Assembly: GCF_005080685.1 (NCBI RefSeq)
Contig: NZ_CP039371.1
Span: 5,828,001-5,892,000, forward strand
Direction: 5' to 3'
Source: Pseudomonas putida
Lineage (GTDB): Bacteria; Pseudomonadota; Gammaproteobacteria; Pseudomonadales; Pseudomonadaceae
DNA: 64,000 bases
Both the position numbers and the translations under genes were made by a program. This document shows positions 1 to 64,000 of the stretch, piece by piece. The stretch's first letter is position 1. Each line of letters starts with the position of its first letter. The notes beneath the pieces are model-generated. The model was not told where the DNA came from, searched no databases, and was given only the letters and a program-made list of their open reading frames with translations.

Positions 1-380
1 AAGAGTCGGTCCGTATCAGCCGCCACAGCAAGACCCCAGCCGCCCAGCAGTACTTCGCCCCGGCTCCGGTAGCCGCCGCGCCTGTTGCCGCTCCAGTCGC
101 CGCTGCGCCAGTCGCCGAAGCCGCTGCCGCCGCCCCGGCCCTGAAAGGCACCGTGATCCGTTCGCCAATGGTCGGTACCTTCTATCGCAAGCCTTCGCCG
201 ACCTCGCCGAACTTCGCTGAAGTTGGCCAGAGCGTGAAGAAAGGCGACACCCTCTGCATCGTCGAAGCGATGAAGATGATGAACCACATCGAAGCCGATG
301 TCGGCGGTGTCATCGACGCCATCCTGGTCGAAGACGGTCAGCCGGTTGAGTTCGACCAGCCGCTGTTCACCATCGTTTGA
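1..380 (+). CDS. accB: Biotin carboxyl carrier protein of acetyl-CoA carboxylase (C-terminal part)
   Basis: The gene enters from the left edge, so only its last 125 or so residues are visible. They comprise a long Ala/Pro-rich linker (roughly nucleotides 50-145) and the biotinyl domain. The biotin attachment motif EAMKMMNH is at about nucleotides 264-287, and its first AMKM lysine is the biotinylated residue. In the family this protein carries CO2 from biotin carboxylase to carboxyltransferase in the first step of fatty acid synthesis. The stop is 17 bases before the accC start, the standard accBC operon. Identification is secure; the start lies outside the window. Confidence 0.97.
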
Positions 381-397
381 ATCGCGGAGAGCCAACG

Positions 398-1753
398 ATG
401 TCTGGGAAGCTCGAAAAAGTCCTGATCGCCAACCGCGGGGAAATTGCCCTGCGGATCCTGCGTGCCTGCAAAGAACTGGGTATCAAGACCGTCGCCGTGC
501 ACTCCACGGCCGACCGTGAACTGATGCACCTGGGCCTGGCAGACGAGTCGGTCTGCATCGGCCCTGCATCGTCCAAGGATTCCTACCTGCACATCCCGGC
601 GATCATCGCCGCCGCCGAAGTGACAGGTGCCACCGCCATCCACCCGGGTTACGGTTTCCTCGCGGAAAACGCCGACTTCGCCGAACAGGTGGAAAAATCC
701 GGTTTCGCCTTCATCGGCCCGAAAGCCGACACCATTCGCCTGATGGGCGACAAGGTTTCGGCCAAGGACGCCATGATCAAGTCGGGCGTACCGACCGTAC
801 CAGGCTCCGATGGCCCGCTGCCGGAAGACGAAGAGGTCGCCCTGGCGATCGCCCGTGACGTCGGCTACCCGGTGATCATCAAGGCCGCCGGTGGCGGTGG
901 TGGTCGCGGCATGCGCGTGGTGCACAAGGAAGAGGACCTGATCGCCTCGGCCAAGCTCACCCGCACCGAAGCCGGCGCTGCCTTCGGCAACCCGATGGTC
1001 TACCTGGAGAAGTTCCTGACCAACCCACGTCACGTGGAAGTGCAGGTGCTGTCCGACGGCCAAGGCAACGCCATCCATCTGGGCGACCGCGACTGCTCGC
1101 TGCAGCGTCGTCACCAGAAGGTCCTGGAAGAAGCACCGGCACCCGGCATCGACGAGAAGGCCCGCCAGGAAGTCTTCAAGCGTTGCGTGGACGCGTGCAT
1201 CGAGATCGGCTATCGCGGTGCCGGCACCTTCGAATTCCTGTACGAGAACGGCCGTTTCTACTTCATCGAGATGAACACCCGTGTGCAGGTTGAGCACCCG
1301 GTGTCGGAAATGGTCACCGGTATCGACATCGTCAAGGAGATGCTCAGCATCGCCGCTGGCAACAAGCTGTCGATCCGCCAGGAAGACGTGGTCATCCGTG
1401 GTCACTCGCTGGAGTGCCGGATCAACGCCGAAGACCCGAAGAAGTTCATTCCGAGCCCAGGCAAGGTCAAGCACTTCCACGCGCCGGGCGGCAATGGCGT
1501 ACGCGTCGATTCGCACCTGTACAGCGGTTACTCGGTTCCGCCGAACTACGACTCGCTGATCGGCAAGCTGATCACCTACGGCAAGGACCGCGACGAAGCC
1601 ATGGCGCGCATGCGCAATGCCCTGGACGAGATCGTCGTCGACGGCATCAAGACCAACATCCCGCTGCACCGCGACCTGGTGCGTGATGAAGGTTTCTGCA
1701 AAGGCGGCGTGAACATCCACTACCTCGAGCACAAACTGGCCAACCAGGAGTGA
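398..1753 (+). CDS. accC: Biotin carboxylase subunit of acetyl-CoA carboxylase
   Basis: The product is 451 residues, close to the usual length of about 449. It opens with [17 protein letters not shown] and carries the ATP-grasp glycine-rich loop ([11 protein letters not shown]) and the [12 protein letters not shown] segment typical of biotin carboxylases. It catalyses ATP- and bicarbonate-dependent carboxylation of the biotin on AccB in the cytosol. The ATG at 398 is preceded by GGAGAG at a suitable distance; an in-frame TTG at 377 overlaps the accB stop and is less likely. It is co-transcribed with accB and followed by a clear intrinsic terminator. Confidence 0.98.
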
Positions 1754-1778
1754 TCGCGCTAGCGTGATGTCATGCACG

Positions 1779-1809
1779 AAAAACCCCGGCCTGGTGCCGG
1801 GGTTTTTTT
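1779..1809 (+). terminator. Intrinsic terminator after accBC
   Basis: A perfect GC stem (ACCCCGGC / GCCGGGGT) with a five-base loop is preceded by A residues and followed by seven T residues, 25 bases after the accC stop. This is a classical rho-independent terminator ending the accBC transcript. Confidence 0.93.
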
Positions 1810-1824
1810 ATGGTTTTTCACGGA

Positions 1825-2180
1825 TTGTCGGGGAGCTTGGCTTGGCTTGGCTTGGCTTGGCTTGGCTTGGCTTGGCTTGGCTTGGCTTGGCTTGGCTTGG
1901 CTTGGCATTTAGATCGTGAGCTGATCCATTGTGTGTAGCGGCGCTACTGGCCCCTTCCGCCTTTACGGCGGGCTCCTTTGTTCTTGGACAAAGGAGCGCA
2001 AAACCGCTTGCTCCCACATACGGCCCCTACGCTGCGCTTCGGGGTTCCCTCGCTTCGGCGGCTTGCGGGCCCGCGCGGCCTACGACTTGCTCCGCAAGTC
2101 TACATCTCGCGCCTTCGGCTACGCCGAAGGGTGCTGCGCACCTGGCCCTCCAGCCGCCTACGCTCGGCCTCCTGAGGTCG
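1825..2180. repeat. Left arm of large imperfect inverted repeat (multi-hairpin element)
   Basis: This segment reads, with substitutions, as the reverse complement of 2337-2627. Without the expanded CTTGG tract each arm is about 290 bp. Several small stems are visible inside, including GCTCCTTTGT-TCTTGG-ACAAAGGAGC at 1972-1997, GACTTGC/GCAAGTC near 2083-2099 and CCTTCGGC/GCCGAAGG near 2112-2130. The reading frames here have implausible composition and mirror those of the other arm, so I do not call genes. It looks like one copy of a repeated structured intergenic element. The 156-bp spacer 2181-2336 has no recognisable gene. Confidence 0.85.
1836..1915. repeat. Short tandem repeat (CTTGG)16
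   Basis: Sixteen uninterrupted copies of the pentamer CTTGG. The tract lies inside the left arm of the large inverted repeat. The right arm has the same flanking sequence (GGGGAGCTTGG and GGCATTTAGATCGTGAG) but only two copies at the matching place, so the left copy has expanded. No gene crosses it. The copy number may have been mis-assembled. Confidence 0.95.
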
Positions 2181-2336
2181 CGGGTAGATCAAGATCAACA
2201 GCCAGATCAAAAGCCAGAGCAATGGCAGGCGAATCGCTGCGCTCTCGCTGTTTACCTATCGCTTTGTGTTGCAGCGGATAGCGCGGTGTCTCTTTCGAAG
2301 ATAACGCCAGTGCAGGCGCCGCCCCTAACTTCGCGA

Positions 2337-2627
2337 CGTCAGGAGGCCGAGCGTAGGCGCCTGTAGGGCCAGGTGCGCAGCACCCTTCGGCGTAGCCGAA
2401 GGCGCGAGATGTAGACTTGCGCAGCAAGTCGTAGGCCGCGCGGGCCCGGAAGGCGCCGTAGCGAGGGGACCCGTAGCGAAGCGGAGGGCCGGATGCAGGA
2501 GCGAGCGGTTTTGCGTCCCTTTTGCCAAGACAAAAGGGACCCGCCGTAAAGGCGGAAGGGGCCAGTAGCGCCGCTACACACAATGGATCAGCTCACGATC
2601 TAAATGCCAAGCCAAGCTCCCCGACAA
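2337..2627. repeat. Right arm of large imperfect inverted repeat (multi-hairpin element)
   Basis: This is the inverted, diverged second copy of the left-arm element. Its equivalent main hairpin is at 2515-2540 (on the minus strand GTCCCTTTTG-TCTTGG-CAAAAGGGAC). The stem differs from the left copy at four positions, each compensated on the opposite side, while the TCTTGG loop is unchanged. The arm ends with GGCTTGGCATTT-type sequence next to the outer boundary. The following 2628-2771 holds no gene I can support; it is the region just past the 3' end of acoR. Confidence 0.85.
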
Positions 2628-2771
2628 ACACACCACTGAGTTAACCGCTGCTGCAGGACATCGATATCGTTCATGGGAGAGCACTCGAATGATTGAAGAG
2701 GCCTCCACCTTAAAGTCGTCTCTTGCACGCCATCAGATACATATGTCTCACGTCACCTACAAAGCAGGCTG

Positions 2772-4625
2772 TCACCCTTTCATCCGCGGCATCTCGATCC
2801 GATGCTCATGCACCCGTCGATACAAGGTCGCCCGCGAAATCCCCAACGCCCGCGCCGCTTCCGCCGGCTTCCAGCGATGGCGGATCAAGGCATCGAGCAA
2901 CAGTTGCCGAGCAGGGCTGGAGGTCCCGACCTGCGCCGAAGGCACGGCATCGCCGCGCAGCTCCTGTGGAAGGTTCTCCAAACCCACCTGCCCACCCTCG
3001 CTGACCGCGCAGGCATAGCGCAAAACCTGACGCAGCTGGCGCAGGTTTCCGGGCCAGCGATAGACCAGCAGCGCCTGCAACGCATCGTCGGCCAGCGTCA
3101 CATCCACGCCACAAGCATCCGCCTCTTCAACCAGCAAACGATGAATCAACCCCAGGCGATCCTCGCGCTCGCGCAGGGCCGGGAGCTCGAAACGGGCATT
3201 GGCCAGGCGGTAATACAGGTCTTCACGAAAGCGCCCTTCGCCGACCATCGCCCCCAGGTCGCGGTGGGTGGCGCAGATCACCTGGATGTCCACCCGCTCG
3301 CGCCGCGCCGCGCCAAGCGGCGCCACCTCGCCTTCGGCCAGCACCCGCAGCAAACGGGTTTGCAAGCCCAGTGGCATGTCGCCGATCTCATCGAGGAACA
3401 AAGTGCCGCCATCGGCCTGCTGCAACAGCCCTTGCATGCCCTTGCTCGACGCGCCAGTGAACGCCCCGGCGACATAGCCGAACAGCTCGCTCTCGATCAG
3501 GTTTTCGGGGATGGCCGCGCAATTGAGGGGCACGAAGGGCCCCGCGCTGCGCTGGCTCTGCTGGTGCAACTGGCGGGCGAAGACTTCCTTGCCGACCCCA
3601 GTCTCGCCCTGCACCAGCACTGCCAGGTTGCAGTCCTTGACCCGCGTGGCCAGCCTCAGATGCTGTTCGATGCGCGGATCCTGCGGTTGTTGCAAAGGCT
3701 GCACCCGCCCTCGTCGCTGCGGCGCGCTGATGCGCCCGTAGAGTCCGCCCCAACCCGGCAGTCGCTGGGCCGAAGCGTCGCTGGCGCGGTGCAACTGGTC
3801 CATGTCGAACAGCTCGCCGATGTGCTCGGGCAAACGCCCGTGGCGCGCCAGCAGGCGTTCGCGGGCCAGGCTGTTGATCGCCTGCAAGCGGCCTTCGCCA
3901 TCCCAGGCCAGCAGATAGTCGGGCTGGCTCTCCACGTAGCCAGGGGTGCCATGGGCACGCATCACCCAGTGCCCCTGGACGCTGTGCATGAAGAAGGCGT
4001 TTTCGATCTCCCGAGCGGTCTGCTCGACCAGTTGCAAGATCAGGTGTTGGCTGCGCCGGTCATCCGGCGATTGCAAGGCCGACACATCCACAACACCCAA
4101 CAGTTCACCACAAGGGTCGAACACCGGCGCCGCGGTGCAGGTCAGGCCAATGAACGCGGCGCGAAAATGGTCGCGCTTGTGCACCGTGGCAGGCGCCTTG
4201 CTGGTCAGCACCGCCGCCACTCCGCAGGTGCCCTCTTCGCCTTCCGACCAACAGGTGCCCAGGTACAGCCCGGCCTTGCGGCAGTCGTTGCGAATGGCCG
4301 ACTCGACCCGGTAGTCGATGGTGCGCCCCTGGGCATCGGTCAGCAGCACGCAGTAGTCGGCACCGCGTACACGCTGGTGCAGGCGCGCCACGGCATCGCT
4401 GGCGATGCGCAGGAACAGTTCGGCGCGCTCGCGGCATTCGTTGAGCAGGGTCTGGGAAAGGATGCGCGGCCCCTGCTGGGACCCGGGGTCGAGTCGGTAC
4501 AGCTCCATGGAACGGCGCCATGAATCGAGGATCAGCGGCGGCACCGGTGCCTGGGGCAGGCGCTCGGCGTTTTTCAGCACCCGGCTGATGCAATCGACAT
4601 GGGCTCGGGAGTTCGCGGCAAGCAT
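2772..4625 (-). CDS. acoR: Sigma-54-dependent acetoin catabolism regulator AcoR
   Basis: The product is 617 residues. It has a GAF-like sensor region in the N-terminal half, then a sigma-54 AAA+ domain (about 323-545) with Walker A GETGVGKE near 340 and the sigma-54 contact motif GAFTGA at about 387-392. A Fis-type helix-turn-helix ends the protein (ALGISRATLYRRV). The ATG at 4625 has GGAGG just upstream; in-frame codons further upstream lack support. AcoR-family activators switch on aco operons in response to acetoin and related C3-C4 compounds. The gene is divergent from acoXABC, which carries a matching -24/-12 promoter. Confidence 0.95.
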   Translation of the reverse strand: MLAANSRAHVDCISRVLKNAERLPQAPVPPLILDSWRRSMELYRLDPGSQQGPRILSQTLLNECRERAELFLRIASDAVARLHQRVRGADYCVLLTDAQGRTIDYRVESAIRNDCRKAGLYLGTCWSEGEEGTCGVAAVLTSKAPATVHKRDHFRAAFIGLTCTAAPVFDPCGELLGVVDVSALQSPDDRRSQHLILQLVEQTAREIENAFFMHSVQGHWVMRAHGTPGYVESQPDYLLAWDGEGRLQAINSLARERLLARHGRLPEHIGELFDMDQLHRASDASAQRLPGWGGLYGRISAPQRRGRVQPLQQPQDPRIEQHLRLATRVKDCNLAVLVQGETGVGKEVFARQLHQQSQRSAGPFVPLNCAAIPENLIESELFGYVAGAFTGASSKGMQGLLQQADGGTLFLDEIGDMPLGLQTRLLRVLAEGEVAPLGAARRERVDIQVICATHRDLGAMVGEGRFREDLYYRLANARFELPALREREDRLGLIHRLLVEEADACGVDVTLADDALQALLVYRWPGNLRQLRQVLRYACAVSEGGQVGLENLPQELRGDAVPSAQVGTSSPARQLLLDALIRHRWKPAEAARALGISRATLYRRVHEHRIEMPRMKG

Positions 4626-4717
4626 GAGGCCTCCGGTTCCTGTTGTTCTTGTCGTTGTCCGGCCATTAAGCGCCTGCCGCCGAGCCCCGACAAGCGCCGC
4701 GTGATTACCGGTGGGCT

Positions 4718-4734
4718 TGAGACGCTGCGTCTCA
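4718..4734. promoter_or_regulatory. Palindromic upstream activator site, probably for AcoR
   Basis: TGAGACGCTGCGTCTCA is a perfect 7-bp inverted repeat with a 3-bp centre. Further half-sites (CAGCGTCTC) occur at about 4733-4742 and 4767-4777. It lies about 120 bp upstream of the acoX -24 element, the usual place for an enhancer-binding protein. Assignment to AcoR is inferred from position and neighbourhood. Confidence 0.7.
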
Positions 4735-4854
4735 GCGTCTCGCCCAGGCCCGGCCGCCGCTGGCACGCAGCGTCTCCCCGGGCATGCGACCTCGCCCTGT
4801 GCGGTATCGCCTCGAACGCTCTGCAACGGTGCTTTCAGGCAACCCGAGAAAAGC

Positions 4855-4870
4855 TGGCACCGCGCTTGCT
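4855..4870 (+). promoter_or_regulatory. Sigma-54 (-24/-12) promoter of acoXABC
   Basis: TGGCACCGCGCTTGCT matches the RpoN consensus TGGCAC-N5-TTGCW at every position. It lies 33 bp before the acoX start codon and downstream of the palindromic activator site. A second TGGCAC at 4761 has no TTGC at the right spacing. Confidence 0.9.
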
Positions 4871-4903
4871 CAAGCCCAGACACACAAGAATACGAGGTGC
4901 GCC

Positions 4904-5959
4904 ATGCCGCAACCCGCCATTACCGTCGGGATCATTGCCAACCCTGCCTCGGGCCGCGACCTGCGCCGCCTGACCGCCAACGCCGGGCTCTACTCCAGCA
5001 CCGACAAGGCCTCGGCCATCCAGCGCCTGCTCGCCGCCTTCGGTGCCACGGGTGTGACCAAGGTGCTGCTGCCAAGCGACATGACCGGCATCGCTGCCGC
5101 GGTACTCAAAGCCAGTGAGGGCCCGCTGGCCCGCGACCAGCACTGGCCGCCCCTGCAAATCCTCGAACTGCCCTTGACCCAGACTGTCAGCGATACCCGC
5201 CTGGCCACCCGACAGATGGTCGAGCACGGCGTCGTCCTGATCGCCGTGCTCGGCGGCGACGGCACGCACAAGGCGGTCGCCGCCGAAGCCGGCGACACGC
5301 CGCTACTGACCCTGTCCACCGGCACCAACAATGCCTTTCCGGAACTGCGCGAGGCCACCAGTGCGGGCCTGGCTGGCGGGCTGGTCGCCTGTGGCCGCAT
5401 TCCTGCCAGCATCGCCCTGCGCCGCAACAAGCGCCTGCTGGTGGAGGTAGCGCAACAGGCCGTGCGCGAATGGGCGCTGGTCGAGGTAGCCGTCTCGCCG
5501 CAACGCTTCATCGGCGCCCGCGCCCTCAGCCGCAGCGAAGACATCAGCGAAGTCTTCGCCTGCTTCGCCGAACCCCACGCCATCGGCCTGTCAGCGCTGT
5601 GCGGCCTGTGGTGCCCTGTGAGCCGCCAGGCCACGCATGGCGCCTGGGTGCGCCTCAATCCGGGTGCAGAGCACGCCCTGATCGCGCCATTGGCGCCGGG
5701 CCTGCTGCACGGTTGTGGCGTTACCGCCAGCGGCACGCTGCCGCCTGGCGTACCTCACCGCCTAAGCCTTGCGGCCGGCACCCTGGCCCTGGACGGCGAG
5801 CGCGAGATCGAGTTCGCCGAAGGCGACACGCCCACCGTCACCCTCGACTTGCACGGGCCCTTGAGCGTCGACGTCGAGGCCGTGCTGGCACATGCCGCTC
5901 GCCATCACTTGCTGGCCGTCGCGCACGGCCATCGGCTGCACCCCGCAACCCTCTGTTGA
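4904..5959 (+). CDS. acoX: Acetoin catabolism protein AcoX (ATP-NAD kinase-like)
   Basis: The product is 351 residues. It starts TVGIIANPASGRDLRR and carries the kinase-type motif VLGGDGTHKA followed by TGTNNAFPE, both typical of the NAD kinase/diacylglycerol kinase fold. AcoX is found at the head of aco operons in Pseudomonas and Ralstonia; its biochemical role is not settled. The ATG at 4904 follows GAGGTG at 5 bp, and the next gene starts 23 bp after its stop. It is the first gene after the sigma-54 promoter. Confidence 0.9.
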   Translation: MPQPAITVGIIANPASGRDLRRLTANAGLYSSTDKASAIQRLLAAFGATGVTKVLLPSDMTGIAAAVLKASEGPLARDQHWPPLQILELPLTQTVSDTRLATRQMVEHGVVLIAVLGGDGTHKAVAAEAGDTPLLTLSTGTNNAFPELREATSAGLAGGLVACGRIPASIALRRNKRLLVEVAQQAVREWALVEVAVSPQRFIGARALSRSEDISEVFACFAEPHAIGLSALCGLWCPVSRQATHGAWVRLNPGAEHALIAPLAPGLLHGCGVTASGTLPPGVPHRLSLAAGTLALDGEREIEFAEGDTPTVTLDLHGPLSVDVEAVLAHAARHHLLAVAHGHRLHPATLC

Positions 5960-5982
5960 GACAAACCCTGGAGAACAACAAG

Positions 5983-6960
5983 ATGTCCACTCAGCTCAGT
6001 TCAGACCAATTGCTGCATGCCTATGAAGTGATGCGCACCATCCGCGCCTTCGAGGAACGCCTGCACGTGGAGTTCGCCACGGGCGAGATCCCCGGCTTCG
6101 TCCACCTCTATGCCGGTGAAGAGGCCTCGGCCGCCGGCGTGATGGCGCACCTGCGCGACAGCGACTGCATCGCCTCGACCCACCGTGGCCACGGTCACTG
6201 CATCGCCAAGGGCGTCGACGTGTACGGCATGATGGCCGAGATCTACGGCAAGAAGACCGGCGTGTGCGGTGGCAAGGGCGGCTCGATGCACATCGCCGAC
6301 CTGGAAAAGGGCATGCTCGGCGCCAACGGCATCGTCGGCGCCGGAGCCCCCCTGGTGGCCGGTGCCGCGCTGGCGGCCAAGATCAAGGGCAACGACGATG
6401 TGGCCGTGGCCTTCTTCGGGGACGGCGCCTCCAACGAAGGCGCGGTGTTCGAGGCTATGAACCTGGCCTCGATCATGAACCTGCCCTGCATCTTCGTCGC
6501 CGAGAACAATGGCTACGCCGAAGCCACCGCCTCGAACTGGTCGGTGGCCTGCGACCATATCGCCGACCGCGCCGCCGGCTTCGGCATGCCTGGCGTGACC
6601 ATCGACGGTTTCGACTTCTTCGCCGTGCACGAGGCCGCAGGCGCCGCCATCGACCGCGCCCGCGCAGGCCAAGGCCCGTCGCTGATCGAAGTCAAGCTCA
6701 GCCGCTACTACGGCCACTTCGAAGGCGATGCGCAGACCTATCGCGCAGCGGACGAGGTGAAGAACCTGCGCGAAAGCCGCGACTGCCTGATGCAGTTCCG
6801 CAACAAGACCACCCGCGCCGGCCTGCTACAGGCCGCGCAACTCGATGCCATCGACGCACGCGTCGACGACCTGATCGAAGACGCCGTGCGCCGCGCCAAG
6901 TCCGATCCCAAGCCGCAACCCGCCGACCTGCTCAACGACGTCTACGTCACCTATCCCTGA
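5983..6960 (+). CDS. acoA: Acetoin dehydrogenase E1 component, alpha subunit
   Basis: The product is 325 residues. The thiamine diphosphate/Mg motif begins with GDGASNEG (146 onward) and ends in NN about 30 residues later; the THRGHGH loop is at about 66-72. These are marks of the E1-alpha family of 2-oxo acid dehydrogenase complexes. With AcoB it cleaves acetoin, giving acetaldehyde and an acetyl group passed to the lipoyl arm of AcoC. It is second in the acoXABC operon. Confidence 0.95.
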   Translation: MSTQLSSDQLLHAYEVMRTIRAFEERLHVEFATGEIPGFVHLYAGEEASAAGVMAHLRDSDCIASTHRGHGHCIAKGVDVYGMMAEIYGKKTGVCGGKGGSMHIADLEKGMLGANGIVGAGAPLVAGAALAAKIKGNDDVAVAFFGDGASNEGAVFEAMNLASIMNLPCIFVAENNGYAEATASNWSVACDHIADRAAGFGMPGVTIDGFDFFAVHEAAGAAIDRARAGQGPSLIEVKLSRYYGHFEGDAQTYRAADEVKNLRESRDCLMQFRNKTTRAGLLQAAQLDAIDARVDDLIEDAVRRAKSDPKPQPADLLNDVYVTYP

Positions 6961-6992
6961 GCCCGAAGAACAAGAACGACAGGAGAATCACC

Positions 6993-8015
6993 ATGGCTAG
7001 AAAGATCAGCTACCAGCAGGCCATCAACGAGGCCCTGGCCCAGGAGATGCGCCGTGACAACACGGTGTTCATCATCGGCGAAGACGTGGCCGGTGGCGCC
7101 GGTGCCCCTGGCGAGGAAGACGCCTGGGGCGGCGTGCTCGGCGTGACCAAGGGCCTCTACCCGCAGTTTCCCGGCCGCGTGCTGGATGCACCGCTCTCCG
7201 AGATCGGCTATGTCGGGGCTGCCGTCGGCGCCGCTACCCAAGGCCTGCGCCCGGTCTGCGAACTGATGTTCGTCGACTTCGCCGGTTGCTGCCTGGACCA
7301 GATCCTCAACCAGGCGGCGAAGTTTCGCTACATGTTCGGCGGCAAGGCAATCACCCCCCTGGTGATGCGCACCATGTACGGCGCCGGCCTGCGTGCTGCC
7401 GCCCAGCATTCGCAAATGCTCACCTCGCTGTGGACGCACATCCCCGGCCTGAAGGTGGTGTGCCCATCCTCGCCCTACGACGCCAAGGGCTTGTTGATCC
7501 AGGCGATCCGCGACAACGACCCGGTGATCTTCTGCGAGCACAAGCTGCTCTACGGCATGCAAGGCGAAGTGCCCGAAGAGGTGTACACCGTGCCCTTTGG
7601 CGAAGCCAATTTCTTGCGCGACGGCGAGGACGTGACCCTGGTGACCTACGGGCGCATGGTCCACGTGGCACTGGAGGCGGCCAACAACCTGGCCCGTCAG
7701 GGTATCGACTGCGAAGTGCTGGACCTGCGCACCACCAGCCCGCTGGACGAGGACAGCATCCTGGAAAGCGTGGAAAAGACCGGCCGCCTGGTGGTCATCG
7801 ACGAAGCCAACCCACGCTGCTCGATGGCCACCGACATCAGCGCCCTGGTCGCCCAGAAAGCCTTCGCGGCGCTCAAGGGCCCGATCGAGATGGTCACTGC
7901 GCCGCACACGCCGGTGCCGTTCTCCGATGCCCTGGAAGACCTGTACATCCCCGACGCTGCGAAGATCGAGGCAGCGGTACGCAAGGTGATCGAAGCTGCA
8001 AGGAGCGCCGCATGA
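6993..8015 (+). CDS. acoB: Acetoin dehydrogenase E1 component, beta subunit
   Basis: The product is 340 residues with the transketolase pyrimidine-binding and C-terminal domains of E1-beta proteins (DAPLSEIGYVGAAVG near the first third, LRTTSPLDEDSI in the C-terminal domain). It forms the thiamine diphosphate site together with AcoA. The ATG at 6993 follows AGGAG. The stop overlaps the acoC start, which suggests translational coupling. Confidence 0.95.
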   Translation: MARKISYQQAINEALAQEMRRDNTVFIIGEDVAGGAGAPGEEDAWGGVLGVTKGLYPQFPGRVLDAPLSEIGYVGAAVGAATQGLRPVCELMFVDFAGCCLDQILNQAAKFRYMFGGKAITPLVMRTMYGAGLRAAAQHSQMLTSLWTHIPGLKVVCPSSPYDAKGLLIQAIRDNDPVIFCEHKLLYGMQGEVPEEVYTVPFGEANFLRDGEDVTLVTYGRMVHVALEAANNLARQGIDCEVLDLRTTSPLDEDSILESVEKTGRLVVIDEANPRCSMATDISALVAQKAFAALKGPIEMVTAPHTPVPFSDALEDLYIPDAAKIEAAVRKVIEAARSAA

Positions 8016-9118
8016 GCCAGATCCATACCTTGACCATGCCCAAATGGGGGCTCTCGATGACCGAGGGCCGGGTCGATACGTGGCTGAAGCAGGAAGGCGA
8101 CGAAATCACCAAGGGTGACGAAGTGCTGGACGTCGAGACCGACAAGATCAGCAGCAGTGTCGAGGCGCCGTTCGCTGGCGTACTGCGGCGCCAGGTGGCA
8201 AAGCCAGACGAAACCCTGCCGGTCGGCGCCCTGTTGGCGGTGGTCGTGGAAGGCGAAGTGGAAGAGGTTGAAATCGACGCGGTGGTGCAACGCTTCCAGG
8301 CCGAGTTCGTCGCCCAGGGCGGCGCCGACCAGGCCCAAGGTCCCGAGCCGCAGAAGGCCGAGGTGGCCGGTCGCCTGCTGCGCTGGTTCGAGCTTGGCGA
8401 GGGCGGTACGCCGCTGGTGCTGGTGCACGGCTTTGGTGGCGATCTCAATAACTGGCTGTTCAACCACCCGGCGCTGGCGGCCGAGCGCCGGGTCATCGCC
8501 GTGGACCTGCCAGGGCATGGCGAGTCGGCCAAGGCGTTGCAGCAGGGCACGCTGGATGAGCTGAGTGAAGCCGTGCTGGCATTGCTCGATCACCTGGACA
8601 TTCCTCGCGCCCACTTCGCCGGGCACTCCATGGGCGGGGCGGTGTGCCTGAACGTGGCACGCCTGGCCCCGCAACGGGTGGCCAGCCTGGGCCTGGTGGC
8701 CAGCGCGGGGCTCGGCGAGGCGATCAATGGCAGTTACCTGCAAGGCTTCGTCGCGGCCGCCAACCGCAACGCCCTGAAGCCGGCGATGCTGCAATTGTTC
8801 GCCGACCCTGGTTTGGTGACCCGGCAGATGCTCGAAGACATGCTCAAGTTCAAGCGTCTGGAGGGAGTCGATCAAGCATTGCGCCAGCTTGGCGCGGCGC
8901 TCGCCGAAGGCGACCGCCAGCGGTATGACCTGCGTGACGTGCTGGGCCAGCATCCGTCCCTGGTGATCTGGGGCGCCGAGGACGCGATCATCCCGGCGGC
9001 GCATGCGCAGGGGCTGGAGGCCGAGGTGCTGGTGGTGCCGGGGGTTGGCCACATGGTGCAGATGGAGGCCGCGGAGCAGGTGAACCAGAAACTGCTGGAA
9101 TTCCTGCGAGCGCATTGA
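8012..9118 (+). CDS. acoC: Acetoin dehydrogenase E2: lipoyl domain fused to an alpha/beta hydrolase
   Basis: The product is 368 residues with two parts. Residues 1-80 are a lipoyl domain with the modified lysine at about K45 in [10 protein letters not shown]. From about residue 130 there is an alpha/beta hydrolase with VLVHGFGGD and the nucleophile elbow GHSMGG (Ser about 206). The usual CoA acyltransferase domain is absent; this unusual architecture is known for acetoin dehydrogenase E2 of Pseudomonas and Ralstonia. The start overlaps the acoB stop as ATGA. No dihydrolipoamide dehydrogenase or butanediol dehydrogenase gene follows, so E3 must come from elsewhere. Confidence 0.93.
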
Positions 9119-9130
9119 TCCGTCCTGGCC

Positions 9131-9203
9131 AATTCGCGGGCAGGCCCACGCCTACAGGAAGTCGCCGCTCATCCTGTGGGAGCGGGCTTGCCCGCGAAGA
9201 AGC
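9131..9203. repeat. Inverted pair of REP elements between acoC and prmA
   Basis: Two REP-like palindromes in opposite orientation: CGCGGGCAGGCCCACGCC at 9135 onward and GTGGGAGCGGGCTTGCCCGC from about 9176. Such pairs are typical of Pseudomonas intergenic regions and may stabilise or end the aco transcript. Confidence 0.8.
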
Positions 9204-9308
9204 CCACGCGGTCTGAGCCCCTCCTCTACAAACCCCCTGCACTCGCGTAAACTGCCAGCCTTCGCGCAGCCTCGGGCTGCCCCTGTCGATTTACCAAAGG
9301 TGCCCGCC

Positions 9309-10187
9309 ATGCCCTGGCTGCAAGTACGCCTGGCCATCAGCCCGGAACAAGCCGAAACCTATGAAGACGCCCTGCTCGAAGTAGGTGCCGTCTCGGTCAC
9401 GTTCATGGACGCCGAAGACCAGCCGATCTTCGAACCCGACCTCAACACCACCCCGCTGTGGTCGCACACCCACCTGCTGGCGCTGTTCGAAGCCGATGCC
9501 GACCCAGAGCAGGTATTCGCCCACCTGCGCCTGCTAACCGCCGACGCGCTGCCCGAGCACCAGGCCGAGGTGATCGAGGACCAGGATTGGGAACGCAGCT
9601 GGATGGACAACTTCCAGCCCATGCGTTTCGGCCAGCGCCTGTGGATCGTGCCAAGCTGGCATGACGCGCCGGAGAAGGATGCGGTCAACCTGCTGCTCGA
9701 CCCAGGCCTGGCGTTCGGCACCGGCACCCATCCCACCACCGCGCTGTGTCTGGAGTGGCTCGACGGCCAGCAGCTCGACGGTACCCAGGTGCTGGACTTC
9801 GGCTGCGGCTCGGGCATCCTGGCCATCGCCGCGTTGCTCTTGGGCGCCCGCGAGGCGGTCGGTACCGACATCGACGTGCAGGCCCTCGAAGCCTCGCGCG
9901 ACAATGCCGGGCGCAACGGCATTGCCGACGAAAAGCTCGCCCTGTACCTGCCCGAGCACATGCCGGCCATGCAGGCCGACGTGCTGGTCGCCAATATCCT
10001 GGCTGGCCCGCTGGTCTCGCTGGCGCCGCAATTGTCCGGCCTGGTCCGCCCTGGCGGCCTGCTGGCATTGTCCGGCATCCTCGCCGAACAGGGTGAAGAA
10101 GTGGCCGCGGCCTACGCCGCCGACTTCGCGCTCGACCCGATCGTCGTACGCGACGGCTGGGTGCGCATCAGTGGTCGGCGCCGCTAA
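9309..10187 (+). CDS. prmA: Ribosomal protein L11 methyltransferase
   Basis: The product is 292 residues, the normal length. It has the SAM-binding motif [14 protein letters not shown] (about 160-175), the PrmA signature [14 protein letters not shown] just before it and the NPP-like VANILAGPL later. It trimethylates amino groups of ribosomal protein L11. The ATG at 9309 follows AAGGTG at 8 bp; an in-frame GTG at 9300 is less likely. In many pseudomonads prmA is close to accC; here the acetoin cluster lies between them. Confidence 0.96.
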
Positions 10188-10229
10188 GCGGGCCTAGACT
10201 AACCCTCTGCACAGCTCCCGGATCGCCGC

Positions 10230-11474
10230 ATGACCGACAGTTTCGTCACCCAGTGCCCGCATTGCCAGACCAGCTTTCGCGTCACCCATCACCAACTGAG
10301 CGTGGCGCGTGGTGTCGTGCGTTGCGGGCAGTGCCTGCAGGTGTTCAACGCGGCGAAGCAGTTGCTGGAGCAAAACCGCGCGCTGCCTGCCAGCGCGCCG
10401 ACGGCGCCCGCACCGGTAGCGGCCATCCCCCCAGCCGCGCCGGCCAGCGAGCCAGTCGCCGAGCCACGTGAGGACTGGGCCCTGACCGCCCAGGCACTCG
10501 ACGAACTCGACCTGGATGAGGAACTGGCGCGCCTGGAACGCCGCAGCGAAGCGGCCGACAAACCATTCGGCACCGCCACCGAGGCCCCCGTCGAAGCCCG
10601 GAAAGACCACGGCGACGAACCGATGCTGGTGGAGCCCGCGCAAGACCTGGACCTCGAGTCGGCCCCCGGTGATCGGACCGAGCCGACCCTGGGGACCGCT
10701 GTCGACCTCGATATCGACGACGTCCACGCGCCTCACGCCCTCGAACGCGACGTCGACACGCATGACGATGACGAGCCAATCCACGAAACCGGTCTGAGTG
10801 CCCGGGACGATGACGAACCCGAGCTGCATGTGTCAGCCCGGGATGACGACGATGTCGATGTCATCGCGCCACTGCCCATGGAGCGCCTGGAACCTGGCCT
10901 GGCGGCCAAGGCCGAGCGGCCCTCGCGCAAGGAGCCGCTGGTCGACGTGGTCGACGACCCGCTGCAACTGGACTGGGAAAAACCCCAGGCCAACTGGGGG
11001 CGGCGCCTGCTGTGGGGCCTGCTGACCCTGCTGGCCGCCGGCTTGCTGGCGTTCCAGTACGTGTGGTTCCACTTCGACGAACTGGCCCGTCAGGACCAGT
11101 ACCGGCCGATCTTCCAGCAGGTGTGCCCGATGTTCGGCTGTCAGGTGCCGACCCGCGTCGATATCGCCCGGATCAAGAGCAGCAACCTGGTGGTCCGTAG
11201 CCATCCCGACTTCAAGGGGGCGCTGATCGTCGACGCGATCATCTACAACCGCGCGCCCTTCGCCCAGCCATTCCCGCTGCTCGAGTTGCGTTTCGCCGAC
11301 CTCAACGGCCAACTGATCGCCAGCCGTCGCTTCAAGCCCAGCGAGTATCTGTCTGGCGAACTGGCAGGACGTGGCGAAATGCCCAGCCAGACGCCGATCC
11401 ACATCGCCCTGGACATCCTCGACCCAGGCCCCAAGGCCGTGAACTACAGCCTGAGCTTCCGCTCGCCGGAATAA
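10230..11474 (+). CDS. Zinc-ribbon and DUF3426 membrane protein
   Basis: The product is 414 residues. The N-terminus has an MJ0042-type zinc ribbon with two CxxC pairs (CPHC and CGQC within residues 9-40). A long acidic low-complexity linker follows (about 60-235), then one membrane helix (WGLLTLLAAGLLAFQYVWF, about 265-285) and a C-terminal DUF3426 domain. The gene lies between prmA and dusB in the order common to pseudomonads. The function is not established; the layout suggests a cytoplasmic zinc-ribbon sensor tethered to a periplasmic domain. Confidence 0.9.
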   Translation: MTDSFVTQCPHCQTSFRVTHHQLSVARGVVRCGQCLQVFNAAKQLLEQNRALPASAPTAPAPVAAIPPAAPASEPVAEPREDWALTAQALDELDLDEELARLERRSEAADKPFGTATEAPVEARKDHGDEPMLVEPAQDLDLESAPGDRTEPTLGTAVDLDIDDVHAPHALERDVDTHDDDEPIHETGLSARDDDEPELHVSARDDDDVDVIAPLPMERLEPGLAAKAERPSRKEPLVDVVDDPLQLDWEKPQANWGRRLLWGLLTLLAAGLLAFQYVWFHFDELARQDQYRPIFQQVCPMFGCQVPTRVDIARIKSSNLVVRSHPDFKGALIVDAIIYNRAPFAQPFPLLELRFADLNGQLIASRRFKPSEYLSGELAGRGEMPSQTPIHIALDILDPGPKAVNYSLSFRSPE

Positions 11475-11488
11475 CGGGCACGATTGCC

Positions 11489-11507
11489 GGGGCTGCAGTG
11501 CAGCCCC
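11489..11507 (+). terminator. Palindromic hairpin after the DUF3426 gene
   Basis: GGGGCTGCAGTGCAGCCCC is a perfect 9-bp inverted repeat 15 bases after the stop. There is no T run, so termination efficiency is uncertain. Confidence 0.5.
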
Positions 11508-11569
11508 AAATCCTCGGACATACCAAACGGCATAAGCCGACAACTGTTCAGAATTTATCCAAATCCATC

Positions 11570-11598
11570 TTTATCCGGTCATCGAGAGCGGGTATTAT
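11570..11598 (+). promoter_or_regulatory. Possible sigma-70 promoter of dusB-fis
   Basis: TATTAT at 11593-11598 has a weak -35 candidate (TTTATC at 11570) 17 bp upstream. The region 11530-11640 is conspicuously AT-richer than its surroundings and lies directly before dusB. Only the -10 is convincing. Confidence 0.4.
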
Positions 11599-11649
11599 GC
11601 CAACCCTTTTTCGAACTCCAATGATTCGGCCCCACAACAGGGAACACCT

Positions 11650-12663
11650 ATGTCGGCGGTACGCATCGGCCCTTACACACTACGCAACAACCTGATCCTA
11701 GCGCCCATGGCCGGGGTCACGGACCAGCCTTTTCGTACACTTTGCCAGCGCCTGGGCGCGGGCATGGTGGTGTCGGAAATGGTCAGCAGCGACATGAGCC
11801 TGTGGAACAGCCGCAAGTCGAGCCTGCGCCGCATCCACGAAGGTGATCCCGAGCCACGCTCGGTACAGATCGCCGGTGGCGATGCGCAGATGATGGCGGC
11901 GGCCGCCCAGGCGAACGTCGCCGCGGGCGCGCAGATCATCGATATCAATATGGGCTGCCCCGCAAAAAAAGTCTGCAACAAAGCCGCAGGCTCTGCTTTA
12001 TTGAAAGATGAAGTTCTGGTCAGCGAGATTCTCCACGCCGTTGTCGGCGCTGTGGACGTCCCGGTGACCCTGAAAATCCGCACCGGCTGGGACCGGGCAA
12101 ACAAGAACGGCCTGAACGTCGCAAGAATTGCCGAAGAGGCCGGCATCCAGGCGCTAGCGGTGCATGGCCGCACACGCGCCGACCTGTACACCGGCGTTGC
12201 CGAATACGACACCATCGCGGCAATCAAGCAGGCGGTGTCGATCCCGGTTTTCGCCAACGGCGATATCACTTCGCCAGAAAAGGCCCGGGCGGTGCTGGAT
12301 GCCACCGGGGTCGACGGCCTGCTGATCGGCCGGGCCGCCCAGGGGCGGCCATGGATCTTCCGCGAGATCGAGCATTACCTGGAGACCGGCCAACGTTTGC
12401 CGGCCCCGCAGTTGGACGAAGTGGAACGCATTCTGCTAGAGCACCTGGCCGCGCTGCATGCCTTCTATGGCGATGTGATGGGCGTACGTATCGCCCGCAA
12501 GCACGTCGGCTGGTACCTGGCAACCCGACCCGGGGGCAAGGAGTTTCGCGCCCGGTTCAACGCTTTGGAAGAAACACAAGCGCAGTGCGCCAACGTTCGC
12601 GCCTATTTCAGCGAGCGTCGACAGAGCCTTGAGACAGAGGACGAACAAGGGGTGGCCGCATGA
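11650..12663 (+). CDS. dusB: tRNA-dihydrouridine synthase B
   Basis: The product is 337 residues. It carries the FMN-barrel signatures [13 protein letters not shown], the catalytic-cysteine segment [20 protein letters not shown] and ANGDITS, as expected for DusB. It reduces uridine in the D-loop of tRNAs using FMN and NADPH. The stop overlaps the fis start (ATGA), reproducing the dus-fis operon widespread in gammaproteobacteria. Confidence 0.97.
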
Positions 12664-12980
12664 CGATGATGACCGAGACATTAGTGAGTGGAACAACGCC
12701 CGTGAGCGACAACGCCAACCTCAAACAGCACCTCAACACGCCGAGCGAAGAGGGCCAGACCCTTCGCGACAGCGTCGAGAAGGCGCTGCACAACTACTTC
12801 GCGCACCTGGAAGGCGCAACCGTCACGGACGTGTACAACCTGGTGCTCTCTGAAGTCGAGGCGCCCCTGCTCGAAAGCGTGATGAACTACGTCAAGGGCA
12901 ACCAGACCAAGGCCAGCGAGATGCTCGGGCTCAACCGAGGCACCCTGCGCAAGAAGCTCAAGCAGTACGACTTGTTGTAA
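12660..12980 (+). CDS. fis: Nucleoid-associated DNA-binding protein Fis
   Basis: The product is 106 residues. The C-terminal helix-turn-helix [20 protein letters not shown] is characteristic of Fis. Its N-terminus is a little longer than that of the E. coli protein (98 residues); an in-frame GTG at 12702 (VSDNANL) could be an alternative start. Fis bends DNA and modulates rRNA and growth-phase genes. It is translationally coupled to dusB and followed by a strong terminator. Confidence 0.95.
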
Positions 12981-12996
12981 AGCCAGAATCCCAATC

Positions 12997-13032
12997 AAAA
13001 AAGGCGGCTCCTTGCACGGAGACGCCTTTTTT
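12997..13032 (+). terminator. Intrinsic terminator after dusB-fis
   Basis: AAAAAAGGCG and CGCCTTTTTT flank an inner CTCC/GGAG stem, giving a symmetrical terminator 16 bases after the fis stop and ahead of purH. Confidence 0.92.
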
Positions 13033-13062
13033 GCTGACTCCACCGCGTTATTGGAACCCGAA

Positions 13063-14670
13063 ATGACCGACCAGACTACCCGCCTGCCAGTCCGCCGCGC
13101 CCTGATCAGCGTCTCCGACAAGACCGGTATCCTCGAATTCGCTCGTGAGCTGCAACAGCTCGGTGTCGAGATCCTGTCCACCGGCGGCACCTACAAGCTG
13201 CTCAAGGACAACGGCGTGAACGCGGTGGAAGTGGCCGACTACACCGGCTTCGCCGAAATGATGGACGGCCGGGTCAAGACCCTGCACCCGAAGATCCACG
13301 GCGGCATCCTTGGCCGTCGCGGCACCGACGATGCCATCATGAACGAGCACGGGATCAAGCCGATCGATCTGGTCGCCGTCAACCTGTACCCCTTCGAAGC
13401 CACCATCTCCAAGCCTGGCTGTGACCTGCCGACCGCCATCGAGAACATCGACATCGGCGGCCCGACCATGGTCCGTTCGGCAGCCAAGAACCACAAAGAC
13501 GTGGCTATCGTAGTCAACGCCAGCGACTACGCCGGCGTCCTCGAAGGCCTCAAGGCCGGCGGCCTGACCTACGCCCAGCGCTTCGACCTGATGCTCAAGG
13601 CGTTCGAGCACACCGCTGCCTACGACGGCATGATCGCCAACTACATGGGCACCATCGACCAGGCCAAGGACACCCTGTCCACCGAAGCGCGCAGCGAGTT
13701 CCCGCGCACCTTCAACAGCCAGTTCGTCAAGGCCCAGGAAATGCGCTACGGCGAGAACCCGCACCAGAGCGCGGCGTTCTACGTCGAGGCCAAGAAAGGC
13801 GAAGCCAGCATTTCCACCGCCATCCAGCTGCAGGGCAAGGAACTGTCGTTCAACAACGTGGCCGACACCGACGCCGCGCTGGAGTGCGTGAAGAGCTTCG
13901 TCAAGCCGGCCTGCGTCATCGTCAAGCACGCCAACCCGTGCGGCGTGGCCGTGGTACCTGAAGACGAAGGCGGCATCCGCAAGGCCTACGACCTGGCCTA
14001 TGCCACCGACACCGAGTCGGCGTTCGGCGGCATCATCGCCTTCAACCGCGAGCTGGACGGCGAAACCGCCAAGGCCATCGTCGAGCGCCAGTTCGTCGAA
14101 GTGATCATCGCGCCGAAAATTTCCCAGGCCGCCCGTGAAGTGGTTGCCGCCAAGCAGAACGTGCGTCTGCTGGAATGCGGCGAGTGGCCAGCCGAGCGTG
14201 CCGCCGGTTGGGACTTCAAGCGCGTCAACGGTGGCCTGCTGGTGCAGAGCCGCGATATCGGCATGATCACCGCCGATGACCTGAAGATCGTTACCAAGCG
14301 TGCCCCGACCGAGCAAGAGATCCACGACCTGGTATTCGCCTGGAAAGTGGCCAAGTTCGTCAAATCCAATGCCATCGTCTACGCCAAGCAGCGCCAGACC
14401 ATCGGTGTCGGCGCTGGCCAGATGAGCCGCGTCAACTCCGCGCGCATCGCCGCCATCAAGGCCGAGCACGCAGGTTTGCAGGTTCAAGGTGCGGTCATGG
14501 CCTCTGACGCGTTCTTCCCGTTCCGTGATGGCATCGACAACGCGGCCAAAGTGGGTATCAGCGCCGTGATCCAGCCGGGTGGCTCGATGCGTGACGCAGA
14601 AGTCATCGCTGCTGCCGACGAAGCCGGCATCGCGATGGTGTTCACCGGCATGCGCCACTTCCGCCACTAA
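13063..14670 (+). CDS. purH: Bifunctional AICAR formyltransferase / IMP cyclohydrolase
   Basis: The product is 535 residues, the normal length. The N-terminal methylglyoxal-synthase-like domain ([36 protein letters not shown]) performs IMP cyclisation. The C-terminal domain has KHANPCGVA and ends [20 protein letters not shown], as in AICAR transformylases. It catalyses the last two steps of de novo purine synthesis. The ATG at 13063 gives the conserved [16 protein letters not shown] start; earlier in-frame codons fall inside the fis terminator. Confidence 0.97.
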
Positions 14671-14694
14671 ACAGATGCTGGGCCGATCCCCGGC

Positions 14695-14816
14695 CCTTGT
14701 AGGAGCGGCCTTGTGTCGCGAAAGGGCCGCAACGCGGCCCCGGCAATTTTTGCTGCGAAGCTGAAAACCTGGGGGCGCTACGCGCCCCTTTCGCGACACA
14801 AGGCCGCTCCCACAAG
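14695..14816. repeat. Inverted REP pair between purH and purD
   Basis: TAGGAGCGGCCTTGTGTCGC (about 14700-14719) recurs inverted at 14789-14812. This is the GCGGCCTTGTGTCGCGA variant of the Pseudomonas REP family. It separates two genes of the same pathway. Confidence 0.85.
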
Positions 14817-14854
14817 ACGCGGGATCGGCGCCAGACAGTATTCGAGGTTTTGAC

Positions 14855-16150
14855 ATGAAAGTTTTGATCATCGGCAGCGGCGGCCGTGAGCACGCCCTGG
14901 CCTGGAAAGTCGCCCAGGACCCACGCGTCGAGAAGGTCTTCGTTGCCCCAGGCAACGCCGGCACCGCCATCGAGGCCAAGTGCGAGAACGTCGCCATCGA
15001 CGTCTGCGCCCTGGAGCAACTGGCGGACTTCGCCGAGCAGAACGTCGACCTGACCATCGTCGGCCCCGAGGCGCCACTGGTGATCGGTGTCGTCGACCTG
15101 TTCCGCAGCCGCGGCCTGGATTGCTTCGGCCCGACCAAGGGCGCGGCCCAGCTGGAAGGCTCGAAGGCATTCACCAAGGACTTCCTGGCACGTCACAAGA
15201 TCCCGACCGCCGACTACCAGAACTTCACCGAGATCGAGCCGGCGCTGGCCTACCTGCGCGAAAAAGGCGCACCGATCGTGATCAAGGCCGACGGCCTGGC
15301 CGCGGGCAAGGGTGTGATCGTCGCCATGACCCTCGAGGAAGCCGAAGCCGCCGTGCGTGACATGCTCGCCGGCAACGCTTTCGGCGATGCCGGTTCGCGT
15401 GTGGTGATCGAGGAGTTCCTCGACGGCGAGGAAGCCAGCTTCATCGTCATGGTCGACGGCCACAACGTGCTGCCAATGGCCACCAGCCAGGACCACAAGC
15501 GTGTCGGCGACAAGGACACCGGCCCGAACACCGGCGGCATGGGCGCCTACTCCCCGGCGCCGGTGGTCACCGCCGACGTGCACCAGCGCGTGATGGACCA
15601 GGTGATCTGGCCGACCGTGCGCGGCATGGCCGAAGAAGGTAATGTCTACACCGGCTTCCTGTACGCAGGCCTGATGATCGACAAGGCAGGCAACCCCAAG
15701 GTCATCGAGTTCAACTGCCGCTTCGGCGATCCGGAAACCCAACCGGTCATGCTGCGCCTGGAGTCGAGCCTGGTGCTGCTGATCGAAGCCGCCTTCGCCA
15801 AGGCCCTGGACAAGGTCGAGGCGCAGTGGAACCCGCGTCCGAGCCTGGGCGTGGTGCTGGCTGCCGGTGGCTACCCGGGTGACTACGCCAAGGGTGCGGC
15901 CATCCAGGGCCTGGACGCCGCCGCCAAGCTCGAAGGCAAGGTGTTCCATGCCGGTACTGCACTGAAGGATGGCCAGGTGGTCACCGCCGGTGGCCGCGTG
16001 CTGTGCGCCACCGCCCTGGGCGAAACGGTCGAGGCTGCCCAGCAGCAGGCCTACCGCCTGGCCGAGCAGGTCAAATGGGACGGCAGCTTCTACCGTACCG
16101 ACATCGGCTACCGGGCCATCGCCCGTGAGCGCGGTGAGCACCAGCAGTAA
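14855..16150 (+). CDS. purD: Phosphoribosylamine-glycine ligase (GARS)
   Basis: The product is 431 residues. It starts KVLIIGSGGREHALAWK and carries the ATP-grasp signatures KADGLAAGKGV, RFGDPETQ and NTGGMGAYSP. It ligates glycine to phosphoribosylamine in purine synthesis. The ATG at 14855 is preceded by a GAGG stretch. It shares its neighbourhood with purH, as in other pseudomonads. Confidence 0.97.
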   Translation: MKVLIIGSGGREHALAWKVAQDPRVEKVFVAPGNAGTAIEAKCENVAIDVCALEQLADFAEQNVDLTIVGPEAPLVIGVVDLFRSRGLDCFGPTKGAAQLEGSKAFTKDFLARHKIPTADYQNFTEIEPALAYLREKGAPIVIKADGLAAGKGVIVAMTLEEAEAAVRDMLAGNAFGDAGSRVVIEEFLDGEEASFIVMVDGHNVLPMATSQDHKRVGDKDTGPNTGGMGAYSPAPVVTADVHQRVMDQVIWPTVRGMAEEGNVYTGFLYAGLMIDKAGNPKVIEFNCRFGDPETQPVMLRLESSLVLLIEAAFAKALDKVEAQWNPRPSLGVVLAAGGYPGDYAKGAAIQGLDAAAKLEGKVFHAGTALKDGQVVTAGGRVLCATALGETVEAAQQQAYRLAEQVKWDGSFYRTDIGYRAIARERGEHQQ

Positions 16151-16157
16151 ACCCCTG

Positions 16158-16193
16158 CCAATTGTCGCGTCGCCCAGGCGACGCGGCAATTGG
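16158..16193 (+). terminator. Long hairpin after purD
   Basis: CCAATTGTCGCGTCGCC pairs with GGCGACGCGGCAATTGG, a 17-bp stem with one G-T pair, starting 8 bases after purD. A second GC-rich stem (CGGGGCC/GGCCCCG) follows at about 16202-16240. Neither has a T run, so they may protect the 3' end rather than terminate. Confidence 0.55.
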
Positions 16194-16285
16194 CTCGCCG
16201 ACGGGGCCCGGCCGGGGCCTTGCCTTCGGCTTGGGGCCCCGCGCATAGTAGGTATCCGGCACATCAGCCTAGAAGGGATCTCGTC

Positions 16286-19056
16286 GTGCGTCGGCTTCGG
16301 ATTGCCATAGCTCTGATCGTCAGCTTGCTGACCCTGCTCTGCCTGCTCCCGGCTTCGGCCGACCAGGGCGCCGGCTGGTCCGTTCTGCTCGACGAACAGG
16401 CCAACCTGCAGCTCAGCGACGTGCGCTCCGAGCGCTACCGCAACCAGTTCAGCCCCCTGACCCTCAACGAACTGGACGCCGCCCCCGCCGAACAGGCGCT
16501 GTGGTTGCACTACCGCCTGGAACCGGGCGACCAGGAGCAACTGCTGAGGGTGTTTGCCCCGATCTTTCTCGCCTCGACCTCTACGCCCTCGATGGCGACA
16601 AACTGCTGCGCCAGCTGCACCACGGCCGCCAGGCCAGCAATGGCAGCCCGACCTTGCGCGGCAGCGACCATATCCTGCCGCTGCCGCGTAGCAGCCAACC
16701 GGTAGACGTTTATCTGCGCCTGGTCTCGGAACACCAGCTGCGCCCGGCCATCAGCCTGGAGCCTGCAGCCGAGGCAGCCTCCGACCACAGCCGCGAGCTG
16801 CTGTTCGGCATGCTGCTGGGCGGCCTGGTGATGCTGATGGTGCACAACCTGATCCGCTTCATCTACACCCGCTCCGGCGCCTCGTTGTACCTGGCGCTGT
16901 ACCACGGCCTCATGCTGCTCAGCGGGCTGATCCTGCTCAACCTCAGCGGCCCGTGGTGGCACCTCTGGCATGCCGCGCAAACGCCAGCCGCCTATCTGAC
17001 CCTGGTGCTGGCGGGCCTTGCCGGCCTGTACTTCACCCAGCAGTTCTTCCAGTCCTGCAACTCGCCACAGATCAACCGCCTGCTCCAGGGCGAGATGCTG
17101 GTGGTGGGCGTCAGTGGCCTGATCCTGCTGTTCGTCGACACCCTGCCACTGAACCTGATGACCTACGCCCTGCTCGCCCTGGGCAGCGTGACCATGCTGC
17201 TGGTCAGCAGCTATCACTGGTATCGGGGCTATGCGCCGGCGCGCCTGTTCAGCGTCGCCATGGTGGTGTTCAACCTCGGCGGCCTGGTGCTGCTACCGGC
17301 ACTGCTGGGGCTCACCCGCACGTCCACGCCCTGGTTGTTGTGCATACTGCTCGGCCTCACGGTAGCCAGTGGCCTGTTGCTCAACCTTGCGGTCAGCGAA
17401 CGCCTGCGGCGCCTCAGCGAAGAGCGCTACAGCGTCAGCCGGGCGCTGGCGGCCAGTGACGCCGAGATCAACGCCAAGGCCGAGTTCCTGGCCAAGATCA
17501 GCCACGAGATCCGCACCCCGATGAATGGCGTGCTGGGCATGACCGAGCTGCTGCTGGGCACGCCCTTGTCGGTCAAGCAACGCGACTACGTCCAGACCAT
17601 CCACAGCGCCGGCAACGAGCTGCTGACCCTGATCAACGAGATTCTCGACATCTCCAAGCTCGAGTCGCGGCAGATCGAGCTCGATGACGTGCAGTTCGAC
17701 CTCAACGCGTTGATCGAGGATTGCCTGAACATCTTCCGCGCCAAGGCCGAGCAGCAGAACATCGAGCTGATCAGCTTCACCCAGCCTCAGGTGCCGCGGG
17801 TCATCAGCGGCGACCCGACGCGCCTGCGCCAGGCGCTTTCCAGTTTGCTGGACAACGCTCTGAAGAACACCGACCAGGGCGAAATCCTGCTGGTGGTGGC
17901 CCTCGACCAGCGCGGCGAAACCCCGCGCCTGCGCATCGCCGTGCAAGACAGCGGCGCGCCGTTGCCGGTGGCCGAACGCGAGGCACTGCTGCAAGCCGAA
18001 CTGCACAGCCATCAATTTCTTTCCAGCAACAAGCTTGGCGGCCACCTCGGCCTGGTCATCGCCAAGCAGCTGATCGGCCTGATGCAGGGCGAGTTCGGCA
18101 TCAAGAGCAGCACCAGCATGGGCAATACCTTGTGGCTGACCCTGCCGCTCGACCCTTCGCGCCTGGAACAACCACCGACCGACCTCGACGTGCCGCTGCG
18201 CGATGCCCGTGTGCTGGTGGTGGACGACAACGACACCTGCCGCAAGGTCCTGGTGCAGCAATGCAGCGCCTGGGGCATGAACGTCAGTGCAGTGCCTTCG
18301 GGCAAGGAAGCGCTGGCGCTGCTGCGCACCAAGGCGCACCTGCGCGACTATTTCGACGTGGTCCTGCTGGACCAGAACATGCCCGGCATGACCGGCATGC
18401 AACTGGCGGCGAAGATCAAGGAAGACCCGAGCCTGAACCACGACATCCTGGTGGTCATGCTTACCGGCATCAGCAACGCCCCGAGCAAGATCATTGCGCG
18501 CAATGCCGGGGTCAAGCGGATCCTGGCCAAGCCGGTGGCGGGTTATACCCTCAAGACTACCCTGGCCGAGGAACTGGCCCAGCGCGGCCGTGACCAAGCC
18601 CCGCCGCCTGCCCCGCCAGGCACTGCCGTGGCGGTCGATCTGCCGAGCGACTTCCGCGTGTTGGTGGCAGAGGACAACAGCATTTCCACCAAGGTGATCC
18701 GCGGCATGCTGGGCAAGCTCAACCTCGAGCCAGACACCGCCAGCAATGGCGAGGAAGCGCTGCAGGCCATGAAAGCCCAGCATTATGACCTGGTGTTGAT
18801 GGACTGCGAGATGCCGATCCTCGATGGCTTCTCGGCCACCGAACAATTACGTGCCTGGGAAACGGCAACCCAGCGCCAACGCACGCCGGTGGTGGCATTG
18901 ACCGCCCACATACTGGCCGAGCACAAGGAACGCGCGCGCATTGCCGGCATGGACGGGCATATGGCCAAGCCGGTGGAGTTGTCGCAGTTGCGGGAGTTGG
19001 TGCAGTTCTGGGCCAACAAGCGCGAAACCAAGGTGGATCCGGCGCCTACCTCTTGA
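16286..19056 (+). pseudogene. retS: Hybrid sensor kinase RetS, interrupted by a one-base frameshift
   Basis: Position after purD and the domain order match RetS, the orphan hybrid kinase that antagonises GacS: signal peptide, 7TMR-DISM periplasmic domain, seven-helix membrane region, HisKA (KISHEIRTPMNGV), ATPase domain and two receivers (VLVVDDND and VLVAEDNS). With the frame restored it would have about 923 residues, close to the P. aeruginosa length. The frame beginning at GTG 16286 runs to about 16560 and then shifts. The run CCCC at 16557-16560 would need five C to read RVFAP then DLSRLDLYALDG. As written, translation yields only an N-terminal fragment. It is either a real knockout or a sequencing error. 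Confidence 0.88.
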
Positions 19057-19136
19057 GGTGTGACAGGACCGCTGAAGACAACCCCGAAGCTGCTGATACA
19101 CTTGCCCTCACCTTACCTGCCATGGACAACCGCCCC

Positions 19137-19733
19137 ATGCTGCACGACCTGTCCAGCGTCTACCTGAAGATGCTCGTGCTCTACAGCCCGTTCTTCGTGC
19201 TGTCGTGCTTCATCGGCCTGACCCGCGGTCACTCCAGCAAGGAGCGCAAGCAACTGGCCTGGCGCGTCGCCTTCGCCGCGTTCGTCGCCAGCGTGCTGCT
19301 GTATCTGTTCGGGCGCTTGATCTTCGGGGTCTTCGGCATCACCGCCGACGCCTTCCGCATCGGTGCTGGCAGCGTGCTGTTCATCTCGGCGCTGGGCATG
19401 GCCCAGGGCAAATCGGCGGTGCAGGCCGACAACGTGCAGCAGGACGTGACCATCGTGCCACTGACCATTCCGCTGACCGTCGGCCCCGGCACCATCGGTG
19501 CCTTGCTGGTGATGGGGGTGAGCCAGCCGCATTGGGACGAAAAGCTACTGGCCATCGTCAGTATCGCGCTGGCCAGTTTCACGGTGGGTCTGGTGCTTTA
19601 TCTGTCCCACCGCATCGAACGGATCCTCGGCGAGCAGGGCCTGCAGATCGTCAGCCGGTTGATGGGGTTGTTCGTCTGTGCCCTGGCGGCGCAGATCATC
19701 TTCACTGGCATCAAAGGCTACCTGGTCCCATAG
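19137..19733 (+). CDS. MarC-family integral membrane protein
   Basis: The product is 198 residues with about six hydrophobic segments (YLKMLVLYSPFFVLSCFIGL at the start, then VAFAAFVASVLLYLFGRLIF and others) and the conserved VPLTIPLTVGPGTIG motif of the MarC/YhgN family. The family's transport function is unknown; it has no proven role in drug resistance. The ATG at 19137 gives the usual MLHDLSSVYLK start; the ATG at 19122 is also possible and neither has a strong ribosome site. Its 3' end overlaps the next, convergent gene by 16 bases. Confidence 0.85.
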   Translation: MLHDLSSVYLKMLVLYSPFFVLSCFIGLTRGHSSKERKQLAWRVAFAAFVASVLLYLFGRLIFGVFGITADAFRIGAGSVLFISALGMAQGKSAVQADNVQQDVTIVPLTIPLTVGPGTIGALLVMGVSQPHWDEKLLAIVSIALASFTVGLVLYLSHRIERILGEQGLQIVSRLMGLFVCALAAQIIFTGIKGYLVP

Positions 19734-20353
19734 AGTTGGACTGCCCGTATCTCTCTTAGTCTGAGACGGTCCACATTCCTGCGTACGTCGGCCTGGAATT
19801 CCTGCTGGAACAGGCGAACATTGAAACGCACGAGTTCGGCCTTGATCGTGGTCGAGTCGAGCACGCGGGTGAAGAACCCAGAGGTGAACGCCTGGCGATC
19901 ACCCGCCTCATGATAGAGGACCATTTCGACATAGCCGTTTTTTGCTGGCGCGCAGGGTAGCAGCTGAAATAGCCCACGATCCCGGCTTCGCTGTTCCAAG
20001 TGCAACAAGGCCTGGTCGCTACGCAGCAGTGCCGGCAATGCCAGGGACAGGCCGCTCGCATACTTTTCACCGCCGACGTGTTCGACTATCGACAAGGCTT
20101 TGTCGACAATCGCCTGGCGCCGGCGCTGCGGCCAATGGACCTGCTCTGGGTTGATCGCATCCCATCCCAGAAACTGCAAGCGCCGGCGGAAGTAGCTGTA
20201 CCAGTCGTCGACGAGACCGCCGGCACGGTCGGTTTCAGTCACCCGGTCGGTGAACAGGATCGCCAACTCAACGGCCTCACGCTGCTGGACAGTCAAACCT
20301 GGCAGGAACGATATCAAGCTGCCGCCCACTACCGCAGCTTCATGCCTGTCCAT
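19718..20353 (-). CDS. Uncharacterised protein, third member of a three-gene paralogous cluster
   Basis: The product is 211 residues and I recognise no known family. It shares a layout with its two upstream neighbours: an aromatic-rich stretch ending FLGWD (about 61-65), then about 49 residues later DQALLHLEQRSRDRG (113-127), then a run of alternating hydrophobic residues and a final arginine-rich helix (RLFQQEFQADVRRNV). The ATG at 20353 has AGGTGG upstream and overlaps the preceding gene by 14 bases, so the two are probably coupled. No signal peptide or membrane helix is evident. Base composition is more AT-rich than the core genes around it. Confidence 0.7.
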   Translation of the reverse strand: MDRHEAAVVGGSLISFLPGLTVQQREAVELAILFTDRVTETDRAGGLVDDWYSYFRRRLQFLGWDAINPEQVHWPQRRRQAIVDKALSIVEHVGGEKYASGLSLALPALLRSDQALLHLEQRSRDRGLFQLLPCAPAKNGYVEMVLYHEAGDRQAFTSGFFTRVLDSTTIKAELVRFNVRLFQQEFQADVRRNVDRLRLREIRAVQLYGTR

Positions 20354-20996
20354 GCACACCACCTGCCGAAAGCTTCCCGATGTACGTGATGTAGTCGCCG
20401 CTACTCTTGCTTTCGATCAGTGCTCGCAACTCTGTGCGGCGCAACGCGAAGAGCTCCTCGATGGGGCTGCCCACCCAGGCGCACAGTTGCAGTCGCCGAG
20501 TCGAGAGTGTGCCTTCCTCGCTCGACGCCAGGCTCCCGCGGTGCAGGCTGCACAACGCAAGAACATTACCGCTCGACACCACCCCAAGCTCATGCACCGG
20601 CCCTTGCTGATCATCAATGAAGCGAGCGAGGTGTTTCTGCGCCGTCGATGCGCCCAAGGCGTGGGCAGTGGCATCGAGTTCGCCGATCAACGATTGATCG
20701 TGCCCCAACAGCCAATCGCGCATTGGCTGGAAGGGCGAGGTCAAGGCCGATTGCGCCTCTGGCTGATTTCGGTGGCGTTGTAGCTGGAACCAGCCCAGGT
20801 CATCGAAACTGCCCACATGCAGTTTCCACCAACCGGCATAATCACTGGAGCGCCCTTGGGAACGGGTGTTGGCGCGCAGTTGCGCGTAGAGCACACTGTC
20901 GAGTACATCCTGGCGCTGCTCCAGCGTCAGCGTGGTGTCGATTAGCAAGGCCGCTCCACACACCAGCCATAGCGTGTATTTTTCGTCATTCATCAT
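20340..20996 (-). CDS. Uncharacterised protein, second member of the paralogous cluster
   Basis: The product is 218 residues and I recognise no known family. The ATG pair at 20996/20993 follows AGGAGG. The N-terminus (TLWLVCGAALLIDTTLTLEQ) is moderately hydrophobic but is not a clear signal peptide. It contains DLGWFQLQR (66-74) and, 50 residues on, AQKHLARFIDDQQGP. These align with DVGWVPLQR and AQKVLERNLKEKDAG of the first gene at similar spacing, so the two appear homologous though strongly diverged. It lies 43 bases after the first gene and overlaps the third. Confidence 0.72.
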   Translation of the reverse strand: MMNDEKYTLWLVCGAALLIDTTLTLEQRQDVLDSVLYAQLRANTRSQGRSSDYAGWWKLHVGSFDDLGWFQLQRHRNQPEAQSALTSPFQPMRDWLLGHDQSLIGELDATAHALGASTAQKHLARFIDDQQGPVHELGVVSSGNVLALCSLHRGSLASSEEGTLSTRRLQLCAWVGSPIEELFALRRTELRALIESKSSGDYITYIGKLSAGGVHGQA

Positions 20997-21039
20997 CACC
21001 CCTCCTGAAGGCGAGGATGCCCCGAAGGGCATCTGCGAT

Positions 21040-21738
21040 TTACGCGATTTGCCAATCCAGGGTGCGACGGACGGTATAGTCTTTGAGCCTGTCTTTGATG
21101 ATCTCTCGGACGGCAGAGTACAAATCGCGATTGAAGACGAACACAGCGGTGCCGGAGTAGATTCTCTTCGCCTTGCTCTCCCACTCGAACACCACGGTGT
21201 CCAGTTGATGATCGTCGAACGGCGTGGCATCAACCGCGCTCATGGCCAGGATGATTTCTCCCGCCTCGTTCTGGATGCAGGAAGCCAGGCCAACGGTTCC
21301 GGCATCCTTTTCCTTGAGATTTCGTTCGAGCACTTTCTGGGCTTCGGTAACATTGCCCAGGCCTTCGAGCGCCTTGGCGGCCATCTGCATCAGCGCATCG
21401 GATGCAGGATTGCTGAGGATGGCCTCACCCACCACTTTAATGCCCTTGTAGGCTACCGCGCCGAGCTTCAACGATTGTGAGGACGAAGCTTCGTGGTCAT
21501 AGGATCGCTGGAGCGGCACCCAGCCGACGTCGCGCATCACTGCGACGAACACGCCCAACCATTGCTCGGTCTGGCCTCTGCCTGGAAATTTCTTACTCGC
21601 GGCTAGCGATGCGAAGTGAATGGCGAACTTGATGTCGGATACGGCTGCCAGCTCTATGCCAACGCCGAACCCCAGTAGAATTTGCTCGATGACAGCTGCA
21701 GATGGTCGGTCGCTTCTCTGAGTGATATCAGTGGTCAT
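21040..21738 (-). CDS. Uncharacterised protein, first member of the paralogous cluster
   Basis: The product is 232 residues and I recognise no known family. The ATG at 21738 follows GAGGAA. Features seen: a helical, Ala/Ile-rich N-terminal half (ILLGFGVGIELAAVSDIKFA), the motif DVGWVPLQR (70-78), a central helix with AQKVLERNLKEKDAG (133-147), a strand-rich stretch (GLASCIQNEAGEIILAMSAV) and a C-terminal helix with FNRDLYSAVREIIKDRL. It heads a three-gene run with internal overlaps, probably an operon. Its GC content looks lower than that of its flanks, suggesting acquisition. Confidence 0.72.
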   Translation of the reverse strand: MTTDITQRSDRPSAAVIEQILLGFGVGIELAAVSDIKFAIHFASLAASKKFPGRGQTEQWLGVFVAVMRDVGWVPLQRSYDHEASSSQSLKLGAVAYKGIKVVGEAILSNPASDALMQMAAKALEGLGNVTEAQKVLERNLKEKDAGTVGLASCIQNEAGEIILAMSAVDATPFDDHQLDTVVFEWESKAKRIYSGTAVFVFNRDLYSAVREIIKDRLKDYTVRRTLDWQIA

Positions 21739-21760
21739 GCTGGACTTCCTCGGGAGTGAA

Positions 21761-21781
21761 CCTCGACGCGAGCCGTCGAGG
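21761..21781. other. Hairpin between cobJ and the three-gene cluster
   Basis: CCTCGAC and GTCGAGG form a 7-bp inverted repeat around a 7-base centre. It lies on the minus strand after the cobJ stop and just before the first cluster gene. It could be a weak terminator or an operator; no T run follows. Confidence 0.45.
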
Positions 21782-21840
21782 TGGTTTCACCCTACTGCCC
21801 GAACGCAGGTCTGCCAGGCAGGAAGCCCTTCCCGAATGAC

Positions 21841-23529
21841 TCAGCGTGCCTGCGGATACCAGCGCGGCGTGTACACCCACAGACCGCCATCGGCGCGGTC
21901 GAAGGTGCAGGTAGTGGACGATCCGACCAAGACCATGGTGCGCATGTCGACCATTTCTGGCTGCAGCTCAGCCAGCGAGACTACCTTCAGCGTCTGCCCT
22001 GGCCTACCGATATCTCGACCAAGGACTACGGGCGTTTGCCCCTCCCGATGGCGACGGACGATGTCCAGCGCCACGCCCAACTGCCAAGGCCGGGAACGTG
22101 AGATCGGGTTGTAGAAGGCCAGCACCAGGTCGGCTTGGGCGGCAAGGTCCAGCCGCTGCTCGATGACTGCCCAAGGCTTGAGGTTGTCCGACAGCGACAT
22201 CACGCAGAAGTCATGCCCCAGTGGTGCACCGGCCTGGGCTGCGGTGGCCAACGAGGCGGAGACACCCGGCAGGATCTCCAGCTCGACCCGGTGCCAGGCC
22301 TCGTCACTGGAGCCGTGCAAGGCCTCGAGCACGGCCGAGGCCATGGCGAACACGCCTGGGTCGCCGGAGGACACCACCACCACCGAGCGGCCTTGGGCGG
22401 CCAACCCGAACGCGTGGCGGGCGCGCTGCATCTCTTCGCGGTTGTCGGTGCAATGCTGGACCTGATCGTCGCGAAACGGCCCGGCCATGCGCACGTAGGT
22501 TTCGTAGCCGAGGATGTCCTGGGCTTGCGCAAGCTCGGCCCTGACCGCCGGCACCATCAGCTCGGCAGCGCCAGGGCCTAGGCCGATCACCGCCAGACGA
22601 CCACGGCGCTGACCGACCAGCTCGACCTCGACCGGTGCCGGTGCGACTGCGATCACGCAACTGCCCTGTTCATGCAGACGCGCCTGCGGCAGGGTCTTGC
22701 CGGCCATGTCGGCAAGACCGCTGGCTGCGGGCGCGAAGCGCAGCGCTACACCCAACGCCTGCGCCGCATCATGCAGCGCCGGGTCGGCCATGGCCTGCTC
22801 GGCGGCCAGCAGGCAGGCCAGCGAGGCTTGGGCGATACCCGCTTCGTGCAAGGCCTGGCGCACGCTGTCGGCAAGCGCCGGGGTGCCCGGCGCCACCGCC
22901 ACGACCACGGCACGGGCATGGATCAGCAACTCATCGGGGCTGGTCGGCCGCGCCACGCAACCCACATGAATGGTGCGCTGGGCCGACTCGCTGGCCGGCA
23001 GGTTCGCCTGCTGCAACCAGGGTGCGTCGCCCTCGATGCGTACCGATTCACCGGCCAGCAAGTCGGAGACGAAGCGCTTGCCCTGCTCCAGGTCGGCCAG
23101 TGCATAACCCTCAGGCGGGTTCAGCAGGCAGGTGCCGAAACGCAGTTCGCCGCTGGTGGTGATGGCCGCTGCCACGCCTAGCGCCTCGCCGATGGCGCGG
23201 GCCATGACGTTGACCCCAGCCAGGCCTCCGAGCAGCGGCACTACCGCACTGGCATCCTCGGCCACCGCCAATACCGGCGGCTCGGCGCCCTTTTCATCGA
23301 GCAGGCTGGCCAGGCTGCGAATGACGATGCCCGCCGCGCACAGGGCGATGATCGGCGTGGCCTGCCGGTATAGCGCACGCAAGGTCTCGCCGAACGAGGT
23401 GTAGTCCTGATCGGCGCCTTCGACCCGCCCCTTGAGGCCATGGATCGAAGCCTCGGGGTAGCGCTGCTGAATACGCCGTGCGGTTTCCAGGCTGCCTTGG
23501 CCAAGGATGACGATTGCCGGTGCCTGCAT
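21841..23529 (-). CDS. cobJ: Fused CbiG / CobJ: cobalt-precorrin-5A hydrolase-like domain and precorrin-3B C17-methyltransferase
   Basis: The product is 562 residues, a fusion. Residues 1 to about 310 are CbiG-like (ALCAAGIVIRSLASLL, PLLGGLAGVN). The rest is a SAM-dependent CobJ methyltransferase (GRLAVIGLGPGAAELM, VSSGDPGVFAMA, AFYNPISRSRPWQ). In cobalamin synthesis CobJ methylates C17 with ring contraction; CbiG-type domains remove the C20 fragment. The ATG at 23529 has CAGGG 6 bp upstream; ATG 23535 overlaps the cobI stop (ATGA) and is an alternative. Last gene of the minus-strand cobGHIJ operon. Confidence 0.93.
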   Translation of the reverse strand: MQAPAIVILGQGSLETARRIQQRYPEASIHGLKGRVEGADQDYTSFGETLRALYRQATPIIALCAAGIVIRSLASLLDEKGAEPPVLAVAEDASAVVPLLGGLAGVNVMARAIGEALGVAAAITTSGELRFGTCLLNPPEGYALADLEQGKRFVSDLLAGESVRIEGDAPWLQQANLPASESAQRTIHVGCVARPTSPDELLIHARAVVVAVAPGTPALADSVRQALHEAGIAQASLACLLAAEQAMADPALHDAAQALGVALRFAPAASGLADMAGKTLPQARLHEQGSCVIAVAPAPVEVELVGQRRGRLAVIGLGPGAAELMVPAVRAELAQAQDILGYETYVRMAGPFRDDQVQHCTDNREEMQRARHAFGLAAQGRSVVVVSSGDPGVFAMASAVLEALHGSSDEAWHRVELEILPGVSASLATAAQAGAPLGHDFCVMSLSDNLKPWAVIEQRLDLAAQADLVLAFYNPISRSRPWQLGVALDIVRRHREGQTPVVLGRDIGRPGQTLKVVSLAELQPEMVDMRTMVLVGSSTTCTFDRADGGLWVYTPRWYPQAR

Positions 23530-23531
23530 GT

Positions 23532-24266
23532 TCATCCCTGCCATTTTTCACCCGGCACGATGATCAGCGAGAAGTACGGCGACGACTGCGGGTCGACGTC
23601 ATCCAGGGCAACGATCTTCTGATTGGCCATGGTCGCTCGCTCGACATACAAGGCGCGCTTGTCCAAGCCCAGCTCGCCGAGCACCTGGCGCACCTTGGGG
23701 AAGTTGCGTCCCAGCTTCATGACCACTGCGGCATCGGCATCGGCCAGGCGGCGCTTGAGTTCGTCGGCCGGCAATACGCCCGAGAGCACCGACAGGCTCT
23801 GATTGCGGTATACCAGCGGTGCGCCCAGCACCGAGGCGCCACCGAGCATCGAGCAGACACCGGGGATCACCTGGGCCTGGTAGCGCTGCGCCAGGCGGTC
23901 GTGCAGGTACATGTACGAGCCGTAGAAGAACGGGTCGCCCTCGCAGATGACCGCCACGTCACGCCCGGCATCCAGGTGCTCGGCGACCTGCACGCTGGCT
24001 TCGTCGTAGAAGTCGCTGATCACCTGCTCGTAGGACAACGGCGCGGGCAGCGCCTCGGTGGTCACCGGGTACACCAGCGGCAGCAGGGTCTGCTCGGCCT
24101 GCAGGTGCGCTTCGATGATGCCGAAAGCGTTGCCGCGCTTGCCCTTGGCCACGAAGTACGCCACCACCGGGGCCTCGCGCAGCAGGCGCAGGGCCTTGAG
24201 GGTAATCAATTCGGGGTCACCCGGGCCCACGCCCAGGCCCAGCAATTGTCCACGGGGCGCCATCAT
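23532..24266 (-). CDS. cobI: Precorrin-2 C20-methyltransferase
   Basis: The product is 244 residues, typical of the family. Tetrapyrrole methylase signatures are [16 protein letters not shown] at the start, [14 protein letters not shown] in the middle and the [16 protein letters not shown] segment. It methylates precorrin-2 to precorrin-3A. The ATG pair at 24266/24263 follows GGAGGTGG and overlaps the cobH stop, so translation is probably coupled. Confidence 0.95.
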
Positions 24267-24889
24267 TCCACCTCCGTGGCCAGGGCATTGACGGCGGCGG
24301 CCGCCATCGCGCTACCGCCCAGGCGGCCCTGCATGATCACGAACGGCACACCACGGCTGTCGGCAGCAAGCATCGCCTTGGACTCGGCAGCGCCGACGAA
24401 GCCTACCGGGAAGCCGAGGATCAGCGCGGGTTTGGGTGCACCGGCGTCGAGCATTTCCAGCAGGTAGAACAGCGCGGTCGGCGCATTGCCGATGACCACT
24501 ACACTGCCTTCCAGGTGTGGGCGCCAAAGCTCCAGGGCCAGTGCCGAACGGGTGTTGCCCGCTTCCTTGGCCATGCCTGGCACGCTCGGATCGCGCAGGG
24601 TGCAGATGACCGCGTTGTCCGCCGGCAGGCGCGCCCGGGTGATGCCTTCGGCGACCATGTGCGCGTCGCAGAGGATCGGTGCGCCTTTGGCCAGGGCGTC
24701 GCGACCGGCTTGACCGGCGCCTTCGGAGAACTGCAGGCCATCGATCGCCTCGACCATCCCGCAGGCGTGGATCACGCGCACGGCGAGTTTTTCGAGGTCT
24801 GCGGGAATCCGCTCGAGCCGGGCTTCCTCGCGGATGATCCGGAAGGAATTGCGATAGATCTCCTGACCATCGCGGATGTAATCAATCAT
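24263..24889 (-). CDS. cobH: Precorrin-8X methylmutase
   Basis: The product is 208 residues. It contains [11 protein letters not shown], with the active-site histidine of the family, and [12 protein letters not shown], then [13 protein letters not shown]. It moves a methyl group from C11 to C12 to form hydrogenobyrinic acid. The ATG at 24889 ([15 protein letters not shown]) overlaps the end of cobG by 8 bases; a TTG one codon earlier is less likely. Confidence 0.95.
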
Positions 24890-26210
24890 CAAGGTGCTCC
24901 GTCGGCAGGTCGAGCATGGCGCCTGCTTCGTTCAAGGTGAGGTCGGTGCCGCGCAGGGCACCCAGGCCCGGCAGGTGCGCGTCACGCTGATAGAGGTCGT
25001 AGCGCCCAGGTGCACGGGCCAGCAAGGTGGCCGGGGCAACATGGGCCACGGCGCAGGACCGGGCGCAACCGGACAAGTGCACGCTGGCTGGCCCGCCGCG
25101 ATGCAGCAAGGCGGCCAGGGTAACGGCGTCGGTCTTGGTCTCGGCATTGGCCTTGGCGCAGCCGTGGCTGCCGGTGCAGGCGACCATGCGGGCCAAGGGC
25201 TCATGGACATGGCACAACAGGCCGAGGGCGGCCAGCTCGGCCTGAGCCTGGTCGAGGCGCGCTGGCAGCAGATTGGGCAACAGCAGGCTTTGCCAGGGGC
25301 TGATCCGCAAGCTGCCATCGCCCCACTGCCGGGCGATGCCCGCCGCACCGCGCAGCATGGCAGGTGTCAACCGACCCAGCGGCGGCGCGACGCCCAGGGC
25401 CAGGCCCTGATGTTGCAACACCGGTCCCAGCCACGCAGTGCAAGTGCTCGCACGCCGCCACTGGAGCACGGCGGCATCGCGTCGGATAGCCAGCCCCAAC
25501 CCATCGACGAAGGCCAGGGCCGGAACCTGCTCGAGTAGCTGACGCATGCGCGCCTGCTGGGGAGTGGCCAGGTCGAGGAAGCGCTCCAGCACAGCCCGCA
25601 CCAGGGCCAGGCCTTGCTCCAGCGGCACCGCACCGAGCGGCGCGTCGCTGGGGCATCCGGCCAGGCCGAAGGCCAGCCAGGTTCGCTGCTCCAGGCGCAG
25701 CACCGAAAGCCACAGGTCGTGGGGGTGTTCGAGCATTGCCAGGCCTTCACCGCCATCGAGTTGGATGGCGAACTTGGCCGACAGCTCATGAAACCTTGGG
25801 GTGCCCTGGAGCAGGTCGAGGATCTGCCCGGCCAACGGCCGCACGTCCGTCAACATCGAAGGGTCGAGCCCGGCCAAGGGGCTGAGCATGAGGTTGCGCA
25901 CGTCATCGCTGGCCGCCTCGCGCGGGCCGAGGCCGGCGCCCAGGAGGCTTTCGATCAAACCCGCATGGTCGGTGCCGATGCCGCGAATCTGCAGGTTGCC
26001 GCGGTTGGTCGCCTCGATCACGCCAGCGGCGAAGCGCTCGGCCGCGCTGGCCAGCGCGTCGGCCTGGTCGACCCGCAGCAGGCCGCCGGGCAGCTTGATG
26101 CGGCAGATCCCACCGTCGCGCGCCGCGACGATGCGCCACAACCCCGGGCAGGCCGAGGGGCGGGGCGAAACGGTAGGGGGATGAACCTGCTTCAAAGGGG
26201 CGTCCGGCAA
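24882..26210 (-). CDS. cobG: Precorrin-3B synthase (CobG monooxygenase)
   Basis: The product is about 442 residues and related to nitrite/sulfite reductases. The siroheme/Fe-S cysteine pattern is visible as [10 protein letters not shown] followed by [10 protein letters not shown]. CobG oxidises precorrin-3A with O2, so its presence marks the aerobic route. The start is uncertain: TTG at 26210 has only a weak ribosome site, and no ATG lies near the conserved [14 protein letters not shown] segment. It is first of the minus-strand operon and divergent from cobL. I saw no cobalamin riboswitch in the 182-bp intergenic region. Confidence 0.9.
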
Positions 26211-26329
26211 TCGCTGAAAATGCGCTTGAGTGTAGAAGGCGCGGTATTATGCCTGCTTTGGCCTGCGGCATGAAAAGCCGGTGGTCGAGCATCGTCGCGA
26301 TCGTGCGAAAAAATTCAGGACGGCGTCGC

Positions 26330-26357
26330 CCTTTTCGCGGGCTTGCCCGCGAAAAGG
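26330..26357. repeat. Single REP palindrome between cobG and cobL
   Basis: CCTTTTCGCGGGC followed by TTGCCCGCGAAAAGG is a perfect, long palindrome of the REP type in the divergent cobG-cobL promoter region. Confidence 0.85.
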
Positions 26358-26392
26358 ACGACGCAGCCCAACGCAATAACGGAAAAGTACCC

Positions 26393-27604
26393 ATGGCACC
26401 CTGGCTGACAGTAGTAGGCATCGGCGAAGACGGCTTCAGCGGCCTCGGCAAGCAATCCCGTCGGGCCCTGCTCGGCGCCACGCGAATCATCGGCAGCCCA
26501 CGGCAACTGGCACTGCTGCCGCGCTGCGTGAGCGCCACCCGCCAGAACTGGCCCAGCCCATTCTCCCTGGACCCGGTGCTGGCGCTGCGCGGCGAGCCGG
26601 TGTGCGTGCTGGCCAGTGGCGATCCGATGTTCTATGGCGTCGGTGCCAGCCTTGCGCGCCAGGTCGCGGCCGAGGAGATGCAGGTGCTGTCGATGCCGTC
26701 GTCCTGCGCCCTCGCCGCCGCCCGCCTGGGCTGGCCGTTGCAGGACCTGCAGGTGGTGTCGCTGGTGGCACGGCCACTGGCGGCGCTCAATGCCCATTTA
26801 TACAGCGGCCTGCGCCTGTTGGTGCTGAGCAACGATGGCCACAGCCCCGCCGCCGTCGCTGCGCTGTTGCGCGAGCGCGGCTTCGGGCCCAGCCGCCTGC
26901 ATGTGCTCGAGCACCTCGGTGGCAACGCCGAGCGCCAGCTATCGGGCTGCGCCGATGATTGGCCGCACCCTCAGGTTGCCGACCTCAACCTGCTCGCCAT
27001 CGAGTGCCAGGCCAGCGCCGATGCGCCTCGCCTGTCACGGATAGCCGGCCTTCCCGATGACGCATTTCGCCATGACGGCCAACTGACCAAACGCGACGTG
27101 CGCGCCATCACCCTGGCCCGCCTGGCGCCACAACCGGGCCAGTTGCTGTGGGACGTCGGTGCAGGCTGCGGCTCGATCGGCATCGAGTGGATGCGCGCGC
27201 ATCCAGCCTGTCGCACGCTGGCCATCGAAGCCGATGAGGGCCGCCAGGGCTTCATCGAGCACAATCGCGACGCGCTCGGCGTGCCCGGCCTGCAACTGGT
27301 GCGCGGCAAGGCGCCGGAGGCGCTGGCCGAGCTCGAGCGGCCCGACGCGATCTTCATCGGCGGCGGCGTCACTCGCGATGGCGTACTGGCGCTGTGCTGG
27401 GACCGCCTGCGCCCCGGCGGACGCCTGGTGGCCAACGCGGTGACCTTGCAAAGCGAGCTGGCCCTGGCGCATTTCCGCGAGCGCCACGGCGGCGAGCTGA
27501 CCCGCCTCCATGTCGCCCAGGCCCAGCCGCTGGGCGCCTTCGATACCTGGCGCCAGGCCCTGCCGATCACCTTGCTCGACGTGGTGAAGCCTGCCGATGC
27601 GTGA
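26393..27604 (+). CDS. cobL: Precorrin-6Y C5,15-methyltransferase (decarboxylating)
   Basis: The product is 403 residues, the fused CbiE-CbiT form. The N-terminal tetrapyrrole methylase ([26 protein letters not shown]) is followed by a C-terminal SAM methyltransferase ([18 protein letters not shown]). It methylates C5 and C15 and decarboxylates the C12 acetate side chain. The start at 26393 gives the conserved [11 protein letters not shown]. It overlaps cbiD by 8 bases. Confidence 0.95.
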
Positions 27605-28691
27605 AGAAACCCACGAACAACCGGCGCCCCTGCGCAGCGGCCTGACCACCGGCAGCTGCGCCACCGCCACCAGCCTGGCCGCGGCACGCCTGCTGCTCAC
27701 CGGCGAAGGCAGCGACGCGGTCAGCATTACCCTGCCCAAAGGCAAAGTGGTACAGATGCGCCTGGAGTTCTGTCGACGCGATGGCGAGCGCGCCGAGGCC
27801 GGTACGCTCAAGGATGCCGGCGACGACCCCGACGTCACCCACGGCGCCTTGCTCTATAGCCAGGTGCGACTGCTGGACGCCCCCGGCATCCGCTTCGTCG
27901 CCGGCGTGGGCGTCGGTACCGTCACCCGCCCCGGGCTGGTACTCGCGGTGGGTGAGCCTGCGATCAACCCGGTGCCACGGCGCATGATCAGCGAGCACCT
28001 GCAGCAATTGGCCGACGCCTGCAGCTATGCCGGCGGCTTCGAAGTCACGGTGAACGTGCAGGACGGCGAGCAACTGGCGTTGAAGACCATGAACCCGCGC
28101 CTGGGCATTCTCGGCGGGTTGTCGATTCTCGGCACCAGCGGCATCGTCCGGCCGTTTTCCTGCTCGGCATACATCGCCTCGATCCACCAGGGCATCGATG
28201 TCGCCCACACCAATGGCTACACGCACATCGCCGCCTGCACCGGCAACGCCAGCGAAGACTGCATGCGCCGGGTCTATGGGTTGCCGGAAATCGCCCTGAT
28301 CGAGATGGGCGACTTCGTCGGCGCGGTGCTCAAGCACCTGCGCAAGGTGCCGGTGGCGCGGCTGACCCTGTGCGGCGGCTTCGGCAAGATCAGCAAGCTG
28401 GCCGCCGGGCACATGGACCTGCACAGCCGCCACTCGAGCATCGACCTGCCGCAATTGGCCGGCTGGGCCGCCGACATCGGCGCCGACACCGAGCTGCAGG
28501 CAGCGATCGTCGCGGCCAATACCAGCCAGCAGGCTCTGGCGCTGGCCCACGCCGCCGGCATCGCCCTGGGCGACGCGGTGTGCGCGCACGCCCTGGCCTT
28601 CGCGCGCAGCGTGGTGCCGGCCCAGGTCCAGGTCGAGGTGTTCGCCATCGACCGCCAGGGCGGCATCGTTGGCAAGGCAGGCGTGCAATGA
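27597..28691 (+). CDS. cbiD: Cobalt-precorrin-5B C1-methyltransferase (CbiD)
   Basis: The product is 364 residues, opening with [18 protein letters not shown] and containing the conserved [13 protein letters not shown] and [20 protein letters not shown] segments. CbiD methylates C1 and is best known from the anaerobic route; in Pseudomonas it stands in for CobF. It overlaps cobL upstream and cobK downstream (ATGA). Confidence 0.95.
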
Positions 28692-29434
28692 GCCGGCGCA
28701 TCCTGCTGCTCGGCGGCGTTACCGAAGCCCTGGCCATCGCCCGCCAGCTGGGCCCCGAGCACGTGTACAGCCTGGCCGGCATCGGCCGTGTGCCGCAGGA
28801 CCTCGCCTGCCAGGTACGGGTCGGTGGCTACGGCGGCGCAGAAGGTCTGGCCGCCTACCTGCACGAGGCAGGCATCTCCTTGCTGGTTGACGCCACCCAC
28901 CCCTATGCCGCGCAGATCAGCCGCAACGCCGCCTGCGCCGCACGCATGGCCGGCATTCCCTGCTGGGCCCTGCACCGTCCGGCCTGGCAGGCCCAGCCCG
29001 GTGACGACTGGCGGGAGGTGGACGACTGGGCCGCCCTGATGAAGGCACTCGCGCCGTTCGAACGGCCGCTGTTCACCCTTGGCCGCGAGCCACTGCAGCA
29101 CCTCGATGAGATTCCGCCCCGGCAGTTCTGGACCCTGCGAGCACTGGATGCCTGCCCGGGCAACGAACGCTGCGAAGTGATCGGTGCGCGCGGCCCGTTT
29201 CGTATCGAAGACGAACGGGGGCTGTTCGAGCGACGCGCCATCGATGTGCTGGTGAGCAAGAACAGCGGCAGCGTGGCCACCGAGCCGAAGCTCGAGGTGG
29301 CACGCGAACGCGGCGTACCGGTGCTGATCCTCAAGCGCCCGCTGTTGCCGGCAGTGGACCGGGTGTTCGCCTCGGCGGCGGAGCTGACAGCGGCGTTGGC
29401 GAATGCGGCGAAGATGCCTGAACAGGCACCGTAA
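28688..29434 (+). CDS. cobK: Precorrin-6A reductase
   Basis: The product is 248 residues. It has the dinucleotide-binding start [17 protein letters not shown], the [12 protein letters not shown] motif and the [16 protein letters not shown] motif of CobK/CbiJ. It reduces precorrin-6A with NADPH. The start overlaps the cbiD stop as ATGA. Last gene of the plus-strand cobL-cbiD-cobK operon; the next 106 bp carry no gene. Confidence 0.95.
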
Positions 29435-29540
29435 GGCATCGTTCCCACAACTCTTTCAGATATTCCAACCTCCTCACAAGTGGCCCTCTGCCGCTCCGCT
29501 GCCGTACACTCAGGTCTTCCCCTCGGAAGGCGTCACCCAT

Positions 29541-29978
29541 ATGGAAATGCAATGGTGGATCTGGCTGGTCTTCGGCATCGGCCTGACCCTGCTCGAACTG
29601 GTCCTGCCAACGTTCTTCATCATCTGGTTTGGCATCGGCGCCGTACTGGTCTCGCTCATCGCCCTCGCCGTACCCAGCTTGCAACTCGACATGCAGGTGC
29701 TGCTGTGGGTGCTGTTCTCGTCGTTGACCACCGTGCTGTGGTTCAAGCTGTTCCGGCGCAAGAAGCCGGACGTGCGCTGGACCGCCGACAGCGTCATCGG
29801 TGAGGTCGGCCTGCTGACCGGTAGCGTTTCGCAATTCCAGAAAGGCCGCGTGCGCTTCCAGAAACCGATCCTCGGCAACGAGGAGTGGAGTTGCGTCGCC
29901 GACAGCGACATCCCCGCCGGCGAGCGCGTGCGCCTCGTCGCCATCGAAGGCAACATCGCCCGGGTCGTTCGCGCCTGA
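29541..29978 (+). CDS. NfeD-family membrane protein
   Basis: The product is 145 residues. Two or three membrane helices occupy residues 5-70 (WWIWLVFGIGLTLLELVLP, FFIIWFGIGAVLVSLIALAV), followed by an OB-fold domain (VGLLTGSVSQF ... GERVRLVAIEGN). NfeD proteins partner with SPFH/stomatin proteins, and such a gene follows 39 bp later, so the pair is probably an operon acting in membrane protein quality control. Confidence 0.9.
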   Translation: MEMQWWIWLVFGIGLTLLELVLPTFFIIWFGIGAVLVSLIALAVPSLQLDMQVLLWVLFSSLTTVLWFKLFRRKKPDVRWTADSVIGEVGLLTGSVSQFQKGRVRFQKPILGNEEWSCVADSDIPAGERVRLVAIEGNIARVVRA

Positions 29979-30017
29979 CGCTACCCCGAACGCCCGCACT
30001 AAAAGGAACTTAGCAAC

Positions 30018-30872
30018 ATGACCAGCCTCATCGTCGTCGGCGCCCTCGCCGTGTTCGTACTGATCACCGTGTTCAAGGGCGTGCGCATCGTGCCCCAGGG
30101 CGAAGAGTGGATCGTCGAGCGCCTGGGCCGTTACCACAGCACGCTCAAGCCCGGCCTGAACATCGTCATCCCCTACATGGATGTGGTCGCCTACCGCCTG
30201 CCGACCAAGGACATCATCCTCGACGTCCAGCAGCAGGAAATCATCACCCGCGACAACGCCGTGATCGTCGCCAATGCCCTGTGCTTCGCCAAGGTGGTCG
30301 ACCCGCAGAAGGCCTCCTATGGCGTGCAGAACTTCTCGTTCGCCGTCACCAGCCTGACCATGACCTCGCTGCGCGCCATCGTCGGCGCCATGGACCTCGA
30401 CGAAGCGCTGTCGAGCCGCGAGCAGATCAAGGCACGCCTGCGCGAAGCGATGTCCGAGCAAACCGAAGACTGGGGCGTGACCGTGCGCTCGGTGGAAATC
30501 CAGGACATCAAACCCTCCGAGAACATGCAGATGGCCATGGAACGCCAGGCGGCCGCCGAGCGTGAACGTAAAGCCGACGTGACCCGTGCCGAAGGTGCCA
30601 AGCAGGCGGCTATCCTCGAGGCCGAGGCGCGGCTGCAATCGGCCAAGCTCGACGCCGAAGCGCAGATCAACCTGGCCGAGGCTTCGGCGCGGGCAATCTC
30701 GCTGGTCAAGGAAGCCGTGGGCAGCGAGACGGTGCCGGCCATGTACTTGCTGGGCGAACGCTACATCGGCGCCATGGAGAACCTGGCGGGCAGCGACAAC
30801 GCCAAGGTCGTGGTGCTGCCGGCCGACCTGCAGGAGACCGTGCGCGGGCTGATGGGCCGCAGCAAGGTCTGA
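30018..30872 (+). CDS. SPFH/stomatin-family membrane protein (QmcA-like)
   Basis: The product is 284 residues. One N-terminal membrane helix (2-22) is followed by an SPFH domain (VPQGEEWIVERLGRYHSTLK) and an Ala/Glu-rich coiled coil (about 175-235). The family forms ring-like membrane scaffolds and associates with FtsH-type proteases. Its NfeD partner is directly upstream. An isolated REP half-site (GGCTTGCCCGCGAA) follows the stop. Confidence 0.93.
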   Translation: MTSLIVVGALAVFVLITVFKGVRIVPQGEEWIVERLGRYHSTLKPGLNIVIPYMDVVAYRLPTKDIILDVQQQEIITRDNAVIVANALCFAKVVDPQKASYGVQNFSFAVTSLTMTSLRAIVGAMDLDEALSSREQIKARLREAMSEQTEDWGVTVRSVEIQDIKPSENMQMAMERQAAAERERKADVTRAEGAKQAAILEAEARLQSAKLDAEAQINLAEASARAISLVKEAVGSETVPAMYLLGERYIGAMENLAGSDNAKVVVLPADLQETVRGLMGRSKV

Positions 30873-31008
30873 CATTGGCTTGCCCGCGAAGTGGACGGCA
30901 CCGCTTCCGCTGCATCTTGCCGTCCAACTGCGTCACTTCACCGCACCCGATCTTTTTACCTATACTCCGACTTACAATACCGCCCACGATTCCTGACCGG
31001 ATCTCTCC

Positions 31009-31398
31009 ATGCCCCCACGTCGGCACATAGCCTGGATAGCCTGCCTAGCAGTGCTGTTCAACCTGCTGGCCATGCCGCTGTCTTCTGCCGCGCCCAAGGG
31101 GCCGGCCGAACAGCTGCTGTGGGGGGCTTTCTGTTCCAGCATGGCCGGCAAGGCCAAGGCCGACGTCCAGGCCCTGGCCAAGATCGACCTGGGCACGCAA
31201 AGCGACGACCATTCCAACATGCAGCACTGCTGGTGCTGCTCCGGCGGCGCGCCGCTGCTGGCCTTGCCCGGTTATCCGCCACAACTGCACAACCCGCCCA
31301 CGCTGCTGGCCGGGCACCTGCTAACGCTTGCCAACTACCAACCGACGCCGCGCCAGCTATGGCCTGCGCTCAATCCCCGTGCCTCTCCGCTGACCTGA
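31009..31398 (+). CDS. DUF2946 protein, first gene of the copper cluster
   Basis: The product is 129 residues. It has an N-terminal signal/anchor (IAWIACLAVLFNLLAMPLSS) and a cysteine/histidine pattern (FCSS ... HSNMQHCWCCSGGAP) suitable for metal binding. DUF2946 proteins are usually coded beside copper-uptake genes, and the next genes are a PCu(A)C chaperone and OprC. A copper-binding periplasmic role is inferred from these residues and from context. Confidence 0.8.
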   Translation: MPPRRHIAWIACLAVLFNLLAMPLSSAAPKGPAEQLLWGAFCSSMAGKAKADVQALAKIDLGTQSDDHSNMQHCWCCSGGAPLLALPGYPPQLHNPPTLLAGHLLTLANYQPTPRQLWPALNPRASPLT

Positions 31399-31446
31399 GT
31401 TCATCACGCTGACCGCCTGAACCTGAACGCAACGGAGAATCACCCC

Positions 31447-31932
31447 ATGCTCAAGCATGCCCTCGTACTGGCTGCCCTGCTGCTGCCTGGCGCCTACGCC
31501 AATGCTCACGAATACACCGTCGGCGACCTGCATATCGCCCATCCATGGTCGCTGCAGCTGCCACCGAACGCCCCCAACGTCGCGGCCTATTTCGTCGTGC
31601 ACAACAACGGCAAGGCCGATGATCGCCTGCTTTCGGTCGACAGCCCGATCAGCGACGACGTCCAACTGCACGAGCACGCCCAGGCCGCCAGCGGCGCCAT
31701 GCAGATGCGTCAGGTCGCCGACGTCGCGGTGCCTGCTGGCAAGGACGTGACCTTCGCCCCCAGCGCCTACCATGTGATGCTCATGCAACCGAAGGACCGC
31801 AGCCTGCTCAGCGACGGCAAGCGCTTCCCGCTGACCCTGCACTTCGAGAAGGCCGGCGACGTCACCGTCGAGGTGGCCGTGCAGAAGCAGCCGCCTGGCG
31901 ATCAGCCAGCGGCGCACGAACACGCGCACTGA
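31447..31932 (+). CDS. Periplasmic copper chaperone PCu(A)C
   Basis: The product is 161 residues with a signal peptide (cleavage after about residue 20, AYANA-HEY). The copper ligands of the family are present: His75, Met87, His109 and Met111 (motif H-x11-M-x21-H-x-M). The C-terminus is histidine-rich (HEHAH). PCu(A)C proteins pass Cu(I) to cytochrome oxidase assembly or import systems. It sits between two DUF2946 genes and upstream of oprC. Confidence 0.92.
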   Translation: MLKHALVLAALLLPGAYANAHEYTVGDLHIAHPWSLQLPPNAPNVAAYFVVHNNGKADDRLLSVDSPISDDVQLHEHAQAASGAMQMRQVADVAVPAGKDVTFAPSAYHVMLMQPKDRSLLSDGKRFPLTLHFEKAGDVTVEVAVQKQPPGDQPAAHEHAH

Positions 31933-31952
31933 GCCACTGACAGGCACCGGCC

Positions 31953-32396
31953 ATGAGCCTGCCGCGCTATCGCTCACGCCACACCGCACGCCCTGAACGC
32001 GCACGCACCAGGGGCAGCTGGCTGAGCCTGTTCGCCATGTGGATGATCTTCATCGGACCGCTGGTTTCCCAGTCGATGCCGATGGAGCACCACGCCGGCA
32101 TGAACATGCCGATGGACATGAGCATGCCGATGAGCATGGCCATGGCCGACGAGCACGGGGCGGACAATCATCATGGTCACGGGGGTGATGGCCAACTGCA
32201 TGTGATGTGGGAAAAGTGCGGCTATTGCAGCCTGCTGTTCAACTGCCCCGCATTGCCCCAGACCCTCAGCCCGCTCACCGCTGGCGCTGTCGCGCCCAGC
32301 GCCCACTTACCCGCGCCAACGCTTGACGGCCATGCCCGACAGGCAGTGTTCCCCGGCGCCCGCAGCCGCGCCCCGCCCCTTTCGATCGTCGTCTGA
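31953..32396 (+). CDS. Met/His-rich DUF2946 protein
   Basis: The product is 147 residues. After a hydrophobic segment (about 23-40) comes a dense run of Met and His (MEHHAGMNMPMDMSMPMSM, then HHGHGG), followed by CGYCSLLFNCP. This composition is typical of copper-binding proteins of the periplasm. It starts 20 bp after the PCu(A)C stop and precedes oprC by 67 bp, so it is probably in the same operon. Confidence 0.82.
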   Translation: MSLPRYRSRHTARPERARTRGSWLSLFAMWMIFIGPLVSQSMPMEHHAGMNMPMDMSMPMSMAMADEHGADNHHGHGGDGQLHVMWEKCGYCSLLFNCPALPQTLSPLTAGAVAPSAHLPAPTLDGHARQAVFPGARSRAPPLSIVV

Positions 32397-32463
32397 ATCA
32401 CCTATTTGCAGCACGGAGCCCACTGGCCCCGCGCACACTCATGACTGATCGACTGGAATCACT

Positions 32464-34530
32464 ATGTCCGGCTGCACCCCTGTATCCGCCCTGTCCCTGC
32501 GAGGGACCTTCGCTGCCCTGTGCGGCTCGCTGATCGCGCCCCTGGCCCTGGCTGCCGAGCCAGGCCATGAAGGCCATGAGCAAACATCGCCCGAACTGAG
32601 CCCGACGGTGATCACCGCGCTGGCGCCGAGCTCGCCGCTGACCGTGGTCACCAACCCCAAGGACCCACGCCAGCCGGTGCCGGCCAGCGATGGCGCCGAC
32701 TACCTCAAGACCATCCCGGGGTTCTCCGCCATCCGTGCCGGCGGCACCAACGGCGACCCGGTGCTGCGCGGCATGTTCGGCTCGCGCCTGAACATCCTCA
32801 CCAACGGTGGCGTGATGCTCGGCGCCTGCCCCAACCGCATGGACGCGCCGACCTCGTACATTTCACCGGAAACCTACGACCGCCTCACCGTGATCAAAGG
32901 TCCGCAAAGCGTGATCTGGGGCCCAGGCGGCTCGGCCGGTACCATCCTCTTCGAACGCGAACCGGAACGATTCGGCAGTCTCGGCAGCCGCGTCAACGCC
33001 AGCCTGCTGGCCGGCTCCAACGGCCGCTTCGACAAGGTGCTCGATGCCGCCGCCGGTAACAGCCAGGCGTATGCACGCTTCGTCGGCAACCAGTCACGCT
33101 CCGACGACTACCAGGATGGCAACGGTGATACCGTGCCGTCGCGCTGGGAGAAGTGGAACGGCGACGTGACCCTGGGTTGGACCCCCGACCAGGACACCCT
33201 GCTCGAACTCACCGCCGGCAAGGGCGATGGCGAGGCGCGCTATGCCGGGCGTGGCATGGACGGCGCGCAGTTCAAGCGCGAAAGCCTCGGCCTGCGCTTT
33301 GAAAAGTCCAACCTGGGCGAGGTGCTCGACAAGGTCGAGGCACAGGTCTACTACAACTACGCCGACCATGTGATGGACAACTACAGCCTGCGCACGCCGT
33401 CGGGCACCGGCATGATGGCCGGCCCCATGGCCGCGGCCGTGGACCGCCGCACCCTGGGCGCGCGCATCAAGGCGACCTGGCGCTGGGCCGATGTGCAACT
33501 GATCAGCGGCATCGACGCACAGACCAACGAGCACCGCGCCCGCAGCGCCATGGGTGTCGACACCTACAAGAACGAGCCCTGGACCAAGGACGCCGACTTC
33601 CACAACTACGGTGCCTTCGGCGAACTCACCTGGTACGCCACCGGCGAGGATCGGTTGATCACCGGCCTGCGCCTGGACCGCGCCTCGGCGCGGGATTTTC
33701 GCGACGACAGCGCCACCAACGGCAACACCCGCGCCGACACCCTGCCCAGCGGCTTCGTACGCTACGAACATGACCTGACTGCACTGCCAGCCACCACCTA
33801 CGTCGGGCTCGGCCATGCCCAACGCTTCCCTGACTACTGGGAGCTGTTTTCCCCGGACCAGGGCCCTGCCGGCTCGCTCAACGCCTTCGACAGCATCAAG
33901 CCGGAGAAGACCACCCAGCTCGACTTCGGCATCCAGTACCGCGACGCGCGCCTGGAGGCCTGGGCCTCGGGTTATGTCGGGCAGGTCCGCGACTACATCC
34001 TGTTCGACTATCGCAGCGCCATGATGGGCATGAGCAGCACCCAGGCACAGAACATCGACGCCCGCATCATGGGCGGTGAACTGGGCGCGGCGTACAAGCT
34101 CACCGAGCAGTGGAAGGCCGACGCCACCCTGGCCTACGCCTGGGGCAAGAACAGCAGTGACGGCAAGGCCCTGCCGCAGATGCCACCTCTGGAAAGCCGC
34201 CTGGGCCTGACCTATAGCCGCGACACCTGGAGTGCCGGTGCCCTGTGGCGACTGGTGGCGGCGCAGAACCGCATCTCCGAAAACCAGGGCAACGTGGTCG
34301 GCAAGGACTACGACAAGAGTGCCGGCTTCGGCGTGTTCTCGCTCAACGGCGCCTACAAGGTGAACAACAACCTCAAGCTCAGCGCGGGGGTCGACAACCT
34401 GTTCGACAAGACCTACGCCGAGCACCTGAACCTGGCCGGGAATGCCGGGTTCGGCTACCCGGCCACCGATCCACAGCCGGTGAACGAGCCAGGCAGGACC
34501 TTCTGGACCAAGGTCGATTTCAGCTTCTGA
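32464..34530 (+). CDS. oprC: TonB-dependent copper receptor OprC
   Basis: The product is 688 residues: signal peptide (about 1-30), plug domain (ADYLKTIPGFSAIRAGG, DRLTVIKGPQSVIWGPGG) and a beta-barrel ending in aromatic WTKVDFSF. The segment GGVMLGACPNRMDAPTSYI matches the copper-receptor (OprC/NosA) type, including the Cys and Met residues that bind copper in the family. It imports copper across the outer membrane with TonB energy. The flanking copper genes support this. Confidence 0.94.
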   Translation: MSGCTPVSALSLRGTFAALCGSLIAPLALAAEPGHEGHEQTSPELSPTVITALAPSSPLTVVTNPKDPRQPVPASDGADYLKTIPGFSAIRAGGTNGDPVLRGMFGSRLNILTNGGVMLGACPNRMDAPTSYISPETYDRLTVIKGPQSVIWGPGGSAGTILFEREPERFGSLGSRVNASLLAGSNGRFDKVLDAAAGNSQAYARFVGNQSRSDDYQDGNGDTVPSRWEKWNGDVTLGWTPDQDTLLELTAGKGDGEARYAGRGMDGAQFKRESLGLRFEKSNLGEVLDKVEAQVYYNYADHVMDNYSLRTPSGTGMMAGPMAAAVDRRTLGARIKATWRWADVQLISGIDAQTNEHRARSAMGVDTYKNEPWTKDADFHNYGAFGELTWYATGEDRLITGLRLDRASARDFRDDSATNGNTRADTLPSGFVRYEHDLTALPATTYVGLGHAQRFPDYWELFSPDQGPAGSLNAFDSIKPEKTTQLDFGIQYRDARLEAWASGYVGQVRDYILFDYRSAMMGMSSTQAQNIDARIMGGELGAAYKLTEQWKADATLAYAWGKNSSDGKALPQMPPLESRLGLTYSRDTWSAGALWRLVAAQNRISENQGNVVGKDYDKSAGFGVFSLNGAYKVNNNLKLSAGVDNLFDKTYAEHLNLAGNAGFGYPATDPQPVNEPGRTFWTKVDFSF

Positions 34531-34587
34531 CAACAACAACGGGCGCGTCCACGGGCGCGCCTTCAGCTGGTCACACAGGAGGTTCCC

Positions 34588-35955
34588 ATGAGCGGAACAC
34601 GCGTTTCCTTCTACAACCTGGCCTGGCGTTGGCACTTCTATGCCGGGCTGTTCGTCGCCCCTTTCATGATCCTGCTGGCGATCACCGGGATCATCTACCT
34701 GTTCAAGCCACAGCTGGACCCGTGGATGTACCGCGACCTGATGGTCGTCGAGGCCGGCCACCACCGACAGGGCGCCGACACGCTCCTGGCCGAGGTGCGC
34801 AAGGCCTACCCACAAGGCCATGTCGGCCAGTACCTGCCGCCGGTCGACGCCGAGCGCAGCGCGCAGTTCGTGGTGCATGACGCTGGCCGCGAACTGAATG
34901 TGTTCGTCGACCCATACAGCGCCAAGGTGCTTGGCGAGCAGGACGCCAAGCAGAACCTGCAAGCCATCGCCCGCGCCCTGCATGGCGAGCTGATGGTCGG
35001 CACGGTCGGCGACCGCCTGGTGGAGCTGGCGGCCGGCTGGGGCATCGTGCTGGTGGTGTCCGGCCTGTACCTGTGGTGGCCGCGCGGGCGCAACGCCAAG
35101 GGCGTGCTATGGCCGCGGGTCGGCGCCAAGGGGCGCGTGCTCTGGCGCGACCTGCACGCGGTGAGCGGGTTCTGGGGCTCGGCGCTGCTGCTGTTGATGC
35201 TGCTCAGCGGCATGACCTGGACCGGCATGTGGGGCAAGCAGTACGCCGATGTGTGGAACCGCTTCCCGGCAGCCATGTGGAACGATGTGCCCAAGTCGGA
35301 CCGCCAGGCAGGCGAACTGAACAACGCCCACCGCCAGACCGTGCCTTGGGCGATGGAGAACACGCCGATGCCCCAGTCCGGGGCGCATGCCGAACATGCC
35401 GGGCATCACATGATGTCCGACATGCCGGCCGCGCCGCAGGTCAGCCTGCAACAGGTCGAGGACATCGCCAGCGCGCGCAAGGTCGAACCTGGCTACAGCA
35501 TCACCCTGCCGACCACCGCCGACGGTGTGTTCACCGTTTCGGTGTTCGCCGACGACCCGCGCAACGATGCCACCTTGCATGTCGACCAGTACACCGGGGA
35601 AGTGCTGGCCGACGTGCGCTGGGCCCACTACAACCCGGTGGCACGGGCCACCGAGCTGGGGGTGATGCTGCACGAGGGCAAGATGTTCGGGGCGCTGAAC
35701 CAGATCGTCATCCTGCTGGTGTGCCTGATGATTCTGCTGGGTTCGGTGAGCGGCCTGGTGATGTGGTGGAAGCGCCGGCCCCAGGGCGGGCTGGGCGTGC
35801 CGCCGCTGCGCCATGACCTGCCGCGCTGGAAGACCGCCGTGGGGGTGATGCTGGTGCTCGGGGTGTTGTTCCCGCTGGTGGGGGTGTCGATGGTGGTCAT
35901 GTGGGTGGTCGATAGCCTGGTGGTGAGGCGCCGTCGGCTGCTGGCCAGCGCCTGA
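34588..35955 (+). CDS. PepSY-associated membrane protein of the copper cluster
   Basis: The product is 455 residues with four or so membrane segments: near 15-40 (FYAGLFVAPFMILLAITGII), about 150, about 200 (ALLLLMLLSGMTWTGMWG) and about 375-440. PepSY-like periplasmic regions lie between them. A His/Met-rich insert (HAEHAGHHMMSDMP, about 265-280) fits metal handling. AGGAGG precedes the ATG at 34588. It is 57 bp after oprC. Such proteins are thought to be inner-membrane metal reductases or importers; here a copper role is inferred. Confidence 0.85.
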   Translation: MSGTRVSFYNLAWRWHFYAGLFVAPFMILLAITGIIYLFKPQLDPWMYRDLMVVEAGHHRQGADTLLAEVRKAYPQGHVGQYLPPVDAERSAQFVVHDAGRELNVFVDPYSAKVLGEQDAKQNLQAIARALHGELMVGTVGDRLVELAAGWGIVLVVSGLYLWWPRGRNAKGVLWPRVGAKGRVLWRDLHAVSGFWGSALLLLMLLSGMTWTGMWGKQYADVWNRFPAAMWNDVPKSDRQAGELNNAHRQTVPWAMENTPMPQSGAHAEHAGHHMMSDMPAAPQVSLQQVEDIASARKVEPGYSITLPTTADGVFTVSVFADDPRNDATLHVDQYTGEVLADVRWAHYNPVARATELGVMLHEGKMFGALNQIVILLVCLMILLGSVSGLVMWWKRRPQGGLGVPPLRHDLPRWKTAVGVMLVLGVLFPLVGVSMVVMWVVDSLVVRRRRLLASA

Positions 35956-35962
35956 GTCCTAG

Positions 35963-36072
35963 CCTGCACCGGCCTCTTCGCGGGTAAACCCGCTCCCACA
36001 GGTACAGCACCGGTTTCGAAGCCTGTGCCGTGCCTATAGGAGCGGGTTTACCCGCGAAGAGGCCAGTGCAGG
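35963..36072. repeat. Inverted REP pair between the copper cluster and the permease gene
   Basis: GGCCTCTTCGCGGGTAAACC at 35971 recurs inverted at about 36046-36064 as GGTTTACCCGCGAAGAGGCC, with CTCCCACAGG and CCTATAGGAG on the inner sides. A typical REP pair. Confidence 0.88.
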
Positions 36073-36188
36073 AGGAATACTGTTACCCAAAAGTCGAGTC
36101 GATCTGTCGCGCCCCGAATTGGGACGCGCGTGTTAGCCTACCCGGCTATTTCACACAAGAAGACTGACTCTCAAGGGAATGCAGCTTA

Positions 36189-37595
36189 ATGACGCAAACT
36201 TCACCCACAGCGCCAGATGAACAACATCTGCAGCGCAACCTGACCAACCGCCACATCCAGTTGATCGCCATCGGCGGCGCCATCGGCACCGGCCTGTTCA
36301 TGGGCTCGGGCAAGACCATCAGCCTGGCCGGGCCGTCGATCCTGTTCGTCTACATGATCATCGGCTTCATGCTGTTCTTCGTCATGCGTGCGATGGGCGA
36401 GTTGCTGCTGTCGAACCTCAACTACAAGTCGTTCATCGATTTCTCGGCGGACCTGCTCGGCCCCTGGGCCGGCTATTTCACCGGCTGGACCTATTGGTTC
36501 TGCTGGGTGGTCACCGGGATCGCCGACGTAGTGGCGATCGCCGCCTACACGCAGTTCTGGTTCCCCGACCTGCCGCAGTGGAAACCGGCGCTGGCCTGCG
36601 TGGCCGTGCTGCTGTCGCTGAACCTGGTCACGGTGAAACTGTTCGGCGAGATGGAATTCTGGTTCGCCCTGATCAAGATCGTCGCCATCCTCGGCCTGGT
36701 TGCCACCGGCCTGTACATGGTCGTCACCGGCTTCACCTCGCCCAGCGGCAGCACCGCGCAACTGGCCAACCTGTGGAACGATGGCGGCATGTTCCCCAAC
36801 GGCTTGATGGGCTTCTTCGCCGGCTTCCAGATCGCCGTGTTCGCCTTCGTCGGCATCGAGCTGGTCGGCACCACCGCCGCCGAGGCGAAGAACCCCGAGC
36901 GCACCTTGCCGCGAGCGATCAACTCGATCCCCATCCGCATCATCGTGTTCTACGTGCTAGCCTTGATCGCCATCATGGCGGTCACCCCATGGCGCGACGT
37001 GGTACCGGGCAAGAGCCCGTTCGTCGAACTGTTCGTGCTGGCCGGCCTGCCAGCGGCGGCCAGCATCATCAACTTCGTGGTGCTGACGTCGGCGGCGTCG
37101 TCGGCCAACAGCGGCGTATTCTCCACCAGCCGGATGCTCTACGGCCTGGCCCAGGAAGGCGATGCACCGCAAGCGTTCGAGCGCCTGTCGCGGCGCGCCG
37201 TGCCGGCCAACGGCCTGTACTTCTCCTGCGCCTGCCTGCTGCTGGGCGCGGTGCTGATCTACCTGGTACCCGATGTGGTCGAAGCCTTCACCCTGGTCAC
37301 CACGGTGTCGGCGGTGCTGTTCATGTTCGTCTGGACACTGATCCTGCTGTCGTACCTGAGCTACCGCAAGCAACGTGCGGCGCTGCACCAGGCATCGCGC
37401 TACAAGATGCCGGGCGGGCGCTTCATGTGCTACGTGTGCCTGGCGTTCTTCGCCTTCATCCTGGTGCTGCTGAGCCTGGAGTCGGACACCCGCGCGGCGC
37501 TCGTCGTAACGCCGATCTGGTTCGTGGTGCTGGCGATCACCTACCAGTTCGTGCGCAGCAAGCGCCATCCCCGCACCGCGGTGCGTAACGGCTGA
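36189..37595 (+). CDS. Amino acid permease, CycA type (D-serine/D-alanine/glycine)
   Basis: The product is 468 residues with twelve predicted helices. The APC-family start is present (LTNRHIQLIAIGGAIGTGLF, then GSGKTISLAGPSILFVYMI), as is FVGIELVGTTAAEAKNP. The overall sequence is closest in my reading to CycA (D-serine, D-alanine, glycine) rather than AnsP or AroP, but substrate is not proven by sequence. AAGGGA precedes the start. It stands alone ahead of urtA. Confidence 0.85.
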   Translation: MTQTSPTAPDEQHLQRNLTNRHIQLIAIGGAIGTGLFMGSGKTISLAGPSILFVYMIIGFMLFFVMRAMGELLLSNLNYKSFIDFSADLLGPWAGYFTGWTYWFCWVVTGIADVVAIAAYTQFWFPDLPQWKPALACVAVLLSLNLVTVKLFGEMEFWFALIKIVAILGLVATGLYMVVTGFTSPSGSTAQLANLWNDGGMFPNGLMGFFAGFQIAVFAFVGIELVGTTAAEAKNPERTLPRAINSIPIRIIVFYVLALIAIMAVTPWRDVVPGKSPFVELFVLAGLPAAASIINFVVLTSAASSANSGVFSTSRMLYGLAQEGDAPQAFERLSRRAVPANGLYFSCACLLLGAVLIYLVPDVVEAFTLVTTVSAVLFMFVWTLILLSYLSYRKQRAALHQASRYKMPGGRFMCYVCLAFFAFILVLLSLESDTRAALVVTPIWFVVLAITYQFVRSKRHPRTAVRNG

Positions 37596-37603
37596 TTGAA
37601 ATC

Positions 37604-37622
37604 GGGGCTGCTTTGCAGCCCC
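37604..37622 (+). terminator. Hairpin after the permease gene
   Basis: GGGGCTGCTTTGCAGCCCC, an 8-bp stem, starts 8 bases after the stop. It is similar in sequence to the hairpin at 11489-11507. No T run. Confidence 0.5.
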
Positions 37623-37784
37623 AATGCTGTGCACGCAAATTCGCCAGGCACCAACCTGGACCGCAGCAACGCCCCAATACCTCGCACAACCGCTCTATCT
37701 TGCCCCTTTTGCCACCCGGCACACCCCTTGCAATGCCTATCTCCGCTTGGCCAAAACCAAAAAAACACGCATCGGAGAGAGCAC

Positions 37785-39050
37785 ATGAAGCGTCGCAGTC
37801 TGATCAAGGCCTTTACCCTCAGCGCATCGATCGCGGCGATGGGGCTGAGCTGGAGCATCCAGGCCGCCGAGACCATCAAGGTCGGCATCCTGCATTCGCT
37901 GTCGGGGACCATGGCCATTTCCGAGACGTCGCTCAAGGATATGGCGCTGATGACCATCGACGAGATCAACGCCAAGGGCGGTGTAAACGGCAAGATGCTC
38001 GAACCGGTGGTGGTCGACCCGGCCTCCAACTGGCCCCTGTTCGCCGAAAAGAGCCGCCAGCTGCTGACCCAGGACAAGGTCGCGGTGGTGTTCGGCTGCT
38101 GGACCTCGGTGTCGCGCAAGTCGGTGCTGCCGGTGTTCGAGGAGCTCAACGGGCTGCTGTTCTATCCGGTGCAGTATGAAGGCGAAGAAATGTCGCCCAA
38201 CGTGTTCTACACCGGCGCCGCGCCGAACCAGCAGGCCATTCCCGCAGTGGAATACCTGATGAGCGAAGACGGCGGCGGCGCCAAGCGCTTCTTCCTGCTG
38301 GGTACCGACTACGTCTACCCGCGCACCACCAACAAGATCCTGCGTGCCTTCCTGCACAGCAAAGGCGTGGCCGACAAGGACATCGAAGAGGTGTACACCC
38401 CGTTCGGCCACAGCGACTACCAGACCATCGTCGCCAACATCAAGAAGTTCTCCGCCGGTGGCAAGACCGCTGTGATCTCCACCGTCAACGGCGACTCCAA
38501 CGTGCCGTTCTACAAGGAACTGGCCAACCAGGGCCTGAAGGCCACCGACGTCCCGGTGGTAGCGTTCTCGGTGGGTGAAGAGGAACTGCGCGGCATCGAC
38601 ACCAAGCCACTGGTCGGTCACCTGGCAGCGTGGAACTACTTCGAGTCGGTGGATAACCCGGTCAACCAGAAGTTCGTCGCCGACTGGAAGGCCTACGCCA
38701 AGGCCAAGAACCTGCCGGGTGCCGACAAGGCCGTGACCAACGATCCGATGGAAGCCACCTATGTCGGCATCCACATGTGGGCACAGGCAGCCGAGCAGGC
38801 CAAGTCGACCGATGTCGACAAGGTCCGCGAGGCCCTCGCCGGGCAGACCTTCAAGGCGCCGTCGGGCTTCACCCTGACCATGGACAAGACCAACCATCAC
38901 CTGCACAAGCCGGTGATGATCGGCGAGATCCAGGACGACGGTCAGTTCAGCGTGGTGTGGGAGACCGAGCAACCGCTGCGCGCCCAGCCTTGGAGCCCGT
39001 TCATCCCGGGCAACGACAAGCGGCCTGACTACGCGGTGAAAGCCAATTAA
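37785..39050 (+). CDS. urtA: Urea ABC transporter, substrate-binding protein
   Basis: The product is 421 residues with a signal peptide (RRSLIKAFTLSASIAAMGLS, cleavage before AETIKVG). The mature protein is of the FmdC/AmiC type (GILHSLSGTMAISETSLKD, PVQYEGEEMSPNVFYTGAAP), as in UrtA. It binds urea in the periplasm. An inverted REP pair separates it from urtB, which may set a higher level of the binding protein than of the membrane parts. Confidence 0.95.
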   Translation: MKRRSLIKAFTLSASIAAMGLSWSIQAAETIKVGILHSLSGTMAISETSLKDMALMTIDEINAKGGVNGKMLEPVVVDPASNWPLFAEKSRQLLTQDKVAVVFGCWTSVSRKSVLPVFEELNGLLFYPVQYEGEEMSPNVFYTGAAPNQQAIPAVEYLMSEDGGGAKRFFLLGTDYVYPRTTNKILRAFLHSKGVADKDIEEVYTPFGHSDYQTIVANIKKFSAGGKTAVISTVNGDSNVPFYKELANQGLKATDVPVVAFSVGEEELRGIDTKPLVGHLAAWNYFESVDNPVNQKFVADWKAYAKAKNLPGADKAVTNDPMEATYVGIHMWAQAAEQAKSTDVDKVREALAGQTFKAPSGFTLTMDKTNHHLHKPVMIGEIQDDGQFSVVWETEQPLRAQPWSPFIPGNDKRPDYAVKAN

Positions 39051-39056
39051 GTGATT

Positions 39057-39148
39057 GGGGCCGCTTCGCGGCCCTTTCGCGACGCAAGGCCGCTCCCACA
39101 TGGGTACGCGTCCTGTCTGTGGGAGCGGCCTTGTGTCGCGATCGAGGG
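39057..39148. repeat. Inverted REP pair between urtA and urtB
   Basis: CTTTCGCGACGCAAGGCCGC (39074 onward) and GTGGGAGCGGCCTTGTGTCGC (39119 onward) face each other. Both belong to the same REP variant as the purH-purD pair. Confidence 0.85.
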
Positions 39149-39187
39149 CAAAGCCCTCGCCTTATTCTGACTTCACAGGAATACCTA

Positions 39188-40675
39188 ATGCTCAGATTCC
39201 TGCTCACCCTCCTGCTCCTGCTGCCCCTGGCAACCCAGGCCAGCGAGGGCGAATTCTTCCTCACCGCCAAGCCCGCCGAGCAAGCCCGCCTGCTCGAAGG
39301 CTGGGCGGCGCAACCCGATGCCGGACGCCTGGCGCTGCTTGAAAACCTGCGCCAGGGCCGCATCGCCGCGGACGACTCCCGCAAGGTGCGCCTGAACAAC
39401 CGCCTGCGCGGCCTGATCGACAACGCCCTGGCCAGCCATCAATTGCTCAGCGACGACAGCGCCGTGCGCCTCGCGGCTGCCCAGCAACTGCAAAAAAGTG
39501 CAAAACCCGCGCAGATGGCCTACCTCGACCGGCGCTTTGCCACTGAAACCGATCCCGCCGTGCACGCCGCCCTGAGCCTGGCCCTGGCCAACCTGCAACT
39601 GGGTGCCAGCGAACCTGCGGTGCGTCTGGCCGCCGTGCGCCTGCTCGGGGAAACCGGCGATCCGTTGGCACGTACCCGCCTCGAAGCGTTGCTGCAGGAC
39701 GGTGCCGAAACCGACGCCAACGTGCGAAGCGCCGCCGAGACCAGCCTCGCCCAGGTCAAACGCAAGCTGCTGTTCGGCGAACTGCTCGGGCAGGCCTTCA
39801 GCGGCCTGTCGCTGGGTTCGATCCTGCTGCTGGCGGCATTGGGCCTGGCCATCACCTTCGGCCTGCTCGGGGTGATCAACATGGCCCATGGCGAGATGCT
39901 CATGCTCGGCGCCTACAGCACCTACATGGTCCAGGTGCTGGTGCAGCGCTACGCCCCCGGCGCCATCGAGTTCTACCCACTGATCGCCCTGCCGGTGGCC
40001 TTCACCGTCAGCGCCGGGGTCGGCATGGCGCTGGAGCGCACCATCATTCGCCACCTGTATGGCCGCCCGCTGGAAACCCTGCTGGCGACCTGGGGCATCA
40101 GCCTGATCCTGATCCAGGCCATCCGCTTGCTGTTCGGCGCGCAGAACGTCGAGGTCAGCAACCCGGCCTGGCTGTCCGGCGGTATCCAGCTGTTGCCCAA
40201 CCTGGTGCTGCCCTACAGCCGCCTGGTGATCATCGGCTTCGCCCTGGCCGTGGTGGTGCTGACCTGGCTGCTGCTCAACCGCACACGACTGGGCCTGAAC
40301 GTGCGCGCGGTGACCCAAAACCGCAACATGGCCGCCTGCTGCGGCGTGTCCACCGGCCGCGTCGACATGCTCGCCTTCGGCCTCGGCTCAGGCATCGCCG
40401 GACTCGGCGGCGTGGCCCTGAGCCAGGTCGGCAACGTCGGCCCGGACCTGGGCCAGAGCTACATCATCGACTCGTTCCTGGTGGTGGTGCTGGGCGGCGT
40501 CGGGCAACTGGCCGGCAGCCTGTGGGCAGCGTTCGGCCTGGGCATCGCCAACAAGCTGCTGGAGCCGCAGATCGGTGCGGTGCTTGGCAAGATCCTCATC
40601 CTTGCATTGATCATTCTGTTCATCCAGAAGCGACCGCAAGGCCTGTTCGCCCTCAAGGGACGGGTAATCGACTGA
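39188..40675 (+). CDS. urtB: Urea ABC transporter permease UrtB
   Basis: The product is 495 residues. A signal peptide and an Ala/Leu-rich N-terminal domain with HEAT-like repeats (about 20-200) precede a LivH-type permease domain (AALGLAITFGLLGVINMAHGE onward, shortened here). The extended N-terminus is characteristic of UrtB. It overlaps urtC by one base (TGATG). Confidence 0.95.
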   Translation: MLRFLLTLLLLLPLATQASEGEFFLTAKPAEQARLLEGWAAQPDAGRLALLENLRQGRIAADDSRKVRLNNRLRGLIDNALASHQLLSDDSAVRLAAAQQLQKSAKPAQMAYLDRRFATETDPAVHAALSLALANLQLGASEPAVRLAAVRLLGETGDPLARTRLEALLQDGAETDANVRSAAETSLAQVKRKLLFGELLGQAFSGLSLGSILLLAALGLAITFGLLGVINMAHGEMLMLGAYSTYMVQVLVQRYAPGAIEFYPLIALPVAFTVSAGVGMALERTIIRHLYGRPLETLLATWGISLILIQAIRLLFGAQNVEVSNPAWLSGGIQLLPNLVLPYSRLVIIGFALAVVVLTWLLLNRTRLGLNVRAVTQNRNMAACCGVSTGRVDMLAFGLGSGIAGLGGVALSQVGNVGPDLGQSYIIDSFLVVVLGGVGQLAGSLWAAFGLGIANKLLEPQIGAVLGKILILALIILFIQKRPQGLFALKGRVID

Positions 40676-41750
40676 TGAACCAGCCACTGCTTGTCACCGC
40701 TGCGCAAAAAGCCGGGCCGCGCCTGTCGCTGGCCGTCGGCGCCGTCGTCGTCCTGCTGCTGTTGGCCTTGCCGCTGCTGTCACTGCTGCCGGCGGACCAT
40801 GCCCTGCAGGTCTCGGCCTATACGCTGACCCTGATCGGCAAGGTTCTGTGCTACGCCATCGTGGCCCTGGCCCTGGATCTGGTCTGGGGTTATGCCGGGC
40901 TGCTCTCGCTCGGCCATGGCCTGTTCTTCGCCCTGGGCGGCTATGCCATGGGCATGTACCTGATGCGCCAGGCCGCAGGCGATGGCCTGCCTGGCTTCAT
41001 GACCTTCCTGTCGTGGACCGAATTGCCCTGGTACTGGGCCGGCACCCAGCACTTCGCCTGGGCCCTGTGCCTGGCGGTCCTGGCCCCTGGATTGCTGGCC
41101 CTGGTGTTCGGCTGGTTCGCCTTCCGCTCACGGATCAAGGGCGTGTATTTCTCGATCATGACCCAGGCCCTGACCTTCGCCGGCATGCTGCTGTTCTTCC
41201 GCAATGAGACCGGCTTCGGCGGCAACAATGGCTTCACCAGTTTCCGCAGCATCCTTGGCTTCGAGATTGCCGCGCCGGGCACCCGGGCGGTGCTGTTCAC
41301 GCTCACCGTCGGCCTGCTGCTGGCCAGCCTGTACCTGTGCTGGCGCCTGACCACCAGCAAGTTCGGGCGCCTGCTCACCGCTGTGCGCGACGCCGAGAAC
41401 CGCCTGATGTTCTGTGGCTACGACCCTCGTGGCTTCAAGCTGCTGGTATGGGTGCTGAGCGCCGTGCTGTGCGGCCTGGCCGGTGCCTTGTACGTGCCCC
41501 AGGTGGGCATCATCAACCCCAGCGAGATGTCGCCGACCAACTCCATCGAGGCCGCCGTGTGGGTGGCCCTCGGCGGGCGCGGCACGCTGATCGGTCCACT
41601 GCTGGGCGCAGGCCTGGTCAATGGCATGAAGAGCTGGTTCACCGTGGCCTTCCCGGAATTCTGGCTGTTCTTCCTCGGGGCCCTGTTCATCCTCGTCACG
41701 CTGTACCTGCCCAAGGGCGTTGTCGGCTTGCTGAAGAAAAGGAGCCAGCC

Positions 41751-41754
<4 letters not shown>
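40675..41754 (+). CDS. urtC: Urea ABC transporter permease UrtC
   Basis: The product is 359 residues, a LivM-type permease with about ten helices; GYAGLLSLGHGLFFALGGY is the family signature. It forms the urea channel with UrtB. The start overlaps the urtB stop and its own stop overlaps urtD (ATGA), so the genes are coupled. Confidence 0.95.
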
Positions 41755-42608
<854 letters not shown>

Positions 42609-42627
42609 TCAATACCAAGGACAAAAT

Positions 42628-43326
42628 ATGCTGAAAATCGACAGCCTGCACCAATACTACGGCGGCAGCCATATCCTGCGCGGCCTGTCCTTCGAGGCCA
42701 AGGTCGGCGAAGTGACCTGCCTGCTCGGACGCAACGGCGTCGGCAAGACCACCCTGCTGCGCTGCCTGATGGGCCTGGTGGCGGCCCGCGAAGGCAGCGT
42801 CGAATGGGAAGGCAAGCCGATCACCTCGCTCAAGCCGCAACAACGGGTCCATGCCGGCATCGCCTACGTGCCCCAGGGCCGCGAGATCTTCCCGCGCCTG
42901 ACCGTGGAAGAGAACCTGCTGATGGGCCTTTCGCGCTTCAGCGCCCGCGAGGCCCGTGAAGTCCCGGCCTTCATCTACGAGCTGTTCCCGGTACTGGAAC
43001 AGATGAAACAGCGCCGTGGTGGCGACCTCTCCGGCGGTCAGCAGCAACAGCTGGCGATCGGCCGCGCCCTGGCCAGCCGCCCCCGCCTGCTGATCCTCGA
43101 CGAACCCACCGAAGGCATCCAGCCATCGGTGATCAAGGAGATCGGCGCGGTCATCCGGCGCCTGGCCGAGCGTGGCGACATGGCCATCCTGCTGGTCGAG
43201 CAGTTCTACGACTTCGCCGAAGAGCTGGCCGACCAGTACCTGGTCATGGCCCGCGGCGAGATCGTCCAGCGTGGGCGCGGTGAAAACATGCAGGCCGAAG
43301 GTGTGCGCGGGCTGGTAACCATTTAA
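42628..43326 (+). CDS. urtE: Urea ABC transporter ATPase UrtE
   Basis: The product is 232 residues, a LivF-like ATPase with Walker A GRNGVGKTT, signature LSGGQQQQLAIGRAL and Walker B LLILDEPTEGIQP. The last is the UrtE-type sequence. It completes the urtABCDE transporter. No urease genes follow within the window. Confidence 0.95.
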   Translation: MLKIDSLHQYYGGSHILRGLSFEAKVGEVTCLLGRNGVGKTTLLRCLMGLVAAREGSVEWEGKPITSLKPQQRVHAGIAYVPQGREIFPRLTVEENLLMGLSRFSAREAREVPAFIYELFPVLEQMKQRRGGDLSGGQQQQLAIGRALASRPRLLILDEPTEGIQPSVIKEIGAVIRRLAERGDMAILLVEQFYDFAEELADQYLVMARGEIVQRGRGENMQAEGVRGLVTI

Positions 43327-43357
43327 TCTGCACCGATCGACCCTGTGAGACCCTGCA

Positions 43358-43873
43358 ATGAGCCACGACATCCGCGACGCCCAGCCCACCGACGTGCCGG
43401 GCATCCTCGACATCTACAACGACGCGGTGCGCAATACCACCGCGATCTGGAACGAAACGCCGGTGGACCTGGCCAACCGCCAGGCGTGGTTCGCCGCCCG
43501 CGCCGAACAGGGCTATCCGATCCTGGTGGCGGTCGATGACAGCGGCGTACTGGGCTATGCCTCGTTCGGCGACTGGCGGCCCTTCGAGGGCTTTCGCCTG
43601 ACCGTGGAGCACTCGGTGTACGTGCGTGACGACCAGCGCGGCAAGGGCCTGGGGCCGCTGTTGATGGCTGCGTTGATCGAGCGGGCGCGGGGCTGCGGCA
43701 AGCATGTGATGGTCGCGGCCATCGAAAGTGGCAATGCGGCGTCGGTGCGCCTGCATGAACGGCTGGGGTTCGTGATCACCGGGCAGATGCCGCAGGTGGG
43801 GGTGAAGTTCGGGCGCTGGCTGGATTTGACGCTCATGCAGTTGGTGTTGAATCCGGGGGCCGAGCCCGCTTGA
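43358..43873 (+). CDS. GNAT N-acetyltransferase of the phosphinothricin/methionine sulfoximine type
   Basis: The product is 171 residues. It begins IRDAQPTDVPGILDIYNDAV and carries the acetyl-CoA loop DDQRGKGLGPLLM and the conserved HERLGF motif. Similar enzymes acetylate phosphinothricin, methionine sulfoximine and methionine sulfone. It lies 31 bp after urtE, possibly in the same transcript, and is the last gene before the repeat array. Confidence 0.88.
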   Translation: MSHDIRDAQPTDVPGILDIYNDAVRNTTAIWNETPVDLANRQAWFAARAEQGYPILVAVDDSGVLGYASFGDWRPFEGFRLTVEHSVYVRDDQRGKGLGPLLMAALIERARGCGKHVMVAAIESGNAASVRLHERLGFVITGQMPQVGVKFGRWLDLTLMQLVLNPGAEPA

Positions 43874-45030
43874 ATGCTGCACTGCCTGCATCGGCCTCTT
43901 CGCGGGACAAGCCCGCTCCCACAAGTACCCCACTGAATCTGAAAATAGTGGGGTACCTGTGGGAGCCCGCTTGAATTCTCACTGCCTGCATCGGCCTCTT
44001 CGCGGGACAAGCCCGCTCCCACAAGTACCCCACTGAATCTGAAAATAGTGGGGTACCTGTGGGAGCCCGCTTGAATTCTCACTGCCTGCATCGGCCTCTT
44101 CGCGGGACAAGCCCGCTCCCACAAGTACCCCTCTGAATCTGAAAATAGTGGGGTACCTGTGGGAGCCCGCTTGAATTCTCACTGCCTGCATCGGCCTCTT
44201 CGCGGGACAAGCCCGCTCCCACAAGTACCCCACTGAATCTGAAAATAGTGGGGTACCTGTGGGAGCCCGCTTGAATTCTCACTGCCTGCATCGGCCTCTT
44301 CGCGGGACAAGCCCGCTCCCACAAGTACCCCACTGAATCTGAAAATAGTGGGGTACCTGTGGGAGCCCGCTTGAATTCTCACTGCCTGCATCGGCCTCTT
44401 CGCGGGACAAGCCCGCTCCCACAAGTACCCCACTGAATCTGAAAATAGTGGGGTACCTGTGGGAGCCCGCTTGAATTCTCACTGCCTGCATCGGCCTCTT
44501 CGCGGGACAAGCCCGCTCCCACAAGTACCCCACTGAATCTGAAAATAGTGGGGTACCTGTGGGAGCCCGCTTGAATTCTCACTGCCTGCACCGGCCTCTT
44601 CGCGGGACAAGCCCGCTCCCACAAGTACCCCACTGAATCTGAAAATAGTGGGGTACCTGTGGGAGCCCGCTTGAATGCTGCACTGCCTGCATCGGCCTCT
44701 TCGCGGGACAAGCCCGCTCCCACAAGTACCCCACTGAATCTGAAAATAGTGGGGTACCTGTGGGAGCCCGCTTGAATGCTGCACTGCCTGCATCGGCCTC
44801 TTCGCGGGACAAGCCCGCTCCCACAAGTACCCCACTGAATCTGAAAATAGTGGGGTACCTGTGGGAGCCCGCTTGAATGCTGCACTGCCTGCATCGGCCT
44901 CTTCGCGGGACAAGCCCGCTCCCACAAGTACCCCACTGAATCTGAAAATAGTGGGGTACCTGTGGGAGCCCGCTTGAATTCTCACTGCCTGCATCGGCCT
45001 CTTCGCGGGACAAGCCCGCTTGTATGGTTA

Positions 45031-45180
45031 GACTTGAAGGGGTGGTGGGACTAAATACCCGATTCTGACTGTTCGCAGCAGTACAGACCGTGGGAGACAT
45101 CGCCCCACCCCTTCCACCAAAGCGCCGATAAAGAATGCATCGTTTGCAAGCGACGATAGAAGCAAGCCAGCGCCTCTGGG
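45031..45180 (+). ncRNA. Candidate bridge RNA of the IS110 element
   Basis: Two successive stem-loops fill the left end. The first has a perfect 10-bp stem (45036-45045 GAAGGGGTGG with 45105-45114 CCACCCCTTC). Its internal loop holds ACCCGAT (45057-45063), similar to the left target GCCCGCT, a small hairpin (about 45065-45085) and GTGGGAG (45090-45096), an exact complement of the right target CTCCCAC. The second has an imperfect stem (45117-45125 with 45170-45179). Its loop holds AAGAAT (45131-45136), like the element's right end ATAGAAT, and ATAGAAG (45156-45162), nearly complementary to the left end CTTGTAT. This is the layout known for IS110 bridge RNAs. RNA ends are not defined. Confidence 0.7.
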
Positions 45181-45224
45181 TGAAACCCCTTCAAGCCGAA
45201 AAACCATAACGTGAGGAGCCGCCC

Positions 45225-46179
45225 ATGGCAATGCAGGTAAGCAAGTTGATCATGGGGGGTGGATGTCGCGAAAGTAGAACTGGTTATCCATCACGATGAT
45301 CGTGATGAGATCATCAGGCTGAAAAATTCCAAACTCGAAATCAAAAGGTGGCTGAAGCAGCAGCCTCTCAATACTGCTATCGCAGTTGAAGCAACCAATG
45401 TCTATCACCTGGACTTGGTCGAGCTGGCCCATCACCTGGGTTTTGAGGTTTATGTCATTGATGGCTTTCAACTCAGCAACTACAGAAAAAGTGTCGGTGG
45501 GCGGGTAAAAACCGATCCGTCTGATGCTCGGTTGCTGTCCCGTTTTCTGAAAAACGAAGGTGAGGACCTCCGCCCTTGGAGCCCGCCTCCTGCTGTCTAC
45601 AGCAAGCTTCAGAGTCTCCTTCGGCGCAGAGCCAGATTGGTGACTGCTCGCACGGCTATGACTCAAAGCTGGGCGAATGAAAGCCTTTTGAAAACCGCCT
45701 TCGAGACCTTCTTAAAGTCGATAGATCGACTGGATCAATTGATCCAAAAGAAGATTAAAGAAGTACTCCGAGAGGCTGGGCTGCACGAGCAAGTCGCTCG
45801 CTGCCAGGCGGTAGAGGGTATTGGTTTTCTCACCGCCACCGCGTTGGTGATGGCTTTTATGAGGGGCGAATTCAAAAGCAGTGACTCGTACATTGCATTC
45901 TTGGGAATGGATCTGCGAGTGAGTGATTCCGGACAAAAGAATGGACGCCGCCGCCTCACCAAGCGAGGTTGTTCAGAAATTCGTCGCTTATTGCATAACG
46001 CTGCGATGGCTGCCAGCAGATCGGCTGCCTGGAGAGGGTTTTACGAACAGCATCGGAGCACAGGTAAAGCCACAACCCAAGCTTTAGTAATCCTGGCAAG
46101 AAAGCTTGCGCGGGTAGCATTCGCCCTGATGAAAAATCAGGACGAATACGTCACAAAAGGCGGGAAATTGGTTTGCTGA
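45225..46179 (+). pseudogene. IS110-family DEDD transposase with a frameshift near its start
   Basis: The main frame codes about 306 residues from GTG 45259, with the DEDD catalytic residues (DVAK, AVEATNVYH, KTDPSDARLL) and the C-terminal serine region (GIGFLTATALVMA, SDSGQKNGRRRLTKRG). The natural start is probably ATG 45225, which has GGAG 9 bp upstream and reads MAMQVSKLIMG. That frame joins the rest only if the six-G run at 45254-45259 were five (MG then VDVAKVEL). As written the ATG frame soon ends, and the GTG has no ribosome site and would place the first catalytic Asp at residue 2. The copy is probably inactive, or the run is mis-called. Confidence 0.85.
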
Positions 46180-46779
46180 AAACCATAGAATCTCCCACAA
46201 GTACCCCTCTGAATCTGAAAATAGTGGGGTACCTGTGGGAGCCCGCTTGAATTCTCACTGCCTGCACCGGCCTCTTCGCGGGACACGCCCGCTCCCACAA
46301 GTACCCCACTGAATCTGAAAATAGTGGGGTACCTGTGGGAGCCCGCTTAAATTCTCACTGCCTGCACCGGCCTCTTCGCGGGACACGCCCGCTCCCACAA
46401 GTACCCCACTGAATCTGAAAATAGTGGGGTACCTGTGGGAGCCCGCTTGAATTCTCACTGCCTGCACCGGCCTCTTCGCGGGACAAGCCCGCTCACAAGT
46501 ACCCCACTGAATCTGAAAATAGTGGGGTACCTGTGGGAGCCCGCTTGAATTCTCACTGCCTGCACCGGCCTCTTCGCGGGACAAGCCCGCTCCCACAAGT
46601 ACCCCTCTGAATCTGAAAATAGTGGGGTACCTGTGGGAGCCCGCTTGAATTCTCACTGCCTGCACCGGCCTCTTCGCGGGACAAGCCCGCTCCCACAAGT
46701 ACCCCACTGAATCTGAAAATAGTGGGGTACCTGTGGGAGCGGGCTTGTCCCGCGAAGAGGCCGGTGCAGGCAAACAAAT

Positions 46780-47085
46780 TTACATCTGGGTGAACCGCCC
46801 CAGGCGCTGGCGCAACATGCTGTTCTCGTGACGCAACTGCTGCACCTCCTGCAGCAACTCGAGGGCCAGCGCCACACCTTCCCATTCGAGCTCCAGCTCC
46901 TGGTGCAACTTCGCCGCGCGCTTGGCCACGAGCGGCGCCTGATCGTCGAACAGCCAGTCTTCCGGCGTTCGCCCCAACGGTTCGACGATCCCGTGCTCGA
47001 CGATCTCGATCACGTAGTCAGCCGTGATATCGGCTTCCTGACAAAGGGTACGCATGTCCAGTTGAACGATCAGGGTGCTGCTCAT
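46780..47085 (-). CDS. cbpM: Chaperone modulator CbpM
   Basis: The product is 101 residues with a MerR-like N-terminal fold (MRTLCQEADITADYVIEIVEHGIVEP, abbreviated here by position 13-38) and a C-terminal coiled coil (LLQEVQQLRHENSMLRQRL). CbpM inhibits CbpA by binding its J domain. The ATG at 47085 is 9 bp after GGAG; GTG 47091, overlapping the cbpA stop, is an alternative. It is directly downstream of cbpA. Confidence 0.92.
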   Translation of the reverse strand: MSSTLIVQLDMRTLCQEADITADYVIEIVEHGIVEPLGRTPEDWLFDDQAPLVAKRAAKLHQELELEWEGVALALELLQEVQQLRHENSMLRQRLGRFTQM

Positions 47086-47087
47086 GG

Positions 47088-48044
47088 TCACTTACTCCAT
47101 TGTGTCCTCGGATCGAACGCAGCCTTCTCCGAAAGCTTGGTCCACAGTTCGCGGGCAGACTCGTCTGAAGTCGGCGGCATCACCACCTTCAACTGCGCGT
47201 AGAGGTTGCCACGTTCGCCTTTCTTGTTGGCCAGGCCCATGCCTGGCACCCGCAGGCGCTGGCCGCTCTGGCTGTCGGGGCGGATGGTCAGGTTGATCTT
47301 GCCGGTCAGGGTCGGCACGGCCACCTTGGTGCCCAACGCGGCCTCCCACGGTGCCAGCGGTACCGTGATGATCAGGTCATGACCTTCGACATCGAACAGC
47401 GGATGCGGTGCCATGCGGATGGTCAGGAACAGGTCGCCATTGGCCCCGCCGCCAACGCCCGGAGCGCCCTGGCCCTTGAGGCGAATACGCTCGCCATCGG
47501 TAACCCCGGCGGGGATCTTCACGTTCAGGGTCTTGGTGGTGAAACCGGTACGCTGGCCAGCGGCGTTGGTCTGCGGCACCTGGAAGCTAATCTGCTTGGA
47601 TTCCTTGTTGAGGGTTTCCTCGAGGAAAATCGCCAGTTCCAGTTCCACGTCCTGCCCCCGCCTGCCGGCACTGCGTTGTTGACCACGCCCACCGCCGAAC
47701 GGATTGCCGCCACGTGCGCCGAAGATCGAGCTGAAGAAATCCGAAAAGTCGCCGCCTTCGAAGCCGCCGCCCGCGCCGCCTCGGCTCTCCCAGCCCGGCG
47801 GGGCCTGGAAGGGCCGACCGTGCTGGCCGCCGTACTTGCGGATCTCGTCGAACTCAGCGCGCTTTTCGGCATCGCTCAGCACTTCGTAGGCCTCGTTGGC
47901 CTCCTTGAATTTCTCCTCGGCGTCACGCTCTTTGCTGACGTCGGGGTGATACTTGCGCGCAAGCTTGCGGTAGGCGGTCTTGATCGCCTTCTCGTCCGCC
48001 GTGGGCTCTACGCCAAGTATCTTGTAATAGTCTTTGAAGTCCAT
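47088..48044 (-). CDS. cbpA: Curved DNA-binding protein / DnaJ-type co-chaperone CbpA
   Basis: The product is 318 residues: J domain (1-70) with HPD at 33-35, a Gly/Phe-rich linker (about 73-130) and two C-terminal substrate-binding domains ([21 protein letters not shown]). There is no zinc-finger region, as expected for CbpA rather than DnaJ. It stimulates Hsp70 ATPase activity and binds curved DNA in stationary phase. It is coupled to cbpM and divergent from an Hsp70-like gene. Confidence 0.95.
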
Positions 48045-48146
48045 CTACGGAACACCCGTGTGAATTTGCATGTTGCATCTGAAGATAAGGGCCAAGCATA
48101 GCCTTTCAAGGTTCGCTTGGCTTTGTCTTGGGGCAGACGACCGGTC

Positions 48147-48174
48147 TTGATTCTGTAGCCAACTGGCATACACT
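48147..48174 (+). promoter_or_regulatory. Possible sigma-70 promoter of the Hsp70-like gene
   Basis: TTGATT (48147-48152) and TACACT (48169-48174) are 16 bp apart, 33 bp upstream of the start codon, in the 163-bp cbpA/Hsp70 divergent region. Both hexamers are imperfect. Confidence 0.42.
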
Positions 48175-48207
48175 GCGCGGCCGTTTTGCCTTCGGAAGCT
48201 TTTTCCC

Positions 48208-49479
48208 ATGTCTGACGTATCCCCGGCCCGCGCCCTGGGCATCGACTTCGGCACCTCCAACTCCACGGTCGGCTGGCACCGCCCTGGCAGCGAGTCGCTG
48301 ATTGCCCTGGAAGACGGCAAGATCACCCTGCCCTCGGTGGTCTTCTTCAACATCGAGGAGCGTCGTCCGGTCTATGGCCGCCTGGCCCTGCATGAATACC
48401 TCGAGGGCTACGAAGGCCGCCTGATGCGCTCGCTCAAGAGCCTGCTGGGGTCCAAGCTGATCAAGCACGACACCAGCGTGCTGGGCAGCGCCTTGCCATT
48501 CAAGGACCTGCTGGGGATGTTCATCGGCGAGCTGAAAAAGCGCGCCGAGGCCGCCGCCGAGCGCAGCTTCGACCAGGTCGTGCTGGGTCGCCCGGTGTTC
48601 TTCGTCGACGAAGACCCGGCCGCCGACCAGGAGGCCGAGGACACCCTGGCAGACGTGGCGCGCAAGATCGGCTTCAAGGACGTGTCGTTCCAGTACGAGC
48701 CGATTGCCGCGGCGTTCGACTACGAGTCGGGCATCAGCCGTGAAGAACTGGTGCTCATCGTCGATATCGGCGGGGGTACCTCGGACTTTACCCTGATCCG
48801 CCTTTCGCCCGAGCGCCATCAAGTGGCCGAGCGCCAGAGCGACATCCTCGCCACTGGCGGCGTGCACATTGGTGGTACCGACTTCGACAAGCAGCTGAGC
48901 CTGCAGGGCGTGATGCCGCTGTTCGGCTATGGCAGCCGGATGAAGAGCGGTGCGTTGATGCCCACCAGCTACCACCTGAACCTGGCTACCTGGCACACCA
49001 TCAACGCCCTGTACGGGCAGAAATCGCAGTTGGCCCTGGGCAGCATGCGCTACGACATCGAGGACACCCAGGGTATCGACCGTCTGTTCAAGTTGATCGA
49101 ACAGCGCGCAGGGCACTGGCTGGCGATGGAAGTGGAAGCCAGCAAGATCGAGCTGACCGAACAGCCGAGCCGCAACATCGACCTGGGCCGGGTCGAGCCG
49201 GCCCTGGCCGCGGAACTGACCCGGGTGCTGTTCGAGGAAGCCATCGAGGGGCTGCTGCAGCGTGTGCGCGGCAGCGTGAGCGAGCTGCTGGCCAAGGCCG
49301 GCGTGAGCCAGACCCAGGTCGACACGGTGTTCTTCACCGGTGGTTCGAGCGGGATCCCGGCGCTGCGCAACAGCGTGGCGGCGATGCTGCCGAATGCGCG
49401 GCATGTCGAAGGCAACATCTTCGGCAGCATCGGCAGCGGGTTGGCGATCGAGGCGCGCAAGCGGTACGGGGCGGTCTGA
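48208..49479 (+). CDS. yegD: Hsp70-family protein, YegD type
   Basis: The product is 423 residues, only the actin-like ATPase part of Hsp70. Nucleotide-binding motifs are LGIDFGTSNSTVGW (phosphate 1), VDIGGGTSDFTLIRL (phosphate 2) and FFTGGSSGIPALR (adenosine). The DnaK substrate-binding domain and lid are missing, which is normal for YegD. Cellular role is poorly known. Its location opposite cbpA suggests a link with that co-chaperone, but this is only context. Confidence 0.9.
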   Translation: MSDVSPARALGIDFGTSNSTVGWHRPGSESLIALEDGKITLPSVVFFNIEERRPVYGRLALHEYLEGYEGRLMRSLKSLLGSKLIKHDTSVLGSALPFKDLLGMFIGELKKRAEAAAERSFDQVVLGRPVFFVDEDPAADQEAEDTLADVARKIGFKDVSFQYEPIAAAFDYESGISREELVLIVDIGGGTSDFTLIRLSPERHQVAERQSDILATGGVHIGGTDFDKQLSLQGVMPLFGYGSRMKSGALMPTSYHLNLATWHTINALYGQKSQLALGSMRYDIEDTQGIDRLFKLIEQRAGHWLAMEVEASKIELTEQPSRNIDLGRVEPALAAELTRVLFEEAIEGLLQRVRGSVSELLAKAGVSQTQVDTVFFTGGSSGIPALRNSVAAMLPNARHVEGNIFGSIGSGLAIEARKRYGAV

Positions 49480-49498
49480 TAGTGTGCGACTGACTGCA

Positions 49499-49600
49499 CT
49501 GGCCTCGTTGCGGGTAAACCCGCGCCTACAGGATCTGCGCCGGTTTCGTGGGCGGTGCTACCCGTGTAGGAGCGGGCTTGCCCGCGAAAGGGCCGGTACA
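49499..49600. repeat. Inverted REP pair after yegD
   Basis: GGCCTCGTTGCGGGTAAACC (49501) and GAGCGGGCTTGCCCGCGAAA (49570) face each other between two convergent genes. Confidence 0.82.
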
Positions 49601-49607
49601 GACAGAC

Positions 49608-50615
49608 TCAGACCAGCTCGGCCCGCTTCAACTCACTCTTCAGATACGCGTAGTACACCGGCCCCGCCACCACCCCAGGCAACCCGAACGCCGCCTCGAA
49701 TACCAGCATCGCCAGCAACAGCTCCCACGACTTGGCACTGATCTGCCCACCAACGATCCGCGCGTTGAGGAAATACTCGACCTTGTGGATGACGATCAAA
49801 TACCCCAACGCCGCCATCGCCACCCAGATCGACAGCGACAGCCCGACGATGGTGATCAGCGTGTTGGACATCAGGTTGCCGATCACCGGCAGCAGGCCCA
49901 GCAGGAACGTCAGCACGATCAAGGTCTTGGTCAACGGCAGGTGCACGCCGAACAGCGGCAGCACCACCGCCAGGAAGATGCCGGTGAAGGTGGTGTTGAG
50001 CAGCGAGATCTTGATCTGCGCGAAGACGATGTTGCGAAACGCCTGCACCAGCAGGTTCAAGCGCTCGAACAACGCCGCGGCCAGCGGCTTGCGCCGGGAA
50101 ATGTCGGGAATGCGCTGCAAGGCGACGATGGCGCCGAGGATCATGCCGATCAGCAAGGTGACGAACATGTGTGCCATGCCCTTGCCGACCAGCTGCAGTT
50201 CGCCCAGGTGGCTCTTCAACCAGTCGCCGATGGCAACCTTGAACTCGGCAGCGCTGGCTGGCAGGTAACCCTCGATGAACGGCGGCAACTGGCCACGGGC
50301 GCGCTCCACCAGGGCCATGAACTTGTCCAGCGAGGCTCCAGGGTTTTCCGCTTCGTGCAGCAGGAAACTGAACGCGCCAGCGATCAGCAAGGTCAGGGTG
50401 GTGACCACCAGGGTGCCGAGCAGCGCCACCGCCAGCCAGCGCGCGCGCTGCCCGGCGATCAGCGGCTGCAGGCGCGGGGTGAGCATGTTCACCAGCTCGA
50501 ACACCAGCAGCCCGGCCAACAGGCTGGGGAGCAATTTCAGGGGCAGCGCCAGCAACAGGCCGGCAAACACGATGATCCAACTGGCCAGGGTGATCTGGCG
50601 GGGGGTAAAGGTCAT
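49608..50615 (-). CDS. AI-2E family transporter (PerM/UPF0118)
   Basis: The product is 335 residues with about eight membrane helices, beginning ITLASWIIVFAGLLLALPLK. The family pattern of two N-terminal helix pairs, a soluble stretch (about 95-150) and a C-terminal helix bundle is visible, with LPVIGNLMSNTLITIVGLSL in the conserved region. Members have been linked to autoinducer-2 export or Na+/H+ exchange; substrate cannot be told here. It is convergent with yegD. Confidence 0.88.
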   Translation of the reverse strand: MTFTPRQITLASWIIVFAGLLLALPLKLLPSLLAGLLVFELVNMLTPRLQPLIAGQRARWLAVALLGTLVVTTLTLLIAGAFSFLLHEAENPGASLDKFMALVERARGQLPPFIEGYLPASAAEFKVAIGDWLKSHLGELQLVGKGMAHMFVTLLIGMILGAIVALQRIPDISRRKPLAAALFERLNLLVQAFRNIVFAQIKISLLNTTFTGIFLAVVLPLFGVHLPLTKTLIVLTFLLGLLPVIGNLMSNTLITIVGLSLSIWVAMAALGYLIVIHKVEYFLNARIVGGQISAKSWELLLAMLVFEAAFGLPGVVAGPVYYAYLKSELKRAELV

Positions 50616-50686
50616 ACAGCCTCAACGGCAGACAACAGGACAGATCCGCAGTCTGCCAGCCTTAGTCCTGCAGGCATAGGCGCAGC

Positions 50687-50971
50687 TCACTTCTTCTTCA
50701 GGCAGTCACTCATGAAGGCCTTGCGCTCGTCACCCTTGAGCGCCTTGGTGTTGGCATCGGCGTTGCAGGTTTTCATCTTCTCCTGCTGGGTCTGTGGGAC
50801 GTCCTTTTTCAGGCAGGTGCTCATGAACGCCTTGCGCTCATCGCCCTTGAGCGCCTTGGCGGTGGCATCGGCGTTGCAGGTTTTCATCTTCTCTTGCTGG
50901 GCAGTCGCTGCGAATCCTTGTGCACTGAACAGCACGGCCAGGACCAGCAATGGAGCGTGCAACATCTTCAT
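50687..50971 (-). CDS. PsiF-repeat protein
   Basis: The product is 94 residues with a signal peptide (LLVLAVLFSAQGFAA) and two PsiF repeats, each reading QQEKMKTCNADA then KALKGDERKAFMS and CLKK, with two cysteines per repeat. In E. coli psiF is phosphate-starvation inducible; the function is unknown. AGGAGA precedes the ATG at 50971. A periplasmic location is inferred. Confidence 0.9.
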   Translation of the reverse strand: MKMLHAPLLVLAVLFSAQGFAATAQQEKMKTCNADATAKALKGDERKAFMSTCLKKDVPQTQQEKMKTCNADANTKALKGDERKAFMSDCLKKK

Positions 50972-51110
50972 GGAGTGATCTCCTTGTCTCCGCGCCCGAT
51001 GCACGGGATGCGCCTGAAGTGTAGACAAATTTTTTTACATTCCATCGGGGCATCAACCTGCATACTGTGCGGCCAAGGCGCCTGCGCCAGCACGACGAGC
51101 CCCCTGCTGC

Positions 51111-51983
51111 ATGAACTACGCGTTTCCCCTGATCGCCATCCTCATCTGGGCCGGCAATACCGTGGTCACCAAGATGTCCGCCGGCGCCATCTTTCCCGCC
51201 GAGATCGGCTTCTATCGCTGGCTGCTGGCGGGCCTGCTGTTCACCCCGTTCCTGCTGCCCGCCACCTGGCGCAACCGCGCGGCGATCCGCCCGCACCTGG
51301 GCAAGATCGCCATCCTCAGCGTGCTGGGGATGGCCATGTACCAGAGCCTGGCCTACTTCGCCGCCGGCATCACCAGCGCCACCAACATGGGCATCATCCT
51401 GTCGCTGATGCCGCTGATGTCGCTGGCCCTCTCCATTGCCTGGCTGGGCCAGCGTCTGAGCTATGGCGCCCTGGTCGGCGCCTTGGTATCGCTGATCGGG
51501 GTGGTCACCGTGGTGTCCGCCGGCCACCCCAGCAACCTGCTGGCCCAGGGGCTCAACGGCGGCGACCTGCTGATGCTGCTTGCCACCGTGGCCTACGCCT
51601 TGTACAGCTTCCTGCTGAAAAAATGGCAGCTGCGCCTGCCGCCGATGCAGGTGCTGTACCTGCAGGTGCTGGTGGCTATCGTGGTATTGCTGCCGCTGTT
51701 CTTGCTCTCGGACAAGACCGGCCTGAACAGCCGCAACATCGGCCTGGTGCTGTATGCCTGCATGCTCGCCTCGATGATCGCCCCACTGGTCTGGATGCAG
51801 GCCGTGCATCGCCTGGGGCCAAGCCGCACGACCCTGTTCTTCAACCTGCTGCCGGTAGTGACGGCGGTGATCGCCGCAGGGGTGCTGGACGAACGCCTGG
51901 CCAGTTACCACCTCACCGGCGGCCTGCTGACCCTGGCCGGTGTGGTGCTGGCCGAGCGCTGGACCACACCCGTGCGCCGCTAG
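51111..51983 (+). CDS. EamA/DMT-family transporter
   Basis: The product is 290 residues with ten helices arranged as two EamA repeats (FPLIAILIWAGNTVVTKMSA at the start, DLLMLLATVAYALYSFLLKK at the midpoint). The family exports metabolites or amino acids; the substrate is unknown. Its 3' end overlaps the convergent lipase gene by 4 bases. Confidence 0.9.
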   Translation: MNYAFPLIAILIWAGNTVVTKMSAGAIFPAEIGFYRWLLAGLLFTPFLLPATWRNRAAIRPHLGKIAILSVLGMAMYQSLAYFAAGITSATNMGIILSLMPLMSLALSIAWLGQRLSYGALVGALVSLIGVVTVVSAGHPSNLLAQGLNGGDLLMLLATVAYALYSFLLKKWQLRLPPMQVLYLQVLVAIVVLLPLFLLSDKTGLNSRNIGLVLYACMLASMIAPLVWMQAVHRLGPSRTTLFFNLLPVVTAVIAAGVLDERLASYHLTGGLLTLAGVVLAERWTTPVRR

Positions 51984-52870
51984 AGGCCGGCGGCCTTGAG
52001 CCGGGCGGCGTGTTCGGTGAACAGGCGCAGCGGCTCGGCGCCCTTGCCCACGGCGCCAAGGGACTGGTTGACGATATCCAGGTGGTCGAGCGGGTAATCG
52101 TCGCCGATCACCTGCCCCAGGTGAGAGCTGAAGCGCCCGACCATGCCATCGCACTGGCCCTTTTCCTTGACGAAGCTGCGCGCGAACAGCCGGCAGAAAT
52201 AGCTGCTGCCATCGAAACGGTTGCGGCCCCGGTCGGTACGACCTGGCTGCACGGTGCCCGACCAGGAGTAATAGCGTACGCCGTCGACCTCGGCCGGCCC
52301 CTGGCCGCCCCAGGTCTCGGGCAGACCCTGTGGATAAGCCTGGTTGAACAGTGCTACCCCGGCGCTGGTCAAGGACTGGTGCGAGGCATGCACATCGAGG
52401 GGTAGCGACTCGCGGCGCCAACCGGTCTCCAGCCACATCTGCAGCCGTGCCCAGGCGTACAGCACCGCCCTGAGCAAGCGCCCCCGCGGTGAGTCTCCCG
52501 GTGCCGAGCGCGAGAGGTGGTCGGCCAGTTCCGAGCCATGGTTGGGGCCGGCCACCGAGGTCACCGAGGCGACTCGCCAGGGGCGCTTGGCCGCGGCGTA
52601 GCGGGCATTGAGGGCGCCCTGGCTGTGGCCGATCAGGTTGACCTTGGCAGCGCCAGTGCGCTGGCAGATGTCTTCGATGATCGCCAGCAGTTGCTCACCC
52701 CGCACCTCGTTGGAATGCAGCGGCGAGACCTGTACCGGAAACACCTGCGCCCCACCCTTGCGCAGCGCCGGCACGATGCCGAACCAGTACGGGTAGAGCA
52801 GCACGCGAACGAAGCCGAGCATGCCCGGCACCAGCACCAACGGGTATCGCGTAGCCAGTTCCCGACTCAT
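51980..52870 (-). CDS. Triacylglycerol lipase-like alpha/beta hydrolase
   Basis: The product is 296 residues. It starts near PLVLVPGMLGF, has the nucleophile elbow GHSQGA and, near the C-terminus, the Asp and His region (DDYPLDHLDIVNQ). This resembles the secreted lipase LipA family of Pseudomonas, but no clear signal peptide is present, so it may be intracellular. The ATG at 52870 is chosen because of a purine-rich site just upstream; ATG 52900 would add ten residues. Confidence 0.85.
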   Translation of the reverse strand: MSRELATRYPLVLVPGMLGFVRVLLYPYWFGIVPALRKGGAQVFPVQVSPLHSNEVRGEQLLAIIEDICQRTGAAKVNLIGHSQGALNARYAAAKRPWRVASVTSVAGPNHGSELADHLSRSAPGDSPRGRLLRAVLYAWARLQMWLETGWRRESLPLDVHASHQSLTSAGVALFNQAYPQGLPETWGGQGPAEVDGVRYYSWSGTVQPGRTDRGRNRFDGSSYFCRLFARSFVKEKGQCDGMVGRFSSHLGQVIGDDYPLDHLDIVNQSLGAVGKGAEPLRLFTEHAARLKAAGL

Positions 52871-52994
52871 GCCCCAGCCCCTTCCAATGGATGCAGGCAT
52901 CACCTTAGCTTGCGGCCAATGGCTATCGCAATCGAACTCCCGGCGCCGCGTGAGGTTCCAAACCTGAACAGACCCTTGAGCAAGGAGCGGGACC

Positions 52995-53336
52995 ATGTAC
53001 AAGCAGACCCTGGCAGTCCTTCTGGCTAGCGCCACCCTCGCCGCCTGCGGCAGCCGCCCGGAAAACCCGGTGGACTACGTCACCTACCGCGACGAGCCGC
53101 TGGTCAAGCAGGTCGAGAACGGCATGACCATGCAGAAGGTCATCGCCATCGGCGGCAGTCCGTCCAACGCCATCGATCTGCCCCACGGCGGCATCTGCAA
53201 CGACTACATCCTCAACCGTGACGGCCACCAGCAGCCCTACTACGTGCGCTTCGACGCTACCGGGCATGTCGACGCCAAGGGTTTCAAGACCTGTAAACAA
53301 CGCCAAGAAGACAGCGACGCCGCCCACGGCGCGTAA
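52995..53336 (+). CDS. osmE: OsmE-like small outer-membrane lipoprotein
   Basis: The product is 113 residues with a lipoprotein signal (LAVLLASATLAAC, lipidated Cys18) followed by a SmpA/OmlA-like domain (VENGMTMQKVIAIGGSPSN). In E. coli osmE is osmotically induced. AAGGAG precedes the start. Confidence 0.85.
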   Translation: MYKQTLAVLLASATLAACGSRPENPVDYVTYRDEPLVKQVENGMTMQKVIAIGGSPSNAIDLPHGGICNDYILNRDGHQQPYYVRFDATGHVDAKGFKTCKQRQEDSDAAHGA

Positions 53337-53381
53337 GTCTCGAGACATCCCATGACCACCCTGATTCTTTCGGAGATGAAC

Positions 53382-53912
53382 ATGAACGCCACTGAACTGA
53401 CCGATGTGCAGACCCTGCGCCAGCGTGCCCGCCAGCATGTGGAAAACGGCGCCGTGACCGAGGGTTACCATGCCGACCGCGAGCGCATCATCACCCTGCT
53501 CAACGAATCCCTGGCCACCGAGCTGGTCTGCGTGCTGCGCTACAAGCGTCATTACTTCATGGCCAGCGGCATCAAGGCGAGCGTGGCGGCAGCGGAATTT
53601 CTCGAGCATGCCAACCAGGAAAGCGAACACGCCGACAAACTGGCCGAACGCATCGTGCAGCTTGGCGGCGAGCCAGACTTCAACCCGGACAACCTGAGCA
53701 AGAACTCCCATGCCCAGTACGTCGCGGGCAGCTCGCTGAAGGAAATGGTCCTCGAGGACCTGGTGGCCGAGCGTATCGCCATCGACAGCTACCGCGAGAT
53801 CATCCAGTACATCGGCGACAAGGATCCGACCACGCGGCGTATTTTCGAGGACATCCTGGCCCAGGAAGAGGAGCACGCCGACGATATGTCGGACTTGCTG
53901 CAAGGGCTGTGA
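53382..53912 (+). CDS. Ferritin-like (bacterioferritin-type) protein
   Basis: The product is 176 residues, a four-helix ferritin-like domain. Probable di-iron ligands are visible: LATELVCVLRYKRHY, HANQESEHADKLAERI, DLVAERIAIDSYREI and ILAQEEEHADD. The set resembles bacterioferritin and related iron-handling or DNA-protection proteins. The ATG at 53382 is chosen because GGAG lies 6 bp upstream; ATGs at 53352 and 53376 are in frame. A strong terminator follows. Confidence 0.88.
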   Translation: MNATELTDVQTLRQRARQHVENGAVTEGYHADRERIITLLNESLATELVCVLRYKRHYFMASGIKASVAAAEFLEHANQESEHADKLAERIVQLGGEPDFNPDNLSKNSHAQYVAGSSLKEMVLEDLVAERIAIDSYREIIQYIGDKDPTTRRIFEDILAQEEEHADDMSDLLQGL

Positions 53913-53917
53913 TCACC

Positions 53918-53945
53918 AAGGGCCGCTTTCGCGGCCTTTTTTTTA
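53918..53945 (+). terminator. Intrinsic terminator after the ferritin-like gene
   Basis: AAGGGCCGC-TTTC-GCGGCCTTTTTTTT: an 8-bp stem with TTTC loop and eight T residues. It lies between convergent genes and may serve both strands. Confidence 0.93.
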
Positions 53946-53972
53946 CCCGTTTGCCGGCAACGCCAGCGTCCT

Positions 53973-56038
53973 TTACTTCTTGCCCTTCACTGCAGCCGGC
54001 GCCTTGCCGGCTTTCATCTGCTCGAGCAACGGCGTGCACTGGTTGGGCTCGTCGCCGCTGCTCGGCGCAATCAACGCCAGCAGCCCTGCCGCCGGCCCCA
54101 CCGCCACACCCAAGGCCACCATTCCCGCGCCTCGCAGTGCCAAAGGCACGGCCTGGACCCCCGCGCCCGGCTTGGCGAACGGCCCGCGAACGTAAAGCGG
54201 CGAACGCAGCGAGAACAGCCGCAGGCCCTTGGATTCGGGTGTGATCTTCAGGTCCAACTGTTCGCTGGCGAAGTTGGCGGTGCCGTCGATGTGGATGATC
54301 GCGTTCTCGGTATCGAAGATGAACAGCCGGGTAGTGGCAAGGCCATCCTTGATGCCCACGTCCGCCGCCGCGCAGTTGATCTTCACGTCTTCGTCGCCGA
54401 ACAGTTTGCCGACCACATAGTTGCCCACGTTGAGCCCGGCAATCTCCATCAGGCTGCGGCTGATGGCACCATCGTTGATCAACATGCGCAGGTCACCATT
54501 GGCCGTGCCGAGCAAGGCCGCCACCGAGTTGCCCCGACCGCGGATGTCGGCATCGCCGTTGAGCTGACCGAAGCTGGTCTGCATGGGCGCGAACCCTGGG
54601 AACAGCTCCTTGAGCTTGAACCCCCGCGCGGTCAGCTTGGCATGGCCTTGCAGCGGTACGCTGCGGCCATCCAGGCGAATCATCGAAGCGAGGTTGCCTC
54701 CTGCCACGCCAAAGCGCAGGGGCTGCAAGCGCAGCAGGCCGTCGTCGAGAATCACATGGGCCGACAGGTCGTTGAACGGCAGCTTCTCGCTGTGCACGAT
54801 GCGCTTGCCGGCGAAGGTGACGTCGGCGTCCATGGCGCGCCAGCGTTCGGTACGGAACTCTTCCACCGGCAGTACCTTGCCGGTCGGCTGCTTGCTGGCA
54901 CCGCCCGGGCCTTCTGCTCGGCATTGGAATCGGCGCCGATCAGCGGCGCCAGGTCCTTGAACAGCAACTGGTTGGACACCAGGTTACCCGACAGTTTGGG
55001 GCGCGGCTGGCTGGCGACGAAGGACAGGTCACCATGGATGTCGCTGTCGCCGATCTTGCCGTTGAAACCTTGGTAATCGAAGGTGGCGCCTTGCGCTGCA
55101 TGCAGGTTGGCGCGCAGATGGCCATCGGTGGAATAGGCCGGGGTGTCCGGCAGGGTCACGCCGGTCAATGGGTAGAGGTTGCCCAGGCTCGCGCCCGACA
55201 GCCGCAGGCGCAGGTCCAGCGCGCCAAGGTTGCGCGGGTCGGTCAGGGTGCCGGCCAGGACCACGTGGGTATCGGCGATGCGCACGTCGGCCTGCAGCGG
55301 GAACGGCTGCTTGGCGTCCTGCAGCGCCAGCAGGCCACCGATCTTGCCGGTACCGGACACCGGCTGGTTCTTGTAGCGGCCCTCGGCCTTGAGCCCGAAC
55401 GCATAGTCCTGGGCGCCGCCGGCCTTCTCCGCACTGGCCTTGCCGACGATCTCGCTGAACGGGATCGGCTTGCCGAGCGGGTCGATCTGCACCTTCATGC
55501 GGGTTTTCAGGGTCTGGTCGTCGAAGCTGACATTGCCTTGGTCGAAGCCGATGGCGCCGATGTCCAGCTGCCACTTCGAGGGTTCTTCGTTTTCGTCCTT
55601 GGGGCCGAAGTCGAAGGTCCAGTTGGCCCGGCCATCGGCCAGGCGGGTCAGGCTGGCGGTGGGCTTGGTCAGGTCGACACGTGGGATGACGATCTGCTGG
55701 AACACCAGCGGCAGCGGCGCCAGGCGGAATTCGACGCGCTCAAGGCCCGCCATCTGCGGCTCCTTGAGCCAGTCTGGGTTGCCCAGGGTGATGTCCTCGG
55801 CGATGAAGTGCGGCCATGGCACCCAGGCGCGCCAGCCGCCTTCCTCGGGTTCGGTGCGCCACTTCACGGCGAGGTTGCCGTTGATCGCGAAGGGCCGGTG
55901 CAGGGCCTCGGAGACCTTGTCGTTCAACATCGGCTTGACGCGGTTCCAGTCGAAGGTAGCGATCAGCACCACCAGGATGGCCAGCAGGGTCAATAGGCTG
56001 GCGAGGGTCCAGACGAGGATTCTGGCGGGACGCGTCAT
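53973..56038 (-). pseudogene. asmA: AsmA-family protein, interrupted by a one-base frameshift
   Basis: The upstream part (56038 to about 54907) starts with one membrane helix (ILVWTLASLLTLLAILVVLIA cut short here) and continues FDWNRVKPMLNDKVSEALHR, typical of AsmA. The downstream part (to 53973) continues the AsmA C-terminal domain (LPFNDLSAHVILDDGLLRL, ALLGTANGDLRMLINDGA). The two join only if one G/C base is added near 54904-54909, giving QKAR then GGASKQPTGKVLPVEEF. The restored protein would have about 688 residues. AsmA-type proteins help move lipids between membranes. AAGGAG precedes the ATG. Real mutation and sequencing error are both possible. Confidence 0.87.
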
Positions 56039-56386
56039 TGCGTTGTTCTCCTTTCGACACGGCACGAAACGGGTGCGGCGGTGACCTAGATGGCTCTTGA
56101 TAAATGGGACTGATGAAAGCCCCGAGGGTTTTATCGCGGCGCCATGATAGCCAATGTTTTTTGCCTTTTTGCTCAGCTTTGCTTCTGGACAAAGGTAGCA
56201 TCCAGGCTTGGCCCGCCTACCAGCACATGGCCACTATCACCCCTGCAAGGCCCTACCCAGAGCCTTCGCGAGACGCTATCAATCGCGTCGATTGTTACCA
56301 TTACCCGGATGAACTTTTCTCTGGCGGGGGCGCGCGTAGCATTGGCTTCGTACCCACTTTCCTGCCCCCCAGAGGAGCACCGAGAC

Positions 56387-56839
56387 ATGAAACGCCATCT
56401 GCTGACCCTTACCCTGTCCATCCTCGCCGCCAACGCATTCGCCATGCCGGCCGATGACCAAGCACTGACTTCCGAAGCGCGTTCGAGCGCCGCCGCCGTT
56501 GCCCAACCGCTGAAAACCGTTGCCGAAGGCGGTTCTGATCGTCTGATCGAGCGTTCGAGTCGAGTAGCAGAGGGTGGCTCCGATCGCCTGATCGAACGCT
56601 CTGGTCGCGTCGCCGAAGGTGGCTCCGATCGCCTGATCGAGCGCTCTGGCCGCGTCGCCGAGGGTGGCTCCGATCGCCTCATCGAACGTTCCGGTCGCGT
56701 CGCCGAGGGTGGCTCCGATCGCCTCATCGAACGTTCCGGTCGCGTCGCCGAAGGTGGCTCCGATCGCCTCATCGAACGCTCTGGCCGCGTCGCCGAGGGT
56801 GGCTCCGATCGCCTGGTCGAACTCAGCCACATGAGCTGA
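56387..56839 (+). CDS. Secreted protein made of seven 15-residue repeats
   Basis: The product is 150 residues: a signal peptide (LLTLTLSILAANAFA), a short linker, then seven tandem copies of VAEGGSDRLIERSGR (the first ends SSR, the last LVELSHMS). The coding DNA repeats with a 45-bp period and silent differences between copies. I do not recognise an established function; similar repeat proteins occur in other Pseudomonas. GAGGAG lies 10 bp before the ATG, and a strong terminator follows. Probably periplasmic or secreted, and highly charged. Confidence 0.85.
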   Translation: MKRHLLTLTLSILAANAFAMPADDQALTSEARSSAAAVAQPLKTVAEGGSDRLIERSSRVAEGGSDRLIERSGRVAEGGSDRLIERSGRVAEGGSDRLIERSGRVAEGGSDRLIERSGRVAEGGSDRLIERSGRVAEGGSDRLVELSHMS

Positions 56840-56888
56840 TCGCCATGGCCGAGAAGAACAACCCACCCAATCGCGCCTGCTCCCCTCC

Positions 56889-56921
56889 AAGCCCGGTCCA
56901 TTGACCGGGCTTCGTTTTTTT
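56889..56921 (+). terminator. Intrinsic terminator after the repeat-protein gene
   Basis: AAGCCCGGTC-CATT-GACCGGGCTT then CG and seven T: a 10-bp perfect stem. Confidence 0.94.
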
Positions 56922-56962
56922 ATCTAGAGTGCCGAGCCTCAACCGCCAAAGAAGCGTGCCCC

Positions 56963-57595
56963 ATGCTGCCGCGTGCCGAACAGAAGCTACAGACCCGCCA
57001 GGCCCTGCTCGATGCTGCCTGCCAGCTGATGGAGAGCGGCCGCGGGTTCGGCAGCATCAGCCTGCGTGAAGTGGCCAAGGCTGCAGGCATCGTGCCGACC
57101 GGATTCTACCGCCACTTTCCCGATATGGACGCCCTGGGCCTGGCCTTGGTGGCCGAGGTCGACACCACTTTCCGCCAGACCATCCGCCTGGTCCGCCACA
57201 ACGAACTCGAAATGGGCGGCATCACCGATGCCTCGGTGCGGATCTTCCTCGACGTGGTAGCCGCCCACCATGCCCAGTTCCTGTTCCTGGCCCGCGAGCA
57301 GTACGGCGGCTCGCAGGCGGTGCGCCAGGCGATCGCCCGCCTGCGCCAGGACATCAGTGACGACCTGGCCACCGATCTTGCGCGGATGCAGCGCTGGCAG
57401 CACCTCGACGGCGCGGCACTGGCGGTGATGGCCGACCTGGTGGTGAAGACCGTGTTCGCCACCTTGCCCGAGCTGATCGACAGCTCCGGACCAGGTTATC
57501 CACAGGCCTTGAGCGCGCAGGAAAAGATCACCCAGCAGCTGCGCTTCATTTTCGTCGGGGCGCGGTATTGGCAAGGGCTGGGCAGCCCCGGTTGA
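56963..57595 (+). CDS. desT: TetR-family regulator, DesT/FabR type
   Basis: The product is 210 residues. The N-terminal helix-turn-helix region (ISLREVAKAAGIVPTGFYRHF) closely resembles DesT, the regulator of fatty acid desaturase genes in Pseudomonas, which senses the saturated/unsaturated acyl-CoA ratio. No desaturase gene is next to it here, so the target is inferred only from similarity. Confidence 0.72.
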   Translation: MLPRAEQKLQTRQALLDAACQLMESGRGFGSISLREVAKAAGIVPTGFYRHFPDMDALGLALVAEVDTTFRQTIRLVRHNELEMGGITDASVRIFLDVVAAHHAQFLFLAREQYGGSQAVRQAIARLRQDISDDLATDLARMQRWQHLDGAALAVMADLVVKTVFATLPELIDSSGPGYPQALSAQEKITQQLRFIFVGARYWQGLGSPG

Positions 57596-57609
57596 TCTGT
57601 CGCACCAAT

Positions 57610-57684
57610 CGGCCCTATCGCCGGTAAGCCGACGCCTGCACATACAACCCGCCTCGGTAGGAGCCGGCTTGCCGGCGACAGGGT
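57610..57684. repeat. Inverted REP-like pair after the TetR gene
   Basis: GGCCCTATCGCCGGTAAGCC and GGAGCCGGCTTGCCGGCGAC face each other. This is the CGCCGGCAAGCCGGCG REP variant, also seen after livF. Confidence 0.8.
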
Positions 57685-57751
57685 CCGCACAGACACCCCA
57701 CAATCACGTTCTGCTACCATGGCGCACTGCCCGATTGCGACGAGCGCCTTC

Positions 57752-58849
57752 ATGTCCGACCCCCGCCTTACCCTGCCCGAACTGGCTCGCTTCAACCAGC
57801 ACTTTGCCCAACGCATCGTGCCGCTGTGGCAAGGCCCAGGCTGGAACGCCGAAATAGCCCTGCCCTACGAGGCACTGGACGCCGAGCACCGGCCACTGCC
57901 CGTGCAGCGCTACCGGGCCATGGCCTGCGCCCGCCAGCTGTACCTGTTCAGCAGCCGCATCGAGCAACCGGGCGCAGCGCAGCGGGCAGCCGCGCTGTTC
58001 CGCTCGCTGCAAAAGCACTTCCACGACGCCGAGCACGGTGGCTGGTTCTACAGCATCGATGCCGCCGGCAAACCGCTGGATCGGCGCAAGGACCTCTACA
58101 CCCACGCGTTCATCGTCTTCGCCTGCGCGCACTACTGGGGCAAGAGTGGTGACAGCCTGGTGGAATCCACGCTCAATGCGGCCCTCGAAGTGATTGCCCA
58201 GCAGTTCGCCCGCGACGACGGCCTCTACGAGGCAAGCCTTGCCGAGGACTGGGCCGATCTTGCCAGCGGCCCGCTGCAGAACCCGCAAATGCATCTGGCC
58301 GAGGCCTTTCTGCAGGTGCTCGCCGTGCGCGACGATCCAGCGGTCCGCCAGGCGTTGTTGCAATTGTGCGAAGCGTTGCAGGCGCATTTCATCGACCCCC
58401 AGCACGGCCTGATGCTGGAGAAGCCTCGCGGGGCTGTGGATAACTGGTTCGAGCCAGGCCACCAGTTCGAGTGGTTCTACCTTCTGGACACCTCACCCCT
58501 GCTGCGAGGCACTGCCCTGCACAGCTCCATCGACCGCGCCTTCGCCTTTGCCGAACAGTGGGGTGTGAAGGATTCGGCGGTGCTGGCAATGCTCGATGTG
58601 GAAGGCAACGTGCTCGATGCCACCCAGCGCATCTGGGCCCAGGCTGAGTACCTGCGGGCGCTGGCGCTGCGCCCTGGCAACGAGGCGAAGTTGCGCACCC
58701 AGCTAGAGGCGTTGGCAACGCGCTTCCTGCACGAGGGAGGTTGGCATGAGTGCCGCGATGGTGCTGGAGCGGTCAGTCGGCACGACATGCCTTCGACCAC
58801 GCCCTATCACTTGGCGACCTGTCTTGAGGGGCTGATCGGCGCCGGCTGA
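57752..58849 (+). CDS. AGE-family sugar isomerase/epimerase
   Basis: The product is 365 residues with the alpha/alpha-barrel motifs of the N-acylglucosamine 2-epimerase/mannose isomerase family: HGGWFYSIDAAGKPLDRRKD, THAFIVFACAHYW, QNPQMHLAEAFL, NWFEPGHQFEWFYLL and GWHECRD. The conserved histidines (HxFxxFA-like, GHxxEW) are present. Mannose isomerase or YihS-type activity is more likely than acylglucosamine epimerisation, but specificity cannot be read from sequence. Confidence 0.85.
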   Translation: MSDPRLTLPELARFNQHFAQRIVPLWQGPGWNAEIALPYEALDAEHRPLPVQRYRAMACARQLYLFSSRIEQPGAAQRAAALFRSLQKHFHDAEHGGWFYSIDAAGKPLDRRKDLYTHAFIVFACAHYWGKSGDSLVESTLNAALEVIAQQFARDDGLYEASLAEDWADLASGPLQNPQMHLAEAFLQVLAVRDDPAVRQALLQLCEALQAHFIDPQHGLMLEKPRGAVDNWFEPGHQFEWFYLLDTSPLLRGTALHSSIDRAFAFAEQWGVKDSAVLAMLDVEGNVLDATQRIWAQAEYLRALALRPGNEAKLRTQLEALATRFLHEGGWHECRDGAGAVSRHDMPSTTPYHLATCLEGLIGAG

Positions 58850-58895
58850 CCTGGCATTTCTGCCAGTTCCGATCCTGTAGACGGGTTGTTAGATT

Positions 58896-58920
58896 GAAGG
58901 CTCCACAGTCGGGAGCCTTC
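58896..58920 (+). promoter_or_regulatory. Hairpin that encloses the ribosome site of the next gene
   Basis: GAAGGCTCC pairs with GGAGCCTTC (9 bp, 7-base loop), and the right arm contains the GGGAG Shine-Dalgarno sequence of the gene starting at 58924. It could limit translation or be the end of the previous transcript; no T run follows. Confidence 0.6.
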
Positions 58921-58923
58921 ATC

Positions 58924-59178
58924 ATGAGCCAAAAAACGTTCGATAAATTCATTAGCAATGAAATCGAAGCGGCCACCAACCAGTTCAAGAAAAAGCCAGA
59001 GGGCGACCTGCATGACATTGCCAAAGGCCAGCTTGTGTTCCTGCAAAGCGTCCGCCGTGTGCTCGACGGCACCGCAACCTGGGAAGACCATGGGCTGCAT
59101 GATGCCGTCAACGATGTACTGCAGGAGCTGGGCGTGCTTAAAACGCACGAAACCTACGTGAAGATGATCTCCAAGTAG
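58924..59178 (+). CDS. Small uncharacterised cytoplasmic protein
   Basis: The product is 84 residues, rich in Lys, Asp and Glu, apparently all helical (FDKFISNEIEAATNQFKKK, GLHDAVNDVLQELGVLKTH), with no signal peptide or membrane segment. I do not recognise the family. The ATG at 58924 has GGGAG 9 bp upstream inside a hairpin. Confidence 0.75.
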   Translation: MSQKTFDKFISNEIEAATNQFKKKPEGDLHDIAKGQLVFLQSVRRVLDGTATWEDHGLHDAVNDVLQELGVLKTHETYVKMISK

Positions 59179-59195
59179 CACTCACTGCTTCCAGC

Positions 59196-59960
59196 TCATC
59201 CTTTCGACCGATCGATCGAGAACCCCGCCCAATCCTGGCTCACGGGCATCAACTCGAGGCTGTTGATGTTGATGTGTGCAGGCTGGTTGAGGATCCAGAA
59301 GATGGTCTCGGCGATGTCCTGCGGCTGGATCGGCTCGGCGCCAGCATAGGTGGCGTCGTACTTGGCTTGGTCACCGCCGAAGCGCACCAGCGAGAACTCG
59401 CTTTCGCACAGCCCCGGCTCGATGTTGCTCACCCGCACGCCAGTGCCGCGCAGGTCGCAGCGCAGGCTCAACGAGAACTGGCCGACGAAGGCCTTGGTGC
59501 CGCCGTACACATTGCTGCCCGGATACGGGTAGTTGCCCGCCACGGAACCTACGTTGAGGATCGACGCCCCACGGCCGTGGGCGATCAGGCGCGGCAGCAA
59601 CAGGCGGGTGGTGTAGATCAGGCCCTTGATGTTGGTGTCGACCATGGTTTCCCAGTCGTCGAGGCTGCAGTTCTGCGCAGCGTCAACGCCCAGCGCCAGG
59701 CCCGCGTTGTTGACCAGTGCCTGCAGCTTGTCGAAAGCCGGTGGCAGGCTGGCGATCGCCGCTTCCACGGCCTTGCGGTCGCGCACGTCGAGCACCAGGC
59801 CGTGCACTTCGGTCTTGCCCGACAGTTCTGCACAGAGGGCGTCCAGGCGCTCCTTGCGCCGGCCGGTGAGGACCAGCTTCCAGCCAGCATCGGCAAAACG
59901 CCGTGCAGTGGCCTCGCCAAACCCGGAAGTGGCACCAGTGATGAATACGGTGGACGTCAT
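59196..59960 (-). CDS. Short-chain dehydrogenase, YdfG type
   Basis: The product is 254 residues. The Rossmann motif is TGATSGFGEATARRF, followed by NNAGLALG, a catalytic Ser in LNVGSVAGNYPYPGSNVY and the YGGTK active site. The overall pattern is close to YdfG, which oxidises 3-hydroxy acids such as serine/allo-threonine and reduces malonic semialdehyde with NADP(H). GAGGAA precedes the ATG at 59960. Confidence 0.9.
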   Translation of the reverse strand: MTSTVFITGATSGFGEATARRFADAGWKLVLTGRRKERLDALCAELSGKTEVHGLVLDVRDRKAVEAAIASLPPAFDKLQALVNNAGLALGVDAAQNCSLDDWETMVDTNIKGLIYTTRLLLPRLIAHGRGASILNVGSVAGNYPYPGSNVYGGTKAFVGQFSLSLRCDLRGTGVRVSNIEPGLCESEFSLVRFGGDQAKYDATYAGAEPIQPQDIAETIFWILNQPAHININSLELMPVSQDWAGFSIDRSKG

Positions 59961-60112
59961 GCTGTGTTCCTCGCTTGTAGATAGGTCATCGGCAGGGGAT
60001 TGCAGCATGCCCGCCACAGGCGCGCGCAGCAAGCCGTAAAGGTGCTTGATCATTTTTTGTACATACCCGCCAAACCCTTGTAGCAGAGGGCCGCACGGCA
60101 ACTATGCGCATG

Positions 60113-60522
60113 TTATCCACAAGCCTTTCCCCACGGATTGGGGGCAACTTGACGGAGGGGCGGAACCCTTTCAGCCATCGAGGGTCCCGCAGGGCATTTC
60201 TCGATAATGGCTCAAGGCTTTCAAGGGTGCTGGCTGCAGCGGTCTGTCCAAGGCTTTTGCACAGAGTTATCCACAGGCAGGATAAGGCATTTTCGCGACC
60301 CTTCGCGCCCTTGAAACTTCAATGAAATCATCCACAAGGAACCGTTGATCAAAAAACGATCAATGCTCTGGGCGCCTTTGCCAATAAGGGATACAGCGAG
60401 ATGCCACCATGTTTTCCACAGGCGCTTCCACATTATCCGTGGAAAAGATCAGCCTGTGGAAACAATGGCTTGCGAGGGAAATGTGGGATGGCGGCAGAAG
60501 GTTATGCGACAAGTTGTCCACA
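60113..60522. other. Intergenic cluster of DnaA-box sequences
   Basis: Two exact TTATCCACA boxes (60113-60121, 60267-60275) and three with one mismatch (TCATCCACA 60328-60336, TTTTCCACA 60412-60420, TTGTCCACA 60514-60522) are all in the same orientation within 410 bp. Weaker TGTGGAAA and TTATCCGTG copies lie between 60433 and 60463. The stretch 59961-60576 has no gene. The dnaA/dnaN genes are absent, so this is not the standard oriC, but it could titrate or activate DnaA. Confidence 0.65.
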
Positions 60523-60550
60523 TTGGTCGTGCAGGGCTTTTTCGGGTCTT

Positions 60551-60570
60551 ATCGCCGGCAAGCCGGCGAC
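60551..60570. repeat. REP palindrome at the 3' end of livF
   Basis: ATCGCCGGCAAGCCGGCGAC is a near-perfect palindrome 6 bases beyond the livF stop on the minus strand, likely the end of the liv transcript. Confidence 0.75.
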
Positions 60571-60576
60571 AAGGCT

Positions 60577-61293
60577 TCAATGCCCGCCGAGGTATGCGTT
60601 ACGCACCTCTTCGTTGGCCAACAACTCCTGGCCCGTGCCGGTCATGCGTATCTGCCCGTTGACCATCACGTAAGCGCGGTCTGACAGCTTCAGCGCATGG
60701 TTGGCGTTCTGCTCCACGAGGAAGATGGTCATGCCGCTCTTGGCCAGTTCGCGCAGGGTGGCGAAGATCTGCTTGACCACGATCGGCGCCAACCCCAGCG
60801 AAGGCTCGTCCAGCAACAACAGCTTGGGCCGGCTCATCAGCGCCCGGGCGATGGCCAGCATCTGCTGCTCGCCGCCGGACATGGTCATGGCTCGCTGGTT
60901 ACGCCGCTCCTTGAGCCGCGGGAACAGCTCGTACATGCGCTGCATGTCCTCATCGGCATGCTTGTCGCCGATGGGGATGGTACCCATCATCAGGTTTTCC
61001 TCGACGGTCATGTCGGGGAATACCCGCCGCCCTTCCGGCGACTGGGCAATGCCATTGGAAGCGATGTAGTGCGACGATTTGCGGGTGATGTCGGTGCCGC
61101 GGTACAAGATGTGCCCGGACGCCGCCCGCGGCTGGCCGAAGATCGACATCAGCAGGGTCGACTTGCCGGCGCCATTGGCACCGATCAGGCTCACCGTCTC
61201 GCCCTCGCCAATGTGCATCGAGACCTTCTTCAGGGCCTGGATCGGCCCGTAGAACACGTCCAGCTCGCGTAGCTCGAGAATGGGTGCACTCAT
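60577..61293 (-). CDS. livF: Branched-chain amino acid ABC transporter ATPase LivF/BraG
   Basis: The product is 238 residues: Walker A GANGAGKST, signature MSGGEQQMLAIARAL and Walker B LLLLDEPSLGL. The start overlaps the livG stop (ATGA). It energises uptake of leucine, isoleucine and valine (and alanine in Pseudomonas). Last gene of the operon. Confidence 0.95.
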   Translation of the reverse strand: MSAPILELRELDVFYGPIQALKKVSMHIGEGETVSLIGANGAGKSTLLMSIFGQPRAASGHILYRGTDITRKSSHYIASNGIAQSPEGRRVFPDMTVEENLMMGTIPIGDKHADEDMQRMYELFPRLKERRNQRAMTMSGGEQQMLAIARALMSRPKLLLLDEPSLGLAPIVVKQIFATLRELAKSGMTIFLVEQNANHALKLSDRAYVMVNGQIRMTGTGQELLANEEVRNAYLGGH

Positions 61294-62165
61294 ACCAGCT
61301 CCTCTTCGTCGGCACCCAGGTAGGCGGCGATCACCGTCGGGTTGTGGCGGATGTCCTGTGGCGCGCCCTCGGCAATCACGTTGCCATGGTCGAGCACCAC
61401 GATATGGTCGGAAATACTCATGACCATGCCCATGTCGTGCTCGATCAGCACCACGGTGATGTCGTGCTCGTCGCGCAGCACACGGATCATGCGGCTCAGG
61501 GCCTCGGTTTCCTGGGGGTTGAGGCCGGCGGCGGGCTCGTCGAGGCAGATGATCTTCGGCCGCGTGCACATGGCTCGGGCGATCTCCAGACGGCGCTGCT
61601 GGCCGTAGGAAAGTTCGCCGGCCAGGCGGTTGGCGCAGTCGACCAGGTCGACCACCTCCAGCCAGTAGAAGGCATGGTCGAGGGCATCGCTTTCGGCCTT
61701 GCGGTAGGCCTTGGTGTTGAGCACACCGGCCAGCAGGTTGCGGTTGACCCACATGTGCTGGGCCACCAGCAGGTTTTCCACGACCGACATTTCCTTGAAC
61801 AGACGGATGTTCTGGAAGGTCCGCGCCAGCCCGGCGCGGTTGACCAGGTGGGTGCCGCCGAACATCTTGTAGTACACGCGCTTGGCGAAGCGCGCTGGCG
61901 AAACGAAGTCGGCCGCCTGGAAGCGTTCGCCGAGCAACTGGATGACGTTGGTCTGGCTGCCGCGCAGGTTCAGCTCGATACGCCCGCCACTGGCCTTGTA
62001 GAAACCGGTCAGGCAGTTGAAGACCGTGGTCTTGCCCGCGCCATTGGGGCCGATGAGGGCGAAGATCTGGTTGCGTCGTACCTTGAGGCTCACGTCGCTG
62101 AGCGCCTTGATGCCACCGAAGTGCATCATCAGGTTGTCGACCGAGAGAATGATGTCGTCGCTCAT
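61290..62165 (-). CDS. livG: Branched-chain amino acid ABC transporter ATPase LivG/BraF
   Basis: The product is 291 residues: Walker A GPNGAGKTT, signature LSYGQQRRLEIARAM, Walker B IICLDEPAAGLNP and H-loop LIEHDMGMV. It overlaps livM upstream and livF downstream by 4 bases each. It has the extended insert between Walker A and signature usual for LivG. Confidence 0.95.
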   Translation of the reverse strand: MSDDIILSVDNLMMHFGGIKALSDVSLKVRRNQIFALIGPNGAGKTTVFNCLTGFYKASGGRIELNLRGSQTNVIQLLGERFQAADFVSPARFAKRVYYKMFGGTHLVNRAGLARTFQNIRLFKEMSVVENLLVAQHMWVNRNLLAGVLNTKAYRKAESDALDHAFYWLEVVDLVDCANRLAGELSYGQQRRLEIARAMCTRPKIICLDEPAAGLNPQETEALSRMIRVLRDEHDITVVLIEHDMGMVMSISDHIVVLDHGNVIAEGAPQDIRHNPTVIAAYLGADEEELV

Positions 62166-63463
62166 GGCGCCACTCCTTTACGCGGAACCACACCGGTACG
62201 GCTGATGCGGATCAACCCTCGCGGTCGCCAGATCATCATCAGCACCATCAGCACGCCGAACAGCAGCACCCGGTATTCCGAGAAGCTGCGCAGCAGCTCC
62301 GGCGCCACGGTGAGCACGAAGGCGGCGATCACCACGCCCACCGTCGAGCCCATGCCCCCGAGCACGACGATGGCCAAGATCAGCGCCGACTCGAAGAAGG
62401 TGAACGACGACGGATTGACGAAGCCCTGGTAGGTGGCGAAGAACACCCCGGCAAGACCTGCGGTGGAGGCGCCGAGGGTGAATGCCGAGAGCTTGACCAG
62501 TACGTGGTTCAGGCCCATCGAGCGGCAGGCGATCTCGTCCTCGCGCAGCGCTTCCCAGGCGCGCCCGACCGGCATCCGGGTCAATCGATGCTTGATGTAC
62601 AGCACTGCCAGCACTACCAGGAACAGCACGGCGTAGATGAACAGGAATTTCAGGTTGGGGTTGTAGTCGATGCCGAAGAACTCATGGAACGGCACCCCGC
62701 CGTCCTTGGCCCGGCGGCCGAACTCCAGGCCCATGAAGGTTGGCGCAGGCGCCGGCATACCGTTCGGGCCACCGGTGAACGACAACCAGTTGTTGAGCAC
62801 CAGGCGGATGATTTCACCAAAGCCCAGGGTCACGATCGCCAGGTAGTCGCCATGCATGCGCAACACCGGGAAACCGAGGATGCACCCGGCCAGGGCCGCA
62901 GCGATGGCCGCCAGTGGCAGCACGCTCCAGAAACCCAGCCCGAGGTATTGGTAGCCCAGCGCCAGGCCATAGGCACCGATGGCGTAGAACGCCACGTAGC
63001 CCAGGTCGAGCAGCCCCGCCAGGCCGACCACGATGTTCAGGCCCAGGCCCAGCAACACGTAGATCAGGCCGAGGATGACCACGGTCAGCAGGTACTTGTT
63101 GGCGAAGATCGGGAACACGATGGCGATGACGATCAGCGCCGGGATGATATAGCGCAGCCGCGACTTGTAGCCCGGCGCCAGCACGTGCACACCGGAGCCG
63201 CCGCTGTCGAAGCCCTGCAGCATGCGCTGGCCGCTGGCGGTCTGCAGGAACAGGCTGAGCAGGAAGCGCCCGACCATCACCCCGCCGACCAACCAGGCCA
63301 CCCGCGCCGGTTGCGCGTTGAAGCTGTAGCCGTCGAGCACCACGCCGACGACCGGCCCGAACACGATGAGCGCCAGCAGGCCGGCGACGAGGGTCTCCAG
63401 CAGGCTGCGTTTGAGATCGAAACCCTTGGTTTCGGAAATGGAGGCAGTTTTGGCAATGGACAT
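62162..63463 (-). CDS. livM: Branched-chain amino acid ABC transporter permease LivM/BraE
   Basis: The product is 433 residues, with an N-terminal extension of three helices before the conserved permease core (GLAGLLDLGYVAFYAIGAYG). The conserved cytoplasmic loop GRAWEALREDEIACRSMG is present. The ATG at 63463 is 6-7 bp after AAGGTG; GTG 63469 overlaps the livH stop and is an alternative. Confidence 0.94.
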   Translation of the reverse strand: MSIAKTASISETKGFDLKRSLLETLVAGLLALIVFGPVVGVVLDGYSFNAQPARVAWLVGGVMVGRFLLSLFLQTASGQRMLQGFDSGGSGVHVLAPGYKSRLRYIIPALIVIAIVFPIFANKYLLTVVILGLIYVLLGLGLNIVVGLAGLLDLGYVAFYAIGAYGLALGYQYLGLGFWSVLPLAAIAAALAGCILGFPVLRMHGDYLAIVTLGFGEIIRLVLNNWLSFTGGPNGMPAPAPTFMGLEFGRRAKDGGVPFHEFFGIDYNPNLKFLFIYAVLFLVVLAVLYIKHRLTRMPVGRAWEALREDEIACRSMGLNHVLVKLSAFTLGASTAGLAGVFFATYQGFVNPSSFTFFESALILAIVVLGGMGSTVGVVIAAFVLTVAPELLRSFSEYRVLLFGVLMVLMMIWRPRGLIRISRTGVVPRKGVAP

Positions 63464-63465
63464 GT

Positions 63466-64000
63466 TCACACCTTAGCCACGAGCGGGCGACCCAACAGGC
63501 CTTGCGGGCGGAAGATAAGGATCGCCACCAGCAGCGAGAAACTGAACACATCCTTGTAGTCGGAGTTGATCAAGCCGGAGAACAACGACTCGGAGATGCC
63601 CAGGATGATGCCGCCGAGCATGGCCCCTGGCAGCGAGCCGATGCCGCCGAGCACCGCGGCAGTGAACGCCTTGATGCCGATGATGAAGCCCGCATAGAAG
63701 TCGAAGGTGCCGTAGTTCATGGTGATCAGCACGCCAGCCAGTGCGGCCATTACCGCGCCGATGACGAACACGTAGGAAATCACCCGGTCGGTGTTGATAC
63801 CGAGGATCGAGGCCATCTTGCGGTCTTGCTGGGTGGCGCGGCACATGCGGCCGAGCTTGGTGTACTTGATCACGTAGGTCAGCAGGCCCATGCCGACGAA
63901 GGCCGCCACCAGGATGAAGATCTTGGTGTAGGTCAATTGCACGAAGCCGGTGCCGACTTCGATGCGCATGGCGCCTTCGAGCAGGGTCGGCACGCCTTGC
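63466..64000 (-). CDS. livH: Branched-chain amino acid ABC transporter permease LivH/BraD (C-terminal part)
   Basis: About 178 residues are visible; the rest lies beyond the right edge. The region has the permease core (CRATQQDRKMASILGINTDR, then GGIGSLPGAMLGGIILG) and ends IFRPQGLLGRPLVAKV, typical of LivH. It precedes livM with overlap. The substrate-binding protein gene would be expected further to the right. Confidence 0.93.
   Translation of the reverse strand, partial: QGVPTLLEGAMRIEVGTGFVQLTYTKIFILVAAFVGMGLLTYVIKYTKLGRMCRATQQDRKMASILGINTDRVISYVFVIGAVMAALAGVLITMNYGTFDFYAGFIIGIKAFTAAVLGGIGSLPGAMLGGIILGISESLFSGLINSDYKDVFSFSLLVAILIFRPQGLLGRPLVAKV

Follow-up and report, generated by a model that had tools for sequence, protein, structure and literature searches.

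A predicted bridge RNA for an IS110-group element in Pseudomonas REPs, with guide letters that change with their targets among relatives

IS110 elements inside the REPs of Pseudomonas have been known since 2006 (PMC1525189), and in 2024 bridge RNAs that covary with their targets (PMC11208160) and an IS1111 element that targets REPs (PMC11187229) were reported. IS621 of E. coli, a member of the IS110 group (PMC11208160, PMC11208158), shares with the element described below a DEDD transposase, detectable by a profile match, an RNA at the left end (predicted in our case) with two guide loops, a CT core, and a REP as the target. The description of IS621 also agrees with the donor letters CTTGTAT and with a split guide of the form AU...GCAAG. 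However, the transposase of our element is only a distant relative, its right target guide has 7 letters rather than the 4 of IS621, and its host REPs and guides are of the Pseudomonas type, known here from sequence. ISPpu9 and ISPpu10 of Pseudomonas putida KT2440 are IS110-family elements located in REPs in 7 of 7 copies each (PMC1525189, PMC8450116), and our element is likewise inserted at one point of a Pseudomonas REP; going by this description rather than by sequence, it may be ISPpu10 or a close relative. The ISPpu9 small RNAs Asr9 and Ssr9 are described as regulators and not as target guides (PMC8450116). ISPa11 of the IS1111 group, which uses a seekRNA, resembles our element in being RNA-guided (again a prediction here) and in having the REPs of a Pseudomonas as its target, but the ISPa11 RNA is located on the downstream side of its transposase gene, whereas the predicted RNA of our element lies upstream (PMC11187229). 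REP-targeting IS110 elements and bridge RNAs are already known, and what is added here is a natural record of guide retuning; among the titles and opening lines of abstracts of the open-licence literature, we found none that examines how guides follow REP types in Pseudomonas.

An IS110-group element at the CT core of a REP

The window, which is the whole 64,000-nucleotide stretch of DNA analysed, carries on its + strand a 1171-bp IS110-group insertion sequence at 45021-46191, delimited by comparing its junctions with those of two sister copies found elsewhere in this genome and with relatives. It sits exactly at the CT core of the REP sequence GCCCG-CT-CCCAC, with one CT to its left (45019-45020) and one to its right (46192-46193). 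The left target half AAGCCCG with the CT core occupies 45012-45020 (+), and the CT core with the right target half CCCAC, the complement of the REP head, occupies 46192-46198 (+). The initial annotation had proposed this same entry point with CT left on each side, and both are seen at the window junctions; its IS110-family element is also real, but the range it gave, 45021-46193, includes the right CT, and the element ends at 46191. The two sister copies are nearly identical to the window copy and lie at different loci with different flanks, in the same REP type and at the same insertion point within it. The plasmid and phage collections were searched for the element with no match.

The insertion site is a member of a high-copy palindromic repeat. 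The sequence GCCCGCTCCCAC occurs 17 times in the window, against 0.02 expected, and 315 times in the genome, against 9 for a reversed control. The head and stem of the target resemble Pseudomonas REPs listed in PMC2817692, where the head end reads GTGGGAG, complementary to CTCCCAC, and GTAGGAG heads occur too. Tandem Repeats Finder delineated a 100-bp tandem REP array at 43862-46747 (no strand assigned), which the element splits into 11.6 units on the left and 5.6 on the right; the units are 97-99% identical, and 15 intact target 12-mers remain on the + strand of the array. The 22 Rfam hits were microRNA models falling on REP hairpins and were judged spurious, and the same search gave no match inside the element. 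The annotation's idea that REPs offer a "safe landing" is plausible as a hypothetical strategy.

The transposase contains PF01548 and PF02371 and scores above the cut-off of NF033542, which identifies it as a member of the IS110 family. A profile comparison also matches it to the IS621 transposase of solved structure (8wt6, E 1.4e-31). Residues D2, E44, D86, D89, and S224, whose catalytic roles were assigned after PMC11208158, are invariant across 15 aligned proteins. The long non-coding left end, with approximately 200 bases before the gene, places the element in the IS110 rather than the IS1111 group; the gene ends 12 bases before the element does. Read from the usual start, the frame of the window copy is disrupted, leaving an open part of 306 aa at 45259-46179 (+). 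The open frame measures 309 aa here versus 322 aa in both sister copies, in which the transposase is intact, whereas the window frame (45225-46179) is broken near its 5' end.

The predicted bridge RNA and its guides

The annotation had read the non-coding left end as two stem-loops, and we find this reading supported by the fold, with a z-score of -2.47 (4 of 200 shuffles fold equally well), and by a conserved and covarying outer stem. The predicted target-binding stem-loop at 45036-45114 (+), assigned from the fold and from compensatory changes, comprises an outer stem (45036-45045 paired with 45105-45114, +) and an inner hairpin (about 45064-45087, +). In a set of 41 distinct left ends drawn from 38 genomes, all 10 pairs of the outer stem form in 38 left ends and 9 of the 10 in the remaining 3; a count of 9 is attained by 9.6% of shuffled controls. 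Positions 7-10 of this stem show double changes that preserve pairing. The inner hairpin is present in 40 of the 41 left ends, with two more pair-preserving double changes. In an alignment of 34 left ends, RNAalifold predicted 26 pairs, 5 of them with double changes. The covariance check proposed in the annotation thus found double changes in loop 1, while the stem of loop 2 is invariant; both stem-loops, with their internal guide loops, are conserved in relatives, and the loss of conservation among homologues that would have counted against them was not seen.

The right target guide GTGGGAG at 45090-45096 (+) is, as the annotation noted, the exact reverse complement of the right half CTCCCAC at 46192-46198. 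By simple arithmetic, chance would produce about 0.01 exact 7-letter matches in a stretch of about 170 bases, so that the guide match of a single copy is only suggestive, and the match between guide and target was tested by comparing relatives, not from the window copy by itself. The left target guide is ATACCCG at 45055-45061 (+), assigned because it covaries with the left target half among relatives. The annotation had pointed to ACCCGAT at 45057-45063 as a partial match; the motif is located there, but the match is weak, with 4 of 6 positions (CCCG) agreeing in all three copies of this genome, which puts this guide among the weaker ones. When the RNA is folded alone, parts of the two target guides pair with each other or with the stem, and the free RNA may therefore need opening.

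The predicted donor-binding stem-loop at 45122-45173 (+) has GCGC ends whose pairs are invariant across the 34 aligned left ends, so the second stem offers no covariation. The candidate left donor guide AAAGAAT (45130-45136, +) shares 6 of 7 letters with the right end of the element, ATAGAAT at 46185-46191, a resemblance in line with one half of what the annotation had said of the second loop. The other half, ATAGAAG as the complement of the left end, fits worse than a candidate right donor guide a few bases downstream (45156-45166, +), composed of AU (45156-45157) followed by GCAAG (45162-45166). We prefer the latter because its CAAG is invariant across the 34 left ends and because the right donor guide of IS621 is split and ends in C162-G165 (PMC11208158). 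Both candidate guides fit the letters of the circle junction, where the element ends hardly vary. In an excised circle, the -10-like TATGGT (45023-45028, +), which is weak in consensus, would be joined to the -35-like TTGCTG (46173-46178) at a spacing of 17 bases. The promoter score averaged 3.3 of 6 letters over 40 junctions, versus 2.47 for shuffled sequences and 1.67 for 116 of the 123 integrated copies (those over 1250 bp excluded), which weakly suggests a predicted promoter at the circle junction.

Guides and targets among relatives

A protein search of 298 genomes of the same genus gave matches in 140, and 123 of the about 150 copies among the matches listed, from 38 genomes, were examined. 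CT is present at the left junction in all 123 copies, and the right half is CTCCCAC in 115, CTCCTAC in 7, and CTCTCAC in 1. The guide GTGGGAG faces CTCCCAC in 109 copies and GTAGGAG faces CTCCTAC in 6, all of them in one genome (G094); P. dryadis (L225) provides a second case of a GTAGGAG guide with a CTCCTAC half. Another six copies, all in G080, combine GTGAGAG with CTCCCAC at the cost of one mismatch, and GTGGGAG is found once with CTCCTAC and once with CTCTCAC. The right half is never more than one base from CTCCCAC, and the pattern that the annotation had named as contrary evidence, the same loop at unrelated sites, did not appear.

Left guide and left target half were compared over six positions, all read in a single register. 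Six Watson-Crick pairs form in 72 of the 123 copies, and five or six pairs in 111 when G-U is allowed. When the copies are grouped into 16 guide types, agreement with the commonest target reaches 85 of 96 positions, compared with a mean of 61.9 and a maximum of 79 in 100,000 shuffles. Agreement extends to position -6, where the guide and target letters are A-A 60 times, G-G 14 times, G-A 7 times, and A-G twice. The predicted target-binding loop can pair and co-varies with both target halves. The expectation that every insertion lies in a REP with the CT core holds in full for the core, but some sites lack a complete palindrome, and at one locus (L143 in G186) the left flank has no REP arm. This locus carries an identical stretch of 18 bases (CTCCCACATTTGGTAGCT) on both sides of the element, which reflects either two neighbouring CT sites or an artefact of the draft assembly.

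A second set was drawn from named records not included in the first and comprised 51 loci, of which 45 were scored; L154, L166, L169, L227, L230, and L232 were dropped, with the left end or flank missing or not found. Counting wobble, five or six of six pairs form in 41 of the 45 scored loci. L166, read separately, has the guide CTCG and the target CCCG and represents a wobble case. The low scores of L226 and L229 were traced by eye to an anchor error of the script: AGTCCGCT is found in both the guide and the target of L226, and the same AGTCCGCT guide in L229 has one mismatch. The low score of L197 comes from a faulty left flank containing N, while L217 shows a real mismatch between guide and target. 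At a locus from a MAG (L205), TGAAGCCGCT is common to guide and target.

Choice of REP type and competing explanations

Fifteen genomes contain at least 50 GCCCG and at least 50 GCTCG sites. In these genomes, 47 insertions, all with distinct flanks, were examined; 3 lie at other sequences and 44 were scored. Elements with CCCG guides are found at 13 CCCG sites and 0 CTCG sites, and those with CTCG guides at 28 CTCG sites and 3 CCCG sites; in the 3 exceptions, a guide U lies opposite G, forming a wobble pair. Guide type equals target type in 41 of 44, against 25.5 expected from REP numbers, and none of 1,000,000 simulations reaches this count, although such probabilities are idealised since copies in the same genome share history. 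The candidate guide by which the annotation explained insertion in the REP thus gains support, as the left guide both changes with the target and predicts the REP type within a genome.

Between genomes, some REP types are nearly private to one of the 38 hosts, and the matching guide is present in each: GCCGCCCTCCCAC in G080 (114 copies; at most 4 in other genomes), GTTCGCTCCTAC in G094 (147 copies; at most 15), and ATTCGCTCCCAC in G018 (139 copies; at most 20). With seven REP types counted, 25 of 33 genomes carry a guide of their own commonest type (mean 12.1 and maximum 22 in 100,000 shuffles), a count that is partly circular because the types were picked after the targets were known. With six types the figure was 27 of 33, and adding CCCC gave the 25 used here; the GCCGSCYCCCAC census was left out of the 33-genome count, as were G213, G066, G091, G070, and G022, whose guides are not of a counted type. 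The eight misses are G295, G139, G205, G100, G214, G253, G004, and G009; G139 and G004 have CCCG guides with CCCC as the commonest counted type, and CCCC is the site of 4 of the 5 insertions in these two genomes.

From these comparisons, our main reading is that the element would be led to the REP by the predicted bridge RNA of its own left end, with a probability of about 0.92. The right target guide GTGGGAG would read the REP head that is common across the genus, the left target guide would read the REP stem that varies between hosts, and the second loop would recognise the junction at which the element ends meet in the excised circle, after which the transposase would exchange strands at CT. 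We infer that the RNA is made, bound by the transposase, and paired with DNA, and that the left guide is retuned when the host REP changes, which has probably happened many times with the change of the hosts' repeats.

It is very improbable that the transposase protein alone reads the shape or sequence of the REP hairpin and that the loop matches are incidental. REPs are palindromic, protein recognition of REP targets was put forward in 2006 (PMC1525189), and under strict criteria an exactly complementary stem arm is present within 24 bases in 84 of the 123 left flanks. Yet the hairpins of the two REP types that share a genome are similar, and in 41 of 44 cases the type that was hit is the one predicted by the guide. 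Of the other 39 left flanks, most have an imperfect arm and none is evident by eye in L063, L041, L045, L114, and L143; in the first four of these, the left guide nevertheless matches at five or six of six positions, or nearly so, and a guide match kept at sites where no palindrome is evident favours letters rather than hairpin shape.

Slightly less probable still is an agreement that reflects shared ancestry of related elements in related hosts, with no pairing involved. A 56-row tree of the transposases shows that related elements often have guide and target in common; for 17 named rows of this tree the guides and targets were entered manually, and L166 and L226, whose targets were tied, were each assigned one of the two. 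Copies in the same genome are partly dependent, and an independent-pairs test for CCCG/CTCG on the tree was not significant with its 4 pairs (p 0.25). Ancestry of the host, however, leaves the choice within a genome unexplained, and on the tree the guide 4-mer must have changed at least 17 times and the target 4-mer at least 19 times. The CCAG guide appears in two separate clades, G295/L155 and L215/L219, although L155 is inserted at CCCG; DTU12.3 and HMWF021 have CCAG guides in a clade apart from G295. A different doubt concerns the window copy, which might be a remnant spread or kept by recombination in the REP array without recent guided insertion. The transposase frame broken near its start and the position inside an array of nearly identical units speak for this, but the ends and CT core are normal and near-identical sister copies occupy two loci with other flanks. 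We regard this as improbable, if less so than the other two, and it bears on the present activity of the window copy more than on site choice.

Under guidance by the bridge RNA, it is likely that REP recognition is split between a nearly fixed right guide for the shared head and a fast-changing left guide for the host-specific stem, retuned at each turnover of a REP family. On the same reading, and with comparable likelihood, an RNA-guided parasite would follow REPs and their RAYT transposases by changing a few letters of its guide, and G-U wobble would serve as an intermediate step. Bridge RNAs are under development as programmable DNA insertion tools, and natural relatives reveal which guide letters vary, which stay fixed, and which mismatches get used, including a choice made inside a single genome between two targets that differ by one base. 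If this reading is true, nature has run a bridge-RNA reprogramming experiment many times, and REP evolution is linked with the RNA-guided elements that land in REPs.

Other features were seen in single relatives or at the right ends. At L050 (G066), two copies of the element lie 1352 bp apart, and their left flanks are identical over the 26 bases listed. The element at L140 (G091) is shorter, at 1091 bp, with a left end that lacks the donor-binding loop, and its host has nearly no REPs of the counted types. Many right ends (L054, L063, L075, and others) have a possible hairpin directly before ATAGAAT, for example GTTGAGGG...CCCTCAAC, which might terminate transcription or shape the element end.
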